From positions 1,137,989 to 1,201,988 of the forward strand of contig NZ_JH597773.1 of NCBI RefSeq assembly GCF_000243335.1: 64,000 bases of DNA. Reading direction: 5' to 3'. The DNA is from Leptonema illini DSM 21528 (GTDB taxonomy: Bacteria; Spirochaetota; Leptospiria; Leptospirales; Leptonemataceae). Under the pieces are notes generated by a model. That model was not told where the DNA came from and searched no databases. It saw only the letters and a list, made by a program, of their open reading frames with translations. Position numbers and translations under genes: made by a program. This document shows positions 1 to 64,000 of this stretch, one piece after another; position 1 is the stretch's first letter, and each line of letters opens with the position of its first letter.

Positions 1-1761
1 GACTCCGGCATAGGCGTAGTCTTTCAGGATCTCAGGGCGCAGGTCGGATCTTCGAGGATCTTGAAGCAGTCGCTGCACGACGATGCGCTGCCTCGGCGTC
101 AGCGTCAGATCCCTGCTCGGGCAGCGATTCTCGCAGAAGCCACATTCGATACATAGATCGACCTCGTCATGTACGGCTGGCAGCGGCTTCAGGTTAGCCA
201 GATGTACACGTCGATCGTCGTTAATAATAACGCCCGGATTGCAGATGTTCAACGGATCGACGAGTCGCTTCACCTCTTTCATCAGTGAATAGATCACATC
301 GCCCCACTCCGTCTCCACGAAAGGCGCCATATTCCGGCCCGTGCCATGCTCGCCTTTCAAGGCTCCGTCGTATTTATGCACGACAAGATCTACGACGTCG
401 TTCATAAGAGCTTCGTATCGTTGAACCTCTTCATCAGAGGGGAAGGTCGGCGTTATAACAAAGTGCAGATTGCCGTCTTTTGCATGGCCGAAAATGATGG
501 CCTCGTCATAGGCATACGTCTTGAACAACCGCTGCAGATCGGCGCATAGATCGGCAAGATGCCTTACAGGCACCGCCACGTCTTCGATCAGAGCCGAGCT
601 GCCCTTGGGTCTCAGCGATCCCACAGAGGGATACATGCCCTTGCGCAGGCTCCAGTAAAGCGCCTGCTGTTGCACGTCGGCGGTTAACAACGGAGCGACC
701 AGAAGCGAGAAATCACTCAGGCGTCTCTCGATGTCCGGCTTGTGTTCTTCCAGCTCGGCGGCCGTGGCAAACTCAAACTCAACAAGCAGTGCGGCGGCCT
801 CATCGGGAGCCGAACTGAGAATCTCTGCAAGAGAGCCTGCCTTTCTCTCGATGCTGCGAATGGCGCTTCGATCCATGATCTCGACCGCCGCCGCGTCAAG
901 AAGCTCGGGCACGGCCGCTCCTGCCGCATGCAGATCACGAAACAGAAGCAACGTCGTCAGCTTATGCTTTGATGCGGGCACCGTCCGAAGCGTCGCATCG
1001 GCAATAAAACCGAGCGTGCCCTCGCTGCCGATCATCAGATGGGCGAGGATATCAAGAGGACGGTCGAAATCAAGAAAGGCGTTCATGCCGTAGCCGACTG
1101 TGTTCTTGATGCGGTATTTATCGCGAATGCGATCCCGAATCGCTTCATCGGTTAGCATACGCCGTCGGATCTCAAGCAGGCCGTTATACAGCGATGCATG
1201 CTCGTCTCGAAAACGGTCTGCATCGGCCGCCGTCTCGGTGTTAAAACGGCTGCCATCGGGTAACACAATCGTCATCGCATCAAGCGTATGATAGGCGTTC
1301 TGCGTTACGCCACAGCACATGCCGCTTGAGTTATTCGCAAGGATGCCGCCCAGCATCGCCGCCTGTATGCTGGCTGGGTCAGGTCCGATCTTGCGACCAT
1401 AGCGGCGCAGATGGTCGTTCGCCCGTTGACCGGTGACGCCTGGCTGCAGGCGAATGCGTCGGCCTTCGTCAAGAATCTGAATATCGCGAAAAGAGCGGCT
1501 GATATCGACGAGTACGCTGTCGCTGATAGCCTGGCCCGAAAGGCTTGTTCCGGCCGCTCGAAAGGTCAGCGGCAGGCGATAGTTGCCGGCAAGACGCAAG
1601 AGGGACGCCACGTCGTCTACCGACGTCGGGCGCACGATGCAGGCCGGCACAAGGCTGTAAAAGCTCGCATCGGACGATAAGGCCAGGCGGTCGATCCATC
1701 GCGTCGACACCTTCTCGACGCCGATCGCCTTTTCTAACGAACGAATGAAATCTCTCTGCAT
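1..1761 (-). CDS. FAD-binding and 4Fe-4S oxidoreductase (D-lactate/2-hydroxyacid dehydrogenase type), C-terminus off window
   Basis: Open reading frame of 587 codons running off the left edge, so the C-terminus is missing. The N-terminal half is a PCMH-type FAD domain: motifs RAAGTSLSGQ (~aa 67-76), GGILANNSSGM and MIGSEGTLG are visible. It is followed by an FAD-oxidase C domain with HAKDGNLHF and KYDGALKGEHGTGRNMAPF. Near the edge lies CIECGFCENRCPS, a 4Fe-4S cysteine cluster. This order (FAD domain, then ferredoxin-type and probably CCG domains) is that of the YdiJ/Dld-II family, which oxidises D-lactate or related 2-hydroxyacids and passes electrons to the quinone pool or an ETF. The start is the ATG at 1761. 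Substrate cannot be told from sequence alone. Confidence 0.88.
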   Translation of the reverse strand, partial: MQRDFIRSLEKAIGVEKVSTRWIDRLALSSDASFYSLVPACIVRPTSVDDVASLLRLAGNYRLPLTFRAAGTSLSGQAISDSVLVDISRSFRDIQILDEGRRIRLQPGVTGQRANDHLRRYGRKIGPDPASIQAAMLGGILANNSSGMCCGVTQNAYHTLDAMTIVLPDGSRFNTETAADADRFRDEHASLYNGLLEIRRRMLTDEAIRDRIRDKYRIKNTVGYGMNAFLDFDRPLDILAHLMIGSEGTLGFIADATLRTVPASKHKLTTLLLFRDLHAAGAAVPELLDAAAVEIMDRSAIRSIERKAGSLAEILSSAPDEAAALLVEFEFATAAELEEHKPDIERRLSDFSLLVAPLLTADVQQQALYWSLRKGMYPSVGSLRPKGSSALIEDVAVPVRHLADLCADLQRLFKTYAYDEAIIFGHAKDGNLHFVITPTFPSDEEVQRYEALMNDVVDLVVHKYDGALKGEHGTGRNMAPFVETEWGDVIYSLMKEVKRLVDPLNICNPGVIINDDRRVHLANLKPLPAVHDEVDLCIECGFCENRCPSRDLTLTPRQRIVVQRLLQDPRRSDLRPEILKDYAYAGV

Positions 1762-1894
1762 GACGTCCTCGCCTCCGGAGAGTGAGCCCGGAGCAGAAGC
1801 TGTCAATTTGTTTTATAAATTTTTAGAACCTTCCCCCACCTGCTCAAACGCTATTTCTGCTTGCGTCGGGCAAGCGACGGCGTTGATAGGAAGT

Positions 1895-1978
1895 ATGCCC
1901 CTCAGAGCCTTGGTCGCTTTGCTGCTGTTTATGTCCGCTCCGCTCGCCGCAGAGGTCATCGATCGAGTGACGCTATGA
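1895..1978 (+). CDS. Possible 27-aa signal-peptide-like leader ORF
   Basis: A short ORF starts at ATG 1895, preceded by TAGGAAGT. It encodes a basic start, a hydrophobic core (LVALLLF) and an APLAA-type cleavage site, and ends after EVIDRVTL. Its TGA overlaps the ATG of the downstream acetyltransferase in an ATGA arrangement, suggesting translational coupling. It could be a leader peptide or the stump of an exported protein gene. Whether it is expressed is unknown. Confidence 0.35.
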   Translation: MPLRALVALLLFMSAPLAAEVIDRVTL

Positions 1979-2448
1979 TTCAGATCATCGACTATTCGCC
2001 CACCATGGCCCATCAAATTGCCGATCTCTTCCATGCCTCCATTCATCGGGTGGCCTGTCGGGATTATACAGCCGAGGAGCTGGCCGTATGGGCGCCATTT
2101 CCTATCGATTACGATCACTGGCTTGAGCGGTTAAATAGAAAACAACCAGCTGTGGCCGTTGATTCGAACGAGACGACGGTACTCGGTTTTGCAGAGCTTG
2201 ATCCGGACGGACATATCGATTGCTTCTATGTTCATCCCGATCATCAACGTCGCGGTGTTGGAATAGCGCTCATGCAGGCCATCGCGGAAAAGGCTGAAGA
2301 GATCGGGTTGCGCCGTCTTTTTGCCGAGGTGAGCATCACTGCAAAACCCTTCTTTTTACAGATGGGATTCACCGTTGTGCGGCCGAATCTGGCCGCACGC
2401 GGCGGTATGTTGCTCAAGAACTATATCATGGAACGCTTTTGTCAGTAA
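1975..2448 (+). CDS. GNAT-family N-acetyltransferase
   Basis: 157 aa from ATG 1975. An in-frame upstream extension to 1861 exists, but this start gives the usual GNAT N-terminus and overlaps the preceding mini-ORF stop. The acetyl-CoA binding motif A is clear: YVHPDHQRRGVGIALMQA (Q/RxxGxG/A). The C-terminal strand ends with FFLQMGFTVV, the usual GNAT motif B region. The family transfers acetyl from acetyl-CoA to an amine; the acceptor here is unknown. It resembles the YafP-like group of small soluble acetyltransferases. Confidence 0.85.
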   Translation: MIQIIDYSPTMAHQIADLFHASIHRVACRDYTAEELAVWAPFPIDYDHWLERLNRKQPAVAVDSNETTVLGFAELDPDGHIDCFYVHPDHQRRGVGIALMQAIAEKAEEIGLRRLFAEVSITAKPFFLQMGFTVVRPNLAARGGMLLKNYIMERFCQ

Positions 2449-2556
2449 GCAGCAGCCATTAAATCCCAGGGAGCCCTGGCCTTGCCGTCACCAGTTTTTT
2501 CATCGACGCAGGCCCTATGCCTGTTTTTCTTTAAGAACAATTCATTGACGACACAC

Positions 2557-3039
2557 ATGCAGCGCGATTTCTCAAATGAAACCAGCCCCGTTCGCAACCG
2601 ACTGCTGCGCATCGTCCTGATAGCAGCCGGCACGGCCAGCCTTGCGCTGGGCATAGCGGGCATCTTCCTGCCTGTGCTGCCGACGACGCCGTTTCTTCTG
2701 TTAACGGCTCTCTGTTACGCGCGAAGCTCCGCCCGTTTTTATAACGCCCTGATGAACCATAAATATCTGGGGCCCTACATCCATCAGTGGCGCATCGAAC
2801 GCAGCCTCACGCCAGGCACAAAGATCTTCGCCCTGAGCACGCTTGCCATGACGATCATCAGCTCCGTTCTGTTCTTTATTCCATTGTTGCCCGTAAAGAT
2901 ACTCGTCGCCGCTATCGGATTGACGGTCGCCGTCTATATTCTGCGCATCCCCACAAAAGTTCGCTCAGGCCTGAAGCAGGTTGAGATAACTCAGTCCGGC
3001 GAGAACGGCCGTCTCAATGCGCAGGATACCGTCGGATAA
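2557..3039 (+). CDS. DUF454 (YbaN-like) inner-membrane protein
   Basis: 160 aa from ATG 2557; a longer reading from TTG 2482 is possible but less likely. After a short hydrophilic N-terminus come hydrophobic segments around aa 20-55 (LGIAGIFLPVLPTTPFLLLTA, the DUF454 signature of small residues and prolines), then two more helices in the second half (IISSVLFFIPLLPVKILVAA). The family is widespread in bacteria and has no assigned function. The last 75 bases overlap the convergent rsmE gene. Confidence 0.8.
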   Translation: MQRDFSNETSPVRNRLLRIVLIAAGTASLALGIAGIFLPVLPTTPFLLLTALCYARSSARFYNALMNHKYLGPYIHQWRIERSLTPGTKIFALSTLAMTIISSVLFFIPLLPVKILVAAIGLTVAVYILRIPTKVRSGLKQVEITQSGENGRLNAQDTVG

Positions 3040-3702
3040 CGCAACCGGCAGAGCCCCTTTTTCAAGCATAGCGATCCGTTCCAGATCTGTGATGCCTCCT
3101 TCCGGACCGACAACGATGGCATGCGAGCGGATCGTACGCTCCGCATCTCGCTTGCGCGGAAGTAGATCGACGGCCGCTCTGCCCGATGGATCAAGTAAAA
3201 GAAACATACAGGCTTCGGCCGATCCCTCGATGCGCGAAAGCAGCTCTTCAAGACCGATCGGCTGTTCAAACACGGGAATATAACGACGTCTGCTCTGTCC
3301 GGCCGCCTGCATGGCAAGACGCTCCGCTCGTTCCTGCGAATAGGTCTCGCGTACAGATCGCTCGAACTCGACGGGAACGAATCGCGTCATGCCGAGCTCC
3401 GTTCCTTTTTCGAGTATCAGATCCACGCGACTGCCTTTAGGCAGGGCGCAATAGACGATGCACTCTGGAGCATCGACGAATTCCTGACGGGTGTAATCGG
3501 GCCTGCAGCTCCATTGCTCTTTGCGCCCGGAGCTTTCGCGCAGCAGCAGAGCGGGAGCGGTGCGACCACGGCCGTCACAGACGACGATCTCGGTATCGGG
3601 CTCGATTCGACGGGCCTTCAAATGCTGGACTTCGTCGGGATTCAGTTCAACAGTCTCCGGATGCTTCCGGAACTCTTCAAATGTGCGGTAAATAAGGAAC
3701 AT
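2965..3702 (-). CDS. rsmE: 16S rRNA m3U1498 methyltransferase
   Basis: 245 aa from ATG 3702; an upstream in-frame TTG at 3720 is less likely because the family usually begins just before MFLIYR-type sequence. An N-terminal PUA-like domain (HLKARRIEPDTEIVVCDG) is followed by the SPOUT methyltransferase fold. The family motifs YCALPKGSRVDLILEKGTEL, IVVGPEGGITDLE and LSDGILRIETAVLAGL (SAM-binding knot) are all present. RsmE methylates U1498 in the 30S decoding region. Its 3' end overlaps the convergent DUF454 gene. Confidence 0.95.
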   Translation of the reverse strand: MFLIYRTFEEFRKHPETVELNPDEVQHLKARRIEPDTEIVVCDGRGRTAPALLLRESSGRKEQWSCRPDYTRQEFVDAPECIVYCALPKGSRVDLILEKGTELGMTRFVPVEFERSVRETYSQERAERLAMQAAGQSRRRYIPVFEQPIGLEELLSRIEGSAEACMFLLLDPSGRAAVDLLPRKRDAERTIRSHAIVVGPEGGITDLERIAMLEKGALPVALSDGILRIETAVLAGLSYLNLLQA

Positions 3703-3753
3703 ATTTTTGTTTACAGTCAACGCTACAAAAGAATGCTCATCCCGTCAACGATT

Positions 3754-3837
3754 GCCGGAGTGGTGAAACTGGTAGACACAGTAGATTCAAAATCTACCGG
3801 GAGCGATCTCGTGTCGGTTCGAGTCCGACCTCCGGTA
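3754..3837 (+). tRNA. tRNA-Leu (CAA)
   Basis: An 84-nt class II tRNA. The acceptor stem GCCGGAG pairs with CTCCGGT (G-U at the first pair), and the discriminator is A. The anticodon stem GTAGA/TCTAC encloses TTCAAAA, giving anticodon CAA. A variable arm and the T-loop GGTTCGAGTCC are present. CCA is not encoded. Confidence 0.95.
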
Positions 3838-4253
3838 CTTTCGCTGATCCTTCTTCTTTTATCTTTTATTCTGGCCCCCATCCATTCGCTTCTTGCAGAC
3901 GACGCCATCGTCGGAGTCGAGATCCTCGGCGGCGAAGGGCGTCCCTACTGGGCCCATCGCATGCAAGATCCGTATCTGAGGCAGTTGCAGGACGAAACGC
4001 TGGTGCGCTCCCTTGAATCACAGAATCTGCATCGGACGCTGCTCGAACTTGACCGTCTGCGACGTCAGAGGCCTTCTGTGCGTTCGGCCACGGGCCGTAT
4101 CAGCTTCCTCGCATCCTCTGGCGAGCCGTCAGCCTGATCGTTGAGGGTTATGCGGACGCCTACCGCGTTCTATGGGAGGATTACACTCCCTTAAAGAAAG
4201 ACGCCGTCGTATGGGATGCGGGCTGGCGCGCCGGATTCGGATTCCGGCTCTGA
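3811..4253 (+). pseudogene. Frameshifted gene for a small exported protein, beginning inside tRNA-Leu
   Basis: The first frame (to TGA 4135-4137) encodes a strong signal peptide just after the tRNA (LSLILLLLSFILAPIHSLLA) and then a charged helical region (LRQLQDETLVRSLESQ). The only upstream start in frame close enough is GTG 3811, within the T-arm of the tRNA; no ATG fits. A second frame, offset by one base, takes over around 4065-4130 and continues as YADAYRVLWEDYTPLKKDAV to a plausible C-terminus WRAGFGFRL at TGA 4251-4253. The two halves together would make about 147 aa. A one- or two-base indel (real decay or sequencing error) is the simplest reading. No family recognised. Confidence 0.5.
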
Positions 4254-4655
4254 CCACGGACGATAGACGTCACTACTGCGCCGGCCTTCAGACAAGGTTA
4301 TAGATACAGCTTGCGTCGTGACGTCCGCTGTCATTCGCACAACGACAGCGAAGTCGTATTCCCGTGCGCGCATCGACTTCACGCAACGCTTTCGTCGCAT
4401 TATCGGTCGGCAGTCGTTCCTTCGTCGCAGGACGCAGGATGCTTTTCTCTCGTTCAAGAAGAAGGCTGGGGCTCATGGCTCACTCCTTCATCCGGTAACT
4501 CTTGCGGCTTTTTCTTTCTCTTTCACGACATTACTGCCAGGCAGGAATGCCGCATTCTGCCCGGTTCTTACCCGGACAGGCTTTCGCCGTCTCTCTGAGT
4601 ATCGGTTTTGCGAAGCGTCGAATTTAAGGCTCAAGCACAGCACGAGGCATCAGGA
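4254..4655. other. 400-bp stretch with no supported gene
   Basis: No convincing gene. The frame of the preceding broken gene stays open to 4598, but its sequence is rich in Arg, Ser, His and Cys and looks non-coding. The complementary ORFs are similarly Arg-rich. It may be the decayed remainder of the gene at 3811-4253. Confidence 0.4.
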
Positions 4656-5399
4656 TCAATTCGCCGGAAGAAAAAAAATCCGTCGCCCATCCCGTAGAGT
4701 CGGACGATCCTGCCAGTGTTTCAGATAGCGTTCGACCGAAGTATCAAGATGCATGGTCGTCATCACCAGTCGTCCATGGTGCGACAGAGAAACGGGAGCT
4801 TCTCCATACGGAAGGTCAAGCACGGGCGGCAGCAGCTCTCCGTCGGGTGCGGGCCTGCGCTGCACGATATCGGCCGAGGCGTCGATTTCCAGATCGCGCA
4901 GAATCGACGCCGCCTGCTCGCGCACCTCACGCGAGAGATCGGCCTCTTCTTCTACATGATCGATCCAGCTGACAAGAAGGGCGTCTTCTTCGGCAGGAGC
5001 GGACCAGGCGATGCCGACCACACACTGGCAATCCGTTTCTTTGCGGGATTTTGTTTCAAAACGGGATTGCCTCTCGAAAAAAACGGACGCTTCCAGGGCC
5101 AGGCCTGTGCCATGATCATGCACCGCATGAAAGCCAGGCTGCACCTCAAGCTCACGATAGCGAAAGGATCGGCTGCGATCCCGACGGTTAACGGCCTTGA
5201 AGGCGCTCTCCTTTAAGGCCCATACCTTCCAGAGAGCTTCTTCGAAGTCATCCTCCTTTCTGAGAAAGGACGCTTCGGCGTCCGTGCAGATCTTCCGCAC
5301 GTAGCGATCAAGAAAGGCCGCCGAGCGATCCCTTTCTTCAAAGAGATCGACGACATCGTTACCAAAAACGAAATGCGGATCTCTTAGAAAGATGCCCAT
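4656..5399 (-). CDS. 4'-phosphopantetheinyl transferase (Sfp/AcpT superfamily)
   Basis: 247 aa, start ATG 5399 with a strong AAGGAGGG ribosome binding site. The superfamily's two signatures are visible: GNDVVDL near aa 13-19 (Mg/CoA binding) and WALKESAFKAV (W-x-x-KE-[SA]-x-x-K) near aa 60-70. A later VSLSHHGRLVM resembles the histidine-containing CoA-binding strand. The enzyme moves phosphopantetheine from CoA onto a carrier-protein serine. It is the last gene of the fatty-acid operon, 9 bp after the acyltransferase gene. Its likely client is therefore the carrier protein at 6251-6496. Confidence 0.88.
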   Translation of the reverse strand: MGIFLRDPHFVFGNDVVDLFEERDRSAAFLDRYVRKICTDAEASFLRKEDDFEEALWKVWALKESAFKAVNRRDRSRSFRYRELEVQPGFHAVHDHGTGLALEASVFFERQSRFETKSRKETDCQCVVGIAWSAPAEEDALLVSWIDHVEEEADLSREVREQAASILRDLEIDASADIVQRRPAPDGELLPPVLDLPYGEAPVSLSHHGRLVMTTMHLDTSVERYLKHWQDRPTLRDGRRIFFLPAN

Positions 5400-5408
5400 A
5401 CGCCCTCC

Positions 5409-6209
5409 TTATAAGGTCGTCTGCGATTCACGGCTGCGAAAGAAATCCTCTTCCATCGATTGCAGCTCTGCAAGGATCTGATGCGAAAGCTCTCTCTGTG
5501 CCCGCATCCCCCGCTGCTCTGTCGAAGGGCGGATCAGTCGCATCGCTAACGTAAAACGTTCCCCTTTCGCAGGCAGGGTCGATTTTGCCGTTTGATGATC
5601 GCCGCGCATGTAAATACAGAGCACGGCCGTGTCGGGCACGCACTGCAGAAGCAGACCGGGACCGTAGGCCGCCCCTTCGAGATCAAGTCGCCCGGTCTGA
5701 GAACGTCTGCCCTCAGGAAAAAGAAGGATGGGATCGCCGCGTCGGAGCAGCCAGGCCATGCGATCGAGTACGCCTTCTCGATGTTCGCTCGGCCCGGTAC
5801 GATCGATCGGAATACACTTCGTCAGATACGTAATCAGCCGCAGAAAGAAGTTATGGCCGAAATTCTCGACGGCGGGAATATTCCACGGAAGCTTTCGATA
5901 ATGTAAGAAGTAAAACGTATTGGCGGCAAGAGCCCACTGGATAACGCCAGAATCGATCATCGTCAGATGATTCGGACATATAAGAAGCGACGGATTCTCG
6001 CGCACGATGCGACGGAACTCACGTCTGATTTCTTTCATCTCACGGATCGTATAACGCCCGACCAGGCGCATCGCAAGCACAAGAGCCGCTCCCATCACGG
6101 GAAAGACAAGCCAGCCAAGCAATCGTTGCCAGAGCAGGTATCTTGCAAACGACGGCAGATCTTCAGTCGCAGTCGTTTCGCTTCGGATGTGGGATGATTT
6201 TTCAGACAC
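5409..6209 (-). CDS. PlsC-like 1-acyl-glycerol-3-phosphate acyltransferase
   Basis: 266 aa, start GTG 6209. A hydrophobic segment around aa 30-52 (LGWLVFPVMGAALVLAMRL) should anchor it to the inner membrane. The acyltransferase block I NHLTMIDSG (NHx4D) and block III FPEGRRSQTGRLD are present. The family moves acyl chains from acyl-ACP or acyl-CoA onto lysophosphatidate or another lipid acceptor. Its position between the dedicated ACP and the phosphopantetheinyl transferase suggests it uses the acyl-ACP made by this cluster; the acceptor is not known. Confidence 0.85.
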   Translation of the reverse strand: MSEKSSHIRSETTATEDLPSFARYLLWQRLLGWLVFPVMGAALVLAMRLVGRYTIREMKEIRREFRRIVRENPSLLICPNHLTMIDSGVIQWALAANTFYFLHYRKLPWNIPAVENFGHNFFLRLITYLTKCIPIDRTGPSEHREGVLDRMAWLLRRGDPILLFPEGRRSQTGRLDLEGAAYGPGLLLQCVPDTAVLCIYMRGDHQTAKSTLPAKGERFTLAMRLIRPSTEQRGMRAQRELSHQILAELQSMEEDFFRSRESQTTL

Positions 6210-6219
6210 GGTAGGAAAC

Positions 6220-6242
6220 CCGGGCAGGCAGAACCTACCCGG
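6220..6242 (-). promoter_or_regulatory. Intercistronic hairpin between ACP and PlsC-like genes
   Basis: On the transcribed strand, a 9-bp stem CCGGGTAGG / CCTGCCCGG (one G-U) encloses a 5-nt loop TTCTG. No U-tract follows, so it is not a classical terminator. It may stabilise the upstream acp message or reduce downstream expression, which would give more ACP than acyltransferase. Function inferred only. Confidence 0.4.
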
Positions 6243-6250
6243 TACAGATC

Positions 6251-6496
6251 TCAGAGTTTATTCTTGATCATGCTCACGGCGGCGCCGACGGTGTTCACCT
6301 TATCAGCCTCGCCATCTTCCACTTCAATATCGAACTCATCTTCAAAAGCGAGGATGATGTCGACCAGACGGGAAGAGTTGACTTCCAGATCTGTCAGGAT
6401 GTTCGTGCTGTCGTTAGCCGCAGCAAGAGCATCTTTATTTTTGGCATACGGTCCGAGTATTTTCAGGACCTTTTCCATTATTTCCTTCTGTTCCAT
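6251..6496 (-). CDS. Acyl carrier protein, divergent
   Basis: 81 aa, start ATG 6496 with AGGAG eight bases upstream. Acidic four-helix ACP pattern, with helix II LVDIILAFEDEFDIEVEDGE and ending TVGAAVSMIKNKL. The phosphopantetheine site reads LEVNSSRL, so the usual D-S-L is N-S-S with the modified serine probably Ser41. This departs from housekeeping AcpP, which nearly always has GADSLD. It sits in the middle of a complete fatty-acid operon with its own transferase. Confidence 0.88.
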   Translation of the reverse strand: MEQKEIMEKVLKILGPYAKNKDALAAANDSTNILTDLEVNSSRLVDIILAFEDEFDIEVEDGEADKVNTVGAAVSMIKNKL

Positions 6497-6538
6497 TAAA
6501 ATTCTCCTGATATGGATTGATAAAGGATCACGGGGGAG

Positions 6539-7819
6539 TTATCCCTCCCATTTCTTGTAGATCACGCATCCGTTTACGTCGCCGAAGCCGAAGCTGGCTT
6601 TGGCGAAGATGCGCGCCTGTTTGTTCAGCGTCTCCTGGAGAACGCTTTTCGCATACGGCTGAATCTTCTCGTGAAGATCCTCACAGTTGATGGACTTATG
6701 CAGAAAGCCCTGTTCGAGCTGAAGCATAACGGCCGCCGACTCGATCGATCCGGCGGCGCCAAGGCAATGCCCGATCATCGACTTCGTCGACTGAATATGC
6801 GGGAATTTATCGGCCGGAAGACCGAGCGCCTGCACCCAGTTATTCACCTCAACGGGATCGGCCATCGTAGCCGTCAGGTGGCCGTTAATGGCGTCGATCT
6901 CTTCAGGCTTGATACCGGCCTTGCGAATCGCTTCTTTGATGGCAAGCTGCACCGACTCCGGATTGGGGAAGGTCATGCTTCCGCCGTTACGATGTCCGCC
7001 GCAGTTCAGATGAGCGCCGAGTACTTCGGCATAGATCTTCGCTCCGCGCTTCTGAGCGCTTTCGAGGCTTTCAAGAAGCAGTACGCCCGATCCAGAGCCC
7101 GGAACGAAACCGGCGCTTGAGGCGCTCATCGGTCGCGAGGCCTTTTCGGGAGTCTCGTTATACTTCGAGCTGAGAACCTTCATCGCGTCGAAGGCGCCCC
7201 ATACATAACGCGAAGACGACTCCGCACCGCCGACGACCATGCGATCGGCATCGCCATGACGGATGCGATCATAACCCATGATGATGGCTTCGGTGCCGGT
7301 GTTACACGCGCTTGAATTCGATGATGATTGATTGCCAAGAGCGAGCAGGCCGCCGATCTTCGCCGAAACGGACGACGCCATGATCTGCTCGACCATCGTC
7401 GAACCGAGTCGCTTCACCTTGCCCTCGTCAATACGGGGGATAACCTTCTCGGCGATGGTTTCCATACCTGAAAGGCCGAGACCGACGATACAGCCCGCAT
7501 CCCAGTTCACGTGATCGTCTTTCGGATCGGTGACCTGAAAACCGGCGTCTTTCCAGGCGTCGATCGAGGCAATACCGGCAAGGATCATGATTTCATTCAT
7601 GGCGAGAAGGTTTTCTTCAGAGAAATATCCCTCGGCCGTTTTCATCAGCTTATCGCGATCGATCCAGCCGCCGACATGGCAGGCAAAACTCAGATCGGCG
7701 ATTTCCTGACGAAAGCGTATGCCGCTCTTGCCTTCGCGCAGGGCCTTAGAGAATTCCTCTTTTCCGTGACCGTTCGAGGTAATCACCCCGACGCCTGTTA
7801 CAACAACTCTTCTACTCAT
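6539..7819 (-). CDS. Beta-ketoacyl-ACP synthase (FabF/FabB-like condensing enzyme)
   Basis: 426 aa, overlapping the fabZ stop by 4 bp (ATGA). The Cys-His-His triad of elongating KAS enzymes is present: nucleophile in SSACNTGTEA, first His in INGHLTATMADP, second His in KSMIGHCLGAAG. The first His motif differs from the usual NAHGTST, placing it in a sub-branch rather than canonical FabF. It condenses malonyl-ACP with acyl-ACP. No FabH is in the cluster, so initiation must come from elsewhere or from this enzyme. Confidence 0.92.
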   Translation of the reverse strand: MSRRVVVTGVGVITSNGHGKEEFSKALREGKSGIRFRQEIADLSFACHVGGWIDRDKLMKTAEGYFSEENLLAMNEIMILAGIASIDAWKDAGFQVTDPKDDHVNWDAGCIVGLGLSGMETIAEKVIPRIDEGKVKRLGSTMVEQIMASSVSAKIGGLLALGNQSSSNSSACNTGTEAIIMGYDRIRHGDADRMVVGGAESSSRYVWGAFDAMKVLSSKYNETPEKASRPMSASSAGFVPGSGSGVLLLESLESAQKRGAKIYAEVLGAHLNCGGHRNGGSMTFPNPESVQLAIKEAIRKAGIKPEEIDAINGHLTATMADPVEVNNWVQALGLPADKFPHIQSTKSMIGHCLGAAGSIESAAVMLQLEQGFLHKSINCEDLHEKIQPYAKSVLQETLNKQARIFAKASFGFGDVNGCVIYKKWEG

Positions 7820-8280
7820 AATGCTACTCCCATTCCGGACAGCGTGCCCGAGGCGGCCAGTGTGCCGTCCTGCTTATAGATATCAACCTTAGAACGGATC
7901 TTCCCTCTTCGCAGGAAGATCTTCTGGCTTTTGATAGTAACCGTATCACCGGGTAACACCATCGCCGCGAACTCCACCTCTGCGTCGGTGAACAGAGATA
8001 TCTGGTTCAGACTTCCGCCATTCTTTATCGCGTTGTAGATTCCGAGGGCGACGACGCCCGTTTGCGCCATCGTCTCAAGAAGGATGACTCCCGGCGTGAC
8101 GGGATGCCCGGGAAAATGCCCCGGATAAAAAAACTCATCCTTGCTGTATGTGTACTGCCCGACGATATGATCCTCGGACAGTTCGAGAATGCGATCGATG
8201 TAACGAAAAGGCGGCCGTTGTGGAACGGTCTGCAGAACCTTTTCAATGATCGCCGGGTCGGTGACGAGCTCAGCCGCCAT
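7816..8280 (-). CDS. fabZ: 3-hydroxyacyl-ACP dehydratase (FabZ-type hotdog)
   Basis: 154 aa. PPFRYIDRILEL is the family N-terminal block, and YPGHFPGHPVTPGVILLETM carries the catalytic His and Glu of FabZ. Start ATG 8280 overlaps the fabG stop by 11 bp. It removes water from 3-hydroxyacyl-ACP in each elongation cycle. It works beside a second, FabA-type dehydratase in the same operon. Confidence 0.9.
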   Translation of the reverse strand: MAAELVTDPAIIEKVLQTVPQRPPFRYIDRILELSEDHIVGQYTYSKDEFFYPGHFPGHPVTPGVILLETMAQTGVVALGIYNAIKNGGSLNQISLFTDAEVEFAAMVLPGDTVTIKSQKIFLRRGKIRSKVDIYKQDGTLAASGTLSGMGVAL

Positions 8281-8995
8281 ACATGCCTCCGTTTACGTGG
8301 ATAACCGTTCCCGTAATGTATGTGCCCGACGTCGAAAGGAAGCCGACGACTTCGGCGATCTCTTCGGGTCGACCGATGCGACGCAGCGGAATACGATCGA
8401 GAATAACTTTTTTATGCTCTTCTGAAAGATCTTTCGTCATATCCGTTTCAATAAAGCCCGGAGCGACGGAGTTGACAAGGATGCCATAGTCGGCCATTTC
8501 CATGGCGGCGACCTTCGTAAAGTTGTCGATGGCCGCTTTGGTCATGCCGTAAACGGACTGCGTCGGATTTCCCTGACTGCCGATGATGCTCGATATGTTC
8601 ACGATGCGACCGCTGCGATTACGGATCATCAAGCGCATCAGACGCTTCGTAAGATACCACGTGGCCTTCATGTTCAGATCGACCATCATCTCAAATTCTT
8701 CAACGGATGCCTGGAAGAGAGGGTTATCCTTTACAGCGCCGGCATTGTTCACCAGGACTTCAAGCGGCTCGGGGCGGGCCTTGATCTCGTTGTAGATCTT
8801 ATCGCAGCCTTCGATCGTCGAAATATCGGCCTGAATCAAGAAGGCGTTCCCGATTTCCTCTTTCAGCTTTTCAGCGGTGGCCGAGCTTGAATTGTAATGA
8901 ATTCCGACGAGGAAGCCTTTTCGCCCGAGTTCACGGGCGATGGCCGCTCCAATGCCACGACCGGCTCCGGTGACAAGCGCTATCTTCTGTTCCAT
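8270..8995 (-). CDS. fabG: 3-oxoacyl-ACP reductase
   Basis: 241 aa, start ATG 8995 with AGAGAGG upstream. Classical short-chain dehydrogenase: TGAGRGIGAAIA near aa 10-21 binds NADPH, VNNAGAV is the NNAG motif, and the catalytic Ser-Tyr-Lys appear as NISSIIGSQGN and YGMTKAA. It ends NGGMYGG like other FabG proteins. It reduces 3-oxoacyl-ACP to 3-hydroxyacyl-ACP. Confidence 0.95.
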   Translation of the reverse strand: MEQKIALVTGAGRGIGAAIARELGRKGFLVGIHYNSSSATAEKLKEEIGNAFLIQADISTIEGCDKIYNEIKARPEPLEVLVNNAGAVKDNPLFQASVEEFEMMVDLNMKATWYLTKRLMRLMIRNRSGRIVNISSIIGSQGNPTQSVYGMTKAAIDNFTKVAAMEMADYGILVNSVAPGFIETDMTKDLSEEHKKVILDRIPLRRIGRPEEIAEVVGFLSTSGTYITGTVIHVNGGMYGG

Positions 8996-9017
8996 GTATA
9001 ACCTCTCTTCTTCCGTA

Positions 9018-9605
9018 TCAGCGGTTCAACAGTCCGCCCATAAAATTTTCCGTTCTGTTCGGATAGCCTTTATAACCGATGTCGGTAAAGAGGCCGACTT
9101 TCGCGTCGTTCACCCTGTAGATCAGCTCTCCGTCGACCGAAAGCGTGCCGTTCCCGATAGCCAGACAGGCTCCCTGATCGGGCAGCATCGTGAATCGACG
9201 CACTTCGAGCTCATACCGCAGCAACTTATTATGCGGGCGAATCTGACCCGAAAACTCGATCTCTCCGGCGCCGAGAGCCCTTCCCGAGCCCGGCGCTCCG
9301 TTCACACAGCAATAAAAACCAAGCAGCTGCCAGATGGCGTCGACGCCGAGGCATCCTGGCATCACCGGATCTTCGCGAAAATGGCACTGAAAGAACCACT
9401 CATCAATCTGAACGTCCTTCTCGGCCACAATACGCCCTTTTTTGCCCGATTTCTGGATTTCCGTAACACGATCCATCATCAAAAACGGAGGAGCAGGCAC
9501 CTTTGCCAGCTCGTGCGGCGGGTTTTCCACGAGATTTCCCTGTGAAAAGGCCAGCAACTCCTCTTTGTCAAAATGAGTTCGCTCTAAGAATTCTTGATAT
9601 GTCAT
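9018..9605 (-). CDS. fabA: FabA-type 3-hydroxydecanoyl-ACP dehydratase/isomerase
   Basis: 195 aa, start ATG 9605. The active-site region reads FFQCHFREDPVMPGCLGVDA followed by IWQLLGFY, matching FabA with its catalytic His and Asp. PPFLMMDRVTEI is the family N-terminal block. Known FabA proteins dehydrate 3-hydroxydecanoyl-ACP and isomerise trans-2 to cis-3, opening the anaerobic route to unsaturated fatty acids. No separately recognisable FabB is here; the KAS at 6539-7819 would have to extend the cis product. Confidence 0.92.
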   Translation of the reverse strand: MTYQEFLERTHFDKEELLAFSQGNLVENPPHELAKVPAPPFLMMDRVTEIQKSGKKGRIVAEKDVQIDEWFFQCHFREDPVMPGCLGVDAIWQLLGFYCCVNGAPGSGRALGAGEIEFSGQIRPHNKLLRYELEVRRFTMLPDQGACLAIGNGTLSVDGELIYRVNDAKVGLFTDIGYKGYPNRTENFMGGLLNR

Positions 9606-9628
9606 TGTTTCACGGTTTTTTTGAACGA

Positions 9629-10567
9629 TTATCCGGCAATCCTTTCGCCCCCATCCACACGGATGATCTCGCCGTTAATCCAGGCCGTTTCATCAAGACT
9701 CATCGCCAGAACGACGGAGCCGACGTCTTCAGGAGTGGTCAGTCGACCGAGCGGATTGCGCATACGCGAATGGGCCGCCATATGCGTGCTTCCGGGAATC
9801 AGACGCAGGGCCGGAGTATCGGTGACGCCGGGCTGCAGAATATTCGAACGAATGCCATGCGGACCGTATTCATAAGCGATCGATCGCGAGATCGCCTCAA
9901 GAGCGACCTTCGCGGCGCTAACGGCGGCGTATCCGCGCCAGGCCGTTTCGTTGCCTTCGCTGGTGAGGCCGAGCACCCTTGCATCAGAGGCGAACATCTT
10001 TCTTTGAAAAAGGGCGGCCGTCCATGTGGCGAGGCTTGTGCCCATCGCATAGATGGTGTTGGCGATATCTTCGTCGCCCAGAAAGAGCTCTTGATTGTAG
10101 GCCGGCTCTTCGGCGATGTGCATGAGTTCGTCCACGCCTTCTTCGAGAAAGAGTCGCGTCGCCTCGGAGCGCAGTTTCGCGGCATCGACGCCCAGAGAGG
10201 CGGCCAGCTTTGCCACGGCATCGGAGCGATGCTTCACTATCGGAGCCATCAGCTTCAGGTTGCCAAAGGCGATCGAATGCAACAGGGTGCGCACCTTTCC
10301 GCCTTTCATCGCTTCTTCAAGACCGTCAAGGACGGTTCTACGGCCTTCTTCGCTCAGGCCGTCGAGGTTATACGTAAGCAGTTGCGATCCCGTTGCGCGG
10401 ATGGCCTCAAATTCCGGATCGATGCGAGCCATCGCCCCTTTTCGATCGCGGTGCACGATGCAGATGTTTACACCGGCTCCGGCGAGACGCTTTGCAGAAG
10501 CAAGGCCGAATCCGCTTGATCCGCCGAGGATCAGCGCCCAGTAGTTTTTATCTTTTAGAGATGCCAT
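9629..10567 (-). CDS. Enoyl-ACP reductase-like SDR (FabI branch) with a long insertion
   Basis: 312 aa, start ATG 10567 with AAAGGA upstream. GGSSGFGLASAKRL is an SDR cofactor loop. LLHSIAFGN is characteristic of FabI-type enoyl reductases, and YAAVSAAK gives Tyr-x6-Lys spacing as in FabI rather than the Tyr-x3-Lys of FabG. The C-terminus INGEIIRVDGGERIAG is typical. It is about 50 aa longer than usual FabI; the extra sequence lies around aa 110-165 and is charged and helical (KLAASLGVDAAKLRSEATRL). Predicted to perform the last reduction of the elongation cycle. Confidence 0.82.
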   Translation of the reverse strand: MASLKDKNYWALILGGSSGFGLASAKRLAGAGVNICIVHRDRKGAMARIDPEFEAIRATGSQLLTYNLDGLSEEGRRTVLDGLEEAMKGGKVRTLLHSIAFGNLKLMAPIVKHRSDAVAKLAASLGVDAAKLRSEATRLFLEEGVDELMHIAEEPAYNQELFLGDEDIANTIYAMGTSLATWTAALFQRKMFASDARVLGLTSEGNETAWRGYAAVSAAKVALEAISRSIAYEYGPHGIRSNILQPGVTDTPALRLIPGSTHMAAHSRMRNPLGRLTTPEDVGSVVLAMSLDETAWINGEIIRVDGGERIAG

Positions 10568-10613
10568 AGTCTTTTCCTTTATTGAACAAGAATAATCAAG
10601 CGTATTCGCCGGA

Positions 10614-11522
10614 TCAGCCGAACGCCTTCTTCAATCCTTTCACATTGAGAACGGAGGGAACTTCGGCTCCAAGCGTGGAGAAGAATTTGCCAAGCGGACG
10701 ATTCGGACCGACTTCCAGGATGGAAGCCTTCGTATCGATTAAAGCCTGCATATTCTCAATCCAGCGAACGGAACCGCTGATCTGACGGACAAGATGATCG
10801 ATAAGAGTATCGGGGCGGTGAAAGGTTCCCGAAAAGTTCGAAAGCACCTTCGCCGAATGCTCGGGACGAATCGTAAACGATGTTAGATACGAGCGAAACT
10901 CATCTTCAATCGGAGCCATCATACGCGAATGAAACGGTGCGCTTACGTTAAGGAAAACAGCGTTAATGCCCTCGATCTTCTCGCGAATCTCGGCAACGGC
11001 TCCTTCAACGGCAGCCTTTGCGCCGCTGATGACCACCTGATCGGCGCTGTTAATGTTGGCGACGTCGGCGTCATGCTTCGCTACAATCTCGCGATACGAC
11101 GTTGACTCGATCTTTTCAAGTATCAATGCGGCCATAGCACCCGTTCCTTCGGGAACGGCCACCTGCATCAGATTCCCCCTTTTACGCACGATCTTTACCG
11201 CATCGACAAAGTCTACTACCCCGGCTGCGGCAAGCGCGGTGTACTCGCCAAGACTATGACCGGCAAAATAGTCGGCAGTTTTCGAGTATTCCTGTTCAAT
11301 CACCTTCACCATCGCCATCTCAACGGTGAGGATAGCGGGCTGAGTAAACTCGGTCAGGTTGAGCTTCGGATCATCTTCGGCAAAGATAAGAGCAGCCAGA
11401 TCGACATCTATTGCTGCGGAGGCGTCTTCAAAAAGAGCCCTGACAGTCGCATACTCATCATAGAAATCTTTTGCCATCCCCGGGCGCTGAGACCCCTGTC
11501 CCGGAAATACAAACGCATACAT
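10614..11522 (-). CDS. fabD: Malonyl-CoA:ACP transacylase
   Basis: 302 aa. An in-frame TTG at 11528 abuts the AGGAG site too closely, so ATG 11522 is preferred (6-base spacer). FPGQGSQRPGM, GHSLGEYTALAAAG (catalytic Ser) and APFHSRMM (catalytic His) define the family. It loads malonate onto ACP. It is the first gene of the nine-gene fatty-acid operon read leftward to 4656. Confidence 0.94.
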   Translation of the reverse strand: MYAFVFPGQGSQRPGMAKDFYDEYATVRALFEDASAAIDVDLAALIFAEDDPKLNLTEFTQPAILTVEMAMVKVIEQEYSKTADYFAGHSLGEYTALAAAGVVDFVDAVKIVRKRGNLMQVAVPEGTGAMAALILEKIESTSYREIVAKHDADVANINSADQVVISGAKAAVEGAVAEIREKIEGINAVFLNVSAPFHSRMMAPIEDEFRSYLTSFTIRPEHSAKVLSNFSGTFHRPDTLIDHLVRQISGSVRWIENMQALIDTKASILEVGPNRPLGKFFSTLGAEVPSVLNVKGLKKAFG

Positions 11523-11925
11523 AGACAACTCCTGTTCTCGCTATCCGTCTTCGATTCGCGAGGCATTCTGAGAAGAGCCCGCAATATTAAAAGCCGAAAA
11601 AAACCTGTCAGGGCTTTTCTCGGCCGTTGCCGGTTCGGTCATTTCGACCTCTCAGTCTACAGTATGGTTGCAAACTTATTCAGACCTTTCGGTCTTGTTG
11701 AATTCGCTGCCATCGATCCCGCATCACACCTTACGCTGGTTATGCAGTCATCCTGCGAGTTTCAACGTTGTAACTGAGACGACAAAATGATAAACATTTT
11801 TTAGTAGATACAACCATCCCGGCGGGGGGTATGTGTCAACTCAAAAACCCCTTCAGGATTTCTACTTGAAAACGATAAAGGAATGCAATTTAATTACGAA
11901 TGTAATACTGAATTGGATTCAGCTT
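11523..11925. promoter_or_regulatory. Intergenic region: fab operon promoter/leader and downstream of the GGDEF gene
   Basis: About 400 bp without a gene. It must hold the fabD promoter on the minus strand. A short hairpin AGACC-TTTC-GGTCT lies at 11685-11698 and a small CTGAAT-CCA-ATTCAG hairpin just past the GGDEF stop. A TTGACA on the minus strand near 11839 lacks a well-spaced -10. No confident promoter or operator can be assigned. Confidence 0.4.
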
Positions 11926-12987
11926 TTATACGGAACGCAGTGAATCGTCAAAGAGGATAACGCGATTGCGTCCGCTATTCTTGCATGCATACAGTGCGCG
12001 ATCGGCCCGCTCAATCATCGCCTTGCTTGTGCGCGCATCCTGCTCGGGATCAAACAGCGATACGCCTGCCGATACCGTCACCCTCAGCTGCTTTCCTTCA
12101 TGATGAAGGACCATCTCTTCGACGCTTGTGCGAAAAGCCTCGGCGATCTCCATCGCCTTTGCGGCGTCGGCGCCGGGCAGAATCATGCAGAATTCTTCGC
12201 CACCATAGCGCGCCGCCGTATCCGAAGGCCGGGCCTGCTGCATGAGCACGCGAGCCACAGCACGCAATACCTCGTCCCCTGCTTGATGTCCGTAGGTATC
12301 ATTGAAGACCTTAAAACGGTCAACATCGGTCAGAACGAAGGCAAGCGGTGTTTTGCGCCTGAGCGCCTTCTCCCTCTCCTCACGAAGACGGCTCTGCAGA
12401 TAGGCGTGGTTTTTCAGGCCCGTCATCATATCGACCGTTGCGCGCTCATAGAGTCGCGCATTGTCGACGGCGATGCCGCCCAATGAGGCGAGATCGACGA
12501 GAAAGCTCTTCTCGCCTTCAAGGTAGACGCCTCCGACCGCCTTCTCGCCGAGCACGATGACTCCGATAATCTTTCCTTTGGCCCGCATGGGCACGACAAG
12601 CTCCGCCCCCATCTCGCGTAGGATCTCTTTAGAGGGACAGTCGGGAAAAGACTGCTCCACCTCCTCAAAGGTAAGGGCCCGGTTCTTTTCTTCGAAAAAG
12701 TGAATCAGCGGCGAATCAAGAGGAATGCTGAAGTCGGATTCGGGCCGGTTCAGCTCGAAGCCCTTTGTGTCACCTATAAGGAAAAGATACTCCGCATCCA
12801 TGTCGGGGGTCAGGAAAAGGGCGGCCTGAAGGGTCTGCACCTGCGCAAGGCAGATATCAAGAACGGCGTTGATCAGGTACTGATAGTCCAGCGTCGAATT
12901 GAGGGCGCGAGAGATCTCAATCAGCTGTCGCTGATCATAGATCTTTTTCTCGTACTGCTGGAATTCGTCAGGAATACTGAATGACAT
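11926..12987 (-). CDS. GAF-GGDEF diguanylate cyclase
   Basis: 353 aa. An N-terminal coiled segment (~aa 10-30) precedes a GAF domain (~aa 30-175; VVPMRAKGKIIGVIVLGEK, FLVDLASLGGIAVDNA). The C-terminal GGDEF domain (~aa 185-345) has an intact RYGGEEFCM active site and an RPSD inhibitory site five residues before it. It should make cyclic di-GMP and be product-inhibited. The GAF ligand is unknown and no transmembrane segment is seen, so it is cytosolic. Confidence 0.93.
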   Translation of the reverse strand: MSFSIPDEFQQYEKKIYDQRQLIEISRALNSTLDYQYLINAVLDICLAQVQTLQAALFLTPDMDAEYLFLIGDTKGFELNRPESDFSIPLDSPLIHFFEEKNRALTFEEVEQSFPDCPSKEILREMGAELVVPMRAKGKIIGVIVLGEKAVGGVYLEGEKSFLVDLASLGGIAVDNARLYERATVDMMTGLKNHAYLQSRLREEREKALRRKTPLAFVLTDVDRFKVFNDTYGHQAGDEVLRAVARVLMQQARPSDTAARYGGEEFCMILPGADAAKAMEIAEAFRTSVEEMVLHHEGKQLRVTVSAGVSLFDPEQDARTSKAMIERADRALYACKNSGRNRVILFDDSLRSV

Positions 12988-13133
12988 GACCCGATTCTCA
13001 ATACTGCTCTCATTTTCGGATCAGAGATCAAAAAAACATAGCAGCAAGCGACCGTAAAGCGGCGACGGCAGAAGTTCAACTCTTTTTTGCCTTGACGGCC
13101 AGAGCCTTTTCGCATTTCTGGACAGCAAGAGAC

Positions 13134-13209
<76 letters not shown>

Positions 13210-13219
13210 CTCTTGAAAA

Positions 13220-13293
13220 GGCGAAGTAGCTCAGTCGGTTAGAGCAGTGGAATCATAATCCACGTGTCCGGGGTTCGAATCCCTGCTTCGCTA
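13220..13293 (+). tRNA. tRNA-Met (elongator, CAT)
   Basis: 74 nt. Acceptor GGCGAAG pairs with CTTCGCT (first pair G-U), discriminator A, no encoded CCA. Anticodon stem GTGGA/TCCAC encloses ATCATAA. The anticodon CAT could also be a lysidine-modified tRNA-Ile2, but the body (GTAGCTCAGTCGGTTAGAGCA) resembles elongator tRNA-Met. Confidence 0.9.
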
Positions 13294-13314
13294 ATCTTTC
13301 AAAGGAGTTCTTTT

Positions 13315-14232
13315 CTGAGTCTCCTTGTCGCAGGCGTGCTTCTCACGCTTCTTTTGATACTGCCCCGGGCGCTGCTCTCGCTTCTGCCTCGCCTCCTGCC
13401 AGTTCAGATTCGAATGAAAGGCCCGGGATTTCTTTCCCCCTTCTATTTTTCGGCCCGCGATGTTTCTTTTTCTTATAGAGGAGAAGGCACCGATCATTTT
13501 CTGCTTCAGTGCTCCTCTCTGCGTTTTCGCATCTCTCTAACCCAGCTGCTATTATTTCGCCTCCGCTTTCGCTCGTTCTCTCTCGTTGAGCCCTACCTTG
13601 AATACGAGAATCATGTGGAATCGTTTCGCAAGACCCGGCTCCTGCCGGCACGGCGGCGCATCCAGATCGACTCTTTACGCATTGAGATGGGTGAAGTCTT
13701 TGTCGTCGACTATACGCTTCCGGGCCCCTACCGCTTACGTATCCGGAACATCAATGTAGAAGGAGGAGTCGTCGATCTCGCCACAAGCGCCGCCCTTTTG
13801 CTTCAAATTCGACGTGGCCGTGCGGAGCTCGGCCGCGGCATAATCCTCGCCCACCGGACGAAAGAAACGGGTACCTTGCTTTTGAAAAACGTGGACTGGA
13901 ACTCCGTCATTGGGATGGAGCACATCCCCTTTCTGCCCGGCACGGCCTTCTCGCTTTTTGTAAAGCACCGGGTAGTATCAGATGCCCTTGTACTTGTACA
14001 CGGAAGCCTGCATCTGCTCGGCAGTCGTCCCGGCATGGAAGCTGAAACAAATTCAGGCATTCCCTTTGCGTTTCAGATACGATGGGATGATTACCGCATG
14101 ACGATGGACCTTGGAATTCAGAAGCTTGTCGATCAGATCCTCGCCCATGCAAAGCCCGGACTGATCGAGGCCGGGCTGCTTTTTGTGGGTAAAGAGATCT
14201 TCGACCGCTTCAAGAAGAGCGCGGAGGGATAG
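13315..14232 (+). CDS. Membrane-anchored protein of unknown function, apparent CTG start
   Basis: 305 aa if translation begins at CTG 13315, seven bases after a good AAAGGAG site at 13301-13307. No ATG, GTG or TTG lies at suitable distance; the only upstream start is GTG 13264 inside the tRNA. The N-terminus is one strong helix (LLVAGVLLTLLLILPRALLS) followed by a long beta-rich region with strand-like repeats (FSLVEPYLEYE, LRIRNINVEGGVVDL, GTLLLKNVDW). This is the pattern of AsmA/DUF748-like envelope proteins, but no diagnostic motif was found. The 3' end overlaps convergent ppa by 23 bp. Confidence 0.6.
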   Translation: MSLLVAGVLLTLLLILPRALLSLLPRLLPVQIRMKGPGFLSPFYFSARDVSFSYRGEGTDHFLLQCSSLRFRISLTQLLLFRLRFRSFSLVEPYLEYENHVESFRKTRLLPARRRIQIDSLRIEMGEVFVVDYTLPGPYRLRIRNINVEGGVVDLATSAALLLQIRRGRAELGRGIILAHRTKETGTLLLKNVDWNSVIGMEHIPFLPGTAFSLFVKHRVVSDALVLVHGSLHLLGSRPGMEAETNSGIPFAFQIRWDDYRMTMDLGIQKLVDQILAHAKPGLIEAGLLFVGKEIFDRFKKSAEG

Positions 14233-14836
14233 ACTGTTTTTCCCCCACGGATTGCTGCAAGAAGGTCTCACGATAGAGCACGATAGCCTTTAGCAGCACA
14301 TCTTCAGCTTCTTCTTTGCCCGAGAACTTCTCGACGCTTACCTTTCGGTCGGCCTTTTCAAGCTTCTTATAGTCAAGGAAGAAGGTTTCGAGCTCGCGGA
14401 CTCGATGTGGCGGTAGCTGGCCGATATCTTCGTAGTGATTGTACTCGGGGTCGTCGAGATGGATGGCGATGATCTTGTCGTCCTGCTCCTGATTGTCGAT
14501 CATCGTCATCACGCCGATAGCACGACAACGCATGAGAATACCGGGATAGACGGGCTCCTGCCCGAGCACAAGAATATCGAGCGGGTCATTGTCGTCGCAA
14601 TAGGTACGTGGAATAAAGCCATAGTTCGCCGGATAGTGAATGGACGAATGCAGGACGCGGTCGACCATCATCAGGCCGCTTGGTTTATGCATCTCGTATT
14701 TATATTTCGAGGTTTTGGGGATTTCAATGACTCCGAAGAAGCCTTCCATGGCGCCGATATCGATGGTATGCCACGGCGTAAAGGGAAGGAAGTCCGGCGT
14801 TTCCCAGGGAGTGAGGGAGGAAGTGAGAGATTCCAT
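14210..14836 (-). CDS. ppa: Inorganic pyrophosphatase, family I
   Basis: 208 aa, start ATG 14836. Family I signatures: EIPKTSKYKYE near aa 38-48, YPANYGFIPRT, and the metal-binding DDNDPLDILVLG; later DDPEYNHYEDIGQLP. It hydrolyses pyrophosphate to phosphate in the cytoplasm, driving biosynthetic reactions. There is an N-terminal extension of about 20 residues and a C-terminal tail rich in Ser and Pro. Confidence 0.95.
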   Translation of the reverse strand: MESLTSSLTPWETPDFLPFTPWHTIDIGAMEGFFGVIEIPKTSKYKYEMHKPSGLMMVDRVLHSSIHYPANYGFIPRTYCDDNDPLDILVLGQEPVYPGILMRCRAIGVMTMIDNQEQDDKIIAIHLDDPEYNHYEDIGQLPPHRVRELETFFLDYKKLEKADRKVSVEKFSGKEEAEDVLLKAIVLYRETFLQQSVGEKQSIPPRSS

Positions 14837-14968
14837 CCCACCGGCTTTGCCGGACTGCTCACCATGTCAATGGGAATAACGATGCAGTGAAGTCCGGGAG
14901 GAGCGTTTGTCTGAACCGGCCTCGCGCAAATCGGTGAGAAGTTTGGAAAAAACCGCCTCCTGTTTGTC

Positions 14969-14974
14969 TATAAT
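14969..14974 (+). promoter_or_regulatory. Candidate -10 element (TATAAT) of the lipoprotein gene
   Basis: A perfect TATAAT 14 bp before the start codon at 14989, with AAAGG between them. The -35 is weak (A-rich, about 17 bp upstream). Inferred promoter with a very short leader. Confidence 0.45.
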
Positions 14975-14988
14975 AAAGCGAAAAGGCA

Positions 14989-16674
14989 ATGAAACGCAAC
15001 ACTATCATCTTCATCGCGCTGCCCATATTGCTGAGTAGCTGCCTGGGCCGATTGGACGACATCTCCGTTGATCCGAGCGTGCTGCTGCAGAGTATGCTTT
15101 CGGCCGGTGCACAATCGCCTGCGCCTGCCGGTTTCACGGTGGGCGGACAGATCTATGGCGATACTCCGAGTGGGCTCGATTTGAGCCTCTCGGGCGGCAC
15201 CGGCTGTGGTGGAGTACAGAATCTGTCGCCGGCGGCAACGGGCATTTATCAATTTGTGGGGATTCCTGATGGCTGCATGGGTACCGGTATCACGATCACG
15301 ACTCAGCCGACAGGCGTCTATTGCCAGATCTACAACAACACAGGCCTGAACGTTTCGGGCGCAAACGTCACGGGCGCCGATCTTTACTGCTTCTCGGTAG
15401 AAATGCCGGCAACGACTCAGACGACGATTGAAGGCAACAGCAATACGGCATCGATCAGGCTTTCGGCAAGCCCGGGCCCCGGCGGTATTACCGTGAATTT
15501 CACAAGCGGTTCCGGAGCCGTTACGACGACGGCCTCGCTCAGCTTCACGTCGGCTAACTTCAGCACATACCAGAACCTCACACTGACCGGTGCAGCCGAC
15601 GGTAACCTTTCGCCAGAAACCGTTACCATCTCGGCAGACGTTGCAACGCATGCGATGGGCGGATTTGATACGACGACGCTTGATACGACGGCGACCGGCA
15701 TGGCACGCTTTATCTATGTTACGAGCGGCACGCACAACGGTAACTTCGCAAGCGACGCAGCCCTGCCTGGCTCAAACTGGGTGCAGCGCGCCGATCACTA
15801 CTGCAGCCTTAATGCGAACCGCCCTGCGTCGCTTGTCGGCACCGGTAACTACAGGGCCCTTTTAACGGGCGCCTCGACTCGCCGGAGCGACGCCGGAGCT
15901 CAACTGGACTGGCCGCTTCGGGCTGGTATTTCTTACTATGATCAGGATGGTACGACCCTTTTTGCAACTGCCGATGCGAGCAATCTATTTACCACGCCGG
16001 TGGCTAACCTTCTTCCCGGGGGCGGGGATTACTGGACCGGCGTCGGCTCTGCGCCTTCCTGGACAACCGGATCTCATTGTGCATCGTGGACGGTGGGAAC
16101 GACTCTACAGACCGGACACTTCGGTCAGGGTGTTACAAACGACGCTTCGCTTTTTGCTTTCAGCAATTTCAACTGCGATCAACTGAAAAGCCTGCTCTGC
16201 GTTCAGGATATCAGAGACAACGGCGACGGGACGGCCTCTTCCGTTCATCAAAACCTGACATGGATGCGTTGCAGCATGGGACAGACCTATGATCCGGCGA
16301 CGAACGGCTGTACCGGAGCTGCAGGAACATATCAGTACTGCGCTACCGGCGATGATAGTTGCAACGGAGGGACATCTCCGGGTTTACTGGACGGTTTCGG
16401 GCCAAGTCCGATGTTTACGGCCTGCGCTTCTTCGACGCTTGCCGGCCGTAGCTGGCGAGTTCCGACGCTGGCCGAGTTGAGCGAGCTTGCAAGAAGCTAT
16501 CGCGCATCTCCCGACATATTGCCCGATATTATGACAAGCTACTACTATGCCACCACCTACGCCGCCAATCCGACAAACTATTACGGCATCTGGTTTAATC
16601 CCTCTGTCACCAACGGGTTTCTCGTTAAGGATTCCCCTGTTGCTTTTCTCCTCTGCGTATCGGATGGCATGTAG
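14989..16674 (+). CDS. Surface lipoprotein with DUF1554-like and Lcl_C (DUF1566) domains, copy 1
   Basis: 561 aa. Lipoprotein signal with lipobox LLSSC at aa ~15-19. Next a carboxypeptidase-regulatory-like segment (FTVGGQIYGDTPSGLDLSLS, aa ~49-68), then a Calx-beta-like region (IRLSASPGPGGITVNF). A DUF1554-like domain follows (~aa 245-405; FIYVTSGTHNGNF, NYRALLTGASTRRS, GGGDYWTGVGS). The end is an Lcl_C/DUF1566 domain (~aa 410-561; WRVPTLAELSELARSY, ends LCVSDGM). Such domains occur in adhesin-like leptospiral surface proteins; binding partner unknown. A close paralogue lies 130 bp downstream. Confidence 0.85.
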   Translation: MKRNTIIFIALPILLSSCLGRLDDISVDPSVLLQSMLSAGAQSPAPAGFTVGGQIYGDTPSGLDLSLSGGTGCGGVQNLSPAATGIYQFVGIPDGCMGTGITITTQPTGVYCQIYNNTGLNVSGANVTGADLYCFSVEMPATTQTTIEGNSNTASIRLSASPGPGGITVNFTSGSGAVTTTASLSFTSANFSTYQNLTLTGAADGNLSPETVTISADVATHAMGGFDTTTLDTTATGMARFIYVTSGTHNGNFASDAALPGSNWVQRADHYCSLNANRPASLVGTGNYRALLTGASTRRSDAGAQLDWPLRAGISYYDQDGTTLFATADASNLFTTPVANLLPGGGDYWTGVGSAPSWTTGSHCASWTVGTTLQTGHFGQGVTNDASLFAFSNFNCDQLKSLLCVQDIRDNGDGTASSVHQNLTWMRCSMGQTYDPATNGCTGAAGTYQYCATGDDSCNGGTSPGLLDGFGPSPMFTACASSTLAGRSWRVPTLAELSELARSYRASPDILPDIMTSYYYATTYAANPTNYYGIWFNPSVTNGFLVKDSPVAFLLCVSDGM

Positions 16675-16711
16675 CGGGATCAGAATTCTCAACAGACAAT
16701 CACTTCTGCTT

Positions 16712-16759
16712 CAGGCGGCGCATTCGAGCGGGCAAGCCCCGTCTGCCTGTTTTTTTTTT
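16712..16759 (+). terminator. Rho-independent terminator after lipoprotein 1
   Basis: CAGGC at 16712-16716 pairs with GCCTG before a run of T's (16750-16759), with an inner GGG-CAAG-CCC hairpin. Strong U-tract. It separates the two paralogous lipoprotein genes into distinct transcripts. Confidence 0.75.
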
Positions 16760-16803
16760 GAAAATTCCTTGCATTTAATCACGAATAGCGTCTCATTCAA
16801 TAT

Positions 16804-18462
16804 ATGAGAACGGCATGGCTTTCCATCATCGCCCTGCTCACTCAATCCTGCTTGCAATCGATTGAGGAGGTTGATGTTGATCCGATGGCTCTTCTGCAGG
16901 GGCTGTTCTCGAATCCCGCGTCTGCGACGACTGCATCGGGCTTTGCCGTCGGAGGTCAGATCTACGGCGACATACCGACCGGACTGCAACTTGATTTCTC
17001 GGGAACGGATTGCGGGGCGCCGCAGACGATCTCACCGTCGACTACAGGCTCATACCAGTTTAACGGCGTGCCCGATGGATGTACGGCGGCCGATGTGCTC
17101 ATCTCACTCCAACCGACCGCAAGTTACTGCTCTATTTACAACAATACCGGGCGAGCCGTTTCGGGGGCGAGCATCAGCGATATCGATCTGTACTGCTTCG
17201 CCGTAGAGATGCCGGCCGGGCCGCTCATCGTTTACGAGAATGCTCCCGTCACCATCGACATCCGTCTGAGTGCAAGCCCCGGGCTCAATCCCGTTACCGT
17301 CAGTTTTGCCAGTTCAAACGTCGGCATCACGACGACGGCCTCGCTTATTTTTACCGCAGCGAACTACGGCACATACCAGCAGATAACGATCAACAATCCG
17401 GCCGATGCGAATCTTCTGGCCGAAAGCGCTACGATCACATCATCCGTCGCGGCGCATAACCTTACCGATGTGGACGTGAATTCTTTTGATACGACCGGAG
17501 GCTCGACGGCCCGATTTCTTTTCGTAACGTCGGGAACACATAACGGCAATTTCGCCGGCGACGGAGCGCTGACGGGATCTAACTGGATGCAGAAGGCGGA
17601 TTGGTATTGCTCGCTTCCCGCGAACCGTCCTGCTTCGCTGACCGGGCCCGAGAACTACAGGGCGGTGCTCACAGACGGCTTGCTGCGCGTATCTCAGGTC
17701 GGCTCTCAACTCGCATGGCCCGTAAGAGACAGCGTCGCCTATTACGGGCACGATGGCACTCCTTTTGCAACCGCCAACACGGATAACGTCTTCACTTTTC
17801 CAGTCTCGAACCCAATCCCGGGCGGAGGGAACTACTGGACAGGCATAAATACAGTGGCGACATGGAATTCCACCGATAACTGCAACAGCTGGGCCAGCGG
17901 GTCCATCGCCTTCAACGGCTCCTACGGCATCGGAACGTTCACGAATAGCTCCCTGATCAACCAGGGCTCGCAGTCCTGCGATCAATTGAAAAGTCTACTC
18001 TGCGCCCAGGATTTGCGCGACAGCGGAGATGGAACGATCTCGTCGGCGCATCAGAACCTTCTCTGGCAAAAGTGCGAAAGCGGGCAGACCTGGAGCGGAT
18101 CATGCACCGGAGCGGTATCCTTCTACGCGTACTGTAGTTCGGCTAACGATACCTGCAACGGCGGCTCCACGCCGGGCTCGCTCGACGGGTTCGGAGCAAG
18201 CCCCGCTTACAACTACTGCAACTCTCTTGGTCTTGCCGGACGAAGCTGGCGCGTTCCGACGCGTGCGGAGCTTCAGGAACTCTTCCGGGCCACGCGTCAG
18301 GATTCATCGCTGCTTCCAGGCCTTGTGACAGTGCAGTATTATCTGAGTACGGAATCGCATTCGATCGATCGAGCGTATGCCATTCTCTTTTCGGGCGGCA
18401 CAGAAGGGAATCTGATGAAAAATTCCACGTTTCGCATCCGCTGCGTTTCAGACGGAATGTAG
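16804..18462 (+). CDS. Surface lipoprotein with DUF1554-like and Lcl_C (DUF1566) domains, copy 2
   Basis: 552 aa, same architecture and order as the upstream copy. Lipobox LTQSC near aa 16-20; FAVGGQIYGDIPTGLQLDFS; Calx-beta-like IRLSASPGLNPVTVSF; DUF1554-like block FLFVTSGTHNGNF and NYRAVLTDGLLRVSQ; C-terminal WRVPTRAELQELFRATR ending RCVSDGM. The two proteins align along their full length, so they arose by tandem duplication and have diverged considerably. Copy 2 has its own upstream region (TTGCAT near 16770) behind a terminator, so independent regulation is likely. Confidence 0.85.
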   Translation: MRTAWLSIIALLTQSCLQSIEEVDVDPMALLQGLFSNPASATTASGFAVGGQIYGDIPTGLQLDFSGTDCGAPQTISPSTTGSYQFNGVPDGCTAADVLISLQPTASYCSIYNNTGRAVSGASISDIDLYCFAVEMPAGPLIVYENAPVTIDIRLSASPGLNPVTVSFASSNVGITTTASLIFTAANYGTYQQITINNPADANLLAESATITSSVAAHNLTDVDVNSFDTTGGSTARFLFVTSGTHNGNFAGDGALTGSNWMQKADWYCSLPANRPASLTGPENYRAVLTDGLLRVSQVGSQLAWPVRDSVAYYGHDGTPFATANTDNVFTFPVSNPIPGGGNYWTGINTVATWNSTDNCNSWASGSIAFNGSYGIGTFTNSSLINQGSQSCDQLKSLLCAQDLRDSGDGTISSAHQNLLWQKCESGQTWSGSCTGAVSFYAYCSSANDTCNGGSTPGSLDGFGASPAYNYCNSLGLAGRSWRVPTRAELQELFRATRQDSSLLPGLVTVQYYLSTESHSIDRAYAILFSGGTEGNLMKNSTFRIRCVSDGM

Positions 18463-18540
18463 TTTCGGCCGGAATTACGGTCGATGCTTCAGGCTGCAGG
18501 GTCTTCTTGCAGGCCCTTACTCTTAATCCTTGTCCCAGTC

Positions 18541-19470
18541 TTACATCGGCTCGGCGTTGCGGATGGCCTCTTCGATCTCTTTAAGCTGCGTCGAGATGCG
18601 GGCGTCGATCGAACCGACGTCCGTTTCGATGATACAGCCGCCGCGGTCGACGCGAGAGTCTTCGTAGATGTTGACCTTGCGCAGCGATTCCATCATCTTG
18701 ATCAGCTCATCTTTATGAGCCGTCGTCAATTCGAGGTCGGCGAAGTTCACGCGGATATTAACGCGATCGCGATCCTTAATACGACGCAGAGCTTCGCGGA
18801 TGTTATTGAGAACGACCTCTTTACGTTCGACGACCTCGTCTTTGATCACCTTGCGGGCGACCATGAGAATCATATCGACCATCTGTTTTTCTGAGGCGGC
18901 GATGATCTCTTCGCGAACGTCGATGGCCTGACCGACGATCATACCGAGTCGGTCGATGAGGCGGCGCACCTCGCTCTGCCCTTTCTTGAAGCCGACCTCG
19001 CGACCGGCATCATACCCTTTCTGGTAGGCCTCGTGTTCGATCTCGGCGACGCGCATCTCGGCCTCTTTGACCATGCGCTCCACTTCCATCTTCGAGCGTT
19101 CGATGATCTGCTCGGCGTCCTGGCGGGCCTTTTCCAGATCCTTCTTCGCCCGCTCATGGGCGTCCTGATTTAACTGAAAGGCTACGGTTTTGCCCTGCTC
19201 CTCGATGGTACGGGCCTTTTCATGCGCCTCTTCAAGCGTCCGTCGGATCTCTTCTTCGGTTTCTTTGCGGTAGCGCTCGAGCTCGGCCTCGATCTCTTCG
19301 ATGGTGGGGCCGTGATACTGTTCGACGACATTTCCTTCGGAGTCGATCTCGTATTCATCCACCTCTTCGATGCCCTGAAACTTCTTATAGCGGTCGGGGA
19401 TCTGCAGGGTCATCTTTTCCTGCACACGGGAGATGTGACCGGGCTTGAATACGAGTCGATTTGTGGCCAT
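18541..19470 (-). CDS. fliH: Flagellar assembly protein FliH
   Basis: 309 aa. A long acidic coiled-coil region (~aa 55-165; EEIEAELERYRKETEEEIRR, AYQKGYDAGREVGFKKGQSE) leads into the conserved FliH/T3SS-stator domain (~aa 170-300; EEIIAASEKQMVDMILMVAR, VVLNNIREALRRI, VDRGGCIIETDVGSIDARI). FliH binds the FliI ATPase and delivers export substrates to the flagellar gate. No other flagellar gene is adjacent, so the gene is separated from the usual fliF-fliG-fliH-fliI block. Confidence 0.92.
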   Translation of the reverse strand: MATNRLVFKPGHISRVQEKMTLQIPDRYKKFQGIEEVDEYEIDSEGNVVEQYHGPTIEEIEAELERYRKETEEEIRRTLEEAHEKARTIEEQGKTVAFQLNQDAHERAKKDLEKARQDAEQIIERSKMEVERMVKEAEMRVAEIEHEAYQKGYDAGREVGFKKGQSEVRRLIDRLGMIVGQAIDVREEIIAASEKQMVDMILMVARKVIKDEVVERKEVVLNNIREALRRIKDRDRVNIRVNFADLELTTAHKDELIKMMESLRKVNIYEDSRVDRGGCIIETDVGSIDARISTQLKEIEEAIRNAEPM

Positions 19471-19652
19471 ATCGTTATTGATTATCGGCAGATCGGCGAA
19501 TCAGGGTCAATCAAATTCGGGTAATCATGTAAAGACGACAGAAAGCAGCGCCGCTCGGGCGAAGGGTATGCCTGCGGGCCACAGGTTCTTCTTTTTTTCC
19601 TTTTCAGGCGCAGCTGGCAAAAAAAAGCTCTCCAGAGTCCGATGTATTAGCT

Positions 19653-20171
19653 ATGATTCTGTCCGGTAAAGAAATAGAGAGACGTCTTGGCAGCGATATC
19701 CTGATCGACCCCTACGATCCGGAGTGCCTGAACCCGAACTCGTATAACCTGCGCTTGAACGACGAGATGCTCGTTTATCGCAATCACGAGCTCGATATGA
19801 AAGTGCCAAACGACACCGAGCAACTGCGAATCCCCCCGGAAGGGCTGTTGCTCCAGCCCGGCAGACTGTATCTGGGAAGAACGGTGGAGTATACGGAAAC
19901 CCGCAATCTGGTTCCGATGCTTGAAGGCCGCTCTTCGATCGGCCGCCTTGGTCTTTTCGTGCACGTAACTGCCGGTTTCGGCGATGTCGGGTTCTGCGGC
20001 TACTGGACGCTTGAGATCTCATGCATCCAGCCCGTTCGCATATATCCTTTCATTGAGATCTGTCAGATCTTCTATCATACGATCGAAGGCGAGTTCGTAG
20101 AATACCGCAGCGGCAAATACCAGAAGAACACGGGGATTCAGCCAAGTCTGATCTACAGGGAGTTCCAATGA
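19653..20171 (+). CDS. dcd: dCTP deaminase
   Basis: 172 aa. MILSGKEIERRL start, NPNSYNLRLNDE, then the catalytic/nucleotide block EGRSSIGRLGLFVHVTAGFG followed by DVGFCGYWTLE with the catalytic Glu. Converts dCTP to dUTP for thymidylate synthesis; bifunctional variants also hydrolyse dUTP, which cannot be decided here. Its stop overlaps the next gene by 4 bp (ATGA). Confidence 0.95.
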   Translation: MILSGKEIERRLGSDILIDPYDPECLNPNSYNLRLNDEMLVYRNHELDMKVPNDTEQLRIPPEGLLLQPGRLYLGRTVEYTETRNLVPMLEGRSSIGRLGLFVHVTAGFGDVGFCGYWTLEISCIQPVRIYPFIEICQIFYHTIEGEFVEYRSGKYQKNTGIQPSLIYREFQ

Positions 20172-20578
20172 CACGCCGCATCTATAAATCTCGCTTTGCC
20201 TTCTACATTTTCTGGATCGCACTGCCTTTCTTACTCGGCGGGCTTTTGCTTGCCTTTTATCCGGGCCCGGTTCTGCCGTATCTGGCGCCGGGCAATAGCG
20301 GAGAGTTCTCGGGTGCGCTGCGCCTGGCCACGCGCATCAGTGGAACGCTCTTTCTTTACACCGGCCTGACGATGCTTTTCATGCGCCGCGAGCCCGATCG
20401 CAACCGGGAGCTGGCCTTCTGGCAGTCGATCTTCTGTGTCGGGCTGGCGGGGCTTTTTGGCAGCTCTCCCTGGCTTTTTGGCATGAGCTACTGGGCTCTA
20501 CCGATCGCTTTTTATCTGCTCGTTTCGGGCCTTTTCCTTTTCACTTTCGCGTCCCGGAACCTACTTGTACGAGAATGA
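20168..20578 (+). CDS. Small four-helix membrane protein, unknown
   Basis: 136 aa with about four hydrophobic segments (~aa 12-32, 55-70, 85-100, 108-128; FYIFWIALPFLLGGLLLAFY, WALPIAFYLLVSGLFLFTF). No recognised family motif. It overlaps dcd upstream and cysE downstream by 4 bp each, so it is translated from the same message; a role linked to either enzyme is not evident. Confidence 0.7.
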   Translation: MTRRIYKSRFAFYIFWIALPFLLGGLLLAFYPGPVLPYLAPGNSGEFSGALRLATRISGTLFLYTGLTMLFMRREPDRNRELAFWQSIFCVGLAGLFGSSPWLFGMSYWALPIAFYLLVSGLFLFTFASRNLLVRE

Positions 20579-21207
20579 GCCTTGCCATTGTTGATGATAT
20601 AAAGGCGGTGCGGCGGAACGACCCCGCTGCCCGCGGCCTTGAGATTTTGCTTTATCCGACGCTGCATGCGATGCTCTTTCATCGCTTCATCTGCCATCCG
20701 CTTTACCGAATCCACTTCTTCTTTCTGGCACGCTTCTTTTCGCAACTCAGCCGCTTTTTCACGGGGCTTGAGATCCATCCCGGAGCGAAGATCGGAGCGG
20801 GCTTTTTCTGCGATCACGGCATGGGCGTTGTGATCGGCGAAACGGCCGAGATCGGCAAAAACTGCGTGATGTTTCATGGCGTGACGCTGGGCGGCACCGG
20901 AAAGCATAACCGCAAACGGCATCCGACCGTCGGCGATGATTGCTTCATCGGAACGCACAGCACGCTACTCGGGCCCATCCGCATCGGCAACGGCGTGAAA
21001 ATCGGAGCGGAAAGCGTTATCGTCAACAGAGACGTGCCCGATCAGTGCACCGTTGTGGGCGCACCTGCGATGATCGTAAAGCGCGGGCCGCGCAAGGTTC
21101 ACCCGCCTGAGCCGCTCCCTTTTTCTGGCTACCGCCTCGAAGAGGTAAAGCAGGAACTCGGCGGAGGGCTCGATCTGGGCTACGTCTCAGACGGCGGCGG
21201 CATCTGA
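20575..21207 (+). CDS. cysE: Serine O-acetyltransferase
   Basis: 210 aa. Left-handed beta-helix hexapeptide repeats (ITEGxxIG pattern: EIHPGAKIGAGFF, GMGVVIGETAEIG, NCVMFHGVTLGGTGKHNRKR) and the C-terminal VVGAPAMIVK. The short N-terminal helical domain marks the EpsC-like short form. Makes O-acetylserine from serine and acetyl-CoA for cysteine synthesis. Start ATG 20575 overlaps the upstream stop. Confidence 0.93.
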   Translation: MSLAIVDDIKAVRRNDPAARGLEILLYPTLHAMLFHRFICHPLYRIHFFFLARFFSQLSRFFTGLEIHPGAKIGAGFFCDHGMGVVIGETAEIGKNCVMFHGVTLGGTGKHNRKRHPTVGDDCFIGTHSTLLGPIRIGNGVKIGAESVIVNRDVPDQCTVVGAPAMIVKRGPRKVHPPEPLPFSGYRLEEVKQELGGGLDLGYVSDGGGI

Positions 21208-21219
21208 CCTGAATTCCAC

Positions 21220-21247
21220 TTGACCGTCCCTTTCTTTTCGTTAAATT
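21220..21247 (+). promoter_or_regulatory. Candidate promoter for the 21254 gene (possibly leaderless)
   Basis: TTGACC at 21220-21225, 16-bp spacer, TAAATT at 21242-21247. The expected transcription start falls within a base or two of ATG 21254, and there is no Shine-Dalgarno sequence. Inference from position only. Confidence 0.4.
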
Positions 21248-21253
21248 CACCCC

Positions 21254-21958
21254 ATGCAGCCATTTGTCCGGGGGAATCAGAATGCTCCAAGCGGAGTTCT
21301 GGTCGCCTTCGCCGAGGTCCGCGGGAGGAATCCCATTGACCCGGAAGGCAAGATCCTGGCCGTTCATATCTCTGTGAGCGCCCTCTCTGCCCATATGAGC
21401 CATTATCCCGTTGTCGTTTTTCCGCCCACGTCGTTTCGCGACCGCACGCATCTGGATCGCGTCCTTGACTTCATGGATAATGTCGACGTCATCGAGCTTG
21501 ATCCGTTTCAGCTGCCCGATGACACCGAAGAAGAAGACTATTTTCAGGTGCGCATGGACGAGCTGAATCGCATCGTGCAGGACTATGTCGATCTCTTCCA
21601 GAAGCGATATATTGCGATGGCGCAGGAGCAGGGAATCGAGTTTCTCAACTTTGATCTCGATATGGACCTTCCCGAAGAGGACGATCGACCGCTTGATCTG
21701 CGTTCGAGCCTCAACCAGCTTGAGAATCTGCTGCAGAAAAAGGCCGATATCGACCAGTATAAGTCCGTCATCCGCTATATTCGCTCTCATCATCCGGAGC
21801 TTGATGTCTGGAATTTCGAGCAGCTTGTACGTAGCTCCAAACATGAGATCGCAGAGCTGTATATTAAGAAGTTCCGGGCCATCGCCGAAGAGCGTTACGA
21901 AGCGGCCGCCTTTTATCAGAATCGCATTCTCGACGCCGAGCCCGGTCGCAACGCATGA
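21254..21958 (+). CDS. Unknown protein with C-terminal UVR-like motif
   Basis: 234 aa, soluble. The middle is acidic (QLPDDTEEEDYFQ, DLPEEDDRPLDLRSS). The last ~35 residues (HEIAELYIKKFRAIAEERYE, then AAAFYQNRI) fit the UVR helical hairpin found in UvrB, UvrC and McsA-type proteins, where it mediates protein contacts. The rest is not recognised. Its stop overlaps the start of the next gene, so the two are translationally coupled. Confidence 0.7.
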   Translation: MQPFVRGNQNAPSGVLVAFAEVRGRNPIDPEGKILAVHISVSALSAHMSHYPVVVFPPTSFRDRTHLDRVLDFMDNVDVIELDPFQLPDDTEEEDYFQVRMDELNRIVQDYVDLFQKRYIAMAQEQGIEFLNFDLDMDLPEEDDRPLDLRSSLNQLENLLQKKADIDQYKSVIRYIRSHHPELDVWNFEQLVRSSKHEIAELYIKKFRAIAEERYEAAAFYQNRILDAEPGRNA

Positions 21959-23397
21959 TGCCCGGAGGGGCGAGCCGCGAAGGGACAGAGCGCTACTTTG
22001 AACGGCTGAAACGCAGCTTTCCGAACTACCACGATACATCCTGGTTCCTGACGCCGGCTCTTCTGCCGTTTCGCGTATCTCGCATCGGCATAGGAACTTA
22101 CAGGGCCCACCGCGATCGTACGGAACATCATGAAGCGTTACGCGAGGCCTTTATCTCGGGCATCAACATCGTCGATACCGCCGCGAATCATTCAGATGGA
22201 GCGGCCGAGGTGCTTGTCGGCAATGTGATACGCGATCTTATCGAATCGAAGCGATTGTTTCGCGACGAAGTCGTCGTCGTCGAGCGAGCCGGCTTCATAG
22301 AGGATTCTGCGCTACAGCTTCTTCGCGGCCGTATGCCTGCCGATACGGTTGCCCTTTCGCCGACGCTTGCCCATTGCATTCATCCCGATTTTCTCTCGAT
22401 GCAAATCGAATGGTCGCTACAGAGGCTCGGCCTTCAGACCATTGATCTCTTTCTACTCCAGAATCCTGAGATACAGCGCGACTCAGAAAAGGATGGTAGT
22501 TTCTTCGATCGGATTCAGAAATCCCTCGCCCGTCTCGAAGAAGAACGCAGCCGCGGTCGCATTCAGTTTTATGGCATCAGCTCGAATCTGCTCCCATCTG
22601 CCGAAGGCATAGCGATGCTGGAGCGTATTCTGAAATTCGCTCCGCCGGGTTTTCGCGCCATACAGCTGCCGGCCAATCTGCTTGAAACGGGGTACCGCCC
22701 GGTGGCAGCTCTTGCGCGTAAGAAGGGAATCTTTACGATGGGTTGTCGTCCCTTAAATAGCTTGCATGACGGTCGCGTGGTTCGCCTGGCCCGGCTGATC
22801 GATCCACCTCCTCACGGAGAAGAAAATCCCGAAGCCCGGCAGATGCGTATCGAAGATGAGCTGCTCTCCCTTGAAGAGCGCATGCTACGGATCATCAATG
22901 AAAAAGAGCATCGACTGACGTTCGATGCAAGAGTTCCGTCCGTTTACCGCACCCTGCTGCATTACCGCCAGAAGATCAACGACCTCGAAACCATTCTGCC
23001 GATGATCGACGCCCTTGCCGTTCCTTTTCAGCGCACCGTCTCATCGTTGAAGGCAGGGCTGGAACGCAGTTCTGACGCAGAAACAGGTCGGCTGCTTTTT
23101 GAACGGTATATGCGGCTTGTGCATACGGCGCTTGGTTTCCTGCTTCCTTATGCCACTTACAAAAATCATCTTGCTTTAGAAAGACTCGAACAGTCGCTTC
23201 AGGAGGCCACACACACCGAGCTTCCTCTTGCAGGGCTGGCCGTTCAGGCTGCTCTTGCCGACGGTATGGATATTGTCTTTGTGGGGATGCGTCGGGCCCG
23301 CGCTGTGCGACAGATGTGCGATCTTTTCAGCCTGAATGCCTTCCAGAAAATTCCCGAAATCCAGGAAAGTTTGTTGCCCGAAGCATTCGGTGAGTAG
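21955..23397 (+). CDS. Aldo/keto reductase-like protein with altered catalytic residues
   Basis: 480 aa. Residues ~35-290 follow the AKR TIM barrel: RIGIGTYRAHRDRTEHHEAL, NIVDTAANHSDGAAEVLVG, SLQRLGLQTIDLFLLQNPE, RGRIQFYGISSN. The usual tetrad (Asp, Tyr, Lys, His) is largely missing: DTAxxYG reads DTAANHS, the Lys strand reads VVVVERAG, and LLHNP reads LLQNP. A ~190-aa helical C-terminal extension follows. The family reduces carbonyls with NADPH; this copy may be non-catalytic or altered in chemistry. Coupled to the upstream UVR-like gene. Confidence 0.75.
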   Translation: MMPGGASREGTERYFERLKRSFPNYHDTSWFLTPALLPFRVSRIGIGTYRAHRDRTEHHEALREAFISGINIVDTAANHSDGAAEVLVGNVIRDLIESKRLFRDEVVVVERAGFIEDSALQLLRGRMPADTVALSPTLAHCIHPDFLSMQIEWSLQRLGLQTIDLFLLQNPEIQRDSEKDGSFFDRIQKSLARLEEERSRGRIQFYGISSNLLPSAEGIAMLERILKFAPPGFRAIQLPANLLETGYRPVAALARKKGIFTMGCRPLNSLHDGRVVRLARLIDPPPHGEENPEARQMRIEDELLSLEERMLRIINEKEHRLTFDARVPSVYRTLLHYRQKINDLETILPMIDALAVPFQRTVSSLKAGLERSSDAETGRLLFERYMRLVHTALGFLLPYATYKNHLALERLEQSLQEATHTELPLAGLAVQAALADGMDIVFVGMRRARAVRQMCDLFSLNAFQKIPEIQESLLPEAFGE

Positions 23398-23406
23398 AAT
23401 TCAGAC

Positions 23407-23628
23407 ATGTTCACCGAGCAGGACAAAAAGCTCCTCGAAACCTACAACGCAGCCCTCTCTCTTTACAAGCAGAGAAAGTGGGATGATGCCATTACCGGCT
23501 TCAAGAAAGCGCTGGAAATCCACCCGGATGACGGCCCGTCAAAGCTCTACCTCGAACGATCCGAGGCCTACAAGGCAAATCCGCCCGGCGACGACTGGGA
23601 TGGGGTTTTTGTCATGAAGACGAAGTAA
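23407..23628 (+). CDS. Orphan TPR-like tail of class III cyclase type
   Basis: 73 aa. It is a single TPR-like helix pair (YNAALSLYKQRKWDDAITGF, KKALEIHPDDGPSKLYLERS) followed by PPGDDWDGVFVMKTK. This arrangement, including PDDGPS, Y-x-x-R and DWDGV, is what normally ends many class III nucleotide cyclases. The cyclase at 55312-57486 ends with a related tail. No cyclase domain is present upstream, so this is a free-standing tail or a relic of one. Confidence 0.65.
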   Translation: MFTEQDKKLLETYNAALSLYKQRKWDDAITGFKKALEIHPDDGPSKLYLERSEAYKANPPGDDWDGVFVMKTK

Positions 23629-23710
23629 GGCCGAACCTCTCGCCGGGTTTTCCGGACGATCGTAAAAAACCTTGCTCCGTTACCGCGCTGAAAAAACCTG
23701 TGGCTGACCT

Positions 23711-24100
23711 ATGGCAAAGAAACCCTTAGCCCCCCTTATCACCGAAGAAGGATCGGTGGCCACGATCTTCGAAAAAGGAACCCATTTCCAGGGCATCCTC
23801 GAATTCGAAAGACCGCTACAGATCAACGGAGAGTTCGAGGGCGAAATCCGTTCCAGCGGAGTTCTCGTCATCGGCGAGGGAGCCCGGGTGAAGGCCAACA
23901 TCCGCTGTAGCACCGTCATCGTCGGCGGCACGGTCATCGGTAACATCGAGGCTCTCAAGCGCATAGAGATGCTCGGTACGGGCAAGATCGTCGGTAACAT
24001 CCGAACCGCACGCCTTCAGATTGCCGAAGGCGTCGTTTTTGACGGGAATTGCGAGATGATCGATCCTCAGGAGGCGAGCTCTTTAAAGGCCGCTCTGTAG
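23711..24100 (+). CDS. Bactofilin (polymer-forming cytoskeletal protein)
   Basis: 129 aa. The central region (~aa 20-110) is the bactofilin beta-helix: FQGILEFERPLQINGEFEGE, VLVIGEGARVKANI, VIVGGTVIGNIEALKRIEML, KIVGNIRTARLQI. Short polar tails lie on both sides. Bactofilins self-assemble into membrane-associated filaments; in helical bacteria they contribute to cell curvature. The 3' end overlaps the convergent glycosyltransferase gene by 34 bp. Confidence 0.93.
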   Translation: MAKKPLAPLITEEGSVATIFEKGTHFQGILEFERPLQINGEFEGEIRSSGVLVIGEGARVKANIRCSTVIVGGTVIGNIEALKRIEMLGTGKIVGNIRTARLQIAEGVVFDGNCEMIDPQEASSLKAAL

Positions 24101-25218
24101 ATCTCTGCCGTTTCTTTCCACGACCATGCAGCGACGTCGAAGTCGACGTCTTTCAAAGATCCGCTTCGATGCCTTTCCACCTGTTGCTTCAGAGCAAGGG
24201 CCCAGGCATCGACATCGCCTGCCGGCAGATACCTGGCCTTTTCGCCGGCGATTTCATGAAAGCAATCGAGATCTGAAACGAGCGCCGTTTTGCCGAAGCT
24301 CAATGCCTCAAGAAGCGTGATACCAAAGCCCTCGTATAACGATGGCAGACAGAAGAATGAGGCATCTTCGTAAAGGGCCGTCAGCTGATCGTCTCGCAGT
24401 CCTTCGAGCACAAAGACCGAACCCGTTTCCTGTTGGATCTGATCAAGGCGCGAGAAGAACTCTTTTGACTCCCAGCCGCGACGGCCGGCAAGCACGAGAC
24501 TGTAAGGTTTCTCAGCCTCGCTTCGATGATATTTCAAATAAGCCTCAAGCAGCAGGCCAAAGTTCTTTCGCGGCTCGATCGTCGAAACCGAAAGGATGTA
24601 CGGTCCCTGGATGCTGATAGGCAGAGCGTTTGCGGTTTTCTTCTCGGCTTTGCGGTCGTTCTTGCGGTCACGCAGTCGGCTTTCCACTCCGGGATAACCC
24701 ACCTTCAATCGTGTGGAGTCGACTCCGAAAAACGATTGAATCTCTCGCATCGTCTGACGGGAGTTTGCGATAATGCAATCGGCAACGCGCACGCTGCGGC
24801 GTTGCAGCATCCTCTGTTGAATACGCGCCGCAAGCCGGATCGTGCCGGGAAATCTGTAGCTTACAAAGTCATGAAACGTAAGAACGACGGGAATTCTCGA
24901 CGAAAGAAAGGCCGGAACGGTCTGTTGCGTTCCCCAGTAGATCGCAGGCTTCATGCGATGCAGGATCATCGGCAGTGAACTGTTATACCACAGCCCCGCT
25001 TTTTTCGAAAGAAGGCCGTGCGATTGATTCCAGATTACGTTGGATTGTTTGATAACGCTTTCAAAATCACGGTTCCAGTTATTCGGCGCAAAAAGGTGGA
25101 ACTCGAACTCGCCGTCATCAAGGTGCTCGATGATGCGCGAGATCATTCGCGATACGCCGCTCACCGGATGCGTGAGCGGGCGGGCGTCTACGGCTATGGT
25201 AATCCTGTCAGAGCTCAT
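24067..25218 (-). CDS. Glycosyltransferase, GT4 family
   Basis: 383 aa. GT-B fold with the N-terminal Rossmann domain starting DARPLTHPVSGVSRMISRII. The C-terminal donor-binding domain has ILSVSTIEPRKNFGLLLEAY, LVLAGRRGWESK and the EX7E-like FCLPSLYEGFGITLLEALSF of family GT4. Retaining transfer of a nucleotide-sugar to an unknown acceptor, probably cell-surface polysaccharide or glycolipid. Start ATG 25218 overlaps the hfq stop by 4 bp. Confidence 0.88.
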   Translation of the reverse strand: MSSDRITIAVDARPLTHPVSGVSRMISRIIEHLDDGEFEFHLFAPNNWNRDFESVIKQSNVIWNQSHGLLSKKAGLWYNSSLPMILHRMKPAIYWGTQQTVPAFLSSRIPVVLTFHDFVSYRFPGTIRLAARIQQRMLQRRSVRVADCIIANSRQTMREIQSFFGVDSTRLKVGYPGVESRLRDRKNDRKAEKKTANALPISIQGPYILSVSTIEPRKNFGLLLEAYLKYHRSEAEKPYSLVLAGRRGWESKEFFSRLDQIQQETGSVFVLEGLRDDQLTALYEDASFFCLPSLYEGFGITLLEALSFGKTALVSDLDCFHEIAGEKARYLPAGDVDAWALALKQQVERHRSGSLKDVDFDVAAWSWKETAEIYRAAFKELAS

Positions 25219-25442
25219 CGCTTGCGCGCCGGCGGACGTGACGGCGAAAGTGAAGAAATGGCGTGTTTGTAAATGAGAACCTGTCCCTGTTCGGTTACGA
25301 TAAAGACCGAATGGTTGTCATGGGCGATCACCTTGCCGCGGATCGGCACTCCGCTTTTAAGGAATATCTGGATTGCCATCGAGCGCTTCCTTGCCTTCTC
25401 GATAAGCTGATTCTGTTCGATTGCGCCGTACTGTTTGGGCAT
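25215..25442 (-). CDS. hfq: RNA chaperone Hfq
   Basis: 75 aa, start ATG 25442 behind AAGAGGGAAAC. Sm1 region GVPIRGKVIAHDNHSVFI and Sm2 motif VLIYKHAISSL (the YKHA of Hfq). Hexameric RNA chaperone for small-RNA/mRNA pairing. The C-terminal tail is short and basic (SPSRPPARKR). The proximal-face Lys and His of YKHA are conserved. Confidence 0.92.
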   Translation of the reverse strand: MPKQYGAIEQNQLIEKARKRSMAIQIFLKSGVPIRGKVIAHDNHSVFIVTEQGQVLIYKHAISSLSPSRPPARKR

Positions 25443-25540
25443 GTTTCCCTCTTTTTTTTGTTTTGCAGCCTTCCGGCCGCCGGCAAAGCTCCAGCTTGCC
25501 CGTTCCTGAAAGCACAGGAACTCAATAATAGGATTTCTTA

Positions 25541-27316
25541 CTAACCTGACCCGTATTGCAATAATTTTTTCTCAAGCAGGCCGACTTCTGACTTCAATCT
25601 CGGCACGGAATTCAGCGTCTGCAACAGACTCGTATCCCTGTATATGTACAGGTAATTATAGAGACATCGTACCATATCGTCGAGGGCGTCGAGCACGGTT
25701 TTCTGGCTGAACCTCGAAGAATCCGCCACAACGGCATCGGACCACGGAAGAAAGCGCTGCTCGGCGCTGATCGCCTCAATGGGAATGGATCGCGTCCGCT
25801 GAACGGCTTCTTTCAGGTGACCGGTCGCCTCTTTTTCAAGCGTTTCACGATGAGCGACAAGAACGGTTCTCAATTTGCTCTGTAGCGATGAGAAGAGCTG
25901 GCAGCTTTTCATTGCCAGAGGCCGAAAACCCTGGCTTACCTGATCCTTCGCCTCTCCTTTCGTTGCCGCAAGATACATGGCAAAGGAAAGCGCAGTGTTC
26001 TTGAATTTCTTCAAGAATTCCGCCATATCCTGTTGTAGCTCGTTAAGCAGATCCAGCTCAGCCTTGAAAACGGCCGGGCGAAAAATGATAACTTCCGTAG
26101 GCGCACCCTGCTGATGCACGTGCACGCTTCCTGACAGTATCTGAATAAAGTTCACATCCACATCTTTCAAAAGTATGGAAAGCAGACGATGCGGCTCTGA
26201 AATCGAGGCCCGCAGATATTCCGCCGAGGTTCTCTGCTCGCTGGACGACCGCATGAGCACGTCACGGGCAATATCCTGAATAAAATCGACGTTCGCCTTA
26301 CCCCGCTCATCGATCTTGAAATACGTCTCGCGAATATAGGCGATTTCAGCAATCGACCGCTTGCGAAATTCAATCTCGTTCTGTAGTCGATCCTGCCTCT
26401 GCTGGATCACCTGCTGTATCTTCTCGGGCGCCCTGTATCGGTCGGTTACCGGAGCGCCCACTTTAAGTTCGGTAATAAGCTCGGTCCAGTTAAACAGCCG
26501 CTTTCGATCGACGGCATAGAGAGAAAGAATACAATCAGACAGGCGAGGGCGACGGGTTTCAAAACCAAGCAAGCTCTCAATGCCCGCAAGCAGCTCGGAG
26601 CTGACGGCACCGTAGTCCTTATCGTCTTTCAAGAATTCGACAAAGTCGCCGCGAAAAAAATCGGCGAAGCCCTCGAATTGCAGAAGCTGCGCATACAGCA
26701 CCTGCATCTTAATCGTCTGCGTCAGGATAGTACTTACGATTTCCTGTTTGCGAAAGAGCAGCTCCACTTTAAGGTACTCTTCGAAAAACTGATAGGCGGT
26801 GACGACAGAGTTATACTTCGCGGGAGGGAATCGCTCCCATCCCTTCTGGATAAAGAAGCGCATCGCCTTGAGCAGCTCGACGATCTGCTGTTCGTTCACA
26901 GCTGCAAAGCTGTGCTGCACCTGCGACGACAGATGTTGATTCAATCCAAAGAGGCCGGTGACGATCGTGCCGGTCTTTTCCCCCCATGCTGCAAGATCGC
27001 TCTTTCCGAAAATAAACGACAGGAATCCGCCTGAGTTAGCCGCCGGGGGCTTCGGACGATTTGCAATGGCCGACGGGCCCGTTCCGGTACCGCCGCCTCC
27101 ACCGCGACGACTGCGTTGCACGGGCTCCGGTCGTGATGGTTTTCGGCTGCGTTCGAACTGTTCGTCTATTTCCTGTATCTTTCTGATGCGAACAAAGATG
27201 TCAGACACTCCCTGAATCGCAGCTTCGACCTTTTCCTGTAGCTCAGGGGGGCGAGACTTGCTGTAAAGCTCTCCGAACAGAACATGCGCTTTGGTTCTTG
27301 TAAGAGCGGGGTCCAT
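25541..27316 (-). CDS. 591-aa unknown protein
   Basis: No signal peptide or clear membrane helix. N-terminal ~55 aa are helical, then a low-complexity linker rich in Arg, Gly and Pro (~aa 57-95; RSRRGGGGGTGTG), then a long mostly helical region with many aromatic residues (AMRFFIQKGWERFPPAKYNS, YQFFEEYLKVELLFRKQEIV). The layout resembles large cytosolic proteins found only in spirochaetes, but I cannot assign a family. It lies between a LolA-like gene (21 bp upstream) and hfq. Confidence 0.75.
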   Translation of the reverse strand: MDPALTRTKAHVLFGELYSKSRPPELQEKVEAAIQGVSDIFVRIRKIQEIDEQFERSRKPSRPEPVQRSRRGGGGGTGTGPSAIANRPKPPAANSGGFLSFIFGKSDLAAWGEKTGTIVTGLFGLNQHLSSQVQHSFAAVNEQQIVELLKAMRFFIQKGWERFPPAKYNSVVTAYQFFEEYLKVELLFRKQEIVSTILTQTIKMQVLYAQLLQFEGFADFFRGDFVEFLKDDKDYGAVSSELLAGIESLLGFETRRPRLSDCILSLYAVDRKRLFNWTELITELKVGAPVTDRYRAPEKIQQVIQQRQDRLQNEIEFRKRSIAEIAYIRETYFKIDERGKANVDFIQDIARDVLMRSSSEQRTSAEYLRASISEPHRLLSILLKDVDVNFIQILSGSVHVHQQGAPTEVIIFRPAVFKAELDLLNELQQDMAEFLKKFKNTALSFAMYLAATKGEAKDQVSQGFRPLAMKSCQLFSSLQSKLRTVLVAHRETLEKEATGHLKEAVQRTRSIPIEAISAEQRFLPWSDAVVADSSRFSQKTVLDALDDMVRCLYNYLYIYRDTSLLQTLNSVPRLKSEVGLLEKKLLQYGSG

Positions 27317-27337
27317 TTTGATACAGGGAACTCTGAA

Positions 27338-27919
27338 TCAGTTGCGCTGATTCAGGGGGTTATCAACGGTTCGAGAGCCCGGAGGGGCCTTATAGCTGAA
27401 GATAGAAACGGGAAAGCTGGCGACTCTCGATACGCTGTTAATCTTAATGGTGATCACATCGCCTCCCTTTCCTTTCATAGAGATGCTTCGCAGGAAGTAG
27501 CCTTCGTCCCAGCTCAGGCGCACCTCTTCATAGTTATGCGCCGGCGAGTTCGGAGTCAAAACGGCACGATTCCCGTCGATGCGTGCGGTATAAGATAGAA
27601 TCCATCCAAGGCCTCCACCGCCGCCTGCGTCCTGCCGTCCCATTGTACGAGTAGACGGATCAAACGCAAAAATCTTACGTCCGTTTGATGCGATGACGCG
27701 TCCATCGCCCAGACGGAAGTTCATCTTCCCGCCCGAGTACGAAAGCGTTCCGTTGAAGCTGCTTCCGCCCGACTTTATATTCACCGACGCCCGGAAGGTC
27801 GAAGAGTTCATCACCCCGACCACCTTCTGAAGCGGATTGGCCTCGAGGGCGACCGAAAAGAGCATAGAAAAGACGAAAATAGTCGAGATTTTGCCAGCGA
27901 TCTGGCCTTTTGAGAACAT
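27338..27919 (-). CDS. LolA-like periplasmic lipoprotein carrier
   Basis: 193 aa from ATG 27919 (in-frame ATGs at 27928 and 27961 exist; the last lies inside an inverted repeat). Signal peptide ISTIFVFSMLFSVALEANP. The rest has the LolA pattern: FRASVNIKSGGSSFNGTLSY, KMNFRLGDGRVIASNGRKIF, HNYEEVRLSWDEGYFLRSIS. LolA carries lipoproteins from the LolCDE complex to the outer membrane. Gly-rich segment DAGGGGGLGW is unusual. Confidence 0.78.
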   Translation of the reverse strand: MFSKGQIAGKISTIFVFSMLFSVALEANPLQKVVGVMNSSTFRASVNIKSGGSSFNGTLSYSGGKMNFRLGDGRVIASNGRKIFAFDPSTRTMGRQDAGGGGGLGWILSYTARIDGNRAVLTPNSPAHNYEEVRLSWDEGYFLRSISMKGKGGDVITIKINSVSRVASFPVSIFSYKAPPGSRTVDNPLNQRN

Positions 27920-27954
27920 GACCGTCATTTCAGCAAAGGCAACGAGGAATTCAA

Positions 27955-28056
27955 GCGACAAACGCTCCCCCCTTCCCCGTCAGGTGGCGCCTCCATGCGC
28001 CAACTGACGGTGGCTCTGCACTCCTGCGCCGCTTAGAAGGGGGGAGCGTTTGTCGC
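27955..28056. repeat. Nested inverted-repeat element, 102 bp
   Basis: Perfect 21-bp inverted repeats GCGACAAACGCTCCCCCC(TTC) at 27955-27975 and 28036-28056 flank 60 bp. Inside lies a second hairpin, CCGTCAGGTGGCGC / GCGCCAACTGACGG (27977-27990 and 27997-28010; 13 of 14 pairs, 6-nt loop). It sits between the lolA-like gene and a small lipoprotein gene. It could be a MITE-like or REP-like element, or a structured RNA leader. Only one copy is in the window. Confidence 0.8.
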
Positions 28057-28147
28057 GGCAATATTAGAATCGAGAATCAGGTTACAGGTATTCCATTGGT
28101 CCAAATTCCAGCTCCTCTGCTCTCAGGTGGGTGCGGGTGTGATGCGT

Positions 28148-28423
28148 TCACTGAAAGGTAGATGAGCATCCAGCAGGATGAGTCAGCGAGCAATCTGATT
28201 TCGCTTCGCATTTTGCCAGCTTGACGGCATAGAGTGCACAGGCATTGGCAACAATGGCCTCTCGCTGAGGATTCTTCTCACCGGCAGCTGTGGCCATGAA
28301 AGTGAGCAGGCAGGAGTATTCCTCGAAGAAAATCTCATTCTCAAGACACCATTCACGCTCGCTCTGGCAGGCAGACAGCAGGACAACGGCAAGGAAGGTC
28401 AAGAATATTGTTCGCATCATCAT
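28148..28423 (-). CDS. Small cysteine-rich lipoprotein, unknown
   Basis: 91 aa. Lipoprotein signal with lipobox LLSAC (Cys ~aa 19). The mature part has seven further cysteines (REWCLEN, YSCLL, NACALY, AKCEAKSDCSL, AGCSS), suggesting disulphides outside the cytoplasm. No family recognised. Confidence 0.7.
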   Translation of the reverse strand: MMMRTIFLTFLAVVLLSACQSEREWCLENEIFFEEYSCLLTFMATAAGEKNPQREAIVANACALYAVKLAKCEAKSDCSLTHPAGCSSTFQ

Positions 28424-28474
28424 GGATACATCCGAAACCTATAACTGATTATCTCATCCACCTTGCCCTGCTAA

Positions 28475-28504
28475 CAAAAAAAAAGGAGCCCGAAGGCTCC
28501 TTTT
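28475..28504 (-). terminator. Rho-independent terminator of etfBA (possibly bidirectional)
   Basis: Stem GGAGCC-CGAA-GGCTCC at 28485-28500, with nine A's on the left and four T's on the right. Read on the minus strand, the stem is followed by nine T's, 30 bp after the etfA stop. Confidence 0.9.
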
Positions 28505-28535
28505 CGTCGAGGTCATTCAAGGGGCAGTAGGCCTG

Positions 28536-29477
28536 TTAGCCCAGAACCTTCTTGAATTCGCCTGTCAGTGCCGGAACAACCTTGAAAAGATCATCCACGA
28601 CGCCGTAGGTGGCTACCTTGAAGATCGGTGCATCGGGGTCTTTGTTGATGGCCACGATGTACTTCGAAGATCCCATACCGGCAAGGTGCTGGATGGCGCC
28701 CGAGATGCCACAGGCGATGTAGCAGTTCGGAGAAACGGTTTTGCCCGTCTGACCGACCTGATGGCCGTGATCGATCCAGCCGGCGTCAACCGCTGCACGG
28801 GATGCTCCAAGAGCTCCACCGAGCGTGTCAGCCAGTTCCTGAAGCATCGGCCAGGCCTCGGGGCCTTTAATACCGCGACCGCCCGATACGATGATGGAGG
28901 CGTCGGTCAGGGCTACCTTTGTTCCGCCGCTCATCTCAACGTTAGCGAGTTTCGAAGAAACGGCGCCTTCGCCGGCCGATGTGGTTTCAAGGGCCTTAGC
29001 TCCTGCATAACCCGAAACGACTTCCTGAGAGTTCGGACGCACGGTCAGAACGGCAGGAGCGCTCAGCTTGATATTCGCATAAGCTTTGCCGGAATAGATA
29101 GGCTTCTTAACTTCAACGGCAGAATCAGAGCCTTTTACTTCAATGATGTCAGCGACAAGGCTGGCGTTCATGGCGATGGCGACACGTCCGGCATAGTCCT
29201 TACCCTGAATGGAATGCGGGGCAAGAACGACCTTCGCTCCTTTTTCAGCGGCGACGGCGGCCACGATATTGGCGACGCCCTGCGGGCTGTATTCGCCCAG
29301 GCTTGCCTTAACGACGGTATCGGCACCGGCATCAAACAGCTCGTTCGCATGAGCGTCGGTTCCGTTGATGAGCAGGGCGACGACCGGACCGCCGAGCTTG
29401 CGGCCGGCAGAGGTCAGTTCGCGGGAGATCTTCTTAAGCGAATCCCCTTTCAGTTCAGCTACTGCAAGAATAGACAT
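28536..29477 (-). CDS. etfA: Electron transfer flavoprotein alpha subunit
   Basis: 313 aa. N-terminal domain with [15 protein letters not shown] and [21 protein letters not shown]-terminal FAD domain with [35 protein letters not shown] and the signature [20 protein letters not shown]. Forms a heterodimer with EtfB and passes electrons from dehydrogenases (acyl-CoA and others) to the quinone pool. Downstream of etfB with a 24-bp gap. Confidence 0.96.
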
Positions 29478-29501
29478 GATGTACTCCTGAGATTATTTCG
29501 A

Positions 29502-30263
29502 TCAGATGACCTTCGCCTCTTCGCGAAGAAGACGGACGAGTTCTTTTGCCTTATCCTCGGGGGTTTCGGCTTCGATAACGCGGCCCGGCGGACGCGGTGG
29601 AGGCGGTTCAAGCGAAGCGATCTCAATCTTCGGAGCGCTCACACCGAGAGAACCGACATCGACGGTCTCAAGCTGCTTCTTCTTCGAAGCCATGATGCCT
29701 TTCAGAGACGGATAACGCGGATCATTCAGACCTTTTGCTGCCGTGACGACGACGGTGCCCGAAGCGGACATCTCAGCCGTTCCGCCTTCGATTTCGCGTT
29801 TAACTTTTACGTCGCTTCCGTTGACTTCAATGGAGACGGCGTTGTTGATATTGGCGCAACCGAGGATCTGTGCGATCATGGCCGGAACCATGGACGACTG
29901 CGAGTCGATGGCGACGTGGCCGGCAAGGATCAGATCGGGATTGAGTTGCTTCAGATACGCGGCAAGAACCTGGGCCGAGTAGTTAGCATCGAGAACATTA
30001 TAGGAGTCGTCTTTGATCTGAACGGCTTTATCAACACCAAGGGCATAGGCAGTGCGCAGGGCTTCCTGAACACGGTCCGGACCGAGAGAGATGGCCGTAA
30101 TCTCGGCGCTTGTTTTGTCGCGCAGACGGAGGCTTTCTTCCAGTGCATGCTCGTCAAAAGGCGAGACAATCCACTTCACTCCGGCTTCGCTGATGGCGGT
30201 GCCAGAAACTTTCAGATTCGTTTCCGTATCCGGTACCTGTTTGACCAGAACAGCAATCTTCAT
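29502..30263 (-). CDS. etfB: Electron transfer flavoprotein beta subunit
   Basis: 253 aa. MKIAVLVKQVPDTETNLKVS start, SPFDEHALEESLRLRD, ALGVDKAVQIKDD, and the EtfB signature region VKREIEGGTAEMSASGTVVV. AMP-binding partner of EtfA. A region of dyad symmetry (GAATC-T-GATTC at 30367-30377, flanked by AACTGGCAG/CTGTCAGTT) lies about 100 bp upstream and could be an operator. Confidence 0.95.
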   Translation of the reverse strand: MKIAVLVKQVPDTETNLKVSGTAISEAGVKWIVSPFDEHALEESLRLRDKTSAEITAISLGPDRVQEALRTAYALGVDKAVQIKDDSYNVLDANYSAQVLAAYLKQLNPDLILAGHVAIDSQSSMVPAMIAQILGCANINNAVSIEVNGSDVKVKREIEGGTAEMSASGTVVVTAAKGLNDPRYPSLKGIMASKKKQLETVDVGSLGVSAPKIEIASLEPPPPRPPGRVIEAETPEDKAKELVRLLREEAKVI

Positions 30264-30456
30264 AAATTTCTCCTGCTGAGAGATGATTCCCGGAAACCCG
30301 GGTGGGTTCCTGAAAGAAAGCCCATTCTCTGGACTCTTTTTCCGGAACCCTGCAACTGGCAGTAGTGAATCTGATTCAGTTACCCTGTCAGTTCGCTATC
30401 TGCAGTTTGCCGATCAAGCTTTTTTCACTCCGAAACAGGTCAACTGAAAAGGCGCG

Positions 30457-30804
30457 TTATAAAACGGGCTCAGCAGGATACACGCGCTGCACAAGATGAA
30501 GGCTGGCGAGGATGCCGCCGACGGCGACCAGAAAGTTGCCATCCGTGTGCAAGAGAAAGGCGGCCAGACAGAAAGGCGTGAACAGATGTACGAGAATATA
30601 ATGAATCAGGCAGACGATGTGCTCGGCCGAGCGACCCTGCCCTCGAAAGACCTCATCAAGCCTTCCTCTATAATAAGAGATCACGCCGCCCTGTTTTTCC
30701 TGTACGGAGGTCAGAGCCAGTTTGTAGCGGGCGTTGATCCAGTATGCACCGGCAAGGATAACAATCAGTAAAAAACCGGCAATAAAAAGCGCAGTCAAAC
30801 TCAT
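30457..30804 (-). CDS. Small membrane protein, unknown
   Basis: 115 aa from ATG 30804 (a longer reading to 30849 would overlap pth). N-terminal helix LTALFIAGFLLIVILAGAYW, a basic middle (YYRGRLDEVFRGQGR), then hydrophobic segments CLIHYILVHLFTPFCLAAFL and LVAVGGILASLHLV. No family recognised. Follows pth by 13 bp in the same direction. Confidence 0.65.
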   Translation of the reverse strand: MSLTALFIAGFLLIVILAGAYWINARYKLALTSVQEKQGGVISYYRGRLDEVFRGQGRSAEHIVCLIHYILVHLFTPFCLAAFLLHTDGNFLVAVGGILASLHLVQRVYPAEPVL

Positions 30805-30817
30805 GAGGGCCTCAGAT

Positions 30818-31396
30818 TCAGACTTTTCGAAGCAGCCATTCGCTGACAAGCCGGTTTACGATCGTTCCCGCATCCGCGAATCTGGCCTGCTCCTCCTTCG
30901 AAAAAGGAGCGAGCACATAATCGGCGACAGAGCCGTCGACGGGTCGATCCACACCGATGCGAACCCTCGTGAAATCGCCCGTGCCGGTTACGGCCATGAT
31001 ATCGCGCAGGCCGTTATGGCCGCGGTGTCCGCCGCCTTCTTTGATGCGGATGTCGAGAAAGGGCAGATCGATCTCGTCATGCAGCACCAGCCATCTGGCA
31101 GGCGGCGCTTTATAATGGTCGGCGGCCTGTTTTACGGGGCGACCCGAGAGATTCATAAAGGATAAAGGCTTGAACAGCGCGATCAGCTCGACTTCCGTTC
31201 CGTTATAAGAGAAGTCACGCAGCTCGGCGACCAATCCGCCGAACTTTTCTTTAAAAGGGCTGAGTCTGCCCGACATGCCGTCTCGCTTTTCGGCGGCACA
31301 TTCGGCAAAATAGTCAAGGAACAGAAAACCCGCATTATGTCGGGTCTTACTGTATTTCGGGCCCGGATTCCCCAGGCCGACAAGCAAAGGCGTCAA
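30818..31396 (-). CDS. pth: Peptidyl-tRNA hydrolase
   Basis: 192 aa. LLVGLGNPGPKYSKTRHNAG carries the catalytic His; FKPLSFMNLSGRPV and LVLHDEIDLPFLDIRIKEGG are conserved blocks, and GGHRGHNGLRDI is also present. Recycles peptidyl-tRNA released from stalled ribosomes. Start overlaps the stop of the upstream gene by 4 bp. Confidence 0.95.
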   Translation of the reverse strand: MTPLLVGLGNPGPKYSKTRHNAGFLFLDYFAECAAEKRDGMSGRLSPFKEKFGGLVAELRDFSYNGTEVELIALFKPLSFMNLSGRPVKQAADHYKAPPARWLVLHDEIDLPFLDIRIKEGGGHRGHNGLRDIMAVTGTGDFTRVRIGVDRPVDGSVADYVLAPFSKEEQARFADAGTIVNRLVSEWLLRKV

Positions 31397-31770
31397 ACGC
31401 CGGCTTCCTCACCGATAAAGGTCGAAAGCTCTTCTACGGCACGGTTGGCCTGCTTTACTTTTGTGCGGTTCACGGCCTTTTTCAGAACTGTGTCCCACTG
31501 TTTTTCGGGCAGGTCTTCTTTCATTCGCTCGATCAGTTCGAGGATGTCCAGATCATCCGTTGTGTTGAAGATCTCTTCGGCATCATAGCGGAAAAGAGCC
31601 GCCAGGTCGTCGATGTACTGGCCGATGGTGCGGCCGGCACGGCCGGATTTCCGCTCCAGCACCTCGACCTTCTTGGCCGTGCGCTTCAGCTCGCGTTCTC
31701 TGCGTTCCAGCTCCGTACGTTTCATAATATCCAGTTTTTTTTGAAGAATTTTCCGGGAAAGTCTTTTCAT
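31393..31770 (-). CDS. Conserved-looking basic coiled-coil protein, unknown
   Basis: 125 aa (an internal ATG at 31725 would give 110). N-terminal half is highly charged and helical (ERRERELKRTAKKVEVLERK); C-terminal half is also helical (AALFRYDAEEIFNTTDDLDI, LELIERMKEDLPEKQW). No signal or membrane segment. Overlaps pth by 4 bp, so translationally coupled to it; a ribosome- or RNA-related role is possible only by that context. Confidence 0.65.
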   Translation of the reverse strand: MKRLSRKILQKKLDIMKRTELERRERELKRTAKKVEVLERKSGRAGRTIGQYIDDLAALFRYDAEEIFNTTDDLDILELIERMKEDLPEKQWDTVLKKAVNRTKVKQANRAVEELSTFIGEEAGV

Positions 31771-31817
31771 AAATGAAGCAGACCTCGAAAATAGAGAAAC
31801 AAGTACGCGGGGATCGG

Positions 31818-32543
31818 ATGGAACAGGCAGCGATTTTTGATTTTGACGCTCGGATTTTTGGCAAACAGGCCTCCTGGAGAGTACAGGATCCTCGCATCGG
31901 ATACTCCGGATCGCTGAAAGACCCGGCCTGGGTGTATCGCTACTGGCAGGACCACCAGACAGAGAAGGGCTTCTCGATCACCGAGTCGCTATCGCTCATC
32001 GATCCTGGCTTTGTGGAGGCCAGCTCGGCTGAAGGGTTTACGTTTCTGCCGCTGGAACACCTTGCACCGACGGCGCTACAGCACCGTATTCGCGGTCGCT
32101 CGCTCTTTCTGCTCACGGCCGCTTCATCGGCGGGGTTGGAGCCACTTCTGCGTGACCTCGTAAAGCAAACATTCGAGATTGCGCCGGGCCCGCGATCCAA
32201 CCTGCCCTCGCAGCGCGGAAATCCGCTCGAAACGGCCGATCTGCTTGAATGTCGGCCGGTCGATCTCGCCGGCGTGACGTCCGCTGACGATCTGCCTCTT
32301 GCCCGGTTCCGGCGCATCCGCTCGCTTGTGGCGATCCGGGATGAACAGGAAGCAGAACGACCGGGCCCCTTTGAACGTATCTTCGTCTACACATCGGATC
32401 CGGTACTCGCTATGCTTCTGGACCGCTTTATTCTCGAGAATCAGGACCGATTCGAGGCCGGACGCAATGCGTTGATGCTTTCGCTTATTGCAAACATCAG
32501 CTCCGATGCCGTCATGGCAGCTCAGAAAACGGCTCACGGCTAA
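31818..32543 (+). CDS. Unknown soluble protein
   Basis: 241 aa from ATG 31818 with GCGGGGATCGG upstream; an in-frame ATG at 31773 would leave only 2 bp to the divergent gene. Recognisable stretches include SWRVQDPRIGYSGSLKDPAW and WVYRYWQDHQTEKGFSITES near the N-terminus, and LLDRFILENQDRFEAGRNAL near the end. No signal peptide, no known motif. A weak terminator follows at once. Confidence 0.6.
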   Translation: MEQAAIFDFDARIFGKQASWRVQDPRIGYSGSLKDPAWVYRYWQDHQTEKGFSITESLSLIDPGFVEASSAEGFTFLPLEHLAPTALQHRIRGRSLFLLTAASSAGLEPLLRDLVKQTFEIAPGPRSNLPSQRGNPLETADLLECRPVDLAGVTSADDLPLARFRRIRSLVAIRDEQEAERPGPFERIFVYTSDPVLAMLLDRFILENQDRFEAGRNALMLSLIANISSDAVMAAQKTAHG

Positions 32544-32547
32544 CCTC

Positions 32548-32568
32548 CTCGAAAATCGAGCATTTTTT
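32548..32568 (+). terminator. Probable rho-independent terminator
   Basis: CTCGA-AAA-TCGAG stem (32548-32560), then CATTTTTT. Short stem but good U-tract, 5 bp after the preceding stop codon. Confidence 0.55.
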
Positions 32569-32697
32569 ACGCGCCCGGATGCTTAACCCTTACGCGAAAC
32601 TGGCTAAACCTCAGTTAACTGTCACGGCACGCGTATTGCATCATCACTCTGTGCTCCTACGGGCACAAGCATCCGCTCTTCTCTACAGGAGGACTTT

Positions 32698-34059
32698 ATG
32701 TCCGAACCAATCAAACTTAAAAAAACGCTGGGCCCGCTCATGCTCTGGGGTCTGGGCGTCGGCTATGTCATTTCGGGGATGTACTTCGGCTGGAACCTCG
32801 GTCTGCCTGCCGGTGGAACCTATGGCCTTGCTATTGCCGGGCTTTTGATAACGATTATGTACGTTACCTTCGTCTTCAGCTATACGGAGCTGGCCACAAC
32901 CATACCGAGGGCCGGTGGAGCCTTCGACTACGCTACGATCGGCCTGGGCCGAGATGTCGGCTTTCTGGGTGGCATGGCGCAGCTGATCGAGTTTCTCTTC
33001 GCTCCGCCCGCTATCGCCTTCGCCATTGGAGCGTATTTTCAGAACTTCTTTCCCGAAGCTCCCGTTCTTCCGATCGCCATCGTCGCCTACTTCGCCTTTA
33101 CGATCCTGAACATCGCCGGTGTGAAAACCGCGGCGACCTTTGAATTGATCATCACGATACTGGCCGTAGCTGAATTGCTCATCTTCGCCGGTATGACTCT
33201 GCCGCATTTTAAAATGGAGAACCTGACGGTGAATCCAGCGCCGGCAGGCAACATCGGAATCATAGCGGCCATCCCCTTCGCTATCTGGTTCTTTCTCGCC
33301 ATCGAAGGAGTGGCGAACGTCGCCGAAGAGGCGAAAAACCCGTCAAGAGACGTGTTGATCGGATTCGGTTCTGCCATCGGCACGCTGGTAATCCTGGCCT
33401 TTCTCACGTTCATCTCGGCGGTCGGCGTCGGTGGCTGGGAGGCGATTGTTTATCCGAATCCTGCCGATACGGCAACGGTTTCAGATTCTCCGCTGCCGCT
33501 TGCGCTGAAGCACATTACGGGCGACGACGCCCTGCTCTTTCATATGCTGATTACGATCGGCCTGTTCGGATTAATCGCCTCGTTCCACGGAATCATTCTC
33601 GCCGCGGGACGGGCCACCTTCGAATTCGGGCGCGTGAAATATTTTCCCGGAGCTCTGGGAAAGGTGCAGAAGAAGTTTCAGACGCCGGCCAATGCGCTGA
33701 TCTTCAACATGTTTGTGGGCATAGCCGCCCTCTTTACTGGCAAGACGGGCGACATCATTACAATCTCGGTTTTTGGAGCACTGCTGCTTTACATCATCTC
33801 CATGCTCTCGCTTTTCGCACTCCGAAAAAAGCACCCGAAAATCCCGAGGCCTTTTAAGGTTCCGATGTACCCGGTATTTCCTGCGATCGCATTGATCATT
33901 GCGACGGTGTCGTTCGTGGCGCTGTGCTTTTACTATCCGATCCACGCCCTGATTTTTGGTGCGCTGATGGGTGCCGGGTACGCCTATTTCTTCTTTTTTG
34001 TGCGTGCCAGAGCAGAGCATCATGTACACCTGCATGAATCGTTGCAAACGGCGGATTGA
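32698..34059 (+). CDS. Ethanolamine permease (APC superfamily)
   Basis: 453 aa with about 12 membrane helices. APC consensus near the N-terminus (GLGVGYVISGMYFGWNLGLP) and GGAFDYATIGLGRDVGFLGG; later IEGVANVAEEAKNPSRDVLI and RPFKVPMYPVFPAIAL. Start ATG 32698 follows a strong AGGAGG site. Overlaps eutB in an operon with both ethanolamine ammonia-lyase subunits, so ethanolamine is the likely substrate, imported with H+ or Na+. Confidence 0.88.
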   Translation: MSEPIKLKKTLGPLMLWGLGVGYVISGMYFGWNLGLPAGGTYGLAIAGLLITIMYVTFVFSYTELATTIPRAGGAFDYATIGLGRDVGFLGGMAQLIEFLFAPPAIAFAIGAYFQNFFPEAPVLPIAIVAYFAFTILNIAGVKTAATFELIITILAVAELLIFAGMTLPHFKMENLTVNPAPAGNIGIIAAIPFAIWFFLAIEGVANVAEEAKNPSRDVLIGFGSAIGTLVILAFLTFISAVGVGGWEAIVYPNPADTATVSDSPLPLALKHITGDDALLFHMLITIGLFGLIASFHGIILAAGRATFEFGRVKYFPGALGKVQKKFQTPANALIFNMFVGIAALFTGKTGDIITISVFGALLLYIISMLSLFALRKKHPKIPRPFKVPMYPVFPAIALIIATVSFVALCFYYPIHALIFGALMGAGYAYFFFFVRARAEHHVHLHESLQTAD

Positions 34060-34067
34060 GGGGATTC

Positions 34068-35432
34068 ATGAGCGATACGTTTCGCATTGCAGATCGACAC
34101 TATAGCTTTCAAAACCTGAAGGAGGTGATGGCGAAAGCCACGCCTCTTCGGTCAGGCGATCTGCTCGCCGGAGTGGCCGCTCTTACCATGGAAGAACGGG
34201 TCGCCGCTCGCTTTGTTCTCGCCGATATTCCCCTGCAGCGTTTTCTCGACGAACCGCTCATCCCACCTGAGAAGGATGAAGTGAGCCGGCTGATTCTTGA
34301 GCAACATGACGAAGAGGCCTTTTCGTTCTTTCGCACGATGTCGGTAGGCTCGCTGCGTGACTGGCTGCTTTCTGACCATGCCGACTTCATACTGGCATCG
34401 AGGGCGCTGACGCCTGAAATGGTGGCCGCGGTTTGCAAGCTGATGCGTAATCAGGATCTGATCCTCGTCGCATCACGCTGCTCGGTCATCACATCGTTTC
34501 GCACGACGATCGGCCTTTCAGGGCGCATGTCGACGCGACTGCAGCCCAATCACCCGACCGATGATGAGAAAGGCATTCTTGCCGAGATCATTGACGGCCT
34601 GCTTCTTGGAAGCGGCGATGCCGTGATCGGCATCAATCCTGCCACGGACGATATCTCTACAGTAAGAAGGCTCTTACAGCTCATCGACGATCTGCGCAAT
34701 CGCTTCTCTATTCCAACGCAGTCGTGCGTTTTGACGCATGTGACCACATCGATCGAGTTAATCGATAAAGGGGCCCCTGTCGATCTCGTCTTTCAGTCCA
34801 TCGGAGGTACGGAAAAGACGAACAGCAGCTTCGGAGTTAGCCTTGCTCTTTTAAAAGAGGCACATGAAGCGGGCCTTTCCATGAAGAGAGGATCGGTCGG
34901 CAATAACGTCATGTACTTTGAAACCGGACAGGGAAGCGCTCTTTCGGCCGGCGCCCATCATGGCGTCGATCAGCAGACGATTGAGGCCCGCGCCTATGCG
35001 GTCGCCCGTCAATTCTCGCCGCTGCTTGTGAACACCGTCGTCGGCTTCATCGGTCCGGAATATCTCTATGACGGGAAACAGATTATTCGCGCGGGGCTTG
35101 AGGACCACTTCTGCGGCAAGCTTCTTGGATTGCCGATGGGCGTCGATATCTGCTACACGAATCATGCCGAGGCGGATCAGGACGATATGGATAACCTTCT
35201 GACGCTGCTTGCAGCCGCAGGCGTAAACTTCATCATGGGAATCCCAGGAGCGGACGATACGATGCTTCATTATCAGAGCACTTCGTTTCATGACGCCCTG
35301 TATGCCAGGCAGCTTCTGGGGCTGCGGCCTGCTCCTGAATTCGAGTCATGGCTGCAACGCGAAGGTATCTTCGATGAAAAGATGCGGCTCTCCGCTGTAG
35401 CGCCCTCGCTCATCGAAGGAGTCAACCTGTGA
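34068..35432 (+). CDS. eutB: Ethanolamine ammonia-lyase large subunit
   Basis: 454 aa from ATG 34068 (GAGGGG upstream; an in-frame TTG at 34056 is less likely). EutB blocks: MRNQDLILVASRCSVITSFR, GLSGRMSTRLQPNHPTDDE, GINPATDDISTVRRLLQLID, MKRGSVGNNVMYFETGQGSA. TIM-barrel subunit of the adenosylcobalamin-dependent lyase that converts ethanolamine to acetaldehyde and ammonia. No microcompartment shell gene is in the window, so this looks like the simple permease-EutBC form. Confidence 0.97.
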   Translation: MSDTFRIADRHYSFQNLKEVMAKATPLRSGDLLAGVAALTMEERVAARFVLADIPLQRFLDEPLIPPEKDEVSRLILEQHDEEAFSFFRTMSVGSLRDWLLSDHADFILASRALTPEMVAAVCKLMRNQDLILVASRCSVITSFRTTIGLSGRMSTRLQPNHPTDDEKGILAEIIDGLLLGSGDAVIGINPATDDISTVRRLLQLIDDLRNRFSIPTQSCVLTHVTTSIELIDKGAPVDLVFQSIGGTEKTNSSFGVSLALLKEAHEAGLSMKRGSVGNNVMYFETGQGSALSAGAHHGVDQQTIEARAYAVARQFSPLLVNTVVGFIGPEYLYDGKQIIRAGLEDHFCGKLLGLPMGVDICYTNHAEADQDDMDNLLTLLAAAGVNFIMGIPGADDTMLHYQSTSFHDALYARQLLGLRPAPEFESWLQREGIFDEKMRLSAVAPSLIEGVNL

Positions 35433-36232
35433 AAAACAAAGAAGAAGCATCAGCAGAACAACAGATCACACCGATTGCCGGACGCCTGAAGAATCATACA
35501 AATGCCCGCGTCGGCCTGCGACGCAGCGGCATCTCCATTTCAACCGACGAGCTTCTTAATTTTCAGCTCGACTTCGCCCGGGCCCGGGACGCCGTTCAAC
35601 GCGAGATCGATGAAACGGATGTCTTTCAGAAATTGCAGGCCATCGACGGACGGGCATTGCTCGTTTACAGCGCCGCTTCATCATTGCAGATGTATTTGCA
35701 GCGTCCCGATCTCGGCCGTATTCTCTCGGTGGAATCAGAAGCGCAGTTAAAAGCTCGCAGTTCTGAGAAATCCGACATCTGCATCGTGCTCACGGGAGGG
35801 TTATCCTCAGCGGCAATTCATCAGGCGTTTCCACTGATAGAGCGACTGGCAGCGGCGCTACAGGGCGAAGGCACGACCGTGGCTCCTCTTGTGCTGGCCC
35901 ACCGCGGACGTGTGGCGATCGGTGATCCGATTGGAGCACTATTAAAGGCTCAGCTTTCGCTCGTTCTTGTAGGAGAACGCCCTGGTATGAGTTCGAGCAA
36001 TAGCCTCGGCGCTTATCTGACCTATGCGCCGCAGCCTGGAAAAACCGACGAAAGCCGTAACTGCCTTTCGAATATTCGCGAAGGCGGTCTCTCCGTGGAC
36101 GAGGCGGTCTTTACCCTGCTCTGGTTGATACGCGAATCCATCCGATTAAAACTGAGCGGCGTGCAGCTCAAGGATCGGTCGCGAGAAAGCCTAACGCTCA
36201 AAGACGGTGCGAAACCGATCGCTGACGAATAG
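35429..36232 (+). CDS. eutC: Ethanolamine ammonia-lyase small subunit
   Basis: 267 aa, start GTG 35429 overlapping the eutB stop (GTGA). EutC motifs: TNARVGLRRSGISISTDELL, QLDFARARDAVQ, VLTGGLSSAAIHQAFPLIER, ALLKAQLSLVLVGERPGMSS and SLGAYLTYAP. Binds cobalamin at the interface with EutB. The 3' end overlaps the convergent YiiX-like gene by 42 bp. Confidence 0.96.
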   Translation: MKNKEEASAEQQITPIAGRLKNHTNARVGLRRSGISISTDELLNFQLDFARARDAVQREIDETDVFQKLQAIDGRALLVYSAASSLQMYLQRPDLGRILSVESEAQLKARSSEKSDICIVLTGGLSSAAIHQAFPLIERLAAALQGEGTTVAPLVLAHRGRVAIGDPIGALLKAQLSLVLVGERPGMSSSNSLGAYLTYAPQPGKTDESRNCLSNIREGGLSVDEAVFTLLWLIRESIRLKLSGVQLKDRSRESLTLKDGAKPIADE

Positions 36233-36820
36233 ATCACCGGGCGAAACGGCGAGTTCGTTAAGCGGCGGCATGCCTCCGTAACGCTGCTTCATCTTCTGTT
36301 GAACGACGGGATGCTTGAGGTCGTAGTCCGAGAATCTTTTCAAGGGAACGGTTTTTAATCCGACAAGGTCATAGAGCTTCCAGACGACTTCAGAACAGTA
36401 CAGGCGATCATCGGACCAGCGAAAGTGGCCGTCGTAGTTTCGTCCCGCCCAGGCCTCTGCCTTTTTTTTCATGACGGCGATCTGCGACGCATCGGGCGCA
36501 CCGTCTGCATAGCGCTTTACGACAAAGTGAGATCGCTCGCCGTTTTTTATCCATTGACTGAGATCGACAAAGCGTACCGGCTGCACCGCCTCAAAGACGA
36601 CCCATCGCCCTGCTCTCTTAAATATGATGCCTACATGACTGTACTTCGAGCCAGTCGCAAGCTGGATGGCCTGGCTCTGCGAAGATCGCGAAATCTGAAA
36701 AACGACGTCTCCTTCACGCAGCTCGTCAAAGGGAGCAGCGAAAAGCTGTAGAGACAGGAATACGTTAAGGGAGTAGAGAAACAGAAAGCCTGACGTAGTT
36801 CTGGTTCTTCGAAGCATCAC
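36191..36820 (-). CDS. YiiX-like permuted papain-fold hydrolase, exported
   Basis: 209 aa. Signal peptide ~aa 10-29 (SGFLFLYSLNVFLSLQLFAA). ELREGDVVFQ and SKYSHVGIIF give the conserved His region; LYCSEVVWKLYDLVG gives the catalytic Cys. The family (DUF830/YiiX) has a circularly permuted NlpC/P60-like fold and probably hydrolyses an amide or ester in the periplasm. Substrate not known. Confidence 0.82.
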   Translation of the reverse strand: MMLRRTRTTSGFLFLYSLNVFLSLQLFAAPFDELREGDVVFQISRSSQSQAIQLATGSKYSHVGIIFKRAGRWVVFEAVQPVRFVDLSQWIKNGERSHFVVKRYADGAPDASQIAVMKKKAEAWAGRNYDGHFRWSDDRLYCSEVVWKLYDLVGLKTVPLKRFSDYDLKHPVVQQKMKQRYGGMPPLNELAVSPGDLFVSDRFRTVFER

Positions 36821-36959
36821 CGCAAATCCTGAATAAAAAACTTATACGGAAGGACAGCAGGTCTGGCTTTGGAGTCAACGGAAATATGTGAAGAGATGCA
36901 ATATCGCCAGGTGCCTGAATTGACACCCGGCAATATTACGCGAAGATAGAAAGAAGGTT

Positions 36960-38882
36960 TTACTCGTACATCGATTCAATCAGCTTTGCATAGCGCTCCG
37001 TTACGACGTGACGCTTCACAGAAAGCTTGCCCGTCAGCTCGTCACCCTGCTCAAAAGGCTTCGGAAGCAGGCGGAAGTCGACGACCTTCTCGAAGCTTTT
37101 AAAGCCCTGTTCGGCCGAGATCAGCCGCTTAACCTCATCGCGAATCACGGACAGCGCCTCAGGGTCGATGGCCAGCGTCGTGAACTCCTTATGCCCCGGA
37201 AACTTTTCAATCTCGGGCACGATCAGCGCCGTCAGATACTTCTTATCCTGACCGACGACGATCAGCTGACGGATATAGGGAGACTGAAGCAACGTGTTCT
37301 CGATCGGCACCGGCTCTACGTTCTCGCCGTTCAGAAGAACGATCGTCTCTTTAGAGCGACCTGTAATCTTGAGGCAATCGTTATACGTCATCATACCGAG
37401 GTCGCCAGTATTGAACCATCCGTCTTTAAGAACCTTATCGGTGGCCGCCTGATCCTTGTAATATCCCTTCATAATCTGCGGGCCTCGAACGTGGATCTCG
37501 CCCTTAACGCCGCGACGTTTCGGGCCGCCTGCTTCGGTCGTGAAGAGCAGTTCGCCTGTATTCAGGTCGGTGATACGCAGATCGGTGTCGGGATAAATCG
37601 GACCGACAGTACCCGGCACAAGCAGATCAGGCGTTCGCACGGAAAGCACGGGAGACGTTTCGGTTAATCCATATCCTTCGAGAACGGGAATGCCCGCATC
37701 GTTAAAGAAAAGATCGACGTGATACGGCAGTGCTCCGCCGCCTGAGCACGTGCCGCGAAGCGCACCGCCCGTCGCCGCTCGAATCTTTTTCAGTACGATG
37801 CGATCGAGTAAGAAGAACGGCACGGCGAGAAGAAGCACCTCGACTATAGACCAGAGAGCACGGAACATCGAAAGAAAGGACGATCGCCCGGTAATATCAA
37901 GCTCGTTCCCTTTCAAGAAGCGCAATGCTCCGCGAAAACGACGCGAAACGGAAAGCGTGAGAGCGAAAAGACCGCGACGGACCGGGGATGCCTTCTCAAG
38001 ATTCGTAAGAATACCCGCATATACGCTTTCCCACAGGCGCGGCGCCGATGCCATGAAAGTCGGAGCCACGTTTTTCATGTCATCGCGAAGGGACCGAACG
38101 TTCGAATAATACGTGCAGCATCCGCGACCGAGGGCGATCATTTCGAAGACGCGCTCGAAGATATGCCATACAGGCAGAATGGAAAGCACACGATCGTCGG
38201 TGCGGATTGGCACAGGGATGCGCTCCAGCTGCGAAATCATGTTCGCATGCGTGAGCATGACGCCTTTAGGGGCGCCTGTCGTCCCCGACGTATAGATCAG
38301 CGTAAAGAGATCGTCAGATGAAAGACCGGCCATGTGCTCTTCAACACGTCGATCGCCCTGATGACGCAGCTCGCGTCCCCGGCGGATAAGATCGGCCTGC
38401 GCATAAACGTCTGCATCCTGTCCGCTCATCAGAATGAGCGTTACGCCCTTGATCAGGTCGGGGTGACGGCGCATCTTTTCGAGTACGGTCGTATTCTCGA
38501 CAAAGAGAAAGCGCATGCCTGAATGCGGCACGATGTGTCGGATGTCGGGATCGGTCACGTCGGCGCCGCGCGGCACGTCGGCGGCTCCGGCCAGCAATAC
38601 GGCCAGATCGGCCTGGATCCATTCAAGGCGGTTCTCGGCGAAGATACCGACATGATCGCGCGGCTTCAATCCGAGATCGATCAGCGCCGTCGCCAGGGAC
38701 TCGGCCTGCTCGCGCAGTTGCGCATAGGTCGTCATCTGAAAATGTCCGCCTTCGCGTGTGGCAAAGGCCGGATTCTCTGCATAACGTTCGGCGCTGTCGA
38801 GGAAGAGATGAGCGACGCTGCGATGCGATGCGCTCTGTTTTTGAGAGGCCGGCGCCTCTCGTGCCATTGTTTGAGTCGTCAT
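36960..38882 (-). CDS. Long-chain fatty acid-CoA ligase (AMP-binding)
   Basis: 640 aa, start ATG 38882 with GGAG upstream. Motifs of the adenylate-forming family: LIYTSGTTGAPKGVMLTHAN (P-loop A3), GYGLTETSPVLS (A5), GWFNTGDLGMMTYNDCLKIT (A7) and GRSKETIVLLNGENV (A8). A hydrophobic segment around aa 340-365 (LWSIVEVLLLAVPFFLLDRI) suggests membrane association, as in spirochaetal and eukaryotic-type long-chain ligases. Activates fatty acids for phospholipid synthesis or beta-oxidation, probably donating electrons later through ETF. Confidence 0.93.
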   Translation of the reverse strand: MTTQTMAREAPASQKQSASHRSVAHLFLDSAERYAENPAFATREGGHFQMTTYAQLREQAESLATALIDLGLKPRDHVGIFAENRLEWIQADLAVLLAGAADVPRGADVTDPDIRHIVPHSGMRFLFVENTTVLEKMRRHPDLIKGVTLILMSGQDADVYAQADLIRRGRELRHQGDRRVEEHMAGLSSDDLFTLIYTSGTTGAPKGVMLTHANMISQLERIPVPIRTDDRVLSILPVWHIFERVFEMIALGRGCCTYYSNVRSLRDDMKNVAPTFMASAPRLWESVYAGILTNLEKASPVRRGLFALTLSVSRRFRGALRFLKGNELDITGRSSFLSMFRALWSIVEVLLLAVPFFLLDRIVLKKIRAATGGALRGTCSGGGALPYHVDLFFNDAGIPVLEGYGLTETSPVLSVRTPDLLVPGTVGPIYPDTDLRITDLNTGELLFTTEAGGPKRRGVKGEIHVRGPQIMKGYYKDQAATDKVLKDGWFNTGDLGMMTYNDCLKITGRSKETIVLLNGENVEPVPIENTLLQSPYIRQLIVVGQDKKYLTALIVPEIEKFPGHKEFTTLAIDPEALSVIRDEVKRLISAEQGFKSFEKVVDFRLLPKPFEQGDELTGKLSVKRHVVTERYAKLIESMYE

Positions 38883-38966
38883 GAACCTGCTCCTTTTCTG
38901 TCCCCTGTGTTTCGGGGAGGCTTATCAGCCAGAACAGAAGTATGCATAGTCTGTATAAGAAATCGC

Positions 38967-38984
38967 CTCATTCCATAGAATGAG
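38967..38984. promoter_or_regulatory. 18-bp palindrome upstream of the acyl-CoA ligase gene
   Basis: CTCATTC-CATA-GAATGAG, perfect 7-bp arms with a 4-bp spacer, 85-102 bp before the ligase start. Size and symmetry fit a dimeric repressor operator. Confidence 0.5.
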
Positions 38985-39042
38985 ACATGCAAAACAGGAT
39001 TTTTTTAACCCCGGAGTGCTGTTTCGATCACAGGCCCGATGA

Positions 39043-40119
39043 TCACAAGGACTTGCGGCGGCGGTACTCTTTAGGCGTGAGACCGGTTTCTTTCAAAAAG
39101 GCACGGTGAAACGAAGATCTGGAATTAAAGCCGGCGGCGAAGCCGATAGACAGGATGGTGCGCTCGGGCTCGTCTTCGAGAAGGCGGCAGGCCTCCTGCA
39201 CACGCCAGCGATTGACGTAATCCGAAAAGCTTTGCTGCATATGCACATTTAGAAGGTAGGATAGCCGGTCTACTGTCGTCGCCAGCTCTCGGGCCAGCGA
39301 GGCCAGCGTCAGATCTTCGTCGGCATATATCTTCTCTTCTCGCATGCGCTCATCAAGTTCGAGAGCCATGGCGTTGAGATCGAGGTCTCCCAGCTTGGCA
39401 CGACGACGGCGACGACGCTCCATCTCTTCCTGCAGCCCCTGAACGGCATTCGGATAACGACCCGATAACACAAAAAAGACGAACAGGTTAACGGGAAGAA
39501 GCAGAGCGCTGATACGAATCATCAGAAAGCTCGGAATCAAGAATCCGACCAGGCCGATCAGCAGATCGACGAAGAGCAACACATACACAAAGAAAACGGG
39601 AAAGAGACCCGAGGCCAGAAGCGCTCGATGGTTTCCTGTCGACCTGTACACATGCCAGCCGATATAGAGAAGATAGACGAGGAACGATAGCTTTGTCCCG
39701 ACGTTACCGGCGGCGACGAGCAGATGCACAAAGTCGTCCGCCTGGATTCCGCGCTCAAAGAACTCACGTTGCTCGGCATCACTCAGCATGTGAAAAACAA
39801 CAGGTACCGCTATGGCCAGGACGGGCAGAATCCAGTGATACCTCGATAGCCTTGCCGGCCCGAAAAGCCTGCGATAATGAAGCAGCATGAGCGGGCCGCC
39901 CGTATAGACGATCGGCAGATGCCATAGAAACAGCAGAGGCCAGCGCGCCGCCGCTCCTGAGAATACGTAAGCCCCCGAAAGCAGCCAGATGCCGGCGACG
40001 ACTAACGCAGCTGCCAGGGCACGATCACGTCCGGCTCGCGAAACGATAATCTGCAAACCCCAGATGCAGCTGAAGATGCCTCCGGAACTCAGCCAGTGTA
40101 TCTGTAAAGCGTCGTTCAA
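39043..40119 (-). CDS. Membrane-bound AraC-family regulator (7TM sensor + HTH)
   Basis: 358 aa, start TTG 40119 overlapping the protease stop (TTGA) with GAGGAT upstream. About seven helices in the first ~225 aa (LAAALVVAGIWLLSGAYVFS, WILPVLAIAVPVVFHMLS, LASGLFPVFFVYVLLFVDLL), then a DNA-binding AraC domain (~aa 255-355): FSDYVNRWRVQEACRLLEDE, ILSIGFAAGFNSRSSFHRAF, TGLTPKEYRRRK. The membrane domain probably senses an envelope signal. Last gene of a three-gene overlapping set. Confidence 0.9.
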   Translation of the reverse strand: MNDALQIHWLSSGGIFSCIWGLQIIVSRAGRDRALAAALVVAGIWLLSGAYVFSGAAARWPLLFLWHLPIVYTGGPLMLLHYRRLFGPARLSRYHWILPVLAIAVPVVFHMLSDAEQREFFERGIQADDFVHLLVAAGNVGTKLSFLVYLLYIGWHVYRSTGNHRALLASGLFPVFFVYVLLFVDLLIGLVGFLIPSFLMIRISALLLPVNLFVFFVLSGRYPNAVQGLQEEMERRRRRRAKLGDLDLNAMALELDERMREEKIYADEDLTLASLARELATTVDRLSYLLNVHMQQSFSDYVNRWRVQEACRLLEDEPERTILSIGFAAGFNSRSSFHRAFLKETGLTPKEYRRRKSL

Positions 40120-41033
40120 TCCTCAGTGCTCCACTGCGACGGATCATGCGTGACCGTATTGAGAGGAGTTCGCGCCACAAGCAAGGCAGTACCGACACAG
40201 CGCTCCTCGTCGGGATGCGCCTTGCGCCAGGCCTTCGCTCGCTCCAGATATTTATCCTCCCTGAACTCCAGATGCGGATGGCTCTGAAAATACTCCGATA
40301 CAGGATGCGGCGCCCGCTGTGTCTCGTTATCGCTCCGGTTCGGATCGTAATACGTGCGCAGGCGACGAAAGCTACGACCGAGCCCCGTCGGAGCGTACGA
40401 AGAGCTCTTGATATAGGCCCACGCATATTCGTCGGCCTCATTCTCCTGCGTCTTGCTATAGCTGTGACGCATCATCAGATTCATGGCAAAGTCGGCGATC
40501 TCGCCTAACGGCGCTGCTCCGATCTTCTTTGCGGCGATCTCAAGGCGCACGGCATCGATACAGTGCGAAAGCTCCACATGACCTACCTCATGCGCCAGCA
40601 CGGCCACAAGCTCGGATTCCGATTTCAGCGTTTCAAGAAGGCCCGACGTTACGACGACGACTCCGCCCGGTAAAGCGAAGGCATTGGGCGACCTGGTTTC
40701 AACTATAAAGGCCCTGTAACGAAAGCCTTTCTGTGTTCCGGCCGCAACCGTTTCGATCAGCGACTGCACATAGGCCTGATCGGCCTCTGTTCCTCCGTTG
40801 AAGGATTCGTAGCGCAGGGCGATGGCCTCTCCATACCTCGCCTCATCCACCTCATCGATCGGCAGCACGCGAGTCAGCGCCCGGTCCACGCGCTTGATCG
40901 GCTTCCCGAGAATTTGAAAGGCCGGCGCAAGCGTGCTCTCGAAGGGCAATCGTATCTCTGCTTTAGTGAGGGCGAAGACGAGCAAAGAGCCGCCTGCGAG
41001 CAATATAAGAAGTGCAATCGTTCTCAGATTCAT
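40116..41033 (-). CDS. M48-family metalloprotease, membrane-anchored
   Basis: 305 aa. N-terminal anchor (IALLILLAGGSLLVFALTKA). Zinc site HEVGHVELSHC (HExxH) and downstream ENEADEYAWAYI supplying the third ligand, plus AFALPGGVVVVTSGLLE typical of M48. Likely faces the periplasm and acts on envelope proteins (BepA/LoiP-like). Overlaps both neighbours by 4 bp. Confidence 0.9.
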   Translation of the reverse strand: MNLRTIALLILLAGGSLLVFALTKAEIRLPFESTLAPAFQILGKPIKRVDRALTRVLPIDEVDEARYGEAIALRYESFNGGTEADQAYVQSLIETVAAGTQKGFRYRAFIVETRSPNAFALPGGVVVVTSGLLETLKSESELVAVLAHEVGHVELSHCIDAVRLEIAAKKIGAAPLGEIADFAMNLMMRHSYSKTQENEADEYAWAYIKSSSYAPTGLGRSFRRLRTYYDPNRSDNETQRAPHPVSEYFQSHPHLEFREDKYLERAKAWRKAHPDEERCVGTALLVARTPLNTVTHDPSQWSTED

Positions 41034-44000
41034 GACTGTGGCTCCTTCGCTTCCGTAAAACGATCCTTGAAACGGTTATACAGAGAATTCATACCGAGCA
41101 TGAGCAGACCGACTCCGACAAAAACAAGGGCACGCGTAAGCGTGGAGCTTCGTGCAAGATCAAAGAAGATCAGGCGCAGCAGAGCGGCGCCGAGCGCAAC
41201 CATCGACAGAATGCGAAAATGACTTTCACGCAAGACGATACTTAACGAGAAGACGATGAAGATCAGAACGACCCAGAGCAGCGTCAGGAGCGCCTGATCA
41301 AAGGACCAGTAGAGAAACAGAGCAGCGCCGAGAAAGAGCGGGTCAAAGATCCATAGATTGCGGCGACCATCGACAAACGGCATCAGGCGAGCGACAACCG
41401 AAAACGGAAAGGGAACTTCGGTACCGGCGAACGGCCTTTCGCGCAGAAGAAGAATTGAGACGGCCACAAGCACAAGCATGGCGATCAATCCGGCAACCCA
41501 GTTTTGATCGGCAAAATGCGCCTGTGGCATCTCAGCCGTCGACGATAGAAATGTCAGATAAAATACCGACCACCAGAAGAGGAAAAGCCCGTACACAGAG
41601 AGACGACGCACCGATGCGAACATGCGTGCCAGAGCGACAAAAAGCGCCGGAGTGGCTGCATAGACGACCAGCGTCCAGCGTTCCGGAACTTCCAGCTCGA
41701 CGGCGAGAACGCCCATTGCAATGGCAAGTTCAAGATAATAGGTCTGGATGCGGCGCTCAAACCATCCGCCATCCGCTCTCTGCGCTGTGAACCAGAAGAG
41801 AAACACAGCAATCGCGAAAATCTGGATCAACACTCGCGCCGTCACCGGACCGAGATAGTATTCGCTCTGCAACTCAACGGCAACATGCCGGATCAAAAAG
41901 GCGAGAACGGCTATCGACCCTGTATAAAGCAGATGCCGCGACGTTATCCGATGTGCCTCTTTACCTGCCAGAAATCCGGAAGATTCCAGTGCGACGAGTG
42001 ACAGAAGCAGCCAGACGACGCCAGGAATCATCGCCGAGATCGGCTCGAAGATGCGATACGAGACGATGCCCAGAAACACCGCAAGCATCCATACGACGGG
42101 CACGGTCGGTGCGAACGATAAGGAAATCGAAGCGGGCCTCCAGAGCTGGAGCACAAACAGAGCGAGGAAAGGCAGCGTCCGCCAGAAGACGTTAACAGAA
42201 GACATCGCTCGTGCGTCTCCATCGAAAAGATGCACGAAAAGTACAGGGAGACCGATCAACAGGAAAAGGAAGATGCCATCTGAACCTGGCCTTCTCTCAA
42301 TACGCTGACGGCTCTGGATGGAATCCGACCGACCCATGCGAAACGGAACAAACACCAGCGTGGCGGCTAACGCCGAAACGGCGATCGTCGCCCAATAAAC
42401 GGGTAAGAGATAGACGAAGATCATCGATAGATACAATCCGTGTAAAATCTCGCCGAGCGCATGCCAGAGCGGGAAGGTCGCGTCGGGCACGCTCAAGAAA
42501 CGATGAAGCGCAAGTCCTGTCAGCAGCATTCCCGTGAGAAATGCAGCGCTGTGTAACGAATAGTCAAGGCGCATAACGCCAATACCGAGTACGAGACAGG
42601 AGAGGAGAAAATATAGCACCATGCCGCCTGCTGAATCCAGACGTCCGTCATGCAAATCGAGGCGAGCCGGCCTGAGAATGAGTAACACGGCCAGCATGAG
42701 AAAAGGGATGGCAAGGGAGGCAGATCTCCAGTAGAGGTCGTCTGCGGCATCGCCGCTGATCAGATGCGCCGCAAGCATCAGACCGGCCACAGGCAAGAAC
42801 AGCAGCACGGGCATCGCCGTCCGATCTTTCACGAATGGATGCGGTGCGAAGAACACCAGGCCGGCAACGGCAGAAACGGCTAGCGTGCTCCATTCGAAAG
42901 GCAGCAGAAGCGCATAGAGAGATATGAGAAAAGCGGCCTGTATAATCGAGCGAGCGACGCTCCATACCGACGAAAACTGAAGAAGCGGCTTCAGCGTTCG
43001 CTGATACAGAACAAGCGAGAAAAGAAGCAGGGCCAGCATCATGCCTGCCCGGCGAAGCAGCGCCGCATCATCGGAATATGGGATGTCACCGGTCGCCAAT
43101 GCAATAAAAATAACGCCCGACAGAAGATGCAGGAACAATCCGACGGATTCGAGGAACTCTTCGCCTTCCCGATTCATAAGAGCGAAAAAGAGCATCGTCT
43201 GCACAAACATGACGAGACCGACATGAAAGGCGTCCACCTGCCAGCGACCGAGCGTGAGAATACAGAAAAAGGCCAGGCCCTGAGCGATCAGCGTATCGGT
43301 GCGATACAGCCACAGAATGCGCAGGCGACGCGCATAACGCGCAAGCAGAAAGACGACGACGGTGGCCAGGGCAAGAACGATCGTATTCCATTTCGAGCCC
43401 GTTGCATACAGAAGGAAGCCGAGGCCGGCCGTCATCCAGTGAACAAGATGAGCGAAGAACGGAAGCCTCTCCAGCCGATCGCTTTGAAAGATCGCTCGAT
43501 AGTGTTGCAGCAGAGCGGCCGATGCGACCGCAGCCGTTGACAGGATGCCGATCAGTCGATTGATATCGGTCGGCTCCTGTGAAAGAAGCCCGGCATCGCG
43601 CATGGCGAAATAACGCACGACCTGATACAGAGCAAAGCTTACCGTACAGAGAACGGCCTGAAACTCCCAGCGAGATCGTGCCGCAAGCAAAACGCCTGCA
43701 AGGGCGACGCCCGCCGCCGTTAACAGTACGGGAAGAGCCGGCGGCAACACGGCAAGCACGATCAACGAAAGCAGCAGATGAAGCGAGGCGAAGGCCTCGG
43801 CGCTTGCACGATAGGCAAAGAAAAGGTTAACGAGCACTCCGACGATAATCAAAAGCAGGCCGGCCGTCTCATTCTCGATCCACTTCACGCCCGGAATGGC
43901 GACGGCGGCAAAACAGGAGACGAGCAACACGGCGCCGCCCGCAGCCGTTAACCATGACGAGAATTTCTTCCAGTCCGGTTTCTTTTCCAGATAGAAGGCG

Positions 44001-44590
44001 GCACCTGCAAGCGATCCGGCGATGGCGAGCATCATAAAGAAGCGAAACACGGGAGCAAGGGACAGAGCGGCGTAGACGCCGAGGAAGCCAAGCCCGGCCG
44101 TCAGAATCACGGCGCCAAGCATGCCAGTCCAGTTCTCGATAAGCTGCCTTTCGATCTTCTGCCACAGCTCGGATTTCTGTCGTGGAGGCGCCAGAATCGG
44201 TTTTGCTGCGGGGGCCTTCTCCAGCGGCATGCTCTGCTCGCTGCGCGCCTCCGCTGCTGCGTACTGCGGACGTTTCGCAGCAGGCTCGGCCGCCGCGACG
44301 TGTTCCTGCGGCTTTTGCGGCTCGCGAATCGGCCTTTCGACGGGCTCGCTCGTGCGAGAAGGTGGCGGCTCGCTTGCGACGGGTTTTTTCAACAGAACGT
44401 CTGCCGGTCTGCTTTCCGGGTGAGAGCTTTCGCGGATTCTTGCCGGAGCGCTTTCACCGCTCCCTTCAAGAATGCGCAGCCTTCGTTCTGCTTCGTCGAG
44501 ACGGGCGCGAAGCCCCTCTGTGCGCGAAAGCAGAACTACGATGAAGATACCGAGAACGATGACAATGAGGAAGAGAAAAGCAACAGACAT
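41030..44590 (-). CDS. DUF2339 giant polytopic membrane protein
   Basis: 1186 aa. A short N-terminal helix, then a coiled coil (RAEGLR/RLDEAERRLRILEG) and a Pro/Ala/Glu-rich linker (~aa 45-130), followed by about 30 hydrophobic helices to the C-terminus. The segment WQKIERQLIENWTGMLGAVI, leading into the first helices, is typical of DUF2339. Function of the family is unknown; it may be an envelope scaffold or transporter. First gene of the set with the M48 protease and 7TM-AraC regulator. Confidence 0.85.
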   Translation of the reverse strand: MSVAFLFLIVIVLGIFIVVLLSRTEGLRARLDEAERRLRILEGSGESAPARIRESSHPESRPADVLLKKPVASEPPPSRTSEPVERPIREPQKPQEHVAAAEPAAKRPQYAAAEARSEQSMPLEKAPAAKPILAPPRQKSELWQKIERQLIENWTGMLGAVILTAGLGFLGVYAALSLAPVFRFFMMLAIAGSLAGAAFYLEKKPDWKKFSSWLTAAGGAVLLVSCFAAVAIPGVKWIENETAGLLLIIVGVLVNLFFAYRASAEAFASLHLLLSLIVLAVLPPALPVLLTAAGVALAGVLLAARSRWEFQAVLCTVSFALYQVVRYFAMRDAGLLSQEPTDINRLIGILSTAAVASAALLQHYRAIFQSDRLERLPFFAHLVHWMTAGLGFLLYATGSKWNTIVLALATVVVFLLARYARRLRILWLYRTDTLIAQGLAFFCILTLGRWQVDAFHVGLVMFVQTMLFFALMNREGEEFLESVGLFLHLLSGVIFIALATGDIPYSDDAALLRRAGMMLALLLFSLVLYQRTLKPLLQFSSVWSVARSIIQAAFLISLYALLLPFEWSTLAVSAVAGLVFFAPHPFVKDRTAMPVLLFLPVAGLMLAAHLISGDAADDLYWRSASLAIPFLMLAVLLILRPARLDLHDGRLDSAGGMVLYFLLSCLVLGIGVMRLDYSLHSAAFLTGMLLTGLALHRFLSVPDATFPLWHALGEILHGLYLSMIFVYLLPVYWATIAVSALAATLVFVPFRMGRSDSIQSRQRIERRPGSDGIFLFLLIGLPVLFVHLFDGDARAMSSVNVFWRTLPFLALFVLQLWRPASISLSFAPTVPVVWMLAVFLGIVSYRIFEPISAMIPGVVWLLLSLVALESSGFLAGKEAHRITSRHLLYTGSIAVLAFLIRHVAVELQSEYYLGPVTARVLIQIFAIAVFLFWFTAQRADGGWFERRIQTYYLELAIAMGVLAVELEVPERWTLVVYAATPALFVALARMFASVRRLSVYGLFLFWWSVFYLTFLSSTAEMPQAHFADQNWVAGLIAMLVLVAVSILLLRERPFAGTEVPFPFSVVARLMPFVDGRRNLWIFDPLFLGAALFLYWSFDQALLTLLWVVLIFIVFSLSIVLRESHFRILSMVALGAALLRLIFFDLARSSTLTRALVFVGVGLLMLGMNSLYNRFKDRFTEAKEPQS

Positions 44591-44658
44591 CGGCCTGACA
44601 TTCGGCGATTACCGTCCGATGTCAAGCCTTCAGGATCTTATTTGCTGATATCTGCCTG

Positions 44659-45372
44659 TTACAGGCCAGTGTATTCCACTACAGCACTCGGACAATCCGG
44701 CAACCCGGGATCGTCAACACCTGTATCGCACAGCATCATGTCCCGAACTGCACCGGCGGCCATATTTGTAAGGAAAGTACGTTCACCTGATGTAAGCGGA
44801 ATGGCATTTCGGCATGAATTATTTGCAGCGTATCGCCAGAGTAATAATCGGGCATCCTTCATTGAGTCAAGCTGAGCTTCGGTCATCAGGGTAGCGGCCC
44901 CTCCGCCGAACGTTGACAGGGTCAGACCAACAGATTCACAGGCTTCAATACTTACGGTGCCAATCGATGCCCCTATCAGGGCATCTTTGGTCGCGCCGTA
45001 ACTGGCAATCAATGGATGGTTTGGAACGTTCAAGGAGTCCAGGAAGGACGCCAGCGCCTCAGCGTCCACAGTACAGGCAAGATGAAGCCCTCCGAGTTCC
45101 CGAATATCGGAACGAAGACTTTCGATTTCAGCCGCAGTGTCGCTAAGATATGCCGCAGAGCAATGCCTTCGTTGAATGCGGGCGCAGAAAACCATCCTGG
45201 AGCCGACAATAGTTCCGTGTTGGACGGAAATGAGGCAGTTTCCAGAATTCAGGTAGCCCTGGTGTAGCGATTCGACCAAAATCGATGTGCTGGTGTAATC
45301 AGGTATAGCCTCATCAAGGCAACTGACAGGAACCAGCAACGCAACAGTCATGACGAAGAAACGACATTTCAT
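44659..45372 (-). CDS. Lipoprotein of unknown function
   Basis: 237 aa. Signal peptide with lipobox LVPVSC (Cys ~aa 18). The mature region is mixed helix/strand with scattered cysteines (GNCLISVQ, VFCARIQRRHCSAAY, LACTVDAEAL, SIEACESVG). It ends VVEYTGL. No family recognised. Three bases separate it from the upstream gene end. Confidence 0.7.
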   Translation of the reverse strand: MKCRFFVMTVALLVPVSCLDEAIPDYTSTSILVESLHQGYLNSGNCLISVQHGTIVGSRMVFCARIQRRHCSAAYLSDTAAEIESLRSDIRELGGLHLACTVDAEALASFLDSLNVPNHPLIASYGATKDALIGASIGTVSIEACESVGLTLSTFGGGAATLMTEAQLDSMKDARLLLWRYAANNSCRNAIPLTSGERTFLTNMAAGAVRDMMLCDTGVDDPGLPDCPSAVVEYTGL

Positions 45373-45375
45373 GGT

Positions 45376-46062
45376 TCAAAATCTAAACGAGGATTCCAGA
45401 GTTATTGATGCGTCGTCCGCCGAAAGCGGGGCTTGCAATTGAGGTGGATATCTCTGTATGTATTCAGTCGCGGTCAGGGGCTCCGCCTGTGGTCTCAAGT
45501 CAGCCCCTTCGGCATTGCGTCCGTACCGGTATGCCGCTATTCCGGGCTGAATAACGAAATACGCGCTTGTGACACCCAGAGTTGTATAGTAGATTGAACG
45601 GCGTTCGACAAAGCGCTTTCGTGCTGATGAAGAATTGATCAAGGGAATGGAGGCCCGCACTTTTCTGTTTGCTTCTGCTGCCCGGGAATAGGTCAGTATG
45701 GACATGCCCACCAGCAGCAGGCGCATGCCCCTCTGAGTTGCATCGTGAGACCAGAAAAGGTATTTTCCGTTCGGGTTCCAGACGTATTTTTCACCCGCAT
45801 TGAAGAAAACGAGAGACTCGGTGAAAACGCTCAACCGCCGCGATCCCTCAAGTGTGGTTCGGTAAGATGCCGGATAAATTGCAGTAAATTCCTTCTCATC
45901 GTAAGTAGCGCCAACGGCTGAATCTCTGATAAAAATCCCCCCGTCTCTTCTCAAGAATTCCGCATGCACTACTGAACCATTTCGGCCGACCAGAAATACC
46001 GGTTCAGCCAGGATAGACGGTGAAAAACAGATGATTAACAAAAACGCTCGAACGAGGCGCAT
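45376..46062 (-). CDS. Exported protein of unknown function
   Basis: 228 aa from ATG 46062, two bases after the upstream stop and with AGGAG 10 bases upstream; a longer reading to 46266 is not needed. Signal peptide RLVRAFLLIICFSPSILAEP. Then VFLVGRNGSVVHAEFLRRDG and later YYTTLGVTSAYFVIQPGIAA, a hydrophobic stretch. The C-terminus ESSFRF ends in Phe. No family recognised. Confidence 0.65.
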   Translation of the reverse strand: MRLVRAFLLIICFSPSILAEPVFLVGRNGSVVHAEFLRRDGGIFIRDSAVGATYDEKEFTAIYPASYRTTLEGSRRLSVFTESLVFFNAGEKYVWNPNGKYLFWSHDATQRGMRLLLVGMSILTYSRAAEANRKVRASIPLINSSSARKRFVERRSIYYTTLGVTSAYFVIQPGIAAYRYGRNAEGADLRPQAEPLTATEYIQRYPPQLQAPLSADDASITLESSFRF

Positions 46063-46063
46063 C

Positions 46064-46453
46064 TTAACGAAACTCCTGTCGGGGGCTCTGCTTAGGCCAA
46101 TCCACGGCTTCGGAGGGCACGGAAGTGACATTGCCTTCGAGCAAAAAGTCAATAAACTCCGTTGCCCCCGCAGTGCGACGATTGAAAGATTGAAAAGCAA
46201 TCCAGCGGCCAGTAAGAAAGCCATCGGGGTGCGGACGAACATAGACCTTAGAGATAGGCGATACAAGTACAGCCTTTAGACTTCGGTTCACCGAACCGGA
46301 GGCATGACGAACCTGTTCTCCTGACTTTGTTATGCCCACAGCACCTCGTTCTTCCGTATCACCCGACAGCAGTTGCCACATTAAGAAGCCAGAGATCGGC
46401 CAACCCGCAGCGGCGACTGCCACGAACATCTTTTTCTTCATCTGTTTGGTCAC
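46064..46453 (-). CDS. Small membrane-anchored protein, unknown
   Basis: 129 aa (Met at aa 6 is an alternative start). An N-terminal helix (KKMFVAVAAAGWPISGFLMW) anchors a soluble region with FLTGRWIAFQSFNRR. No motif recognised. Overlaps the truncated hydrolase upstream by 4 bp and touches the exported-protein gene downstream, so the three form one transcript. Confidence 0.6.
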   Translation of the reverse strand: MTKQMKKKMFVAVAAAGWPISGFLMWQLLSGDTEERGAVGITKSGEQVRHASGSVNRSLKAVLVSPISKVYVRPHPDGFLTGRWIAFQSFNRRTAGATEFIDFLLEGNVTSVPSEAVDWPKQSPRQEFR

Positions 46454-46837
46454 TTACATATTCCAAAATAGAAACATAGCAATAGCAAGGTAAGATCCTC
46501 TCCAACGGGGTCCTCAGGTAACGGAGTCCAGTCTTTCCAATTTCCCGAGGTGAAGTCGTAATCGGAGCCATGGACATCGTATTGGAGGTCCTTCAATTTC
46601 CGGGCAATGATGGGGCCGTAGACGCGATAACCGTTGTCGTTGGGATGCACGTCGTCGGCCATAAGCTCGTTTCGCGACGCCCACTCCACGACTGGATCCT
46701 TGAAGGCGGCTTCGGCGCTGACATACTCGACAGTGCGTCGATTCGTGCCTGGAATGGGTACGCCCTGAGCCCAGTAACTTTCCATCAACCGACGGCCATA
46801 GATCGTTATGACGGCCGATTCGACTATGTCCCAGTGA
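46450..46837 (-). pseudogene. SGNH/GDSL hydrolase, 5'-truncated by the IS element
   Basis: About 128 codons remain of a larger gene. The reading frame continues into the IS (to 46896), but the gene's own sequence begins at the IS end with WDIVESAVITIYGRRLMESY. The C-terminal catalytic block DDVHPNDNGYRVYGPIIARK contains the Asp and His of GDSL/SGNH esterases. The block carrying the catalytic Ser is missing, so no activity is expected. Family substrates are acyl esters or acetylated sugars. Confidence 0.7.
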
Positions 46838-46873
46838 TAGTTAGACTTTGAGGCGGGACCCACTGAATGCATC

Positions 46874-47551
46874 CTATGCCGAGATCCGCTCGTCAATCTT
46901 TTTATCCAGGAAGGTGTTTAAGAACTCATGGATATGAGTGTATGACCGCACCTTACGGAATTGTTCCTCCTGTGATAGCAGGAGACTACCGACCCATCGG
47001 AGCACCTGGTCTGTCTGCGGCCTTGACCGTTTAACCCGGTTAAGCTGAGACCTGGGATTCGAAAATGCCGAATCGATCAGATTGGTTGTGTAGAAGGATG
47101 TTCTCAACTTCGGCGGCATATTGATGCGATGCAGCGTTAACAGCGTCTCTAAGCCCTCCTGAAGGCTCTGGGAGGCACTGTAGCTGATGGATTCGAGCCA
47201 TGATAGCACGGACCGCATCTCGCTTGCGACATCTTCGTAACTGTTCGCGCTGAATGCCTGCTTGTATCTCTTGCAGAATTCTGCATGATACTTCCGTGGG
47301 AGTTTTGCAAGGACATTTCTCTGTTTATGCAAGTAGCAGAGTTGAATTTCAGCTCTGCTACCGAAGAACTGTCTGGCCGCTTTTTCAAGAGCCTTTGATC
47401 CATCCATGACGACAAGCACACGATCTGTGAAGCGGATATCACGGCTCTCGATTGATTGAAGGACACTGAGTGCGCTATCAGCATTCTCTGTAGACCCCTC
47501 AGAAATGACCCAGAAAATGCTTGTTTCCGGCCGTATCGACCCCGAGAGCAA
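46874..47551 (-). CDS. IS256-type transposase, C-terminal part
   Basis: The real joined reading starts at GAG 47500 after a +1 shift from the upstream ORF and adds 208 aa. It holds the second catalytic Asp region VLVVMDGSKALEKAARQFFG, QLCYLHKQRNVLAKLP, and the Glu region SLQEGLETLLTLHRINMPP with YTTNLIDSAFSN. All are typical of mutator-type (IS256) transposases. Without frameshifting this part would need its own start, and no ribosome site is evident. Confidence 0.85.
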   Translation of the reverse strand: MLSGSIRPETSIFWVISEGSTENADSALSVLQSIESRDIRFTDRVLVVMDGSKALEKAARQFFGSRAEIQLCYLHKQRNVLAKLPRKYHAEFCKRYKQAFSANSYEDVASEMRSVLSWLESISYSASQSLQEGLETLLTLHRINMPPKLRTSFYTTNLIDSAFSNPRSQLNRVKRSRPQTDQVLRWVGSLLLSQEEQFRKVRSYTHIHEFLNTFLDKKIDERISA

Positions 47552-48149
47552 CGATTACGACAGAGCCGCCGAATACGATGCCATCAAGAACAATACACCA
47601 GAATGTCTGATCAGGAAACCTGCGTGAATTCAAATGATTGAGCGACTCACGGCTGGACTTCACAAACTCCCGCGAAACCGCACTCCGCGAAAGGCCGAGA
47701 GAGGCTTCTGTCTTTCTCAGCGTCTTTTCATAGTTCCGGGTGCTGATGCCCGCCAGCATCAGGCGCTCAACATGCTCGCGAAGATCAGAGCGATCCTGAA
47801 GGATCTCATATCGCTCCAGCTTCACCTCCTTGCCGTTACGTCGAGCTCTGGGCTTCTGGATGGCCACCCTTTCTCCATCGAGCACAATGGAACCTCGCTG
47901 GCTGCCGCCTCGATGAGCAAATCCACGGCCTCTCTTATGCTCCCCTGTCTTGCCGCATAACGTTTCGATTTCTTCGAGAATCAAAGCTCCTACGTAGCCG
48001 AGTGCAAATTCGCGCACACGGGAATCGAGGCTGGTTCGAATATAATCCCGAAACTCATCGGCCGCCAGGCTTTGTGTTTGACTGTTTTCTGCCCGTTCGT
48101 TCTTCTTCACTTGGAACCCTCCGTAAGGGAATGTGGTTGTTCGGCCCAT
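47499..48149 (-). CDS. IS256-type transposase, N-terminal part
   Basis: 216 aa. DNA-binding N-terminal half with SDLREHVERLMLAGISTRNY and LSRSAVSREFVKSSRESLN; first catalytic Asp in FWCIVLDGIVFGG; ends DTAGNKHFLGHF at TGA 47499-47501. A +1 shift at TTC-TGA gives LGHF-EGSTENADSALSVL, restoring the family consensus. Together the two ORFs make about 424 aa, the normal length. Confidence 0.87.
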   Translation of the reverse strand: MGRTTTFPYGGFQVKKNERAENSQTQSLAADEFRDYIRTSLDSRVREFALGYVGALILEEIETLCGKTGEHKRGRGFAHRGGSQRGSIVLDGERVAIQKPRARRNGKEVKLERYEILQDRSDLREHVERLMLAGISTRNYEKTLRKTEASLGLSRSAVSREFVKSSRESLNHLNSRRFPDQTFWCIVLDGIVFGGSVVIVALGVDTAGNKHFLGHF

Positions 48150-48178
48150 TTTGGGCCAGGGTTCCGCCTTTTCAAACT

Positions 48179-49174
48179 CTAACTAAATTCGGGACATAAT
48201 CCTTCTCTTTCGAGTTCTGGAATATGGAAGTACAGGATGGGCAGATGATTGATGCTTGTTTGATGTAATCTGTACGGTGTTGTTATGATGTTAAGTATTT
48301 GATTTATTGGGTGAGTCAGTTCGCTTAGTTTTACGAACCAGTCGGCGATTTCATTTTCAGGAGAAATAATACAACCGCTGTCTTCGATAACAATGATTTC
48401 CTTTGCTTCCGCGATTAATGACAAAAGGGTTGCTGTTGTTTGAATCTTTTCCGGAATACTGCAGAGTAGGTCTTTGGGGGTGATGATGTTTTCGCAAATT
48501 CCGATATCGCTTAGAGCAAGTAATAGGTTGTCAATGTTGCTATGCCTATCAAGCGTGATAATATTCGGGCTGTATGTTTCCCCAATGTAGCCATTTTTTC
48601 GAAGAGTATGAATTACCGTGCTCTTTCTGCCAATACGTTTTATTCCGGAAGCTATTATTGTATTTGGGCGTTTGTCTGTCACGTGATAGAGCTTCGATTC
48701 GATGTTGTCAATAATGGCGTTTCTTCCAACGAAGAGTCGATCCTTTTGTCTGAGGTGAGGAAATAACTGCCATGATCTTTCAATTCTCTTTTGCTTAATT
48801 AGTCGAATTATTTTCTTTAAAGAGCCGTTGTAGCGTAGGATATAAGTTTCTCTAACCCAATCGGGAATTCTGGGGTCTGTGTAGTTTACTTTCTGGTCAA
48901 TGATTATAGGTAAGAAACGCAGTACATTGTCCCGGAAACGGGTTTGTGCCGCCGCTAACTCTCGATTGACCCATGTTGAGTTGAGAGAAGCATCACTGAT
49001 GAACAACACGAACATGTCGCTGTTATCGAGGCCGTTTTCTATTTCGTCAACTATCGCTTGTCCATCGTCGAAGGATAGCTCATCGTAGATAACGACATCC
49101 GGGCCGAGAGCATTCGCGATTTGACCAATTCTATCTTTATCCTTACTGCTATGAGAAAGAAAAATTTTTCCCAT
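48179..49174 (-). CDS. TIR domain - STAND-like NTPase protein, 3' end truncated by IS
   Basis: 331 aa remain. Start ATG 49174 with GGGGTGAG upstream. TIR domain (~aa 1-130): MGKIFLSHSSKDKDRIGQIA, then SDMFVLFISDASLNSTWVNR and ELAAA, in which SxWxxxE carries the NADase glutamate. It is followed by an NTPase-like region (~aa 145 on): LFVGRNAIIDNI, a degenerate P-loop SGIKRIGRKSTVI, and Walker B-like EIIVIEDSG. The last codons and TAG (48179-48187) are formed by the IS end, so the sensor region is lost. The gene is much more AT-rich than its surroundings, suggesting transfer. Intact TIR-STAND proteins are anti-phage sensors. Confidence 0.82.
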   Translation of the reverse strand: MGKIFLSHSSKDKDRIGQIANALGPDVVIYDELSFDDGQAIVDEIENGLDNSDMFVLFISDASLNSTWVNRELAAAQTRFRDNVLRFLPIIIDQKVNYTDPRIPDWVRETYILRYNGSLKKIIRLIKQKRIERSWQLFPHLRQKDRLFVGRNAIIDNIESKLYHVTDKRPNTIIASGIKRIGRKSTVIHTLRKNGYIGETYSPNIITLDRHSNIDNLLLALSDIGICENIITPKDLLCSIPEKIQTTATLLSLIAEAKEIIVIEDSGCIISPENEIADWFVKLSELTHPINQILNIITTPYRLHQTSINHLPILYFHIPELEREGLCPEFS

Positions 49175-49289
49175 TGACTCACCCCTGTATCGTTAGAAAG
49201 CTTTAGCATGTTCTATCATGGAATGTATTGATGTCAAATTGTTTTGTCTTGATTATTCTTCGACTTTGAGTAAGCTCTGGTTTTTATGA

Positions 49290-51104
49290 TTGTGCTTTCC
49301 GTCTCTCCCCTTTTCCCGTGATTTTCGAGTCGACCCCGTGCCTGCCCTGCGTATCCTGGAAGAGGAGGGTGCACTCATTAATCTTACAGGTTCCTTGAAC
49401 GGGCTGAAGCCGGCGCAGCTGGATCGGCTCCGACGTTTATTCCGCAGGCGGTTCCCTGCCGAGCAACTCATGACGGGCGAGTTCGCCCGTGAGCTCTCTG
49501 AACTCTCCCATGATATCTCTCGCCAGATCGGTGTGCTGGCGGATCGGCGCGGACGCATCGACCACGTCATGGTCGGCGACGATCGCCGCATCTTCATTCC
49601 CGAGCTGGAGCGCGGCGGGGCGGCCCGTCTGCGCGAGCTGCGGTTGATTCACACCCACTTGAAGAAGGAGCCTCTCAGCGAAGAGGACCTCTTTGACCTC
49701 ACGCTTCTGCGTCTCGATACGGTGACGGCCATCACCGTCGACCAGCGCGGCCTTCCCGAGTTCTTTTATACGGCCCGCCTCTCACCGTCAGCAAAGACCG
49801 GCTATGAGCTCTTTGAGCCTGTGCGTCCCGGGCAGGAGCAGGAAGCCTTTGATATCCTGATCGAACAGATCGAGCGGGAGTTCCGGCAGAGTCGGGATAA
49901 GACGCGCAAGGCCTCGGGCGGCCCGCGCGCCTACCTTGTCGGATTGTACACGCCCGAGATGCGTCGCAAGCGCATGCCCGACGAAAGCATGGACGAGCTT
50001 GAAGAGCTGTGTCGCACGGCAGGCGTGAATCCGGTGCGGCGCTTCGTGCAGAACCGTCAGAAGGCCGATCCGGCGACGGTGGTCGGCTCGGGTAAGATTC
50101 GCGACCTTTCGGTGGCCGCCGTGCAGGACGAGATCGATCTGATGATCTTCGACCGCGAGCTGGCCCCCTCTCAGGCCATCCGCATTTCGCGCGAAACGTC
50201 GCTGAAGATCATCGATCGCACGCAGCTCATCCTCGATATCTTCGCGCAGAACGCCCGCAGCCGGGACGGTAAGCTTCAGGTGGAGCTGGCGCAGCTGCGT
50301 TATCTCAAAGGACGACTGAGCGAAACCGACGATAACATGTCGAGGTTAACCGGCGGCATCGGAGCCCGCGGTCCGGGCGAAACGAAGCTTGAGATCGGCC
50401 GCCGTCGCGTAGAAGAGAAGATCGGACGTCTGGAAAAAGAGCTGAAGTCGCTGAAAGGTCGTCGCGAGCTTCTGCGTTCGCGTCGCAACCGATCGGGCGT
50501 GCCCGTCTGTTCGATCGTCGGTTATACGAATGCCGGTAAGTCCACTCTGCTCAATGCGCTGACGCGAAGCGAGGTCATCGCCGAGAATCGCCTGTTTGCG
50601 ACGCTTGATCCGACGACGCGACGGCTTCGTTTCCCCGAGGAGCGCGAGCTCATCCTTTCTGACACCGTGGGATTCATCTACGATCTGCCGCCCGAGCTGG
50701 AGCGCGCCTTCGAGGCGACGCTTGAGGAGCTGGGCGATTCCGACCTGCTTCTACACTGTATCGATGCCGCCGACCCGCTGCGGGAGCAGAAGATCCGCGA
50801 CGTGGAGTCGATTCTTCTGCATCTGGGGCTTGACGAAATCCCCGTTCTGCGCGTATATAATAAAATCGATCGCATGGGCGAAGAGCAGAAGGGCGAGCTG
50901 ATGGTTGCGGCTCCTGTCGATTCCGTTTTCGTCAGCGCCCAGAAAGGCCTGGGATTTGAAGACCTGCTTCTAATTATGGAAAGGCGGCTTTTTGATCATG
51001 GCACTGAGGTCGCTGCCGTCGCAAAGAAAGAAGGCAGGGCAAAGAAGGCTGCCGTGCAGGAAACGGTGAAGAGCGCAACGAAAGAAGATGAAGCGAGAGG
51101 CTGA
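49290..51104 (+). CDS. hflX: GTPase HflX, with long N-terminal extension
   Basis: 604 aa from TTG 49290; GTG 49338 is an equally possible start and neither has a clear ribosome site. HflX proper occupies ~aa 210-560: YTPEMRRKRMPDESMDELEE, the helical QLRYLKGRLSETDDNMSRLT, GGIGARGPGETKLE, G1 GYTNAGKSTLLNAL, G3 LSDTVGFIYDLP, G4 YNKIDRM. About 190 extra residues precede it and a basic tail (KKEGRAKKAAVQE) follows. HflX splits stalled or hibernating 70S ribosomes. Overlaps the next gene by 17 bp. Confidence 0.93.
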   Translation: MCFPSLPFSRDFRVDPVPALRILEEEGALINLTGSLNGLKPAQLDRLRRLFRRRFPAEQLMTGEFARELSELSHDISRQIGVLADRRGRIDHVMVGDDRRIFIPELERGGAARLRELRLIHTHLKKEPLSEEDLFDLTLLRLDTVTAITVDQRGLPEFFYTARLSPSAKTGYELFEPVRPGQEQEAFDILIEQIEREFRQSRDKTRKASGGPRAYLVGLYTPEMRRKRMPDESMDELEELCRTAGVNPVRRFVQNRQKADPATVVGSGKIRDLSVAAVQDEIDLMIFDRELAPSQAIRISRETSLKIIDRTQLILDIFAQNARSRDGKLQVELAQLRYLKGRLSETDDNMSRLTGGIGARGPGETKLEIGRRRVEEKIGRLEKELKSLKGRRELLRSRRNRSGVPVCSIVGYTNAGKSTLLNALTRSEVIAENRLFATLDPTTRRLRFPEERELILSDTVGFIYDLPPELERAFEATLEELGDSDLLLHCIDAADPLREQKIRDVESILLHLGLDEIPVLRVYNKIDRMGEEQKGELMVAAPVDSVFVSAQKGLGFEDLLLIMERRLFDHGTEVAAVAKKEGRAKKAAVQETVKSATKEDEARG

Positions 51105-51948
51105 AAGCAAAACGACTCTGCTAAACGATCTTCTCGAAGAGATCGAGCAGAGCATGATCGGAGACGACTGGTCGGTCTCTCTCGATGCGGTGTTGCTCTG
51201 TCTTGAAACGGCGCCCGAATCCTTTTTTCGCTATTATTACCGATCTGGTCATAGCATGACCGATCTGCCCGAGACGTTTAACGCAGAGAACGCGGGCATA
51301 CTTATCGAGTACCTCGCCGACCTGGGCTACGACGGAGCCGTTTCGGCCTTTCGACGACGCGGCTGGTATCTGACCGACGACGACTATCTTATGTGGGAGG
51401 AGTTCTTTCTCTCCGTGTCGCTCAGCATGCTCGCCTCGCATAAGATCGACGAAGAAGAGCTTGAGATCGCCCTTTCCGGATGTCGATATACGTCCGATGG
51501 TCTTCAGTTCTACTGCGAAACGAGATGCTCGATCGAATCGCTTCTTTCAAGAACGTTATCCATCTATGCGAGAGAAAAAACTCTTTCAGAGGGAGCGATT
51601 CGCCTGCTGCGTTCGTATACGCGTCATCTTTTTCACCGACGCCTTTTTCGCGAAGAGACGATCTATCGTGAATTTTGCGAGCGCCTGCGTGAGACGGCGA
51701 AGCTGCGCGGATGGATCGGCGCCGACGTCGTGGCCGCTCCGGCATCGCTTCGCGAAGAGCTTCTGCTATTCGGCTTCGAGGATCTTCCGGGCGAAGAGAT
51801 CTTGAAAGAACGATACCGCATACTCCTGAAAGAGCATCATCCCGATATCAATCGCTCTTCTGAGGCCGTCGTCATGACGCAGAGGCTGATCGACGCTTAT
51901 GCGAAGATCTGCGCCCACCGACGGCAGGCAAGCGAGGTGGCCTCTTGA
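51088..51948 (+). CDS. Protein with C-terminal J-domain
   Basis: 286 aa. The last ~70 residues form a J-domain: LLLFGFEDLPGEEILKERYR, LLKEHHPDINRSSEAVVMTQ with the HPD tripeptide, and RLIDAYAKI. This should stimulate an Hsp70 (DnaK). The first ~210 aa are helical and unrecognised (EEIEQSMIGDDWSVSLDAVL, FRYYYRSGHSMTDLPETF). J-domains are usually N-terminal, so this order is uncommon. Overlaps hflX upstream and the thioredoxin-like gene downstream. Confidence 0.8.
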   Translation: MKREAESKTTLLNDLLEEIEQSMIGDDWSVSLDAVLLCLETAPESFFRYYYRSGHSMTDLPETFNAENAGILIEYLADLGYDGAVSAFRRRGWYLTDDDYLMWEEFFLSVSLSMLASHKIDEEELEIALSGCRYTSDGLQFYCETRCSIESLLSRTLSIYAREKTLSEGAIRLLRSYTRHLFHRRLFREETIYREFCERLRETAKLRGWIGADVVAAPASLREELLLFGFEDLPGEEILKERYRILLKEHHPDINRSSEAVVMTQRLIDAYAKICAHRRQASEVAS

Positions 51949-52781
51949 AACGCAGCGCATGGATTCTATCATTGCTTGTTTGCTGTATAACGTCTCCCGT
52001 TGCGGCCGCTCCCTGGCTGAAGACGCTGGATCAGGCGACGCAGGCCTCTGAGAAAGAGCGGCGACCGATTCTTGTAGAGGTGTATGCGCCCTGGTGCGGC
52101 TTCTGTCGTCAGATGCGACGCGAGATCTATGATGCGCCGGGTTTTGAGGCGAAAAGTGCCGGTTATACGCTTCTTTCTCTTGATGGCGAAAAGGATATTG
52201 AATTCTCGAAACGATACCGGATCGAAGGATTCCCTACGGTGCTTTTTCTCGATCATAACGGCGTCGAGATCTCGCGACTTGAAGGCTATGCCGATGCGCG
52301 CCGTTTTTATGGCGCTTTGCAGTCGGCCTTTAAAGAAAGACTCATGCAGGATCAGCTCACCGAGGCCGTCGAGAAAAGCCCCGATGGTTTCGCTTCGAAC
52401 TATGAGCTGGGTAACTATTTCGCTCGTGCCCACCTTCATGATCAGGCACGGACTTACTTCTGGAGAGCGTATCGCTCTTCTGATGTTGTGAACAGTCTAC
52501 AACGGGAACGTGTGCTTTACAATATCGGCGTGCTTTCGATGCGACTCGAAGAGTATGCGATGTCGGCGTCGATCTTCGATGCCTTTGTGCGCAATGCCGA
52601 GACCGAAACGACGGACGTCATCTATGCGCGCTACTGGAGAGCCGTTTCGCTTTTAAAGACCGATAGCGGCAAGACTGAGAAGCAGGATCAGATCATCGAA
52701 GATCTGAAGTTTGCCGAGCGCCGTCTGCCCTTTCCTGGTGACCGCAAAGAGGCGCGCCGTTTGCTTGAAGGTCTCAGGTGA
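51945..52781 (+). CDS. Exported thioredoxin-fold protein with TPR-like C-terminus
   Basis: 278 aa from TTG 51945, overlapping the previous stop (TTGA), with GAGGTGG upstream. Signal peptide SAWILSLLVCCITSPVAAAP. Thioredoxin fold ~aa 25-130: ILVEVYAPWCGFCRQMRREI (CxxC), YRIEGFPTVLFLDHNGVEIS with the cis-Pro. The remainder is TPR-like (NYFARAHLHDQARTYFWRAY, YNIGVLSMRLEEYAMSASIF). Probably a periplasmic disulphide reductase or holdase. Confidence 0.88.
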   Translation: MKRSAWILSLLVCCITSPVAAAPWLKTLDQATQASEKERRPILVEVYAPWCGFCRQMRREIYDAPGFEAKSAGYTLLSLDGEKDIEFSKRYRIEGFPTVLFLDHNGVEISRLEGYADARRFYGALQSAFKERLMQDQLTEAVEKSPDGFASNYELGNYFARAHLHDQARTYFWRAYRSSDVVNSLQRERVLYNIGVLSMRLEEYAMSASIFDAFVRNAETETTDVIYARYWRAVSLLKTDSGKTEKQDQIIEDLKFAERRLPFPGDRKEARRLLEGLR

Positions 52782-52787
52782 TGCAGA

Positions 52788-52834
52788 TTCGGATTTTCAC
52801 AACGGAGAATCGATTCTTTCGGATTTAAATCCGA
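52788..52834 (+). promoter_or_regulatory. Palindrome cluster upstream of hemN
   Basis: Two adjoining perfect palindromes, AGAATCGATTCT (52806-52817) and TCGGATTTAAATCCGA (52819-52834). The half-site TTCGGATTT is also repeated directly at 52788-52796 and 52818-52826, 30 bp apart. They lie 70-115 bp before the hemN start. Arrangement suggests a regulator-binding region, perhaps redox- or haem-responsive; the factor is unknown. Confidence 0.55.
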
Positions 52835-52903
52835 TTGGACGGCAGCGGACTGAGGCGGGGAATTGACTTAAAGCCACCGAAAGGCGGCAGCAGGACCGGA
52901 ACA

Positions 52904-54274
52904 ATGAAACAGATCATCGACACAGATATTCTTTTAAAGTATGACAAGGCCGGTCCACGCTATACGTCGTATCCGCCCGTGCCGCATTTCAAGAGCGATT
53001 TCACGGCCGAAACCTACAGCGCCACCATCGCCGCCTCAAAGCGCACCGATCCGATCTCGCTTTATTTTCATCTGCCGTTCTGCCGCACGCTCTGTTATTA
53101 TTGCGGATGCAACACCGTCATCACATCACGGCCCGATATCAAAGAGAACTATCTGAATGCGCTGCATAAAGAGGTGCAGATGGTGCGGTCGCTGATCGCT
53201 CCGGGACGTCAGGTCGCTCAGTTACACTGGGGCGGCGGAACTCCGAATTATTTTACGAAAGAGCAGCTGCAGCGCATTCTCGGCTGGATTCGCGACGGCT
53301 TCACGTTCACCGACGATGCCGAGATCAGCATCGAGCTCTCGCCGTCCGAGGTGCATGAAGGCCAGCTTGCGACGCTACGAGAACTCGGGTTTAACCGTAT
53401 CAGCTTCGGAGTGCAGGACTTCGACGAGAAGGTGCAGCATGCGGTGAACCGGGTGCAGCCGGAATCTGCATTTCGCAATATATTCGCCGAGGCCCGCTCG
53501 CTTGGATTTCATTCGATTAATGTCGATCTGATTTATGGCCTGCCGTATCAATCCGTGCAGAGCTACAGACATACGATCGATACGGTGCTTGAACTCTCGC
53601 CCGATCGTATGGCCGTATTCAGCTACGCTCATGTGCCATGGGTGAAGCAGCATCAATCGCTTCTGCCGGCCGATGCTCTGCCGGCCGCCATCGAAAAGCT
53701 CTTAATTTTCAAGAATGTCGTCGAGTCGTTCACAGAGGCCGGCTACACCTATATCGGCCTCGATCATTTCGCCCGACCCGAAGACGAGCTTGCAAGGGCG
53801 CTTGAATCGCGCACGCTGTACCGCAACTTTCAGGGTTATACGACGAAAAAAGGCATCGAGATCTTCGCCTTCGGAATCACGTCCATCTCACAGCTGGAGC
53901 GCGTCTATGCACGCAATCTGCGCGGACTGAAAGAATACCGCGACACGCTGGAACGGGGAGAGCTGCCGATTCATGACGGCTACGTTCTTTCTGACGACGA
54001 CGTGCTGCGACGCGACGTCATCATCACGCTGATGTGCAACGGCCACCTTGATTTCAAGGCGTTCGAGAATCAATACAGCATCGATTTTCGCAAGTATTTC
54101 GGCGTCGCTCTGCAACGCCTTCATCCGTTCATCGAAGACGGGCTTCTTCAGCTGGGCGAGGATTCGATTGAAGTGCCCGTTCTTGGCCGCCCGATCATCC
54201 GTAACATGGCGATGTGTTTCGACGCCTACCTGGGCACCGAGAACAAGACGCAGCTTTATTCACGGACGATTTGA
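52904..54274 (+). CDS. hemN: Oxygen-independent coproporphyrinogen III oxidase
   Basis: 456 aa from ATG 52904 (GCAGGACCGGAACA upstream; a longer ORF from 52835 would run through the palindromes). Radical-SAM core: YTSYPPVPHF, HLPFCRTLCYYCGCNT with the CxxxCxxC iron-sulphur ligands, LHWGGGTPNY, SIELSPSEV, NVDLIYGLPYQS, GLDHFARPEDELA. Converts coproporphyrinogen III to protoporphyrinogen IX without oxygen, implying haem synthesis under low oxygen. Its 3' end overlaps the convergent gene by 19 bp. Confidence 0.96.
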   Translation: MKQIIDTDILLKYDKAGPRYTSYPPVPHFKSDFTAETYSATIAASKRTDPISLYFHLPFCRTLCYYCGCNTVITSRPDIKENYLNALHKEVQMVRSLIAPGRQVAQLHWGGGTPNYFTKEQLQRILGWIRDGFTFTDDAEISIELSPSEVHEGQLATLRELGFNRISFGVQDFDEKVQHAVNRVQPESAFRNIFAEARSLGFHSINVDLIYGLPYQSVQSYRHTIDTVLELSPDRMAVFSYAHVPWVKQHQSLLPADALPAAIEKLLIFKNVVESFTEAGYTYIGLDHFARPEDELARALESRTLYRNFQGYTTKKGIEIFAFGITSISQLERVYARNLRGLKEYRDTLERGELPIHDGYVLSDDDVLRRDVIITLMCNGHLDFKAFENQYSIDFRKYFGVALQRLHPFIEDGLLQLGEDSIEVPVLGRPIIRNMAMCFDAYLGTENKTQLYSRTI

Positions 54275-55299
54275 GGCTGATTTTTGTACACGCAGGTCGC
54301 AGACATTCGAACGGTGGCCGTTACCTCCTTTCGAGGCAATGGCCAGAAGATGTCGCCACCCATATGTCGGAGATCGAGATAGGTTTTGAACACCCGCCTT
54401 GATTCGTAGTCCGTAAAAATTGCCTCGGGGTCTTTCAGCAATACCTCTTCCGGTCCAAAGAAGCGCTCCTCGCATTCAGAAACGAGGAACAACATGGTTC
54501 TCCATGCAAGTAGTCTGTAGGCATCCCTGTCCGTGCTGAAAATACCCAGGGTTTCCTCGCGTTTTCGAGTTATCTCTACCTTTGCCTCTTTTTGCCGGGT
54601 ATACCGGAATTGAAGTTTCTCTTTCGAATACCAGCTCAGCCTTCCCGGCCTTGCCTCGTTCTTCACTACATACCTATTATCTTCATGATCGTAAAAGTAG
54701 ATTGTCTCACGGATTCCGAGAACGTTATAAAAGCTATCGCCGAAACGCAGTTCGGGAAATTCCGGAACCTCGCCTTCGAAATCGACAAGGGAATGAGCGC
54801 TGCTGAATACCGCTTTTCCATCGGGTGTAACAATATTACCATAAAACTCATACTTCCCCTCTATTCCGCGCGAGTAGGGCAATATAGCGGCTATCTCCAT
54901 GATACCGTAATCGTAGAGCTTCTGGACGAAAACAGCAACCTTTGAACCTGTGCAGAGCTGTCCCTTTTTTGATTCTATACAGGCGGGCAGGTCTTTCACA
55001 TTCTTGTAGCTGTGTCTTTCGGAGCGAACGGTGCCATCGTCCATGCGGACGATGATCCATTTCCAGTCGTTAAGAGTTTCAATACTCAAAACAACGCCGA
55101 AGCTGTTTTCTTTGCTTTCGCCGCTTCCATAGAAAACCCGGTCGCCGATGCAGAACCTTCCATCCGATGAAACCATACACTCATTCGGTTCTGCTTGTAA
55201 TGCAGAGAACGCGAAAAGAAGCATGATAAGAGATCCGGTATACCGGAGGTGTTCTACACCTCTATCAATTGTCCTGCTCTTGCTTTCAGGTAAAAACAT
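54256..55299 (-). CDS. Secreted protein of unknown function with repeated Cys motif
   Basis: 347 aa (Met at 55224 would give 322). Signal-like segment LIMLLFAFSALQAEP. Two related segments near the N-terminus, ECMVSSDGRFCIGDRVFY and ACIESKKGQLCTGSKVAVFV, share C-x6-7-C-x-G-x-x-V; each could be a small SH3/Tudor-like barrel closed by a disulphide. The rest is mixed (REETLGIFSTDRDAYRLLAW), ending with one more Cys. No family recognised. Confidence 0.65.
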   Translation of the reverse strand: MFLPESKSRTIDRGVEHLRYTGSLIMLLFAFSALQAEPNECMVSSDGRFCIGDRVFYGSGESKENSFGVVLSIETLNDWKWIIVRMDDGTVRSERHSYKNVKDLPACIESKKGQLCTGSKVAVFVQKLYDYGIMEIAAILPYSRGIEGKYEFYGNIVTPDGKAVFSSAHSLVDFEGEVPEFPELRFGDSFYNVLGIRETIYFYDHEDNRYVVKNEARPGRLSWYSKEKLQFRYTRQKEAKVEITRKREETLGIFSTDRDAYRLLAWRTMLFLVSECEERFFGPEEVLLKDPEAIFTDYESRRVFKTYLDLRHMGGDIFWPLPRKEVTATVRMSATCVYKNQPQIVRE

Positions 55300-55311
55300 C
55301 GCCTCTGCACC

Positions 55312-57486
55312 TCAATCCCGCAGACGCACCACGCCCTTCCAGCCGCGGGGGTTGCGGTCGGCCAGCTTCAGGCAGCGCTGTATATAGACAGAGACGACGG
55401 AATCGTCGGGGCACAGGGCCTGATACTCGCGAAAGCATTGCAGGGAGGCGTTGAAGTCCCCGGTGCGATAGAGCTCATAGGCGCGACGGAAGAGTTCCTG
55501 GTTCGCATCTTTCGTTTCGATCGTCTCGGGCGTATCGGTCTCGTAGATTTCGTAGATCTCTGAAACGGTGCTGCGTCCGCGCACGAGCACGCGGTCGATC
55601 TCACGGACGCGATACGTGATCTGATCCCGCACCTCGTTATACAGGTCACCAGAGATGAGGATGCTTGATCGATAGACCTTTGTCAGGCTTTCGAGGCGGG
55701 ACGAGAGATTGACCGTGTCGCCGATGACCGTCGTTTCGAGGCGGACGTCAGAACCGACCGTACCGAGCATGACGCTGCCGTAGTGGATGCCGATACCCAT
55801 ATCGATCGGAGCATAGCCCTTCGCCGCTCGCATCTCGTTAAACTCTTTCAGTTTTGCGCGCATCTCGATAGCGCAGTGAATGGCGTCGACCGGATCGCCG
55901 GGAAAGAGGGCCATGATGGCGTCGCCGATAAATTTGTCGATGAAGCCGCGGTTATTCAGGATGACCGGGCCCATCTTCTTTAAATAAGAATTCAGGAAGC
56001 GAAAGTTGTCGGCCGAGTTCATCTTCTCTGAGATTGCAGTGAAGTTTCGGATGTCTGTAAAGAGAACGGCCATACGCCTTTCTGTCGAGTCGCCCGTTTG
56101 AATCTCCTCTACGCTGGACTTCCCGAGGATGTCGAGAAACTGGTTCGGCACAAAGCGGGCAAAGGCGTCAAGCAGACGCAGCTTCGTTTCATAAGCCTCG
56201 CGTTCCATACGGATGCGCTCCGATTTGAGAACGTTGATACGGTCGGCGAGACCGAGGGCGAGAAAGACCACTTCAAGCGCCGAACCGAACTGCGAGCTCC
56301 AGCGTGTGAACAGGTTATCGGGAAGCACGGCGAAGTTGCGCAGGGTCAGAACGAGCAGACCGAGAAGCATCAACGTCCATGCGAGCAGGAAATACCGCGC
56401 CGGTTTGTAGCCGCGAATTTGAGCTCGCACGCCCGTCGAGAGGATAACGAGAACGGTGACGATGGCATGCACGCTGACAAGGCGTATGCCGATCCGGTAA
56501 GGAATGATGACCGATGCGACGACACCGATGAGCGAAAGACCGAGCATGACGGTGAGGGCGCGATGAAGGTACGGCGTGTTCTTTTTAGCGTTCAAAAACG
56601 AAATGGCGAAAAGCTGCATGAAAGCAAGCGTCGTGAAGGCGAAAAGATTGAGACAGTTATTCGCCCACCATACGGCATTCGGCCAGAAATACTGAAATCC
56701 CAGGCCATTAAACGTGATCAAAAAGAGCGTCCAGAAGAGGATATAGCCCACATAGTAGAAATAGCTGATGTCGCGAACTGAAGCGAAGATAAACAGGTTA
56801 TACAGGAGCATGACGGCCATCGTTCCGTAGAAGAGGCCGAGAATGATGTCTTCGCGGATGGCGTTCTCGATGAATTCTTCGGGCGTCCAGAATACAAGCG
56901 GCACGATGAAGGTGCTCGACGTCCGCACTTTCAGATAATAGGCGCTCTGGCCGGGCGACTGCTCGAGAATGAATACCGGATTTCTGTAATCAAGGTCTCT
57001 TTCGTGAAAGGGAAGAAGGTCGCCCGACGCTCGTTCATACAGCGTGCCGTCGGCCCGGCGTGAATAAAGAACGACATCATCTACGACGGGGTAACTCAAT
57101 TCGACGTAGTATTTCAGGGCCCTGCCGAGCGGATTCGTCGCATTCCAGCGAAACCAGTAGGTGGAGTTCGTGAAGCCGAAGCCGGGAACGTCCTTCTCGC
57201 TCTGTTTCCATTCGAGGGATTTTCCGTTCGCGTCGATTCCCTTCTCAATTTGGTCGATCGTTAGCTGTCCCTGCGGATCTTCAACGTAAGAAAGGAAGAT
57301 CCCGCCCTGAATGCCCTTTAGCTTTTCGGTAAGCGGAAATGGCTCCGCGGCCAGAGAGAATGATGTCAGGAAGAGCAGGGCGAAAGAGCTACAGAAGAGA
57401 ATTAAACGCCGGTGTCGGATGTGGTGCTTGTGGCGAATCAAGGAGAGCATTGTATGAAGGGGAATCTTGATTGTGGCAGCAAACAA
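55312..57486 (-). CDS. 7TM-DISM receptor adenylate cyclase
   Basis: 724 aa. Signal peptide, then a periplasmic DISM-type sensor (~aa 50-190; YWFRWNATNPLGRALKYYVE, VVLYSRRADGTLYERASGDL), seven helices (~aa 205-400), a coiled coil and a class III cyclase domain (~aa 465-650): MAVLFTDIRNFTAISEKM and KFIGDAIMALFPGDP supply the two metal Asp residues; VIGDTVNLSSRLESL follows. The Lys of KFIGD and the Asp of GDTVN favour ATP, so cAMP is the likely product. The C-terminus (~aa 655-720) is a TPR-like tail ending NPRGWKGVVRL. Confidence 0.9.
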   Translation of the reverse strand: MFAATIKIPLHTMLSLIRHKHHIRHRRLILFCSSFALLFLTSFSLAAEPFPLTEKLKGIQGGIFLSYVEDPQGQLTIDQIEKGIDANGKSLEWKQSEKDVPGFGFTNSTYWFRWNATNPLGRALKYYVELSYPVVDDVVLYSRRADGTLYERASGDLLPFHERDLDYRNPVFILEQSPGQSAYYLKVRTSSTFIVPLVFWTPEEFIENAIREDIILGLFYGTMAVMLLYNLFIFASVRDISYFYYVGYILFWTLFLITFNGLGFQYFWPNAVWWANNCLNLFAFTTLAFMQLFAISFLNAKKNTPYLHRALTVMLGLSLIGVVASVIIPYRIGIRLVSVHAIVTVLVILSTGVRAQIRGYKPARYFLLAWTLMLLGLLVLTLRNFAVLPDNLFTRWSSQFGSALEVVFLALGLADRINVLKSERIRMEREAYETKLRLLDAFARFVPNQFLDILGKSSVEEIQTGDSTERRMAVLFTDIRNFTAISEKMNSADNFRFLNSYLKKMGPVILNNRGFIDKFIGDAIMALFPGDPVDAIHCAIEMRAKLKEFNEMRAAKGYAPIDMGIGIHYGSVMLGTVGSDVRLETTVIGDTVNLSSRLESLTKVYRSSILISGDLYNEVRDQITYRVREIDRVLVRGRSTVSEIYEIYETDTPETIETKDANQELFRRAYELYRTGDFNASLQCFREYQALCPDDSVVSVYIQRCLKLADRNPRGWKGVVRLRD

Positions 57487-57528
57487 TCTTTTTTTTATTC
57501 AATCAGAAAAAAAATCCCTTACCCGATC

Positions 57529-57561
57529 TGATAGTGCCTGCGGCCTTTTCAGACACTATCA
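57529..57561 (-). terminator. Hairpin at the end of the chemotaxis operon
   Basis: TGATAGTGCCTG / CAGACACTATCA (12-bp stem, one mismatch, 9-nt loop) includes the cheB stop. On the minus strand a T8 run lies about 15 bases further on. Likely a terminator or mRNA-protecting hairpin. Confidence 0.55.
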
Positions 57562-58638
57562 ACTCAGGCGCCAGTAGAGGTCGGCAATTGAAGTTAAAGG
57601 AAGAACCATGGTAACGGCCTGCCGCTTGAGCGCCTCGAAAGGCATGCCATAAACGACGCTGCTTTCGCGATCCTGCGCAATCGTCAGATGATTGCGCTGA
57701 TGCAGTTCGGCCATGCCGGCCGCTCCGTCCGACCCCATGCCTGTGAGCAGAATGGCCAGCCCGCGCGCATCGGATCGCGCAAGCGAATGAAAGAGAACGT
57801 CGACGGCGGGTTTATGCCGGTTGACGCGCGGGCCATCCGAAATCTTCGCGCGCAATCTGCCCGTTCTGTATTCACCCTGGAGATGCAGGTTGCCGGGGGC
57901 GATACGCACCATGCCTCGCCGCATCTCTTCGCCGTCGCGAGCCTCGGCAATATCAAGCGGCGAATGCTGATTCAGTCGTGAGGCGAAGGCGGCCGTATAT
58001 CGCTCGGGCATATGCTGCACTATGAACGTAGGCGGACAGTCGGCGACTCCTTTCAGTAAAAGCTCGATGGCCTGAGGCCCGCCGGTGGATGCGCCGACGG
58101 CCACCCATGCAGGGGCGAAGTCCGGGGGCAGGGCGTATCGACTCTGCAGCTCCTTCTTATCGTTAGCGGTGGGCCGTTCCGTTGTATGCATGGAATTCTG
58201 AAACCACTCGCTGGCGCGTTGAACGACACGGGTGCGGCTTTTCGCAGCAGAACGGACGGCGTCAAGCAGCGTTTCGGCGCATGCCTGCTCCAGACCGTCA
58301 ACAAGGCGGCCCGGCTTGAGCAATACCTCGACGGCTCCAAGTCGAAAGGCTTCCATCGTTTCGGGAGCGTTCTTTTCGGTTAACGTAGAGCAGATGACGA
58401 CGGCAGTCGGATGTTCCTGCGAAAGCAGCCGTAAAAATTCAAGCCCGTTCATCTGAGGCATTTCGATATCAAGGAGGATTACGTCAGGCCACTGCTTCTG
58501 CATCATCTTGCGAGCGATGATGGGATTCGAGGCCGATCCAAGCACACGAATATCGGGCTGGCTTTTTAAGAAGTCCGAGAAGACCTGCCGTACGACGGCA
58601 GAATCGTCTACGATGAATACAGTGATGGGGCGATTCAT
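57559..58638 (-). CDS. cheB: Chemotaxis protein-glutamate methylesterase/deamidase
   Basis: 359 aa. Receiver domain ~aa 4-125 with phospho-acceptor Asp in DVILLDIEMPQMNGLEFL. Linker, then methylesterase domain from ~aa 165: VAVGASTGGPQAIELLL (catalytic Ser), FIVQHMPERYTAAFASRLNQ (catalytic His) and LTGMGSDGAAGMAEL (Asp). Removes receptor methyl groups for adaptation when phosphorylated by CheA. Start overlaps cheD stop by 4 bp. Confidence 0.96.
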   Translation of the reverse strand: MNRPITVFIVDDSAVVRQVFSDFLKSQPDIRVLGSASNPIIARKMMQKQWPDVILLDIEMPQMNGLEFLRLLSQEHPTAVVICSTLTEKNAPETMEAFRLGAVEVLLKPGRLVDGLEQACAETLLDAVRSAAKSRTRVVQRASEWFQNSMHTTERPTANDKKELQSRYALPPDFAPAWVAVGASTGGPQAIELLLKGVADCPPTFIVQHMPERYTAAFASRLNQHSPLDIAEARDGEEMRRGMVRIAPGNLHLQGEYRTGRLRAKISDGPRVNRHKPAVDVLFHSLARSDARGLAILLTGMGSDGAAGMAELHQRNHLTIAQDRESSVVYGMPFEALKRQAVTMVLPLTSIADLYWRLS

Positions 58639-59165
58639 GTTTTCCCTTTCTCAGTTTCGGGTTTGATGTGGCGTAGCCATGCGTTTCCGCTCCACATATC
58701 AAAGATCAGGTTGCGATAACCGACGTCGCCCGTATGCTCGCTCTCGATGTGAAATCCTCGATCGAGCAGCAATTTACGGGCGAATTGAGCGTTCGTCTGT
58801 CCCGTCGACGTTCCCGCCAGGTACCTTTCGCGCATGAGCGGTTGCTTTTCCATCGTCGTTGACCCGCCGAACAGCTTGACTACGTAATCAGAGCGAAAGG
58901 TCTTCGCGCGGTCGATGGCCTGCTCGAACATCTGCACGGCGTCGAGCACATAGCGGGCATCGAGGTCGGTGCCTCTGTGTTTCTTTTCAGATAAAAGGGA
59001 ATGGCTCATGCCGCCGATCTTCTTCTGCGGATGCCACATGCAGATGGCGACGCACGATCCGAGGATGGTCTTTATGCGCGTCTCTTCATCGGCCCAGAAG
59101 AATTCTCCAGGATCAAGGAAGATCTCGATGTAGAATTCAGGAGTCTCCGTTTCAGGCGGACGCAT
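58635..59165 (-). CDS. cheD: Chemoreceptor glutamine deamidase
   Basis: 176 aa. TILGSCVAICMWHPQKKIGG carries the catalytic Cys, GMSHSLL the His, and KLFGGSTTM the Thr region. Deamidates receptor glutamines and, in other bacteria, partners with CheC or CheY-P; no CheC is seen here. ATG lies within the cheW end (14-bp overlap). Confidence 0.94.
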   Translation of the reverse strand: MRPPETETPEFYIEIFLDPGEFFWADEETRIKTILGSCVAICMWHPQKKIGGMSHSLLSEKKHRGTDLDARYVLDAVQMFEQAIDRAKTFRSDYVVKLFGGSTTMEKQPLMRERYLAGTSTGQTNAQFARKLLLDRGFHIESEHTGDVGYRNLIFDMWSGNAWLRHIKPETEKGKT

Positions 59166-59667
59166 TCTCGGTCTCTTTCACCATCCATTCGGATAACTCA
59201 TTCAGGTCGAGCACGGAGGCAAGCTTGAGAATGATGAGAAAATGGCCTTCAATCGTCGGAGCGAGTCCTTCGATGAAATCCGTGCGAACGGAGGCGCCGA
59301 ACGACGGAGCCGCTTCGATTTTCGAAGGATGAATGGTCAGCACCTCGTTCACGCCTTCAACATAGAGGCCGAGCGCGACCGGCCCGCTCTCACTTTGCTC
59401 TTCGATTATGATGATGACCGGTCGTCGACGACTGTCGGGTGGTCGGTTCCAGAAGCGCTGCGATAGATCGATGACGGGAATCACCTCTCCGCGCAGGTTC
59501 AGGATACCTCGCACAAACTGCGGCGTCAGAGGAACGGCCGACATGTTGCGCGGCTCGAGGATTTCTCGCACGTGAAGCAGGTCGATTCCGAACGTCTCCT
59601 GTCCGGCCGAGAAGACGAGGAACTGCCTGTCTTCTGAATTTTCCAGGTTCGTCTGTATCTCGTTCAT
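59152..59667 (-). CDS. cheW: Chemotaxis coupling protein
   Basis: 171 aa, single CheW domain: FLVFSAGQETFGIDLLHVRE, ILEPRNMSAVPLTPQFVRGI, LNLRGEVIPVIDLSQRF. Links CheA to receptors. Overlaps cheA by 4 bp and cheD by 14 bp. Confidence 0.95.
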   Translation of the reverse strand: MNEIQTNLENSEDRQFLVFSAGQETFGIDLLHVREILEPRNMSAVPLTPQFVRGILNLRGEVIPVIDLSQRFWNRPPDSRRRPVIIIIEEQSESGPVALGLYVEGVNEVLTIHPSKIEAAPSFGASVRTDFIEGLAPTIEGHFLIILKLASVLDLNELSEWMVKETENASA

Positions 59668-61655
59668 AGAGTCCTCTGTAACTCGCCTCTGCGGCTCTGT
59701 CGTCTTTCAAGCCATTCGACGAGCCCTCTGACGTTCAGAATACAGGCCGGACGTCCGTCGCCGAGTAACGTCGCGCCTGAAAACCAGGGATGCTTCTGGA
59801 AGAGTCGACCGAGCGGCTTGATGACCGTCTGTAGCTCGCCGAGAATGGCGTCGACGGCTAACGCTATCCTGTCGCTTCCACTGCGGACGACGACCAGCGA
59901 GAGTCGCGTCGATGCATCGTGCTCCGCGTCGCTCTGGCCGATATTCAGATCAAAAAAAGGAACGGCCTCGTTACGAAGGGAGATAAAACGACTGCCTTCG
60001 TCTATGGCATGTTCGAGGTCGACGCATTCTTCGACAAGATCAAGCGGCAGCACGAAAAAGGCCGATCCGGCTCGCACAAGAAATCCGTCGATGATGGCCA
60101 GCGTTAAAGGCAATAGCAGCCGGAACGTCGTGCCTTCGCCTTTACGGGATTCTATCTCGACCGATCCGCGCAGGGATTGCACCTCGCGAAGAACGACGTC
60201 CATTCCCACACCGCGGCCCGAGATATCGGTAACGCTTGAAGCGGTCGAAAAGCCTGGAAGAAAGATGAAGCGATGGATCTCGTCGTCGCTGTAGGCGACG
60301 TCGGATCGCGCAAGGCCGCGCTCGATGGCCTTCTGTAAGATGCGCTCGGTATTCAGTCCTTCGCCGTCGTCGCTGATTTCGACGTAGATCTGTCCGTGGC
60401 GGTGACCGGCGCTCAGGCGAATCGTGCCGGTCTCGGGTTTACCGGCTGCACTGCGTTCTTCGGCGCTGCGAATGCCATGATCCATGGCGTTGCGAACGAG
60501 GTGTACAAGAGGATCAAAGATACGTTCAATGACGTTTTTATCGAGCTCCGTTTCGCCGCCTTCATAGAAGAGTCGTACCCGGCGACCGGTCTTCGTCTGA
60601 AGATCACGAACGAGTCGATCAAAACGGCGAAAGGTCTCGCCGATGGGCACCATGCGTAAATCGAGGGCGGTCTCGCGCAGATCGTCGATGATGCGCGTCA
60701 GCGATTCCACCGTTTCAGCCATGCCGGCTCCGTCGTTTTCTCCTGAGCGAAGCCGGGCATTGGAGCCCTGAACGACGAGTTCACCGATCAGGTTAACGAG
60801 ACGATCCAGCTTCTCGGAATCGACGCGAATGGAGCTGCGTCGCTCGGTCTTCTCGTCCGTACCGGTCAGGGCAGGCGTCGACGACTCTGCTTGAGCCGGT
60901 GAGGCGGCGATATGCGGAACGGCCGGATTCTCCAGAGCGGTTAACTCAATCTTGGAACTGTCACGTATAAAATCAAAGGCGTCGAGGATTTCTTCTTCGC
61001 TCGCTTCGGAGTTCAGTATGATCTCGAATCCGGTGTAACATTTCTGTGCGTTCAACTCTTCGAGATCGGGAAGTCGATCGATGAGAGGCCTGACGAGCTC
61101 AAACTCGCCCGACTTGCGCAAGTAATGGATGAAAGAGTAGGGATCAAATCCATAACGAAACAGATCCTCTTCAAAGCGCAGCGTCAGCTTCCAGCGTCGC
61201 ATCTGGCCTGAGTTTGGCGCCGGTTGATCGGTCGGCGGCAGGCAGTGTGTCGGTTGAAAGCCCGGCATGTAGGCGACCAGCTGGGTTAACAGTTGCGGAC
61301 CGGACGCCCTGAGTCGCATGAGCGCCGCTTCGTCGGATGCCTCTTCGGATTGCAACAGAGAGGCGATATGATCGCGGCATTGCAGGAGTATTTCGGTCAG
61401 AGCGTTGTCAAGCGAGATGGCGCCTCTGCGAAGTTCGTCGAGAAAGGTCTCTAAATCATGGGCAAAGGCGCCGGTAGCGGGAAATCCGAACATAGCCGAC
61501 GTTCCTTTAAGCGTATGCACGCTGCGGAATACGGAGTTCAGGATTTCGGCGACGTCGCCTCCTTTCTCAAGCTGAAGCAGGTCCGCCTCAAGACGTTCGA
61601 GCAGCTCTGACGATTCTTCGCGATAGGTCTGTAGCAGCGAGGGATCAATCTGCAT
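59664..61655 (-). CDS. cheA: Chemotaxis histidine kinase
   Basis: 663 aa from ATG 61655; an in-frame ATG at 61679 adds 8 aa. P1 HPt domain with SVHTLKGTSAMFGF (phospho-His about aa 47); a P2-like domain (~aa 150-245); P3 dimerisation (RVDSEKLDRLVNLIGELVVQ); P4 kinase with N-box HLVRNAMDHGIRSAEE and G1 SDDGEGL; P5 CheW-like. Phosphorylates CheY and CheB. Overlaps STAS gene upstream by 11 bp. Confidence 0.96.
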   Translation of the reverse strand: MQIDPSLLQTYREESSELLERLEADLLQLEKGGDVAEILNSVFRSVHTLKGTSAMFGFPATGAFAHDLETFLDELRRGAISLDNALTEILLQCRDHIASLLQSEEASDEAALMRLRASGPQLLTQLVAYMPGFQPTHCLPPTDQPAPNSGQMRRWKLTLRFEEDLFRYGFDPYSFIHYLRKSGEFELVRPLIDRLPDLEELNAQKCYTGFEIILNSEASEEEILDAFDFIRDSSKIELTALENPAVPHIAASPAQAESSTPALTGTDEKTERRSSIRVDSEKLDRLVNLIGELVVQGSNARLRSGENDGAGMAETVESLTRIIDDLRETALDLRMVPIGETFRRFDRLVRDLQTKTGRRVRLFYEGGETELDKNVIERIFDPLVHLVRNAMDHGIRSAEERSAAGKPETGTIRLSAGHRHGQIYVEISDDGEGLNTERILQKAIERGLARSDVAYSDDEIHRFIFLPGFSTASSVTDISGRGVGMDVVLREVQSLRGSVEIESRKGEGTTFRLLLPLTLAIIDGFLVRAGSAFFVLPLDLVEECVDLEHAIDEGSRFISLRNEAVPFFDLNIGQSDAEHDASTRLSLVVVRSGSDRIALAVDAILGELQTVIKPLGRLFQKHPWFSGATLLGDGRPACILNVRGLVEWLERRQSRRGELQRTL

Positions 61656-62031
61656 TGTTTTCAACCCGGCTGAGGCCATATTTCAACACGTACTTAGATT
61701 TATCTTCGCTGCGGATCTTCACCGGATCTGCAAGAAGAGAGACCGCGCCGAGCAGCGTGATGTTCTTTAAAACGGGCTCCGTATGGTTCACAAGTCGCAG
61801 CTTGAGGTTGCGCTTCTTCGCGCTCTGCTTGGCGCTGAGAAAAAGCTGCAGCGCAGGCGTGTCAAATTCCGTAACGCGAGAAAGGTCGACGCATACCGGC
61901 TTCTTGCCCTCAGCAGCTCGATCAAAAGAATCGAGAAGGGCAGATCGCACGGATTCGAGCGAGAGCAGATCCAGTGCCCCTTCGGGCTGAAGAAGGACGA
62001 GCTCATCCGTTTCTCTACGTCGCAGCTTCAT
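61645..62031 (-). CDS. STAS-domain protein of the chemotaxis operon
   Basis: 128 aa. LVLLQPEGALDLLSLESVRS and KPVCVDLSRVTEFDTPALQL match the STAS fold of SpoIIAA-type proteins. The phospho-acceptor serine (usually D-S-S-G) is replaced: FDTPALQ, so only Thr is available. Situated between cheY and cheA, it may tether or modulate the array rather than act as an anti-anti-sigma factor. Ends overlapping cheA. Confidence 0.88.
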   Translation of the reverse strand: MKLRRRETDELVLLQPEGALDLLSLESVRSALLDSFDRAAEGKKPVCVDLSRVTEFDTPALQLFLSAKQSAKKRNLKLRLVNHTEPVLKNITLLGAVSLLADPVKIRSEDKSKYVLKYGLSRVENNAD

Positions 62032-62035
62032 AGGC

Positions 62036-62413
62036 TTATTCCGGACAGAGTTTACTCACTGCCTTAAGCATCAGTTCCGGAGCGAAAGGTTTTACGATCC
62101 AGGCCTTTGCTCCCTGCATCTGGCCCTTCATCTTCATATCTTCGCTTGATTCCGTCGTCAGCATGATGACGGGAATAAACCGCGCCTCTTCATACTGCGG
62201 ATCGTTTTTGATGGCGGTCAGGAATTCCAGTCCGTTCATCTCGGGCATGTTAACGTCGCAGATAATTAGATTAAATTTGCCGGTCGACAGCTTTGCAAGC
62301 GCCTGCTTTCCGTTCTCTGCGGTCTCAGTTTCGTAACCGGCCGCCTTCAGGCTGATACTTACAAGCTGCCGTATGCTTGCCGAATCGTCGACGATAAGAA
62401 TCCTCTTTGCCAT
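62036..62413 (-). CDS. cheY: Chemotaxis response regulator CheY
   Basis: 125 aa, single receiver domain. RILIVDDSASIRQLV with the acidic pair, phospho-acceptor Asp in LIICDVNMPEMNGLEFL, Thr in VIMLTTESSE, and Lys in AWIVKPFAPE. Binds the flagellar switch when phosphorylated. Four bases separate its stop from the STAS start. Confidence 0.95.
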   Translation of the reverse strand: MAKRILIVDDSASIRQLVSISLKAAGYETETAENGKQALAKLSTGKFNLIICDVNMPEMNGLEFLTAIKNDPQYEEARFIPVIMLTTESSEDMKMKGQMQGAKAWIVKPFAPELMLKAVSKLCPE

Positions 62414-62456
62414 GCGTTATCCTCTTTTAAGTGGGAGGCTCTGCCTCTCCGTCATA

Positions 62457-64000
62457 TCAGAATTTCATGTAATGACCCGACGCATCCGTCGGTCTGTCCG
62501 TCTCGGATTTCGTTTGCGGGGCGCCGTTCTTTCGCTGCCGCTCCATCTTCGACGCCTGCAATCTGAAGAAAGCGACGGCCTGCATGAGGCCTTCGGCCTG
62601 CGATGAAAGCTCTTCTGCCGTCGCCGCAAGCTCTTCGGAGCTTGATGCGTTCTTCTGCGTCACTTCATCGATCTGCGCCATCGCCTGATTGATCTGCTGG
62701 ATGCCGTCCATCTGCTGCTGCGAGGCGACGGCGATCTCCTGAATCAGGTCCGCCGTCTTTTGAATGCCCGGCAGGATGGCGTTGATGCGCGAGCCTGCGT
62801 TCTCAGACAGCTTGACGCTGCTGCCTGCAAGAGCCGAGATCTCCTGGGCTGCAAGCTGACTGCGTTCGGCTAACTTTCTCACCTCGCCGGCGACTACGGC
62901 GAAGCCGCGACCGTGTTCGCCGGCTCGGGCCGCCTCGATGGCGGCGTTCAGGGCAAGCAGGTTCGTCTGATAGGCGATCTCTTCGATGATGGCGATCTTC
63001 TCGGCGATGACTTTCATGGCGCCGACCGTTTCGTCGACGGCCTGTCCGCCTTCGGTGGCCTCGCCGGCCGTCGTGACGGCCATCTTGCGCGTTTCAGCCG
63101 CATGTTCGGCGTTTTGATCGATGATGCTTGAGATCTGTTCGAGCGATGCCGTCGTCTCTTCAAGGTTAGCCGCCTGTTCGCTCGTTGATTCGCTTAACTC
63201 CTGTGCGGCGTTGGAAACCTCGCGGGAGGCCTGGAAAAGGCCGTCAGCGTTGGAGCGGACCTGTTCGAGAGTGAGGCTGAGCTTTTCACTTAGTGCTACG
63301 ACATTTCTGAGTATGGAGCCGATCTCATCTTTTCGAATGCTGTCGGTATCGATCTCTGATATGACGGTGAAGTCTCCGCCCGATAGCCTTTCGATGACGC
63401 CGTTCAGAGCGCTGATAGGTTGCTTCACGACGAGTCGGAACAGAATCGTGATCGCGATCATCGAACCGATAAAGAGGGCGAGGCCGATGCCGACATCCTG
63501 AATGATCATCTCCTGTTTCATGGCCTGTAGCTCGCCGAGCGGCATGGTGAGTTCGAAGGCTCCGTGAACCTCGCCTTCTTTCCAGCCCTCCATTTTAGCG
63601 CCGGTGATGTCTTTGCCGTCGTCACGCCCCCAGATGCGTTCCGAATCGCGCGGATCTCCGTGACAGTTCAGGCACTCGGCCGAAAGCCGGATGGCTCGAT
63701 AGTATTTAACCTCGTTACGGTCGGTATCTATGTAATAGTGCTCGATAAGATCTTCGCTCTGCAATTTTTTAAGGATTTCAAGCTGTTTCGCATCAGGCTT
63801 GTTGTCGGGATTGCGCGGATATTCTTTCGGAACGCGAAACTCGATGCCGAGATCCTTTGCCTGCATCTCCATGACCTGAATCGCAGAAAGAATAGGCACG
63901 ACGGTTTTGACATGCTTCTCCCAGTCGTCTTTAAGAAGAGCGATACTGCCTTCGCGGTCCTTCTCGTTCCAGTAGATTCTCGAGGTTCGCTCGCGTACGC
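62457..64000 (-). CDS. Methyl-accepting chemotaxis protein with c-haem Tll0287-like sensor, N-terminus off window
   Basis: The frame is open to the right edge, so the N-terminal anchor is missing. The visible sensor part contains [40 protein letters not shown] and [17 protein letters not shown]: a CxxCH haem c motif (63660-63674) in the context of DUF3365/Tll0287-like domains. Then a TM helix ([17 protein letters not shown]), HAMP, and a signalling domain whose hairpin is [20 protein letters not shown] followed by [15 protein letters not shown]. No CheR-tethering pentapeptide. First gene of the chemotaxis operon. Confidence 0.93.

What the first reader, a model, noticed from the sequence alone, without database searches (positions are those of the whole stretch)
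39043..44590. Overlapping trio: giant DUF2339 protein, M48 protease, 7TM-AraC regulator
All three are membrane proteins, each overlapping the next by 4 bp. A polytopic protein of unknown role, a periplasm-facing protease and a membrane-embedded transcription factor in strict coupling suggests an envelope-sensing circuit in which proteolysis could control the regulator.
Basis: inference. Interest (0 to 1): 0.5.

Follow-up and report, generated by a model that had tools for sequence, protein, structure and literature searches.

The report
Conserved membrane giant and protease pair
Three overlapping membrane-protein genes in a spirochaete turn out to be two separately conserved gene pairs that happen to touch: a giant membrane protein paired with its own protease, probably guarding the cell envelope against lipid damage, and a membrane-bound gene switch that elsewhere sits beside fatty-acid genes.

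Summary
The three ORFs and both 4-bp overlaps are real, but the "trio" is cut wrongly. (1) DUF2339 + M48 is a conserved two-gene unit: this M48 subfamily occurs in 26 of 1060 genomes sampled from four phyla, directly after a DUF2339 gene in 25 of 26 (one at a contig end; and locus maps). (2) The 7TM-AraC gene belongs to the other side: in 10 of 30 order genomes it directly precedes a long-chain acyl-CoA synthetase gene, as here (about 0.05 expected). In 0 of 26 other DUF2339-M48 genomes with a visible downstream flank does it follow M48. So the M48/AraC overlap looks like a local juxtaposition, and protease control of the regulator is unsupported. DUF2339 is the Arc3A family, which protects Pseudomonas against phospholipase effectors; its usual partner Arc3B (DUF3999) passes the cut-off in 0 of 29 genomes tested, and M48 takes its place. 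Best reading: an Arc3-like envelope-defence module with a periplasmic metalloprotease partner. Gene organisation is shown; function is inferred. New variant of a known kind.

The parts
41030..44590 (-). DUF2339 (Arc3A-family) giant polytopic membrane protein, 1186 aa; first gene of the conserved pair
   Evidence: Pfam PF10101 34.3 bits, cut-off 33.6; 8 of 8 members of A1 match PF10101 at E<=0.001
42653..43141 (-). First copy of an internal tandem duplication in DUF2339 (residues 484-646)
   Evidence: Alignment score 162 against residues 656-824; 500 block shuffles mean 44.6, max 86
42119..42625 (-). Second copy of the internal duplication (residues 656-824)
40116..41033 (-). M48 metallopeptidase, 305 aa, N-terminal hydrophobic segment; constant neighbour of DUF2339
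   Evidence: Pfam PF01435 92.3 bits; subfamily profile A2 finds it directly after DUF2339 in 25 of 26 genomes (maps)
40578..40592 (-). Zinc motif HEVGH, residues 148-152; E197 and D201 also invariant
   Evidence: Columns H148, E149, H152, E197, D201 invariant in 9 of 9 sequences of A2; role of the motif recalled
41030..41033 (-). ATGA stop/start overlap DUF2339-M48
   Evidence: junction within -17..+4 nt in 23 of 26 loci measured
39043..40119 (-). 7TM-AraC one-component regulator, TTG start, 358 aa; belongs to the AraC-acyl-CoA synthetase pair, not to the DUF2339-M48 unit
   Evidence: Pfam HTH_18; AF2 model pLDDT 91.8; AraC->ACS in 10 of 30 genomes
40116..40119 (-). TTGA overlap M48-AraC, seen in this genome only
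   Evidence: no AraC homologue after M48 in 26 other genomes
36960..38882 (-). Long-chain acyl-CoA synthetase (AMP-binding + AMP-binding_C_3), conserved partner of the AraC gene, 160 bp downstream
   Evidence: 266.2 bits; relatives at E<=1e-150 in 28 of 30 order genomes

Best explanation
The locus is two conserved pairs that abut. Pair 1 is DUF2339 + M48: an Arc3A-like giant membrane protein and a translationally coupled zinc metalloprotease expected to face the periplasm. As in Pseudomonas Arc3, the DUF2339 protein most likely limits phospholipase or lysophospholipid damage to the envelope. The M48 protein stands where Arc3B (DUF3999) stands in other bacteria and most likely works with or on it in the periplasm, for example by destroying captured hydrolases or clearing damaged envelope proteins. 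Pair 2 is a 7TM-AraC regulator and the acyl-CoA synthetase gene it probably controls. In this lineage pair 2 has come to lie directly after pair 1, perhaps sharing its transcript and adding fatty-acid recycling. Shown: gene content, coupling, conservation, no DUF3999 hit over the cut-off, AraC-ACS pairing. Inferred: all function.
For: Pairing is reciprocal. M48 subfamily at E<=1e-40: 19 of 392 Spirochaetota, 4 of 297, 1 of 297 and 2 of 74 genomes in the phyla of an Acidobacteriota, a Syntrophorhabdus and a Marinamargulisbacteria record; DUF2339 directly upstream in 25 of 26, one at a contig end. Conversely 20 of 24 Spirochaetota with a strong DUF2339 hit have M48 next; Fisher p about 6e-30, not corrected for shared ancestry. 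In the Syntrophorhabdus record's phylum, 7 of 10 downstream neighbours of classical DUF2339 genes pass the DUF3999 cut-off. DUF3999 passes its cut-off in 0 of 29 genomes tested, 25 of them with DUF2339-M48. Arc3A defence function: PMC8926400 and PMC12663445 (passages). AraC-ACS.
Against: No experiment on any DUF2339-M48 pair is known to me. In P. aeruginosa Arc3A protects largely without Arc3B (PMC8926400, passage), so a partner swap does not show that M48 matters for defence. The window protein passes the Pfam cut-off by under 1 bit, and 4 of 8 further M48-type DUF2339 proteins fall below it. Profile alignment with the DUF3999-partnered group covers only the C-terminal 87 columns, so function may have drifted. 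The M48-type label sits on two DUF2339 lineages. The DUF3999 absence rests on a six-frame family search with no positive control genome (0 of 14); the same kind of search with PF10101 missed the window's own protein. Seven co-directional neighbours scanned outside one genus show no lipid gene. G118, G149, G348 and G360 have DUF2339 without M48 next door.
Confidence: 0.5

Rival explanations
1. One reading: DUF2339, M48 and 7TM-AraC form one envelope-sensing operon in which M48 proteolysis controls the regulator.
For: 4-bp overlaps of all three genes; all three membrane-associated.
Against: 0 of 26 other DUF2339-M48 genomes with a visible flank have an AraC homologue after M48; AraC pairs with acyl-CoA synthetase in 10 of 30 genomes; both pairs occur on different contigs in G001, G016, G017 and G020; M48 and HTH should lie on opposite sides of the membrane (inference).
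Confidence: 0.06
2. DUF2339-M48 is a general envelope quality-control pair: the M48 protease, like BepA or LoiP, degrades misfolded envelope proteins, and DUF2339 is its membrane scaffold or adaptor, without a lipid-specific role.
For: The best-matching named relatives of the M48 are quality-control proteases: BepA in PDB (E 1.3e-16; the top PDB hit 3c37, E 5.4e-29, is only called an M48 peptidase) and LoiP/BepA in NCBIfam; their role is recalled. The pair keeps different neighbours in different phyla.
Against: DUF2339 proteins tested in Pseudomonas act against phospholipase damage (PMC8926400, PMC12663445, passages).
Confidence: 0.3
3. All four genes are one functional operon in this organism: phospholipid-damage defence plus recycling of released fatty acids under a lipid-sensing regulator.
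For: Same strand; overlaps and a 160-bp gap; 11 of 22 mapped AraC relatives sit directly upstream of an acyl-CoA synthetase (9) or fatty acid hydroxylase (2) gene; aas genes neighbour arc3 in many bacteria (PMC8926400, passage).
Against: Arrangement found in one genome; two terminator-like matches in the AraC-ACS gap (weak: 18 found in the region, 12.4 in shuffles); the synthetase shows only the AMP-binding domains and no acyltransferase domain as in Aas.
Confidence: 0.15

Closest known systems
Arc3 (arc3A PA5114 DUF2339 / arc3B PA5113 DUF3999) of Pseudomonas aeruginosa
   Same: Giant polytopic DUF2339 protein encoded next to a partner gene; family spread across bacteria (PMC8926400, passages).
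   Different: Partner here is an M48 metalloprotease; DUF3999 passes its cut-off in 0 of 29 genomes tested. Sequence similarity is remote.
BepA / LoiP M48 envelope proteases
   Same: M48 family, HExxH plus E and D of the motif.
   Different: Far below the NCBIfam cut-offs (60.4 of 365 bits for LoiP, 59.2 of 570 for BepA); coupled to DUF2339.
Membrane-bound AraC-type one-component regulators, as in Saccharophagus degradans (PMC2386152, passages)
   Same: AraC-type regulators joined to membrane segments, expanded as paralogues (13 of 16 there) and several such membrane-bound regulators lying near the genes they may control.
   Different: There near polysaccharide-degradation genes; here near acyl-CoA synthetase. 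Whether the membrane domains are related was not tested.
7TMR-DISM bacterial receptors (recalled; mentioned in PMC1592074, passages)
   Same: Seven-helix membrane receptor joined to an intracellular output domain; 7TM receptors are expanded in Leptospira.
   Different: No Pfam match to a 7TM receptor family at E<=1.

Membership tests
Arc3 system | DUF2339 (PF10101) protein, the criterion used in PMC8926400 | tested here: met
   34.3 bits vs cut-off 33.6; 8 of 8 A1 members match at E<=0.001; but 4 of 8 further M48-type relatives lie below the cut-off
Arc3 system | Adjacent Arc3B (PF13163 DUF3999) | tested here: not met
   Adjacent gene is M48; 0 of 29 genomes over the cut-off, the window genome included. 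PMC8926400 reports Arc3A proteins in bacteria without Arc3B, so this is a usual, not a universal, feature
Arc3 system | Protects against phospholipase effector, prevents lysophospholipid accumulation | not testable with these tools
   Needs competition assays and lipidomics
M48 metallopeptidases (Peptidase_M48, PF01435) | Family profile and HExxH...E zinc site | tested here: met
   92.3 bits; H148, E149, H152, E197, D201 invariant in 9 of 9
LoiP or BepA equivalogs | NCBIfam curated score | tested here: not met
   60.4 of 365 and 59.2 of 570 bits
AraC/XylS regulators | HTH_18 domain | tested here: met
   70.2 bits vs 33.6; structural matches to AraC-type DNA-binding domains at Z up to 15.4
7TMR-DISM receptors | 7TMR-DISM domain profile | tested here: inconclusive
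   No Pfam match at E<=1, but HMMER filters drop weak matches and no solved member was compared
GPCR-like 7TM fold | Clear structural match of the membrane bundle | tested here: inconclusive
   Rows over the bundle at Z 12-13.6, rmsd 3.6-4.3, 200-220 residues, a level the tool warns may be common for helical bundles; Foldseek E above 0.1

The most novel reading that the evidence does not exclude
DUF2339-M48 is a second, proteolytic form of the Arc3 defence: the giant membrane protein captures phospholipase toxins or the damaged membrane patch, and the translationally coupled periplasmic metalloprotease destroys the toxin. Arc3B (DUF3999) and M48 are alternative partners exchanged across phyla.
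Probability: 0.25. Interest if true: 0.65.

Novelty: new variant of a known kind. Interest (0 to 1): 0.42.

Why it matters
DUF2339 proteins are widespread and, where tested, protect bacteria against phospholipase effectors by a mechanism its discoverers call unknown (PMC8926400, passages). A lineage in several phyla in which the partner is an enzyme of known chemistry gives a testable handle: inactivate the M48 zinc site and ask whether protection is lost, and look for its substrate. It also corrects the reading of this locus: the membrane-bound AraC regulator should be studied with the fatty-acid gene, not with the protease.

Tried and rejected
Strict trio hypothesis: rejected by comparison with 26 other DUF2339-M48 genomes and by the AraC-ACS pairing.

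AraC as divergent regulator of DUF2339: in G016-G019 a 7TM-AraC lies upstream and divergent. Considered as support, but these fall in a separate clade (96/87) whose shared feature is a downstream fatty acid hydroxylase gene; G007 and G008 have that pairing with no DUF2339 hit on the fetched stretch. A role in those four genomes is not excluded.

DUF2339 fold: the AF2 model is poor (pLDDT 56.2, pTM 0.39). Of 493 Foldseek matches one has E<=0.001, and the 50 listed have query TM-scores of 0.15 or less; no conclusion drawn.

Defence database: PADLOC gave no match for 5 proteins. Operon signals: 1 promoter-like site against 4.1 in shuffles; terminator scan weak.

Internal repeats: self-BLAST gave nothing in 12 proteins; direct alignment found one in the window protein. 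A first comparison used overlapping segments and matched itself; it was discarded.

Literature. One held paper holds both 'M48' and 'DUF2339', and it names them in separate gene lists (passages). Of 10 papers with DUF2339 I saw passages of four. No paper holds both 'M48 metalloprotease' and 'lysophospholipid'; two hold Arc3A with phospholipase and antagonism. The search added nothing on Arc3B. For membrane-bound AraC regulators, one search listed 12 of 26 papers; I opened one, PMC2386152 (passages), which shows that the kind is known. Searches gave nothing on this family.
Full report
Observation. The three ORFs and both 4-bp overlaps are exactly as described. Pfam assigns DUF2339, Peptidase_M48 and AraC HTH_18. 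The DUF2339 match is only 0.7 bits above the cut-off; all 8 aligned relatives match PF10101 at E<=0.001, while 4 of 8 further M48-type relatives score below the cut-off. The window lies in a 4.52-Mb genome in 3 contigs; that this is Leptonema illini is recalled, not shown. Phylum names below come from record titles or recall; the genome tool names none.

DUF2339 and M48 are a unit. In 30 genomes of the order, ten have a strong DUF2339 relative and the same ten have the close M48 relative (E<=1e-57), adjacent in every one; the best M48 hit in any other of the 30 is 4.6e-16. Two further genomes (G004, G006) have a very divergent DUF2339-M48 pair, whose M48 N-termini read to me like lipoprotein signals. 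G001 has a broken DUF2339 gene beside an open M48 frame. In 392 Spirochaetota, 38 have a DUF2339 hit at E<=0.001 and 24 a strong one (E<1e-30). Of the 24, M48 follows in 20 (in G114 M48 is cut by the contig end); G118, G149, G348 and G360 lack it. Of the 14 weak ones, G004 and G006 have M48, five mapped loci (G024, G026, G028, G029, G051) do not, and seven were not mapped.

The reverse search with the M48 profile at E<=1e-40 finds 19 of 392 Spirochaetota, 4 of 297 genomes in the phylum of the Acidobacteriota record, 1 of 297 in that of the Syntrophorhabdus record and 2 of 74 in that of the Marinamargulisbacteria record. The window genome and the three centre genomes were known carriers beforehand. 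DUF2339 lies directly upstream in 25 of these 26, counting the broken gene of G001; the last (G759) is at a contig end. Of 26 junctions measured, 23 lie between -17 and +4 nt; the exceptions are G010 (+40), G018 (+141) and G780 (+21). For G006 and G099 I took the ATG start (-14, -17) although a TTG start lies nearer the stop (+10, +7). For three loci the script found no start and I used my longest-ORF gene calls: G127 (+1) and G114 (-11), Margulisbacteria (+4). G001 and G1058 were not among the 26.

The AraC gene belongs elsewhere. I fetched 22 of the first 23 AraC relatives (G004:C64 was left out). Nine sit directly upstream of the acyl-CoA synthetase gene on the same strand, two upstream of a fatty acid hydroxylase gene, and eleven beside other genes. 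A further fetched locus, L094, gave no AraC hit in my gene calls. With the window this makes at least 10 of 30 genomes with AraC->ACS, in two families of the order, against about 0.05 expected. In the tree the window AraC falls on the side that holds all ten ACS-linked rows, though that branch (92/99) is not starred and three other rows lie there too. G001, G016, G017 and G020 have both pairs, on different contigs. In 26 other DUF2339-M48 genomes no AraC homologue follows M48. The divergent AraC upstream of DUF2339 in G016-G019 pairs with fatty acid hydroxylase. In that genus a PF00144 serine hydrolase gene precedes DUF2339 in the three loci scanned (G017, G018, G019) and a DUF374 acyltransferase gene lies beyond M48 in three loci scanned (G016, G017, G019). 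Elsewhere, seven co-directional neighbours scanned show no lipid gene; one locus (L105) has LpxB on the opposite strand.

What DUF2339 does. In P. aeruginosa the DUF2339 protein Arc3A is the factor most critical against the phospholipase effector Tle3. It prevents lysophospholipid build-up and associates with Arc3B, encoded next to it, although Arc3B itself contributes little and Arc3A homologues work without it (PMC8926400, passages). A later screen confirmed Arc3A in resistance to lipase effectors (PMC12663445, passages). The main text of PMC8926400 holds none of the words protease, peptidase, metallo-, spirochaet- or leptospir-.

Partner exchange. In the phylum of the Syntrophorhabdus record, 32 of 297 genomes have a PF10101 match. 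Of ten downstream neighbours chosen from 30 loci, seven pass the DUF3999 cut-off, two are below it and one is an ankyrin protein; none of the 30 loci, which carry only about 1.5 kb of flank, has this M48. The PF10101 search sees mainly the classical type: it missed the M48-type protein of the Syntrophorhabdus genome itself and the window's own. DUF3999 passes its cut-off in none of 29 DUF2339 genomes tested (25 with M48, four without; one sub-threshold hit in G001; no control genome rings). So M48 and DUF3999 look like alternative partners. Profile comparison of the two DUF2339 groups gives 99.5% probability, over the C-terminal 87 columns only. A quick tree puts M48-type proteins in two lineages, with long branches, so a single origin is open.

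Structure. The DUF2339 model is unreliable. Part of the window protein's length is a tandem duplication, residues 484-646 and 656-824. The AraC model is good (pLDDT 91.8): a helical membrane bundle (about 1-224) followed by a classic AraC DNA-binding domain (Z up to 15.4). The bundle resembles GPCR and adiponectin-receptor structures at Z 12-13.6, a level that may be only a common helical arrangement. Membrane-bound AraC-type regulators as such are known (PMC2386152, passages).

Mechanism. Shown: gene organisation, conservation, intact zinc motif, no DUF3999 over the cut-off. Inferred: DUF2339 limits phospholipase or lysophospholipid damage; M48 is its periplasmic partner; AraC senses a membrane or lipid signal and controls acyl-CoA synthetase. 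Verdict: the pair is a new variant of a known kind; the trio as proposed is not supported.

Noticed in passing
window 39043-40119: The 7TM-AraC regulator is predicted with high confidence as a helical membrane bundle of GPCR-like arrangement fused to a DNA-binding domain; the family has many paralogues in the order (up to 30 hits per genome) and several lie next to fatty-acid genes.
   Followed up: partly
window 42119-43141: Tandem duplication of a transmembrane module of about 165 residues inside the DUF2339 protein.
   Followed up: partly
window 46874-48149: Mutator-family (PF00872) transposase split over two overlapping reading frames, so probably broken.
   Followed up: partly
window 36191-36820: Permuted papain-like C92 (YaeF/YiiX) peptidase gene downstream of the acyl-CoA synthetase gene.
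   Followed up: no
L060 4257-12727 (and parts in L059, L061, L062): In one genus DUF2339-M48 lies among a PF00144 serine hydrolase, a fatty acid hydroxylase and a DUF374 acyltransferase gene, a lipid-flavoured neighbourhood.
   Followed up: partly
L067 6250-13385: A divergent DUF2339 gene of a second family of the order has no M48 beside it but a metallo-beta-lactamase-fold gene downstream and a sulfatase gene upstream.
   Followed up: no
L055 6500-10475: The DUF2339 gene of G001 carries an internal stop and a frame break near its end while M48 stays open: pseudogene or assembly error.
   Followed up: no
L152 10679-12310: A caspase-domain (PF00656) gene on the same strand, the second gene after M48.
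   Followed up: no
L068 8356-8994 (own genome, 2.84 Mb): A second, sub-threshold PF10101 match in the window's own genome (E 2.6e-5), in a 291-aa ORF.
   Followed up: no
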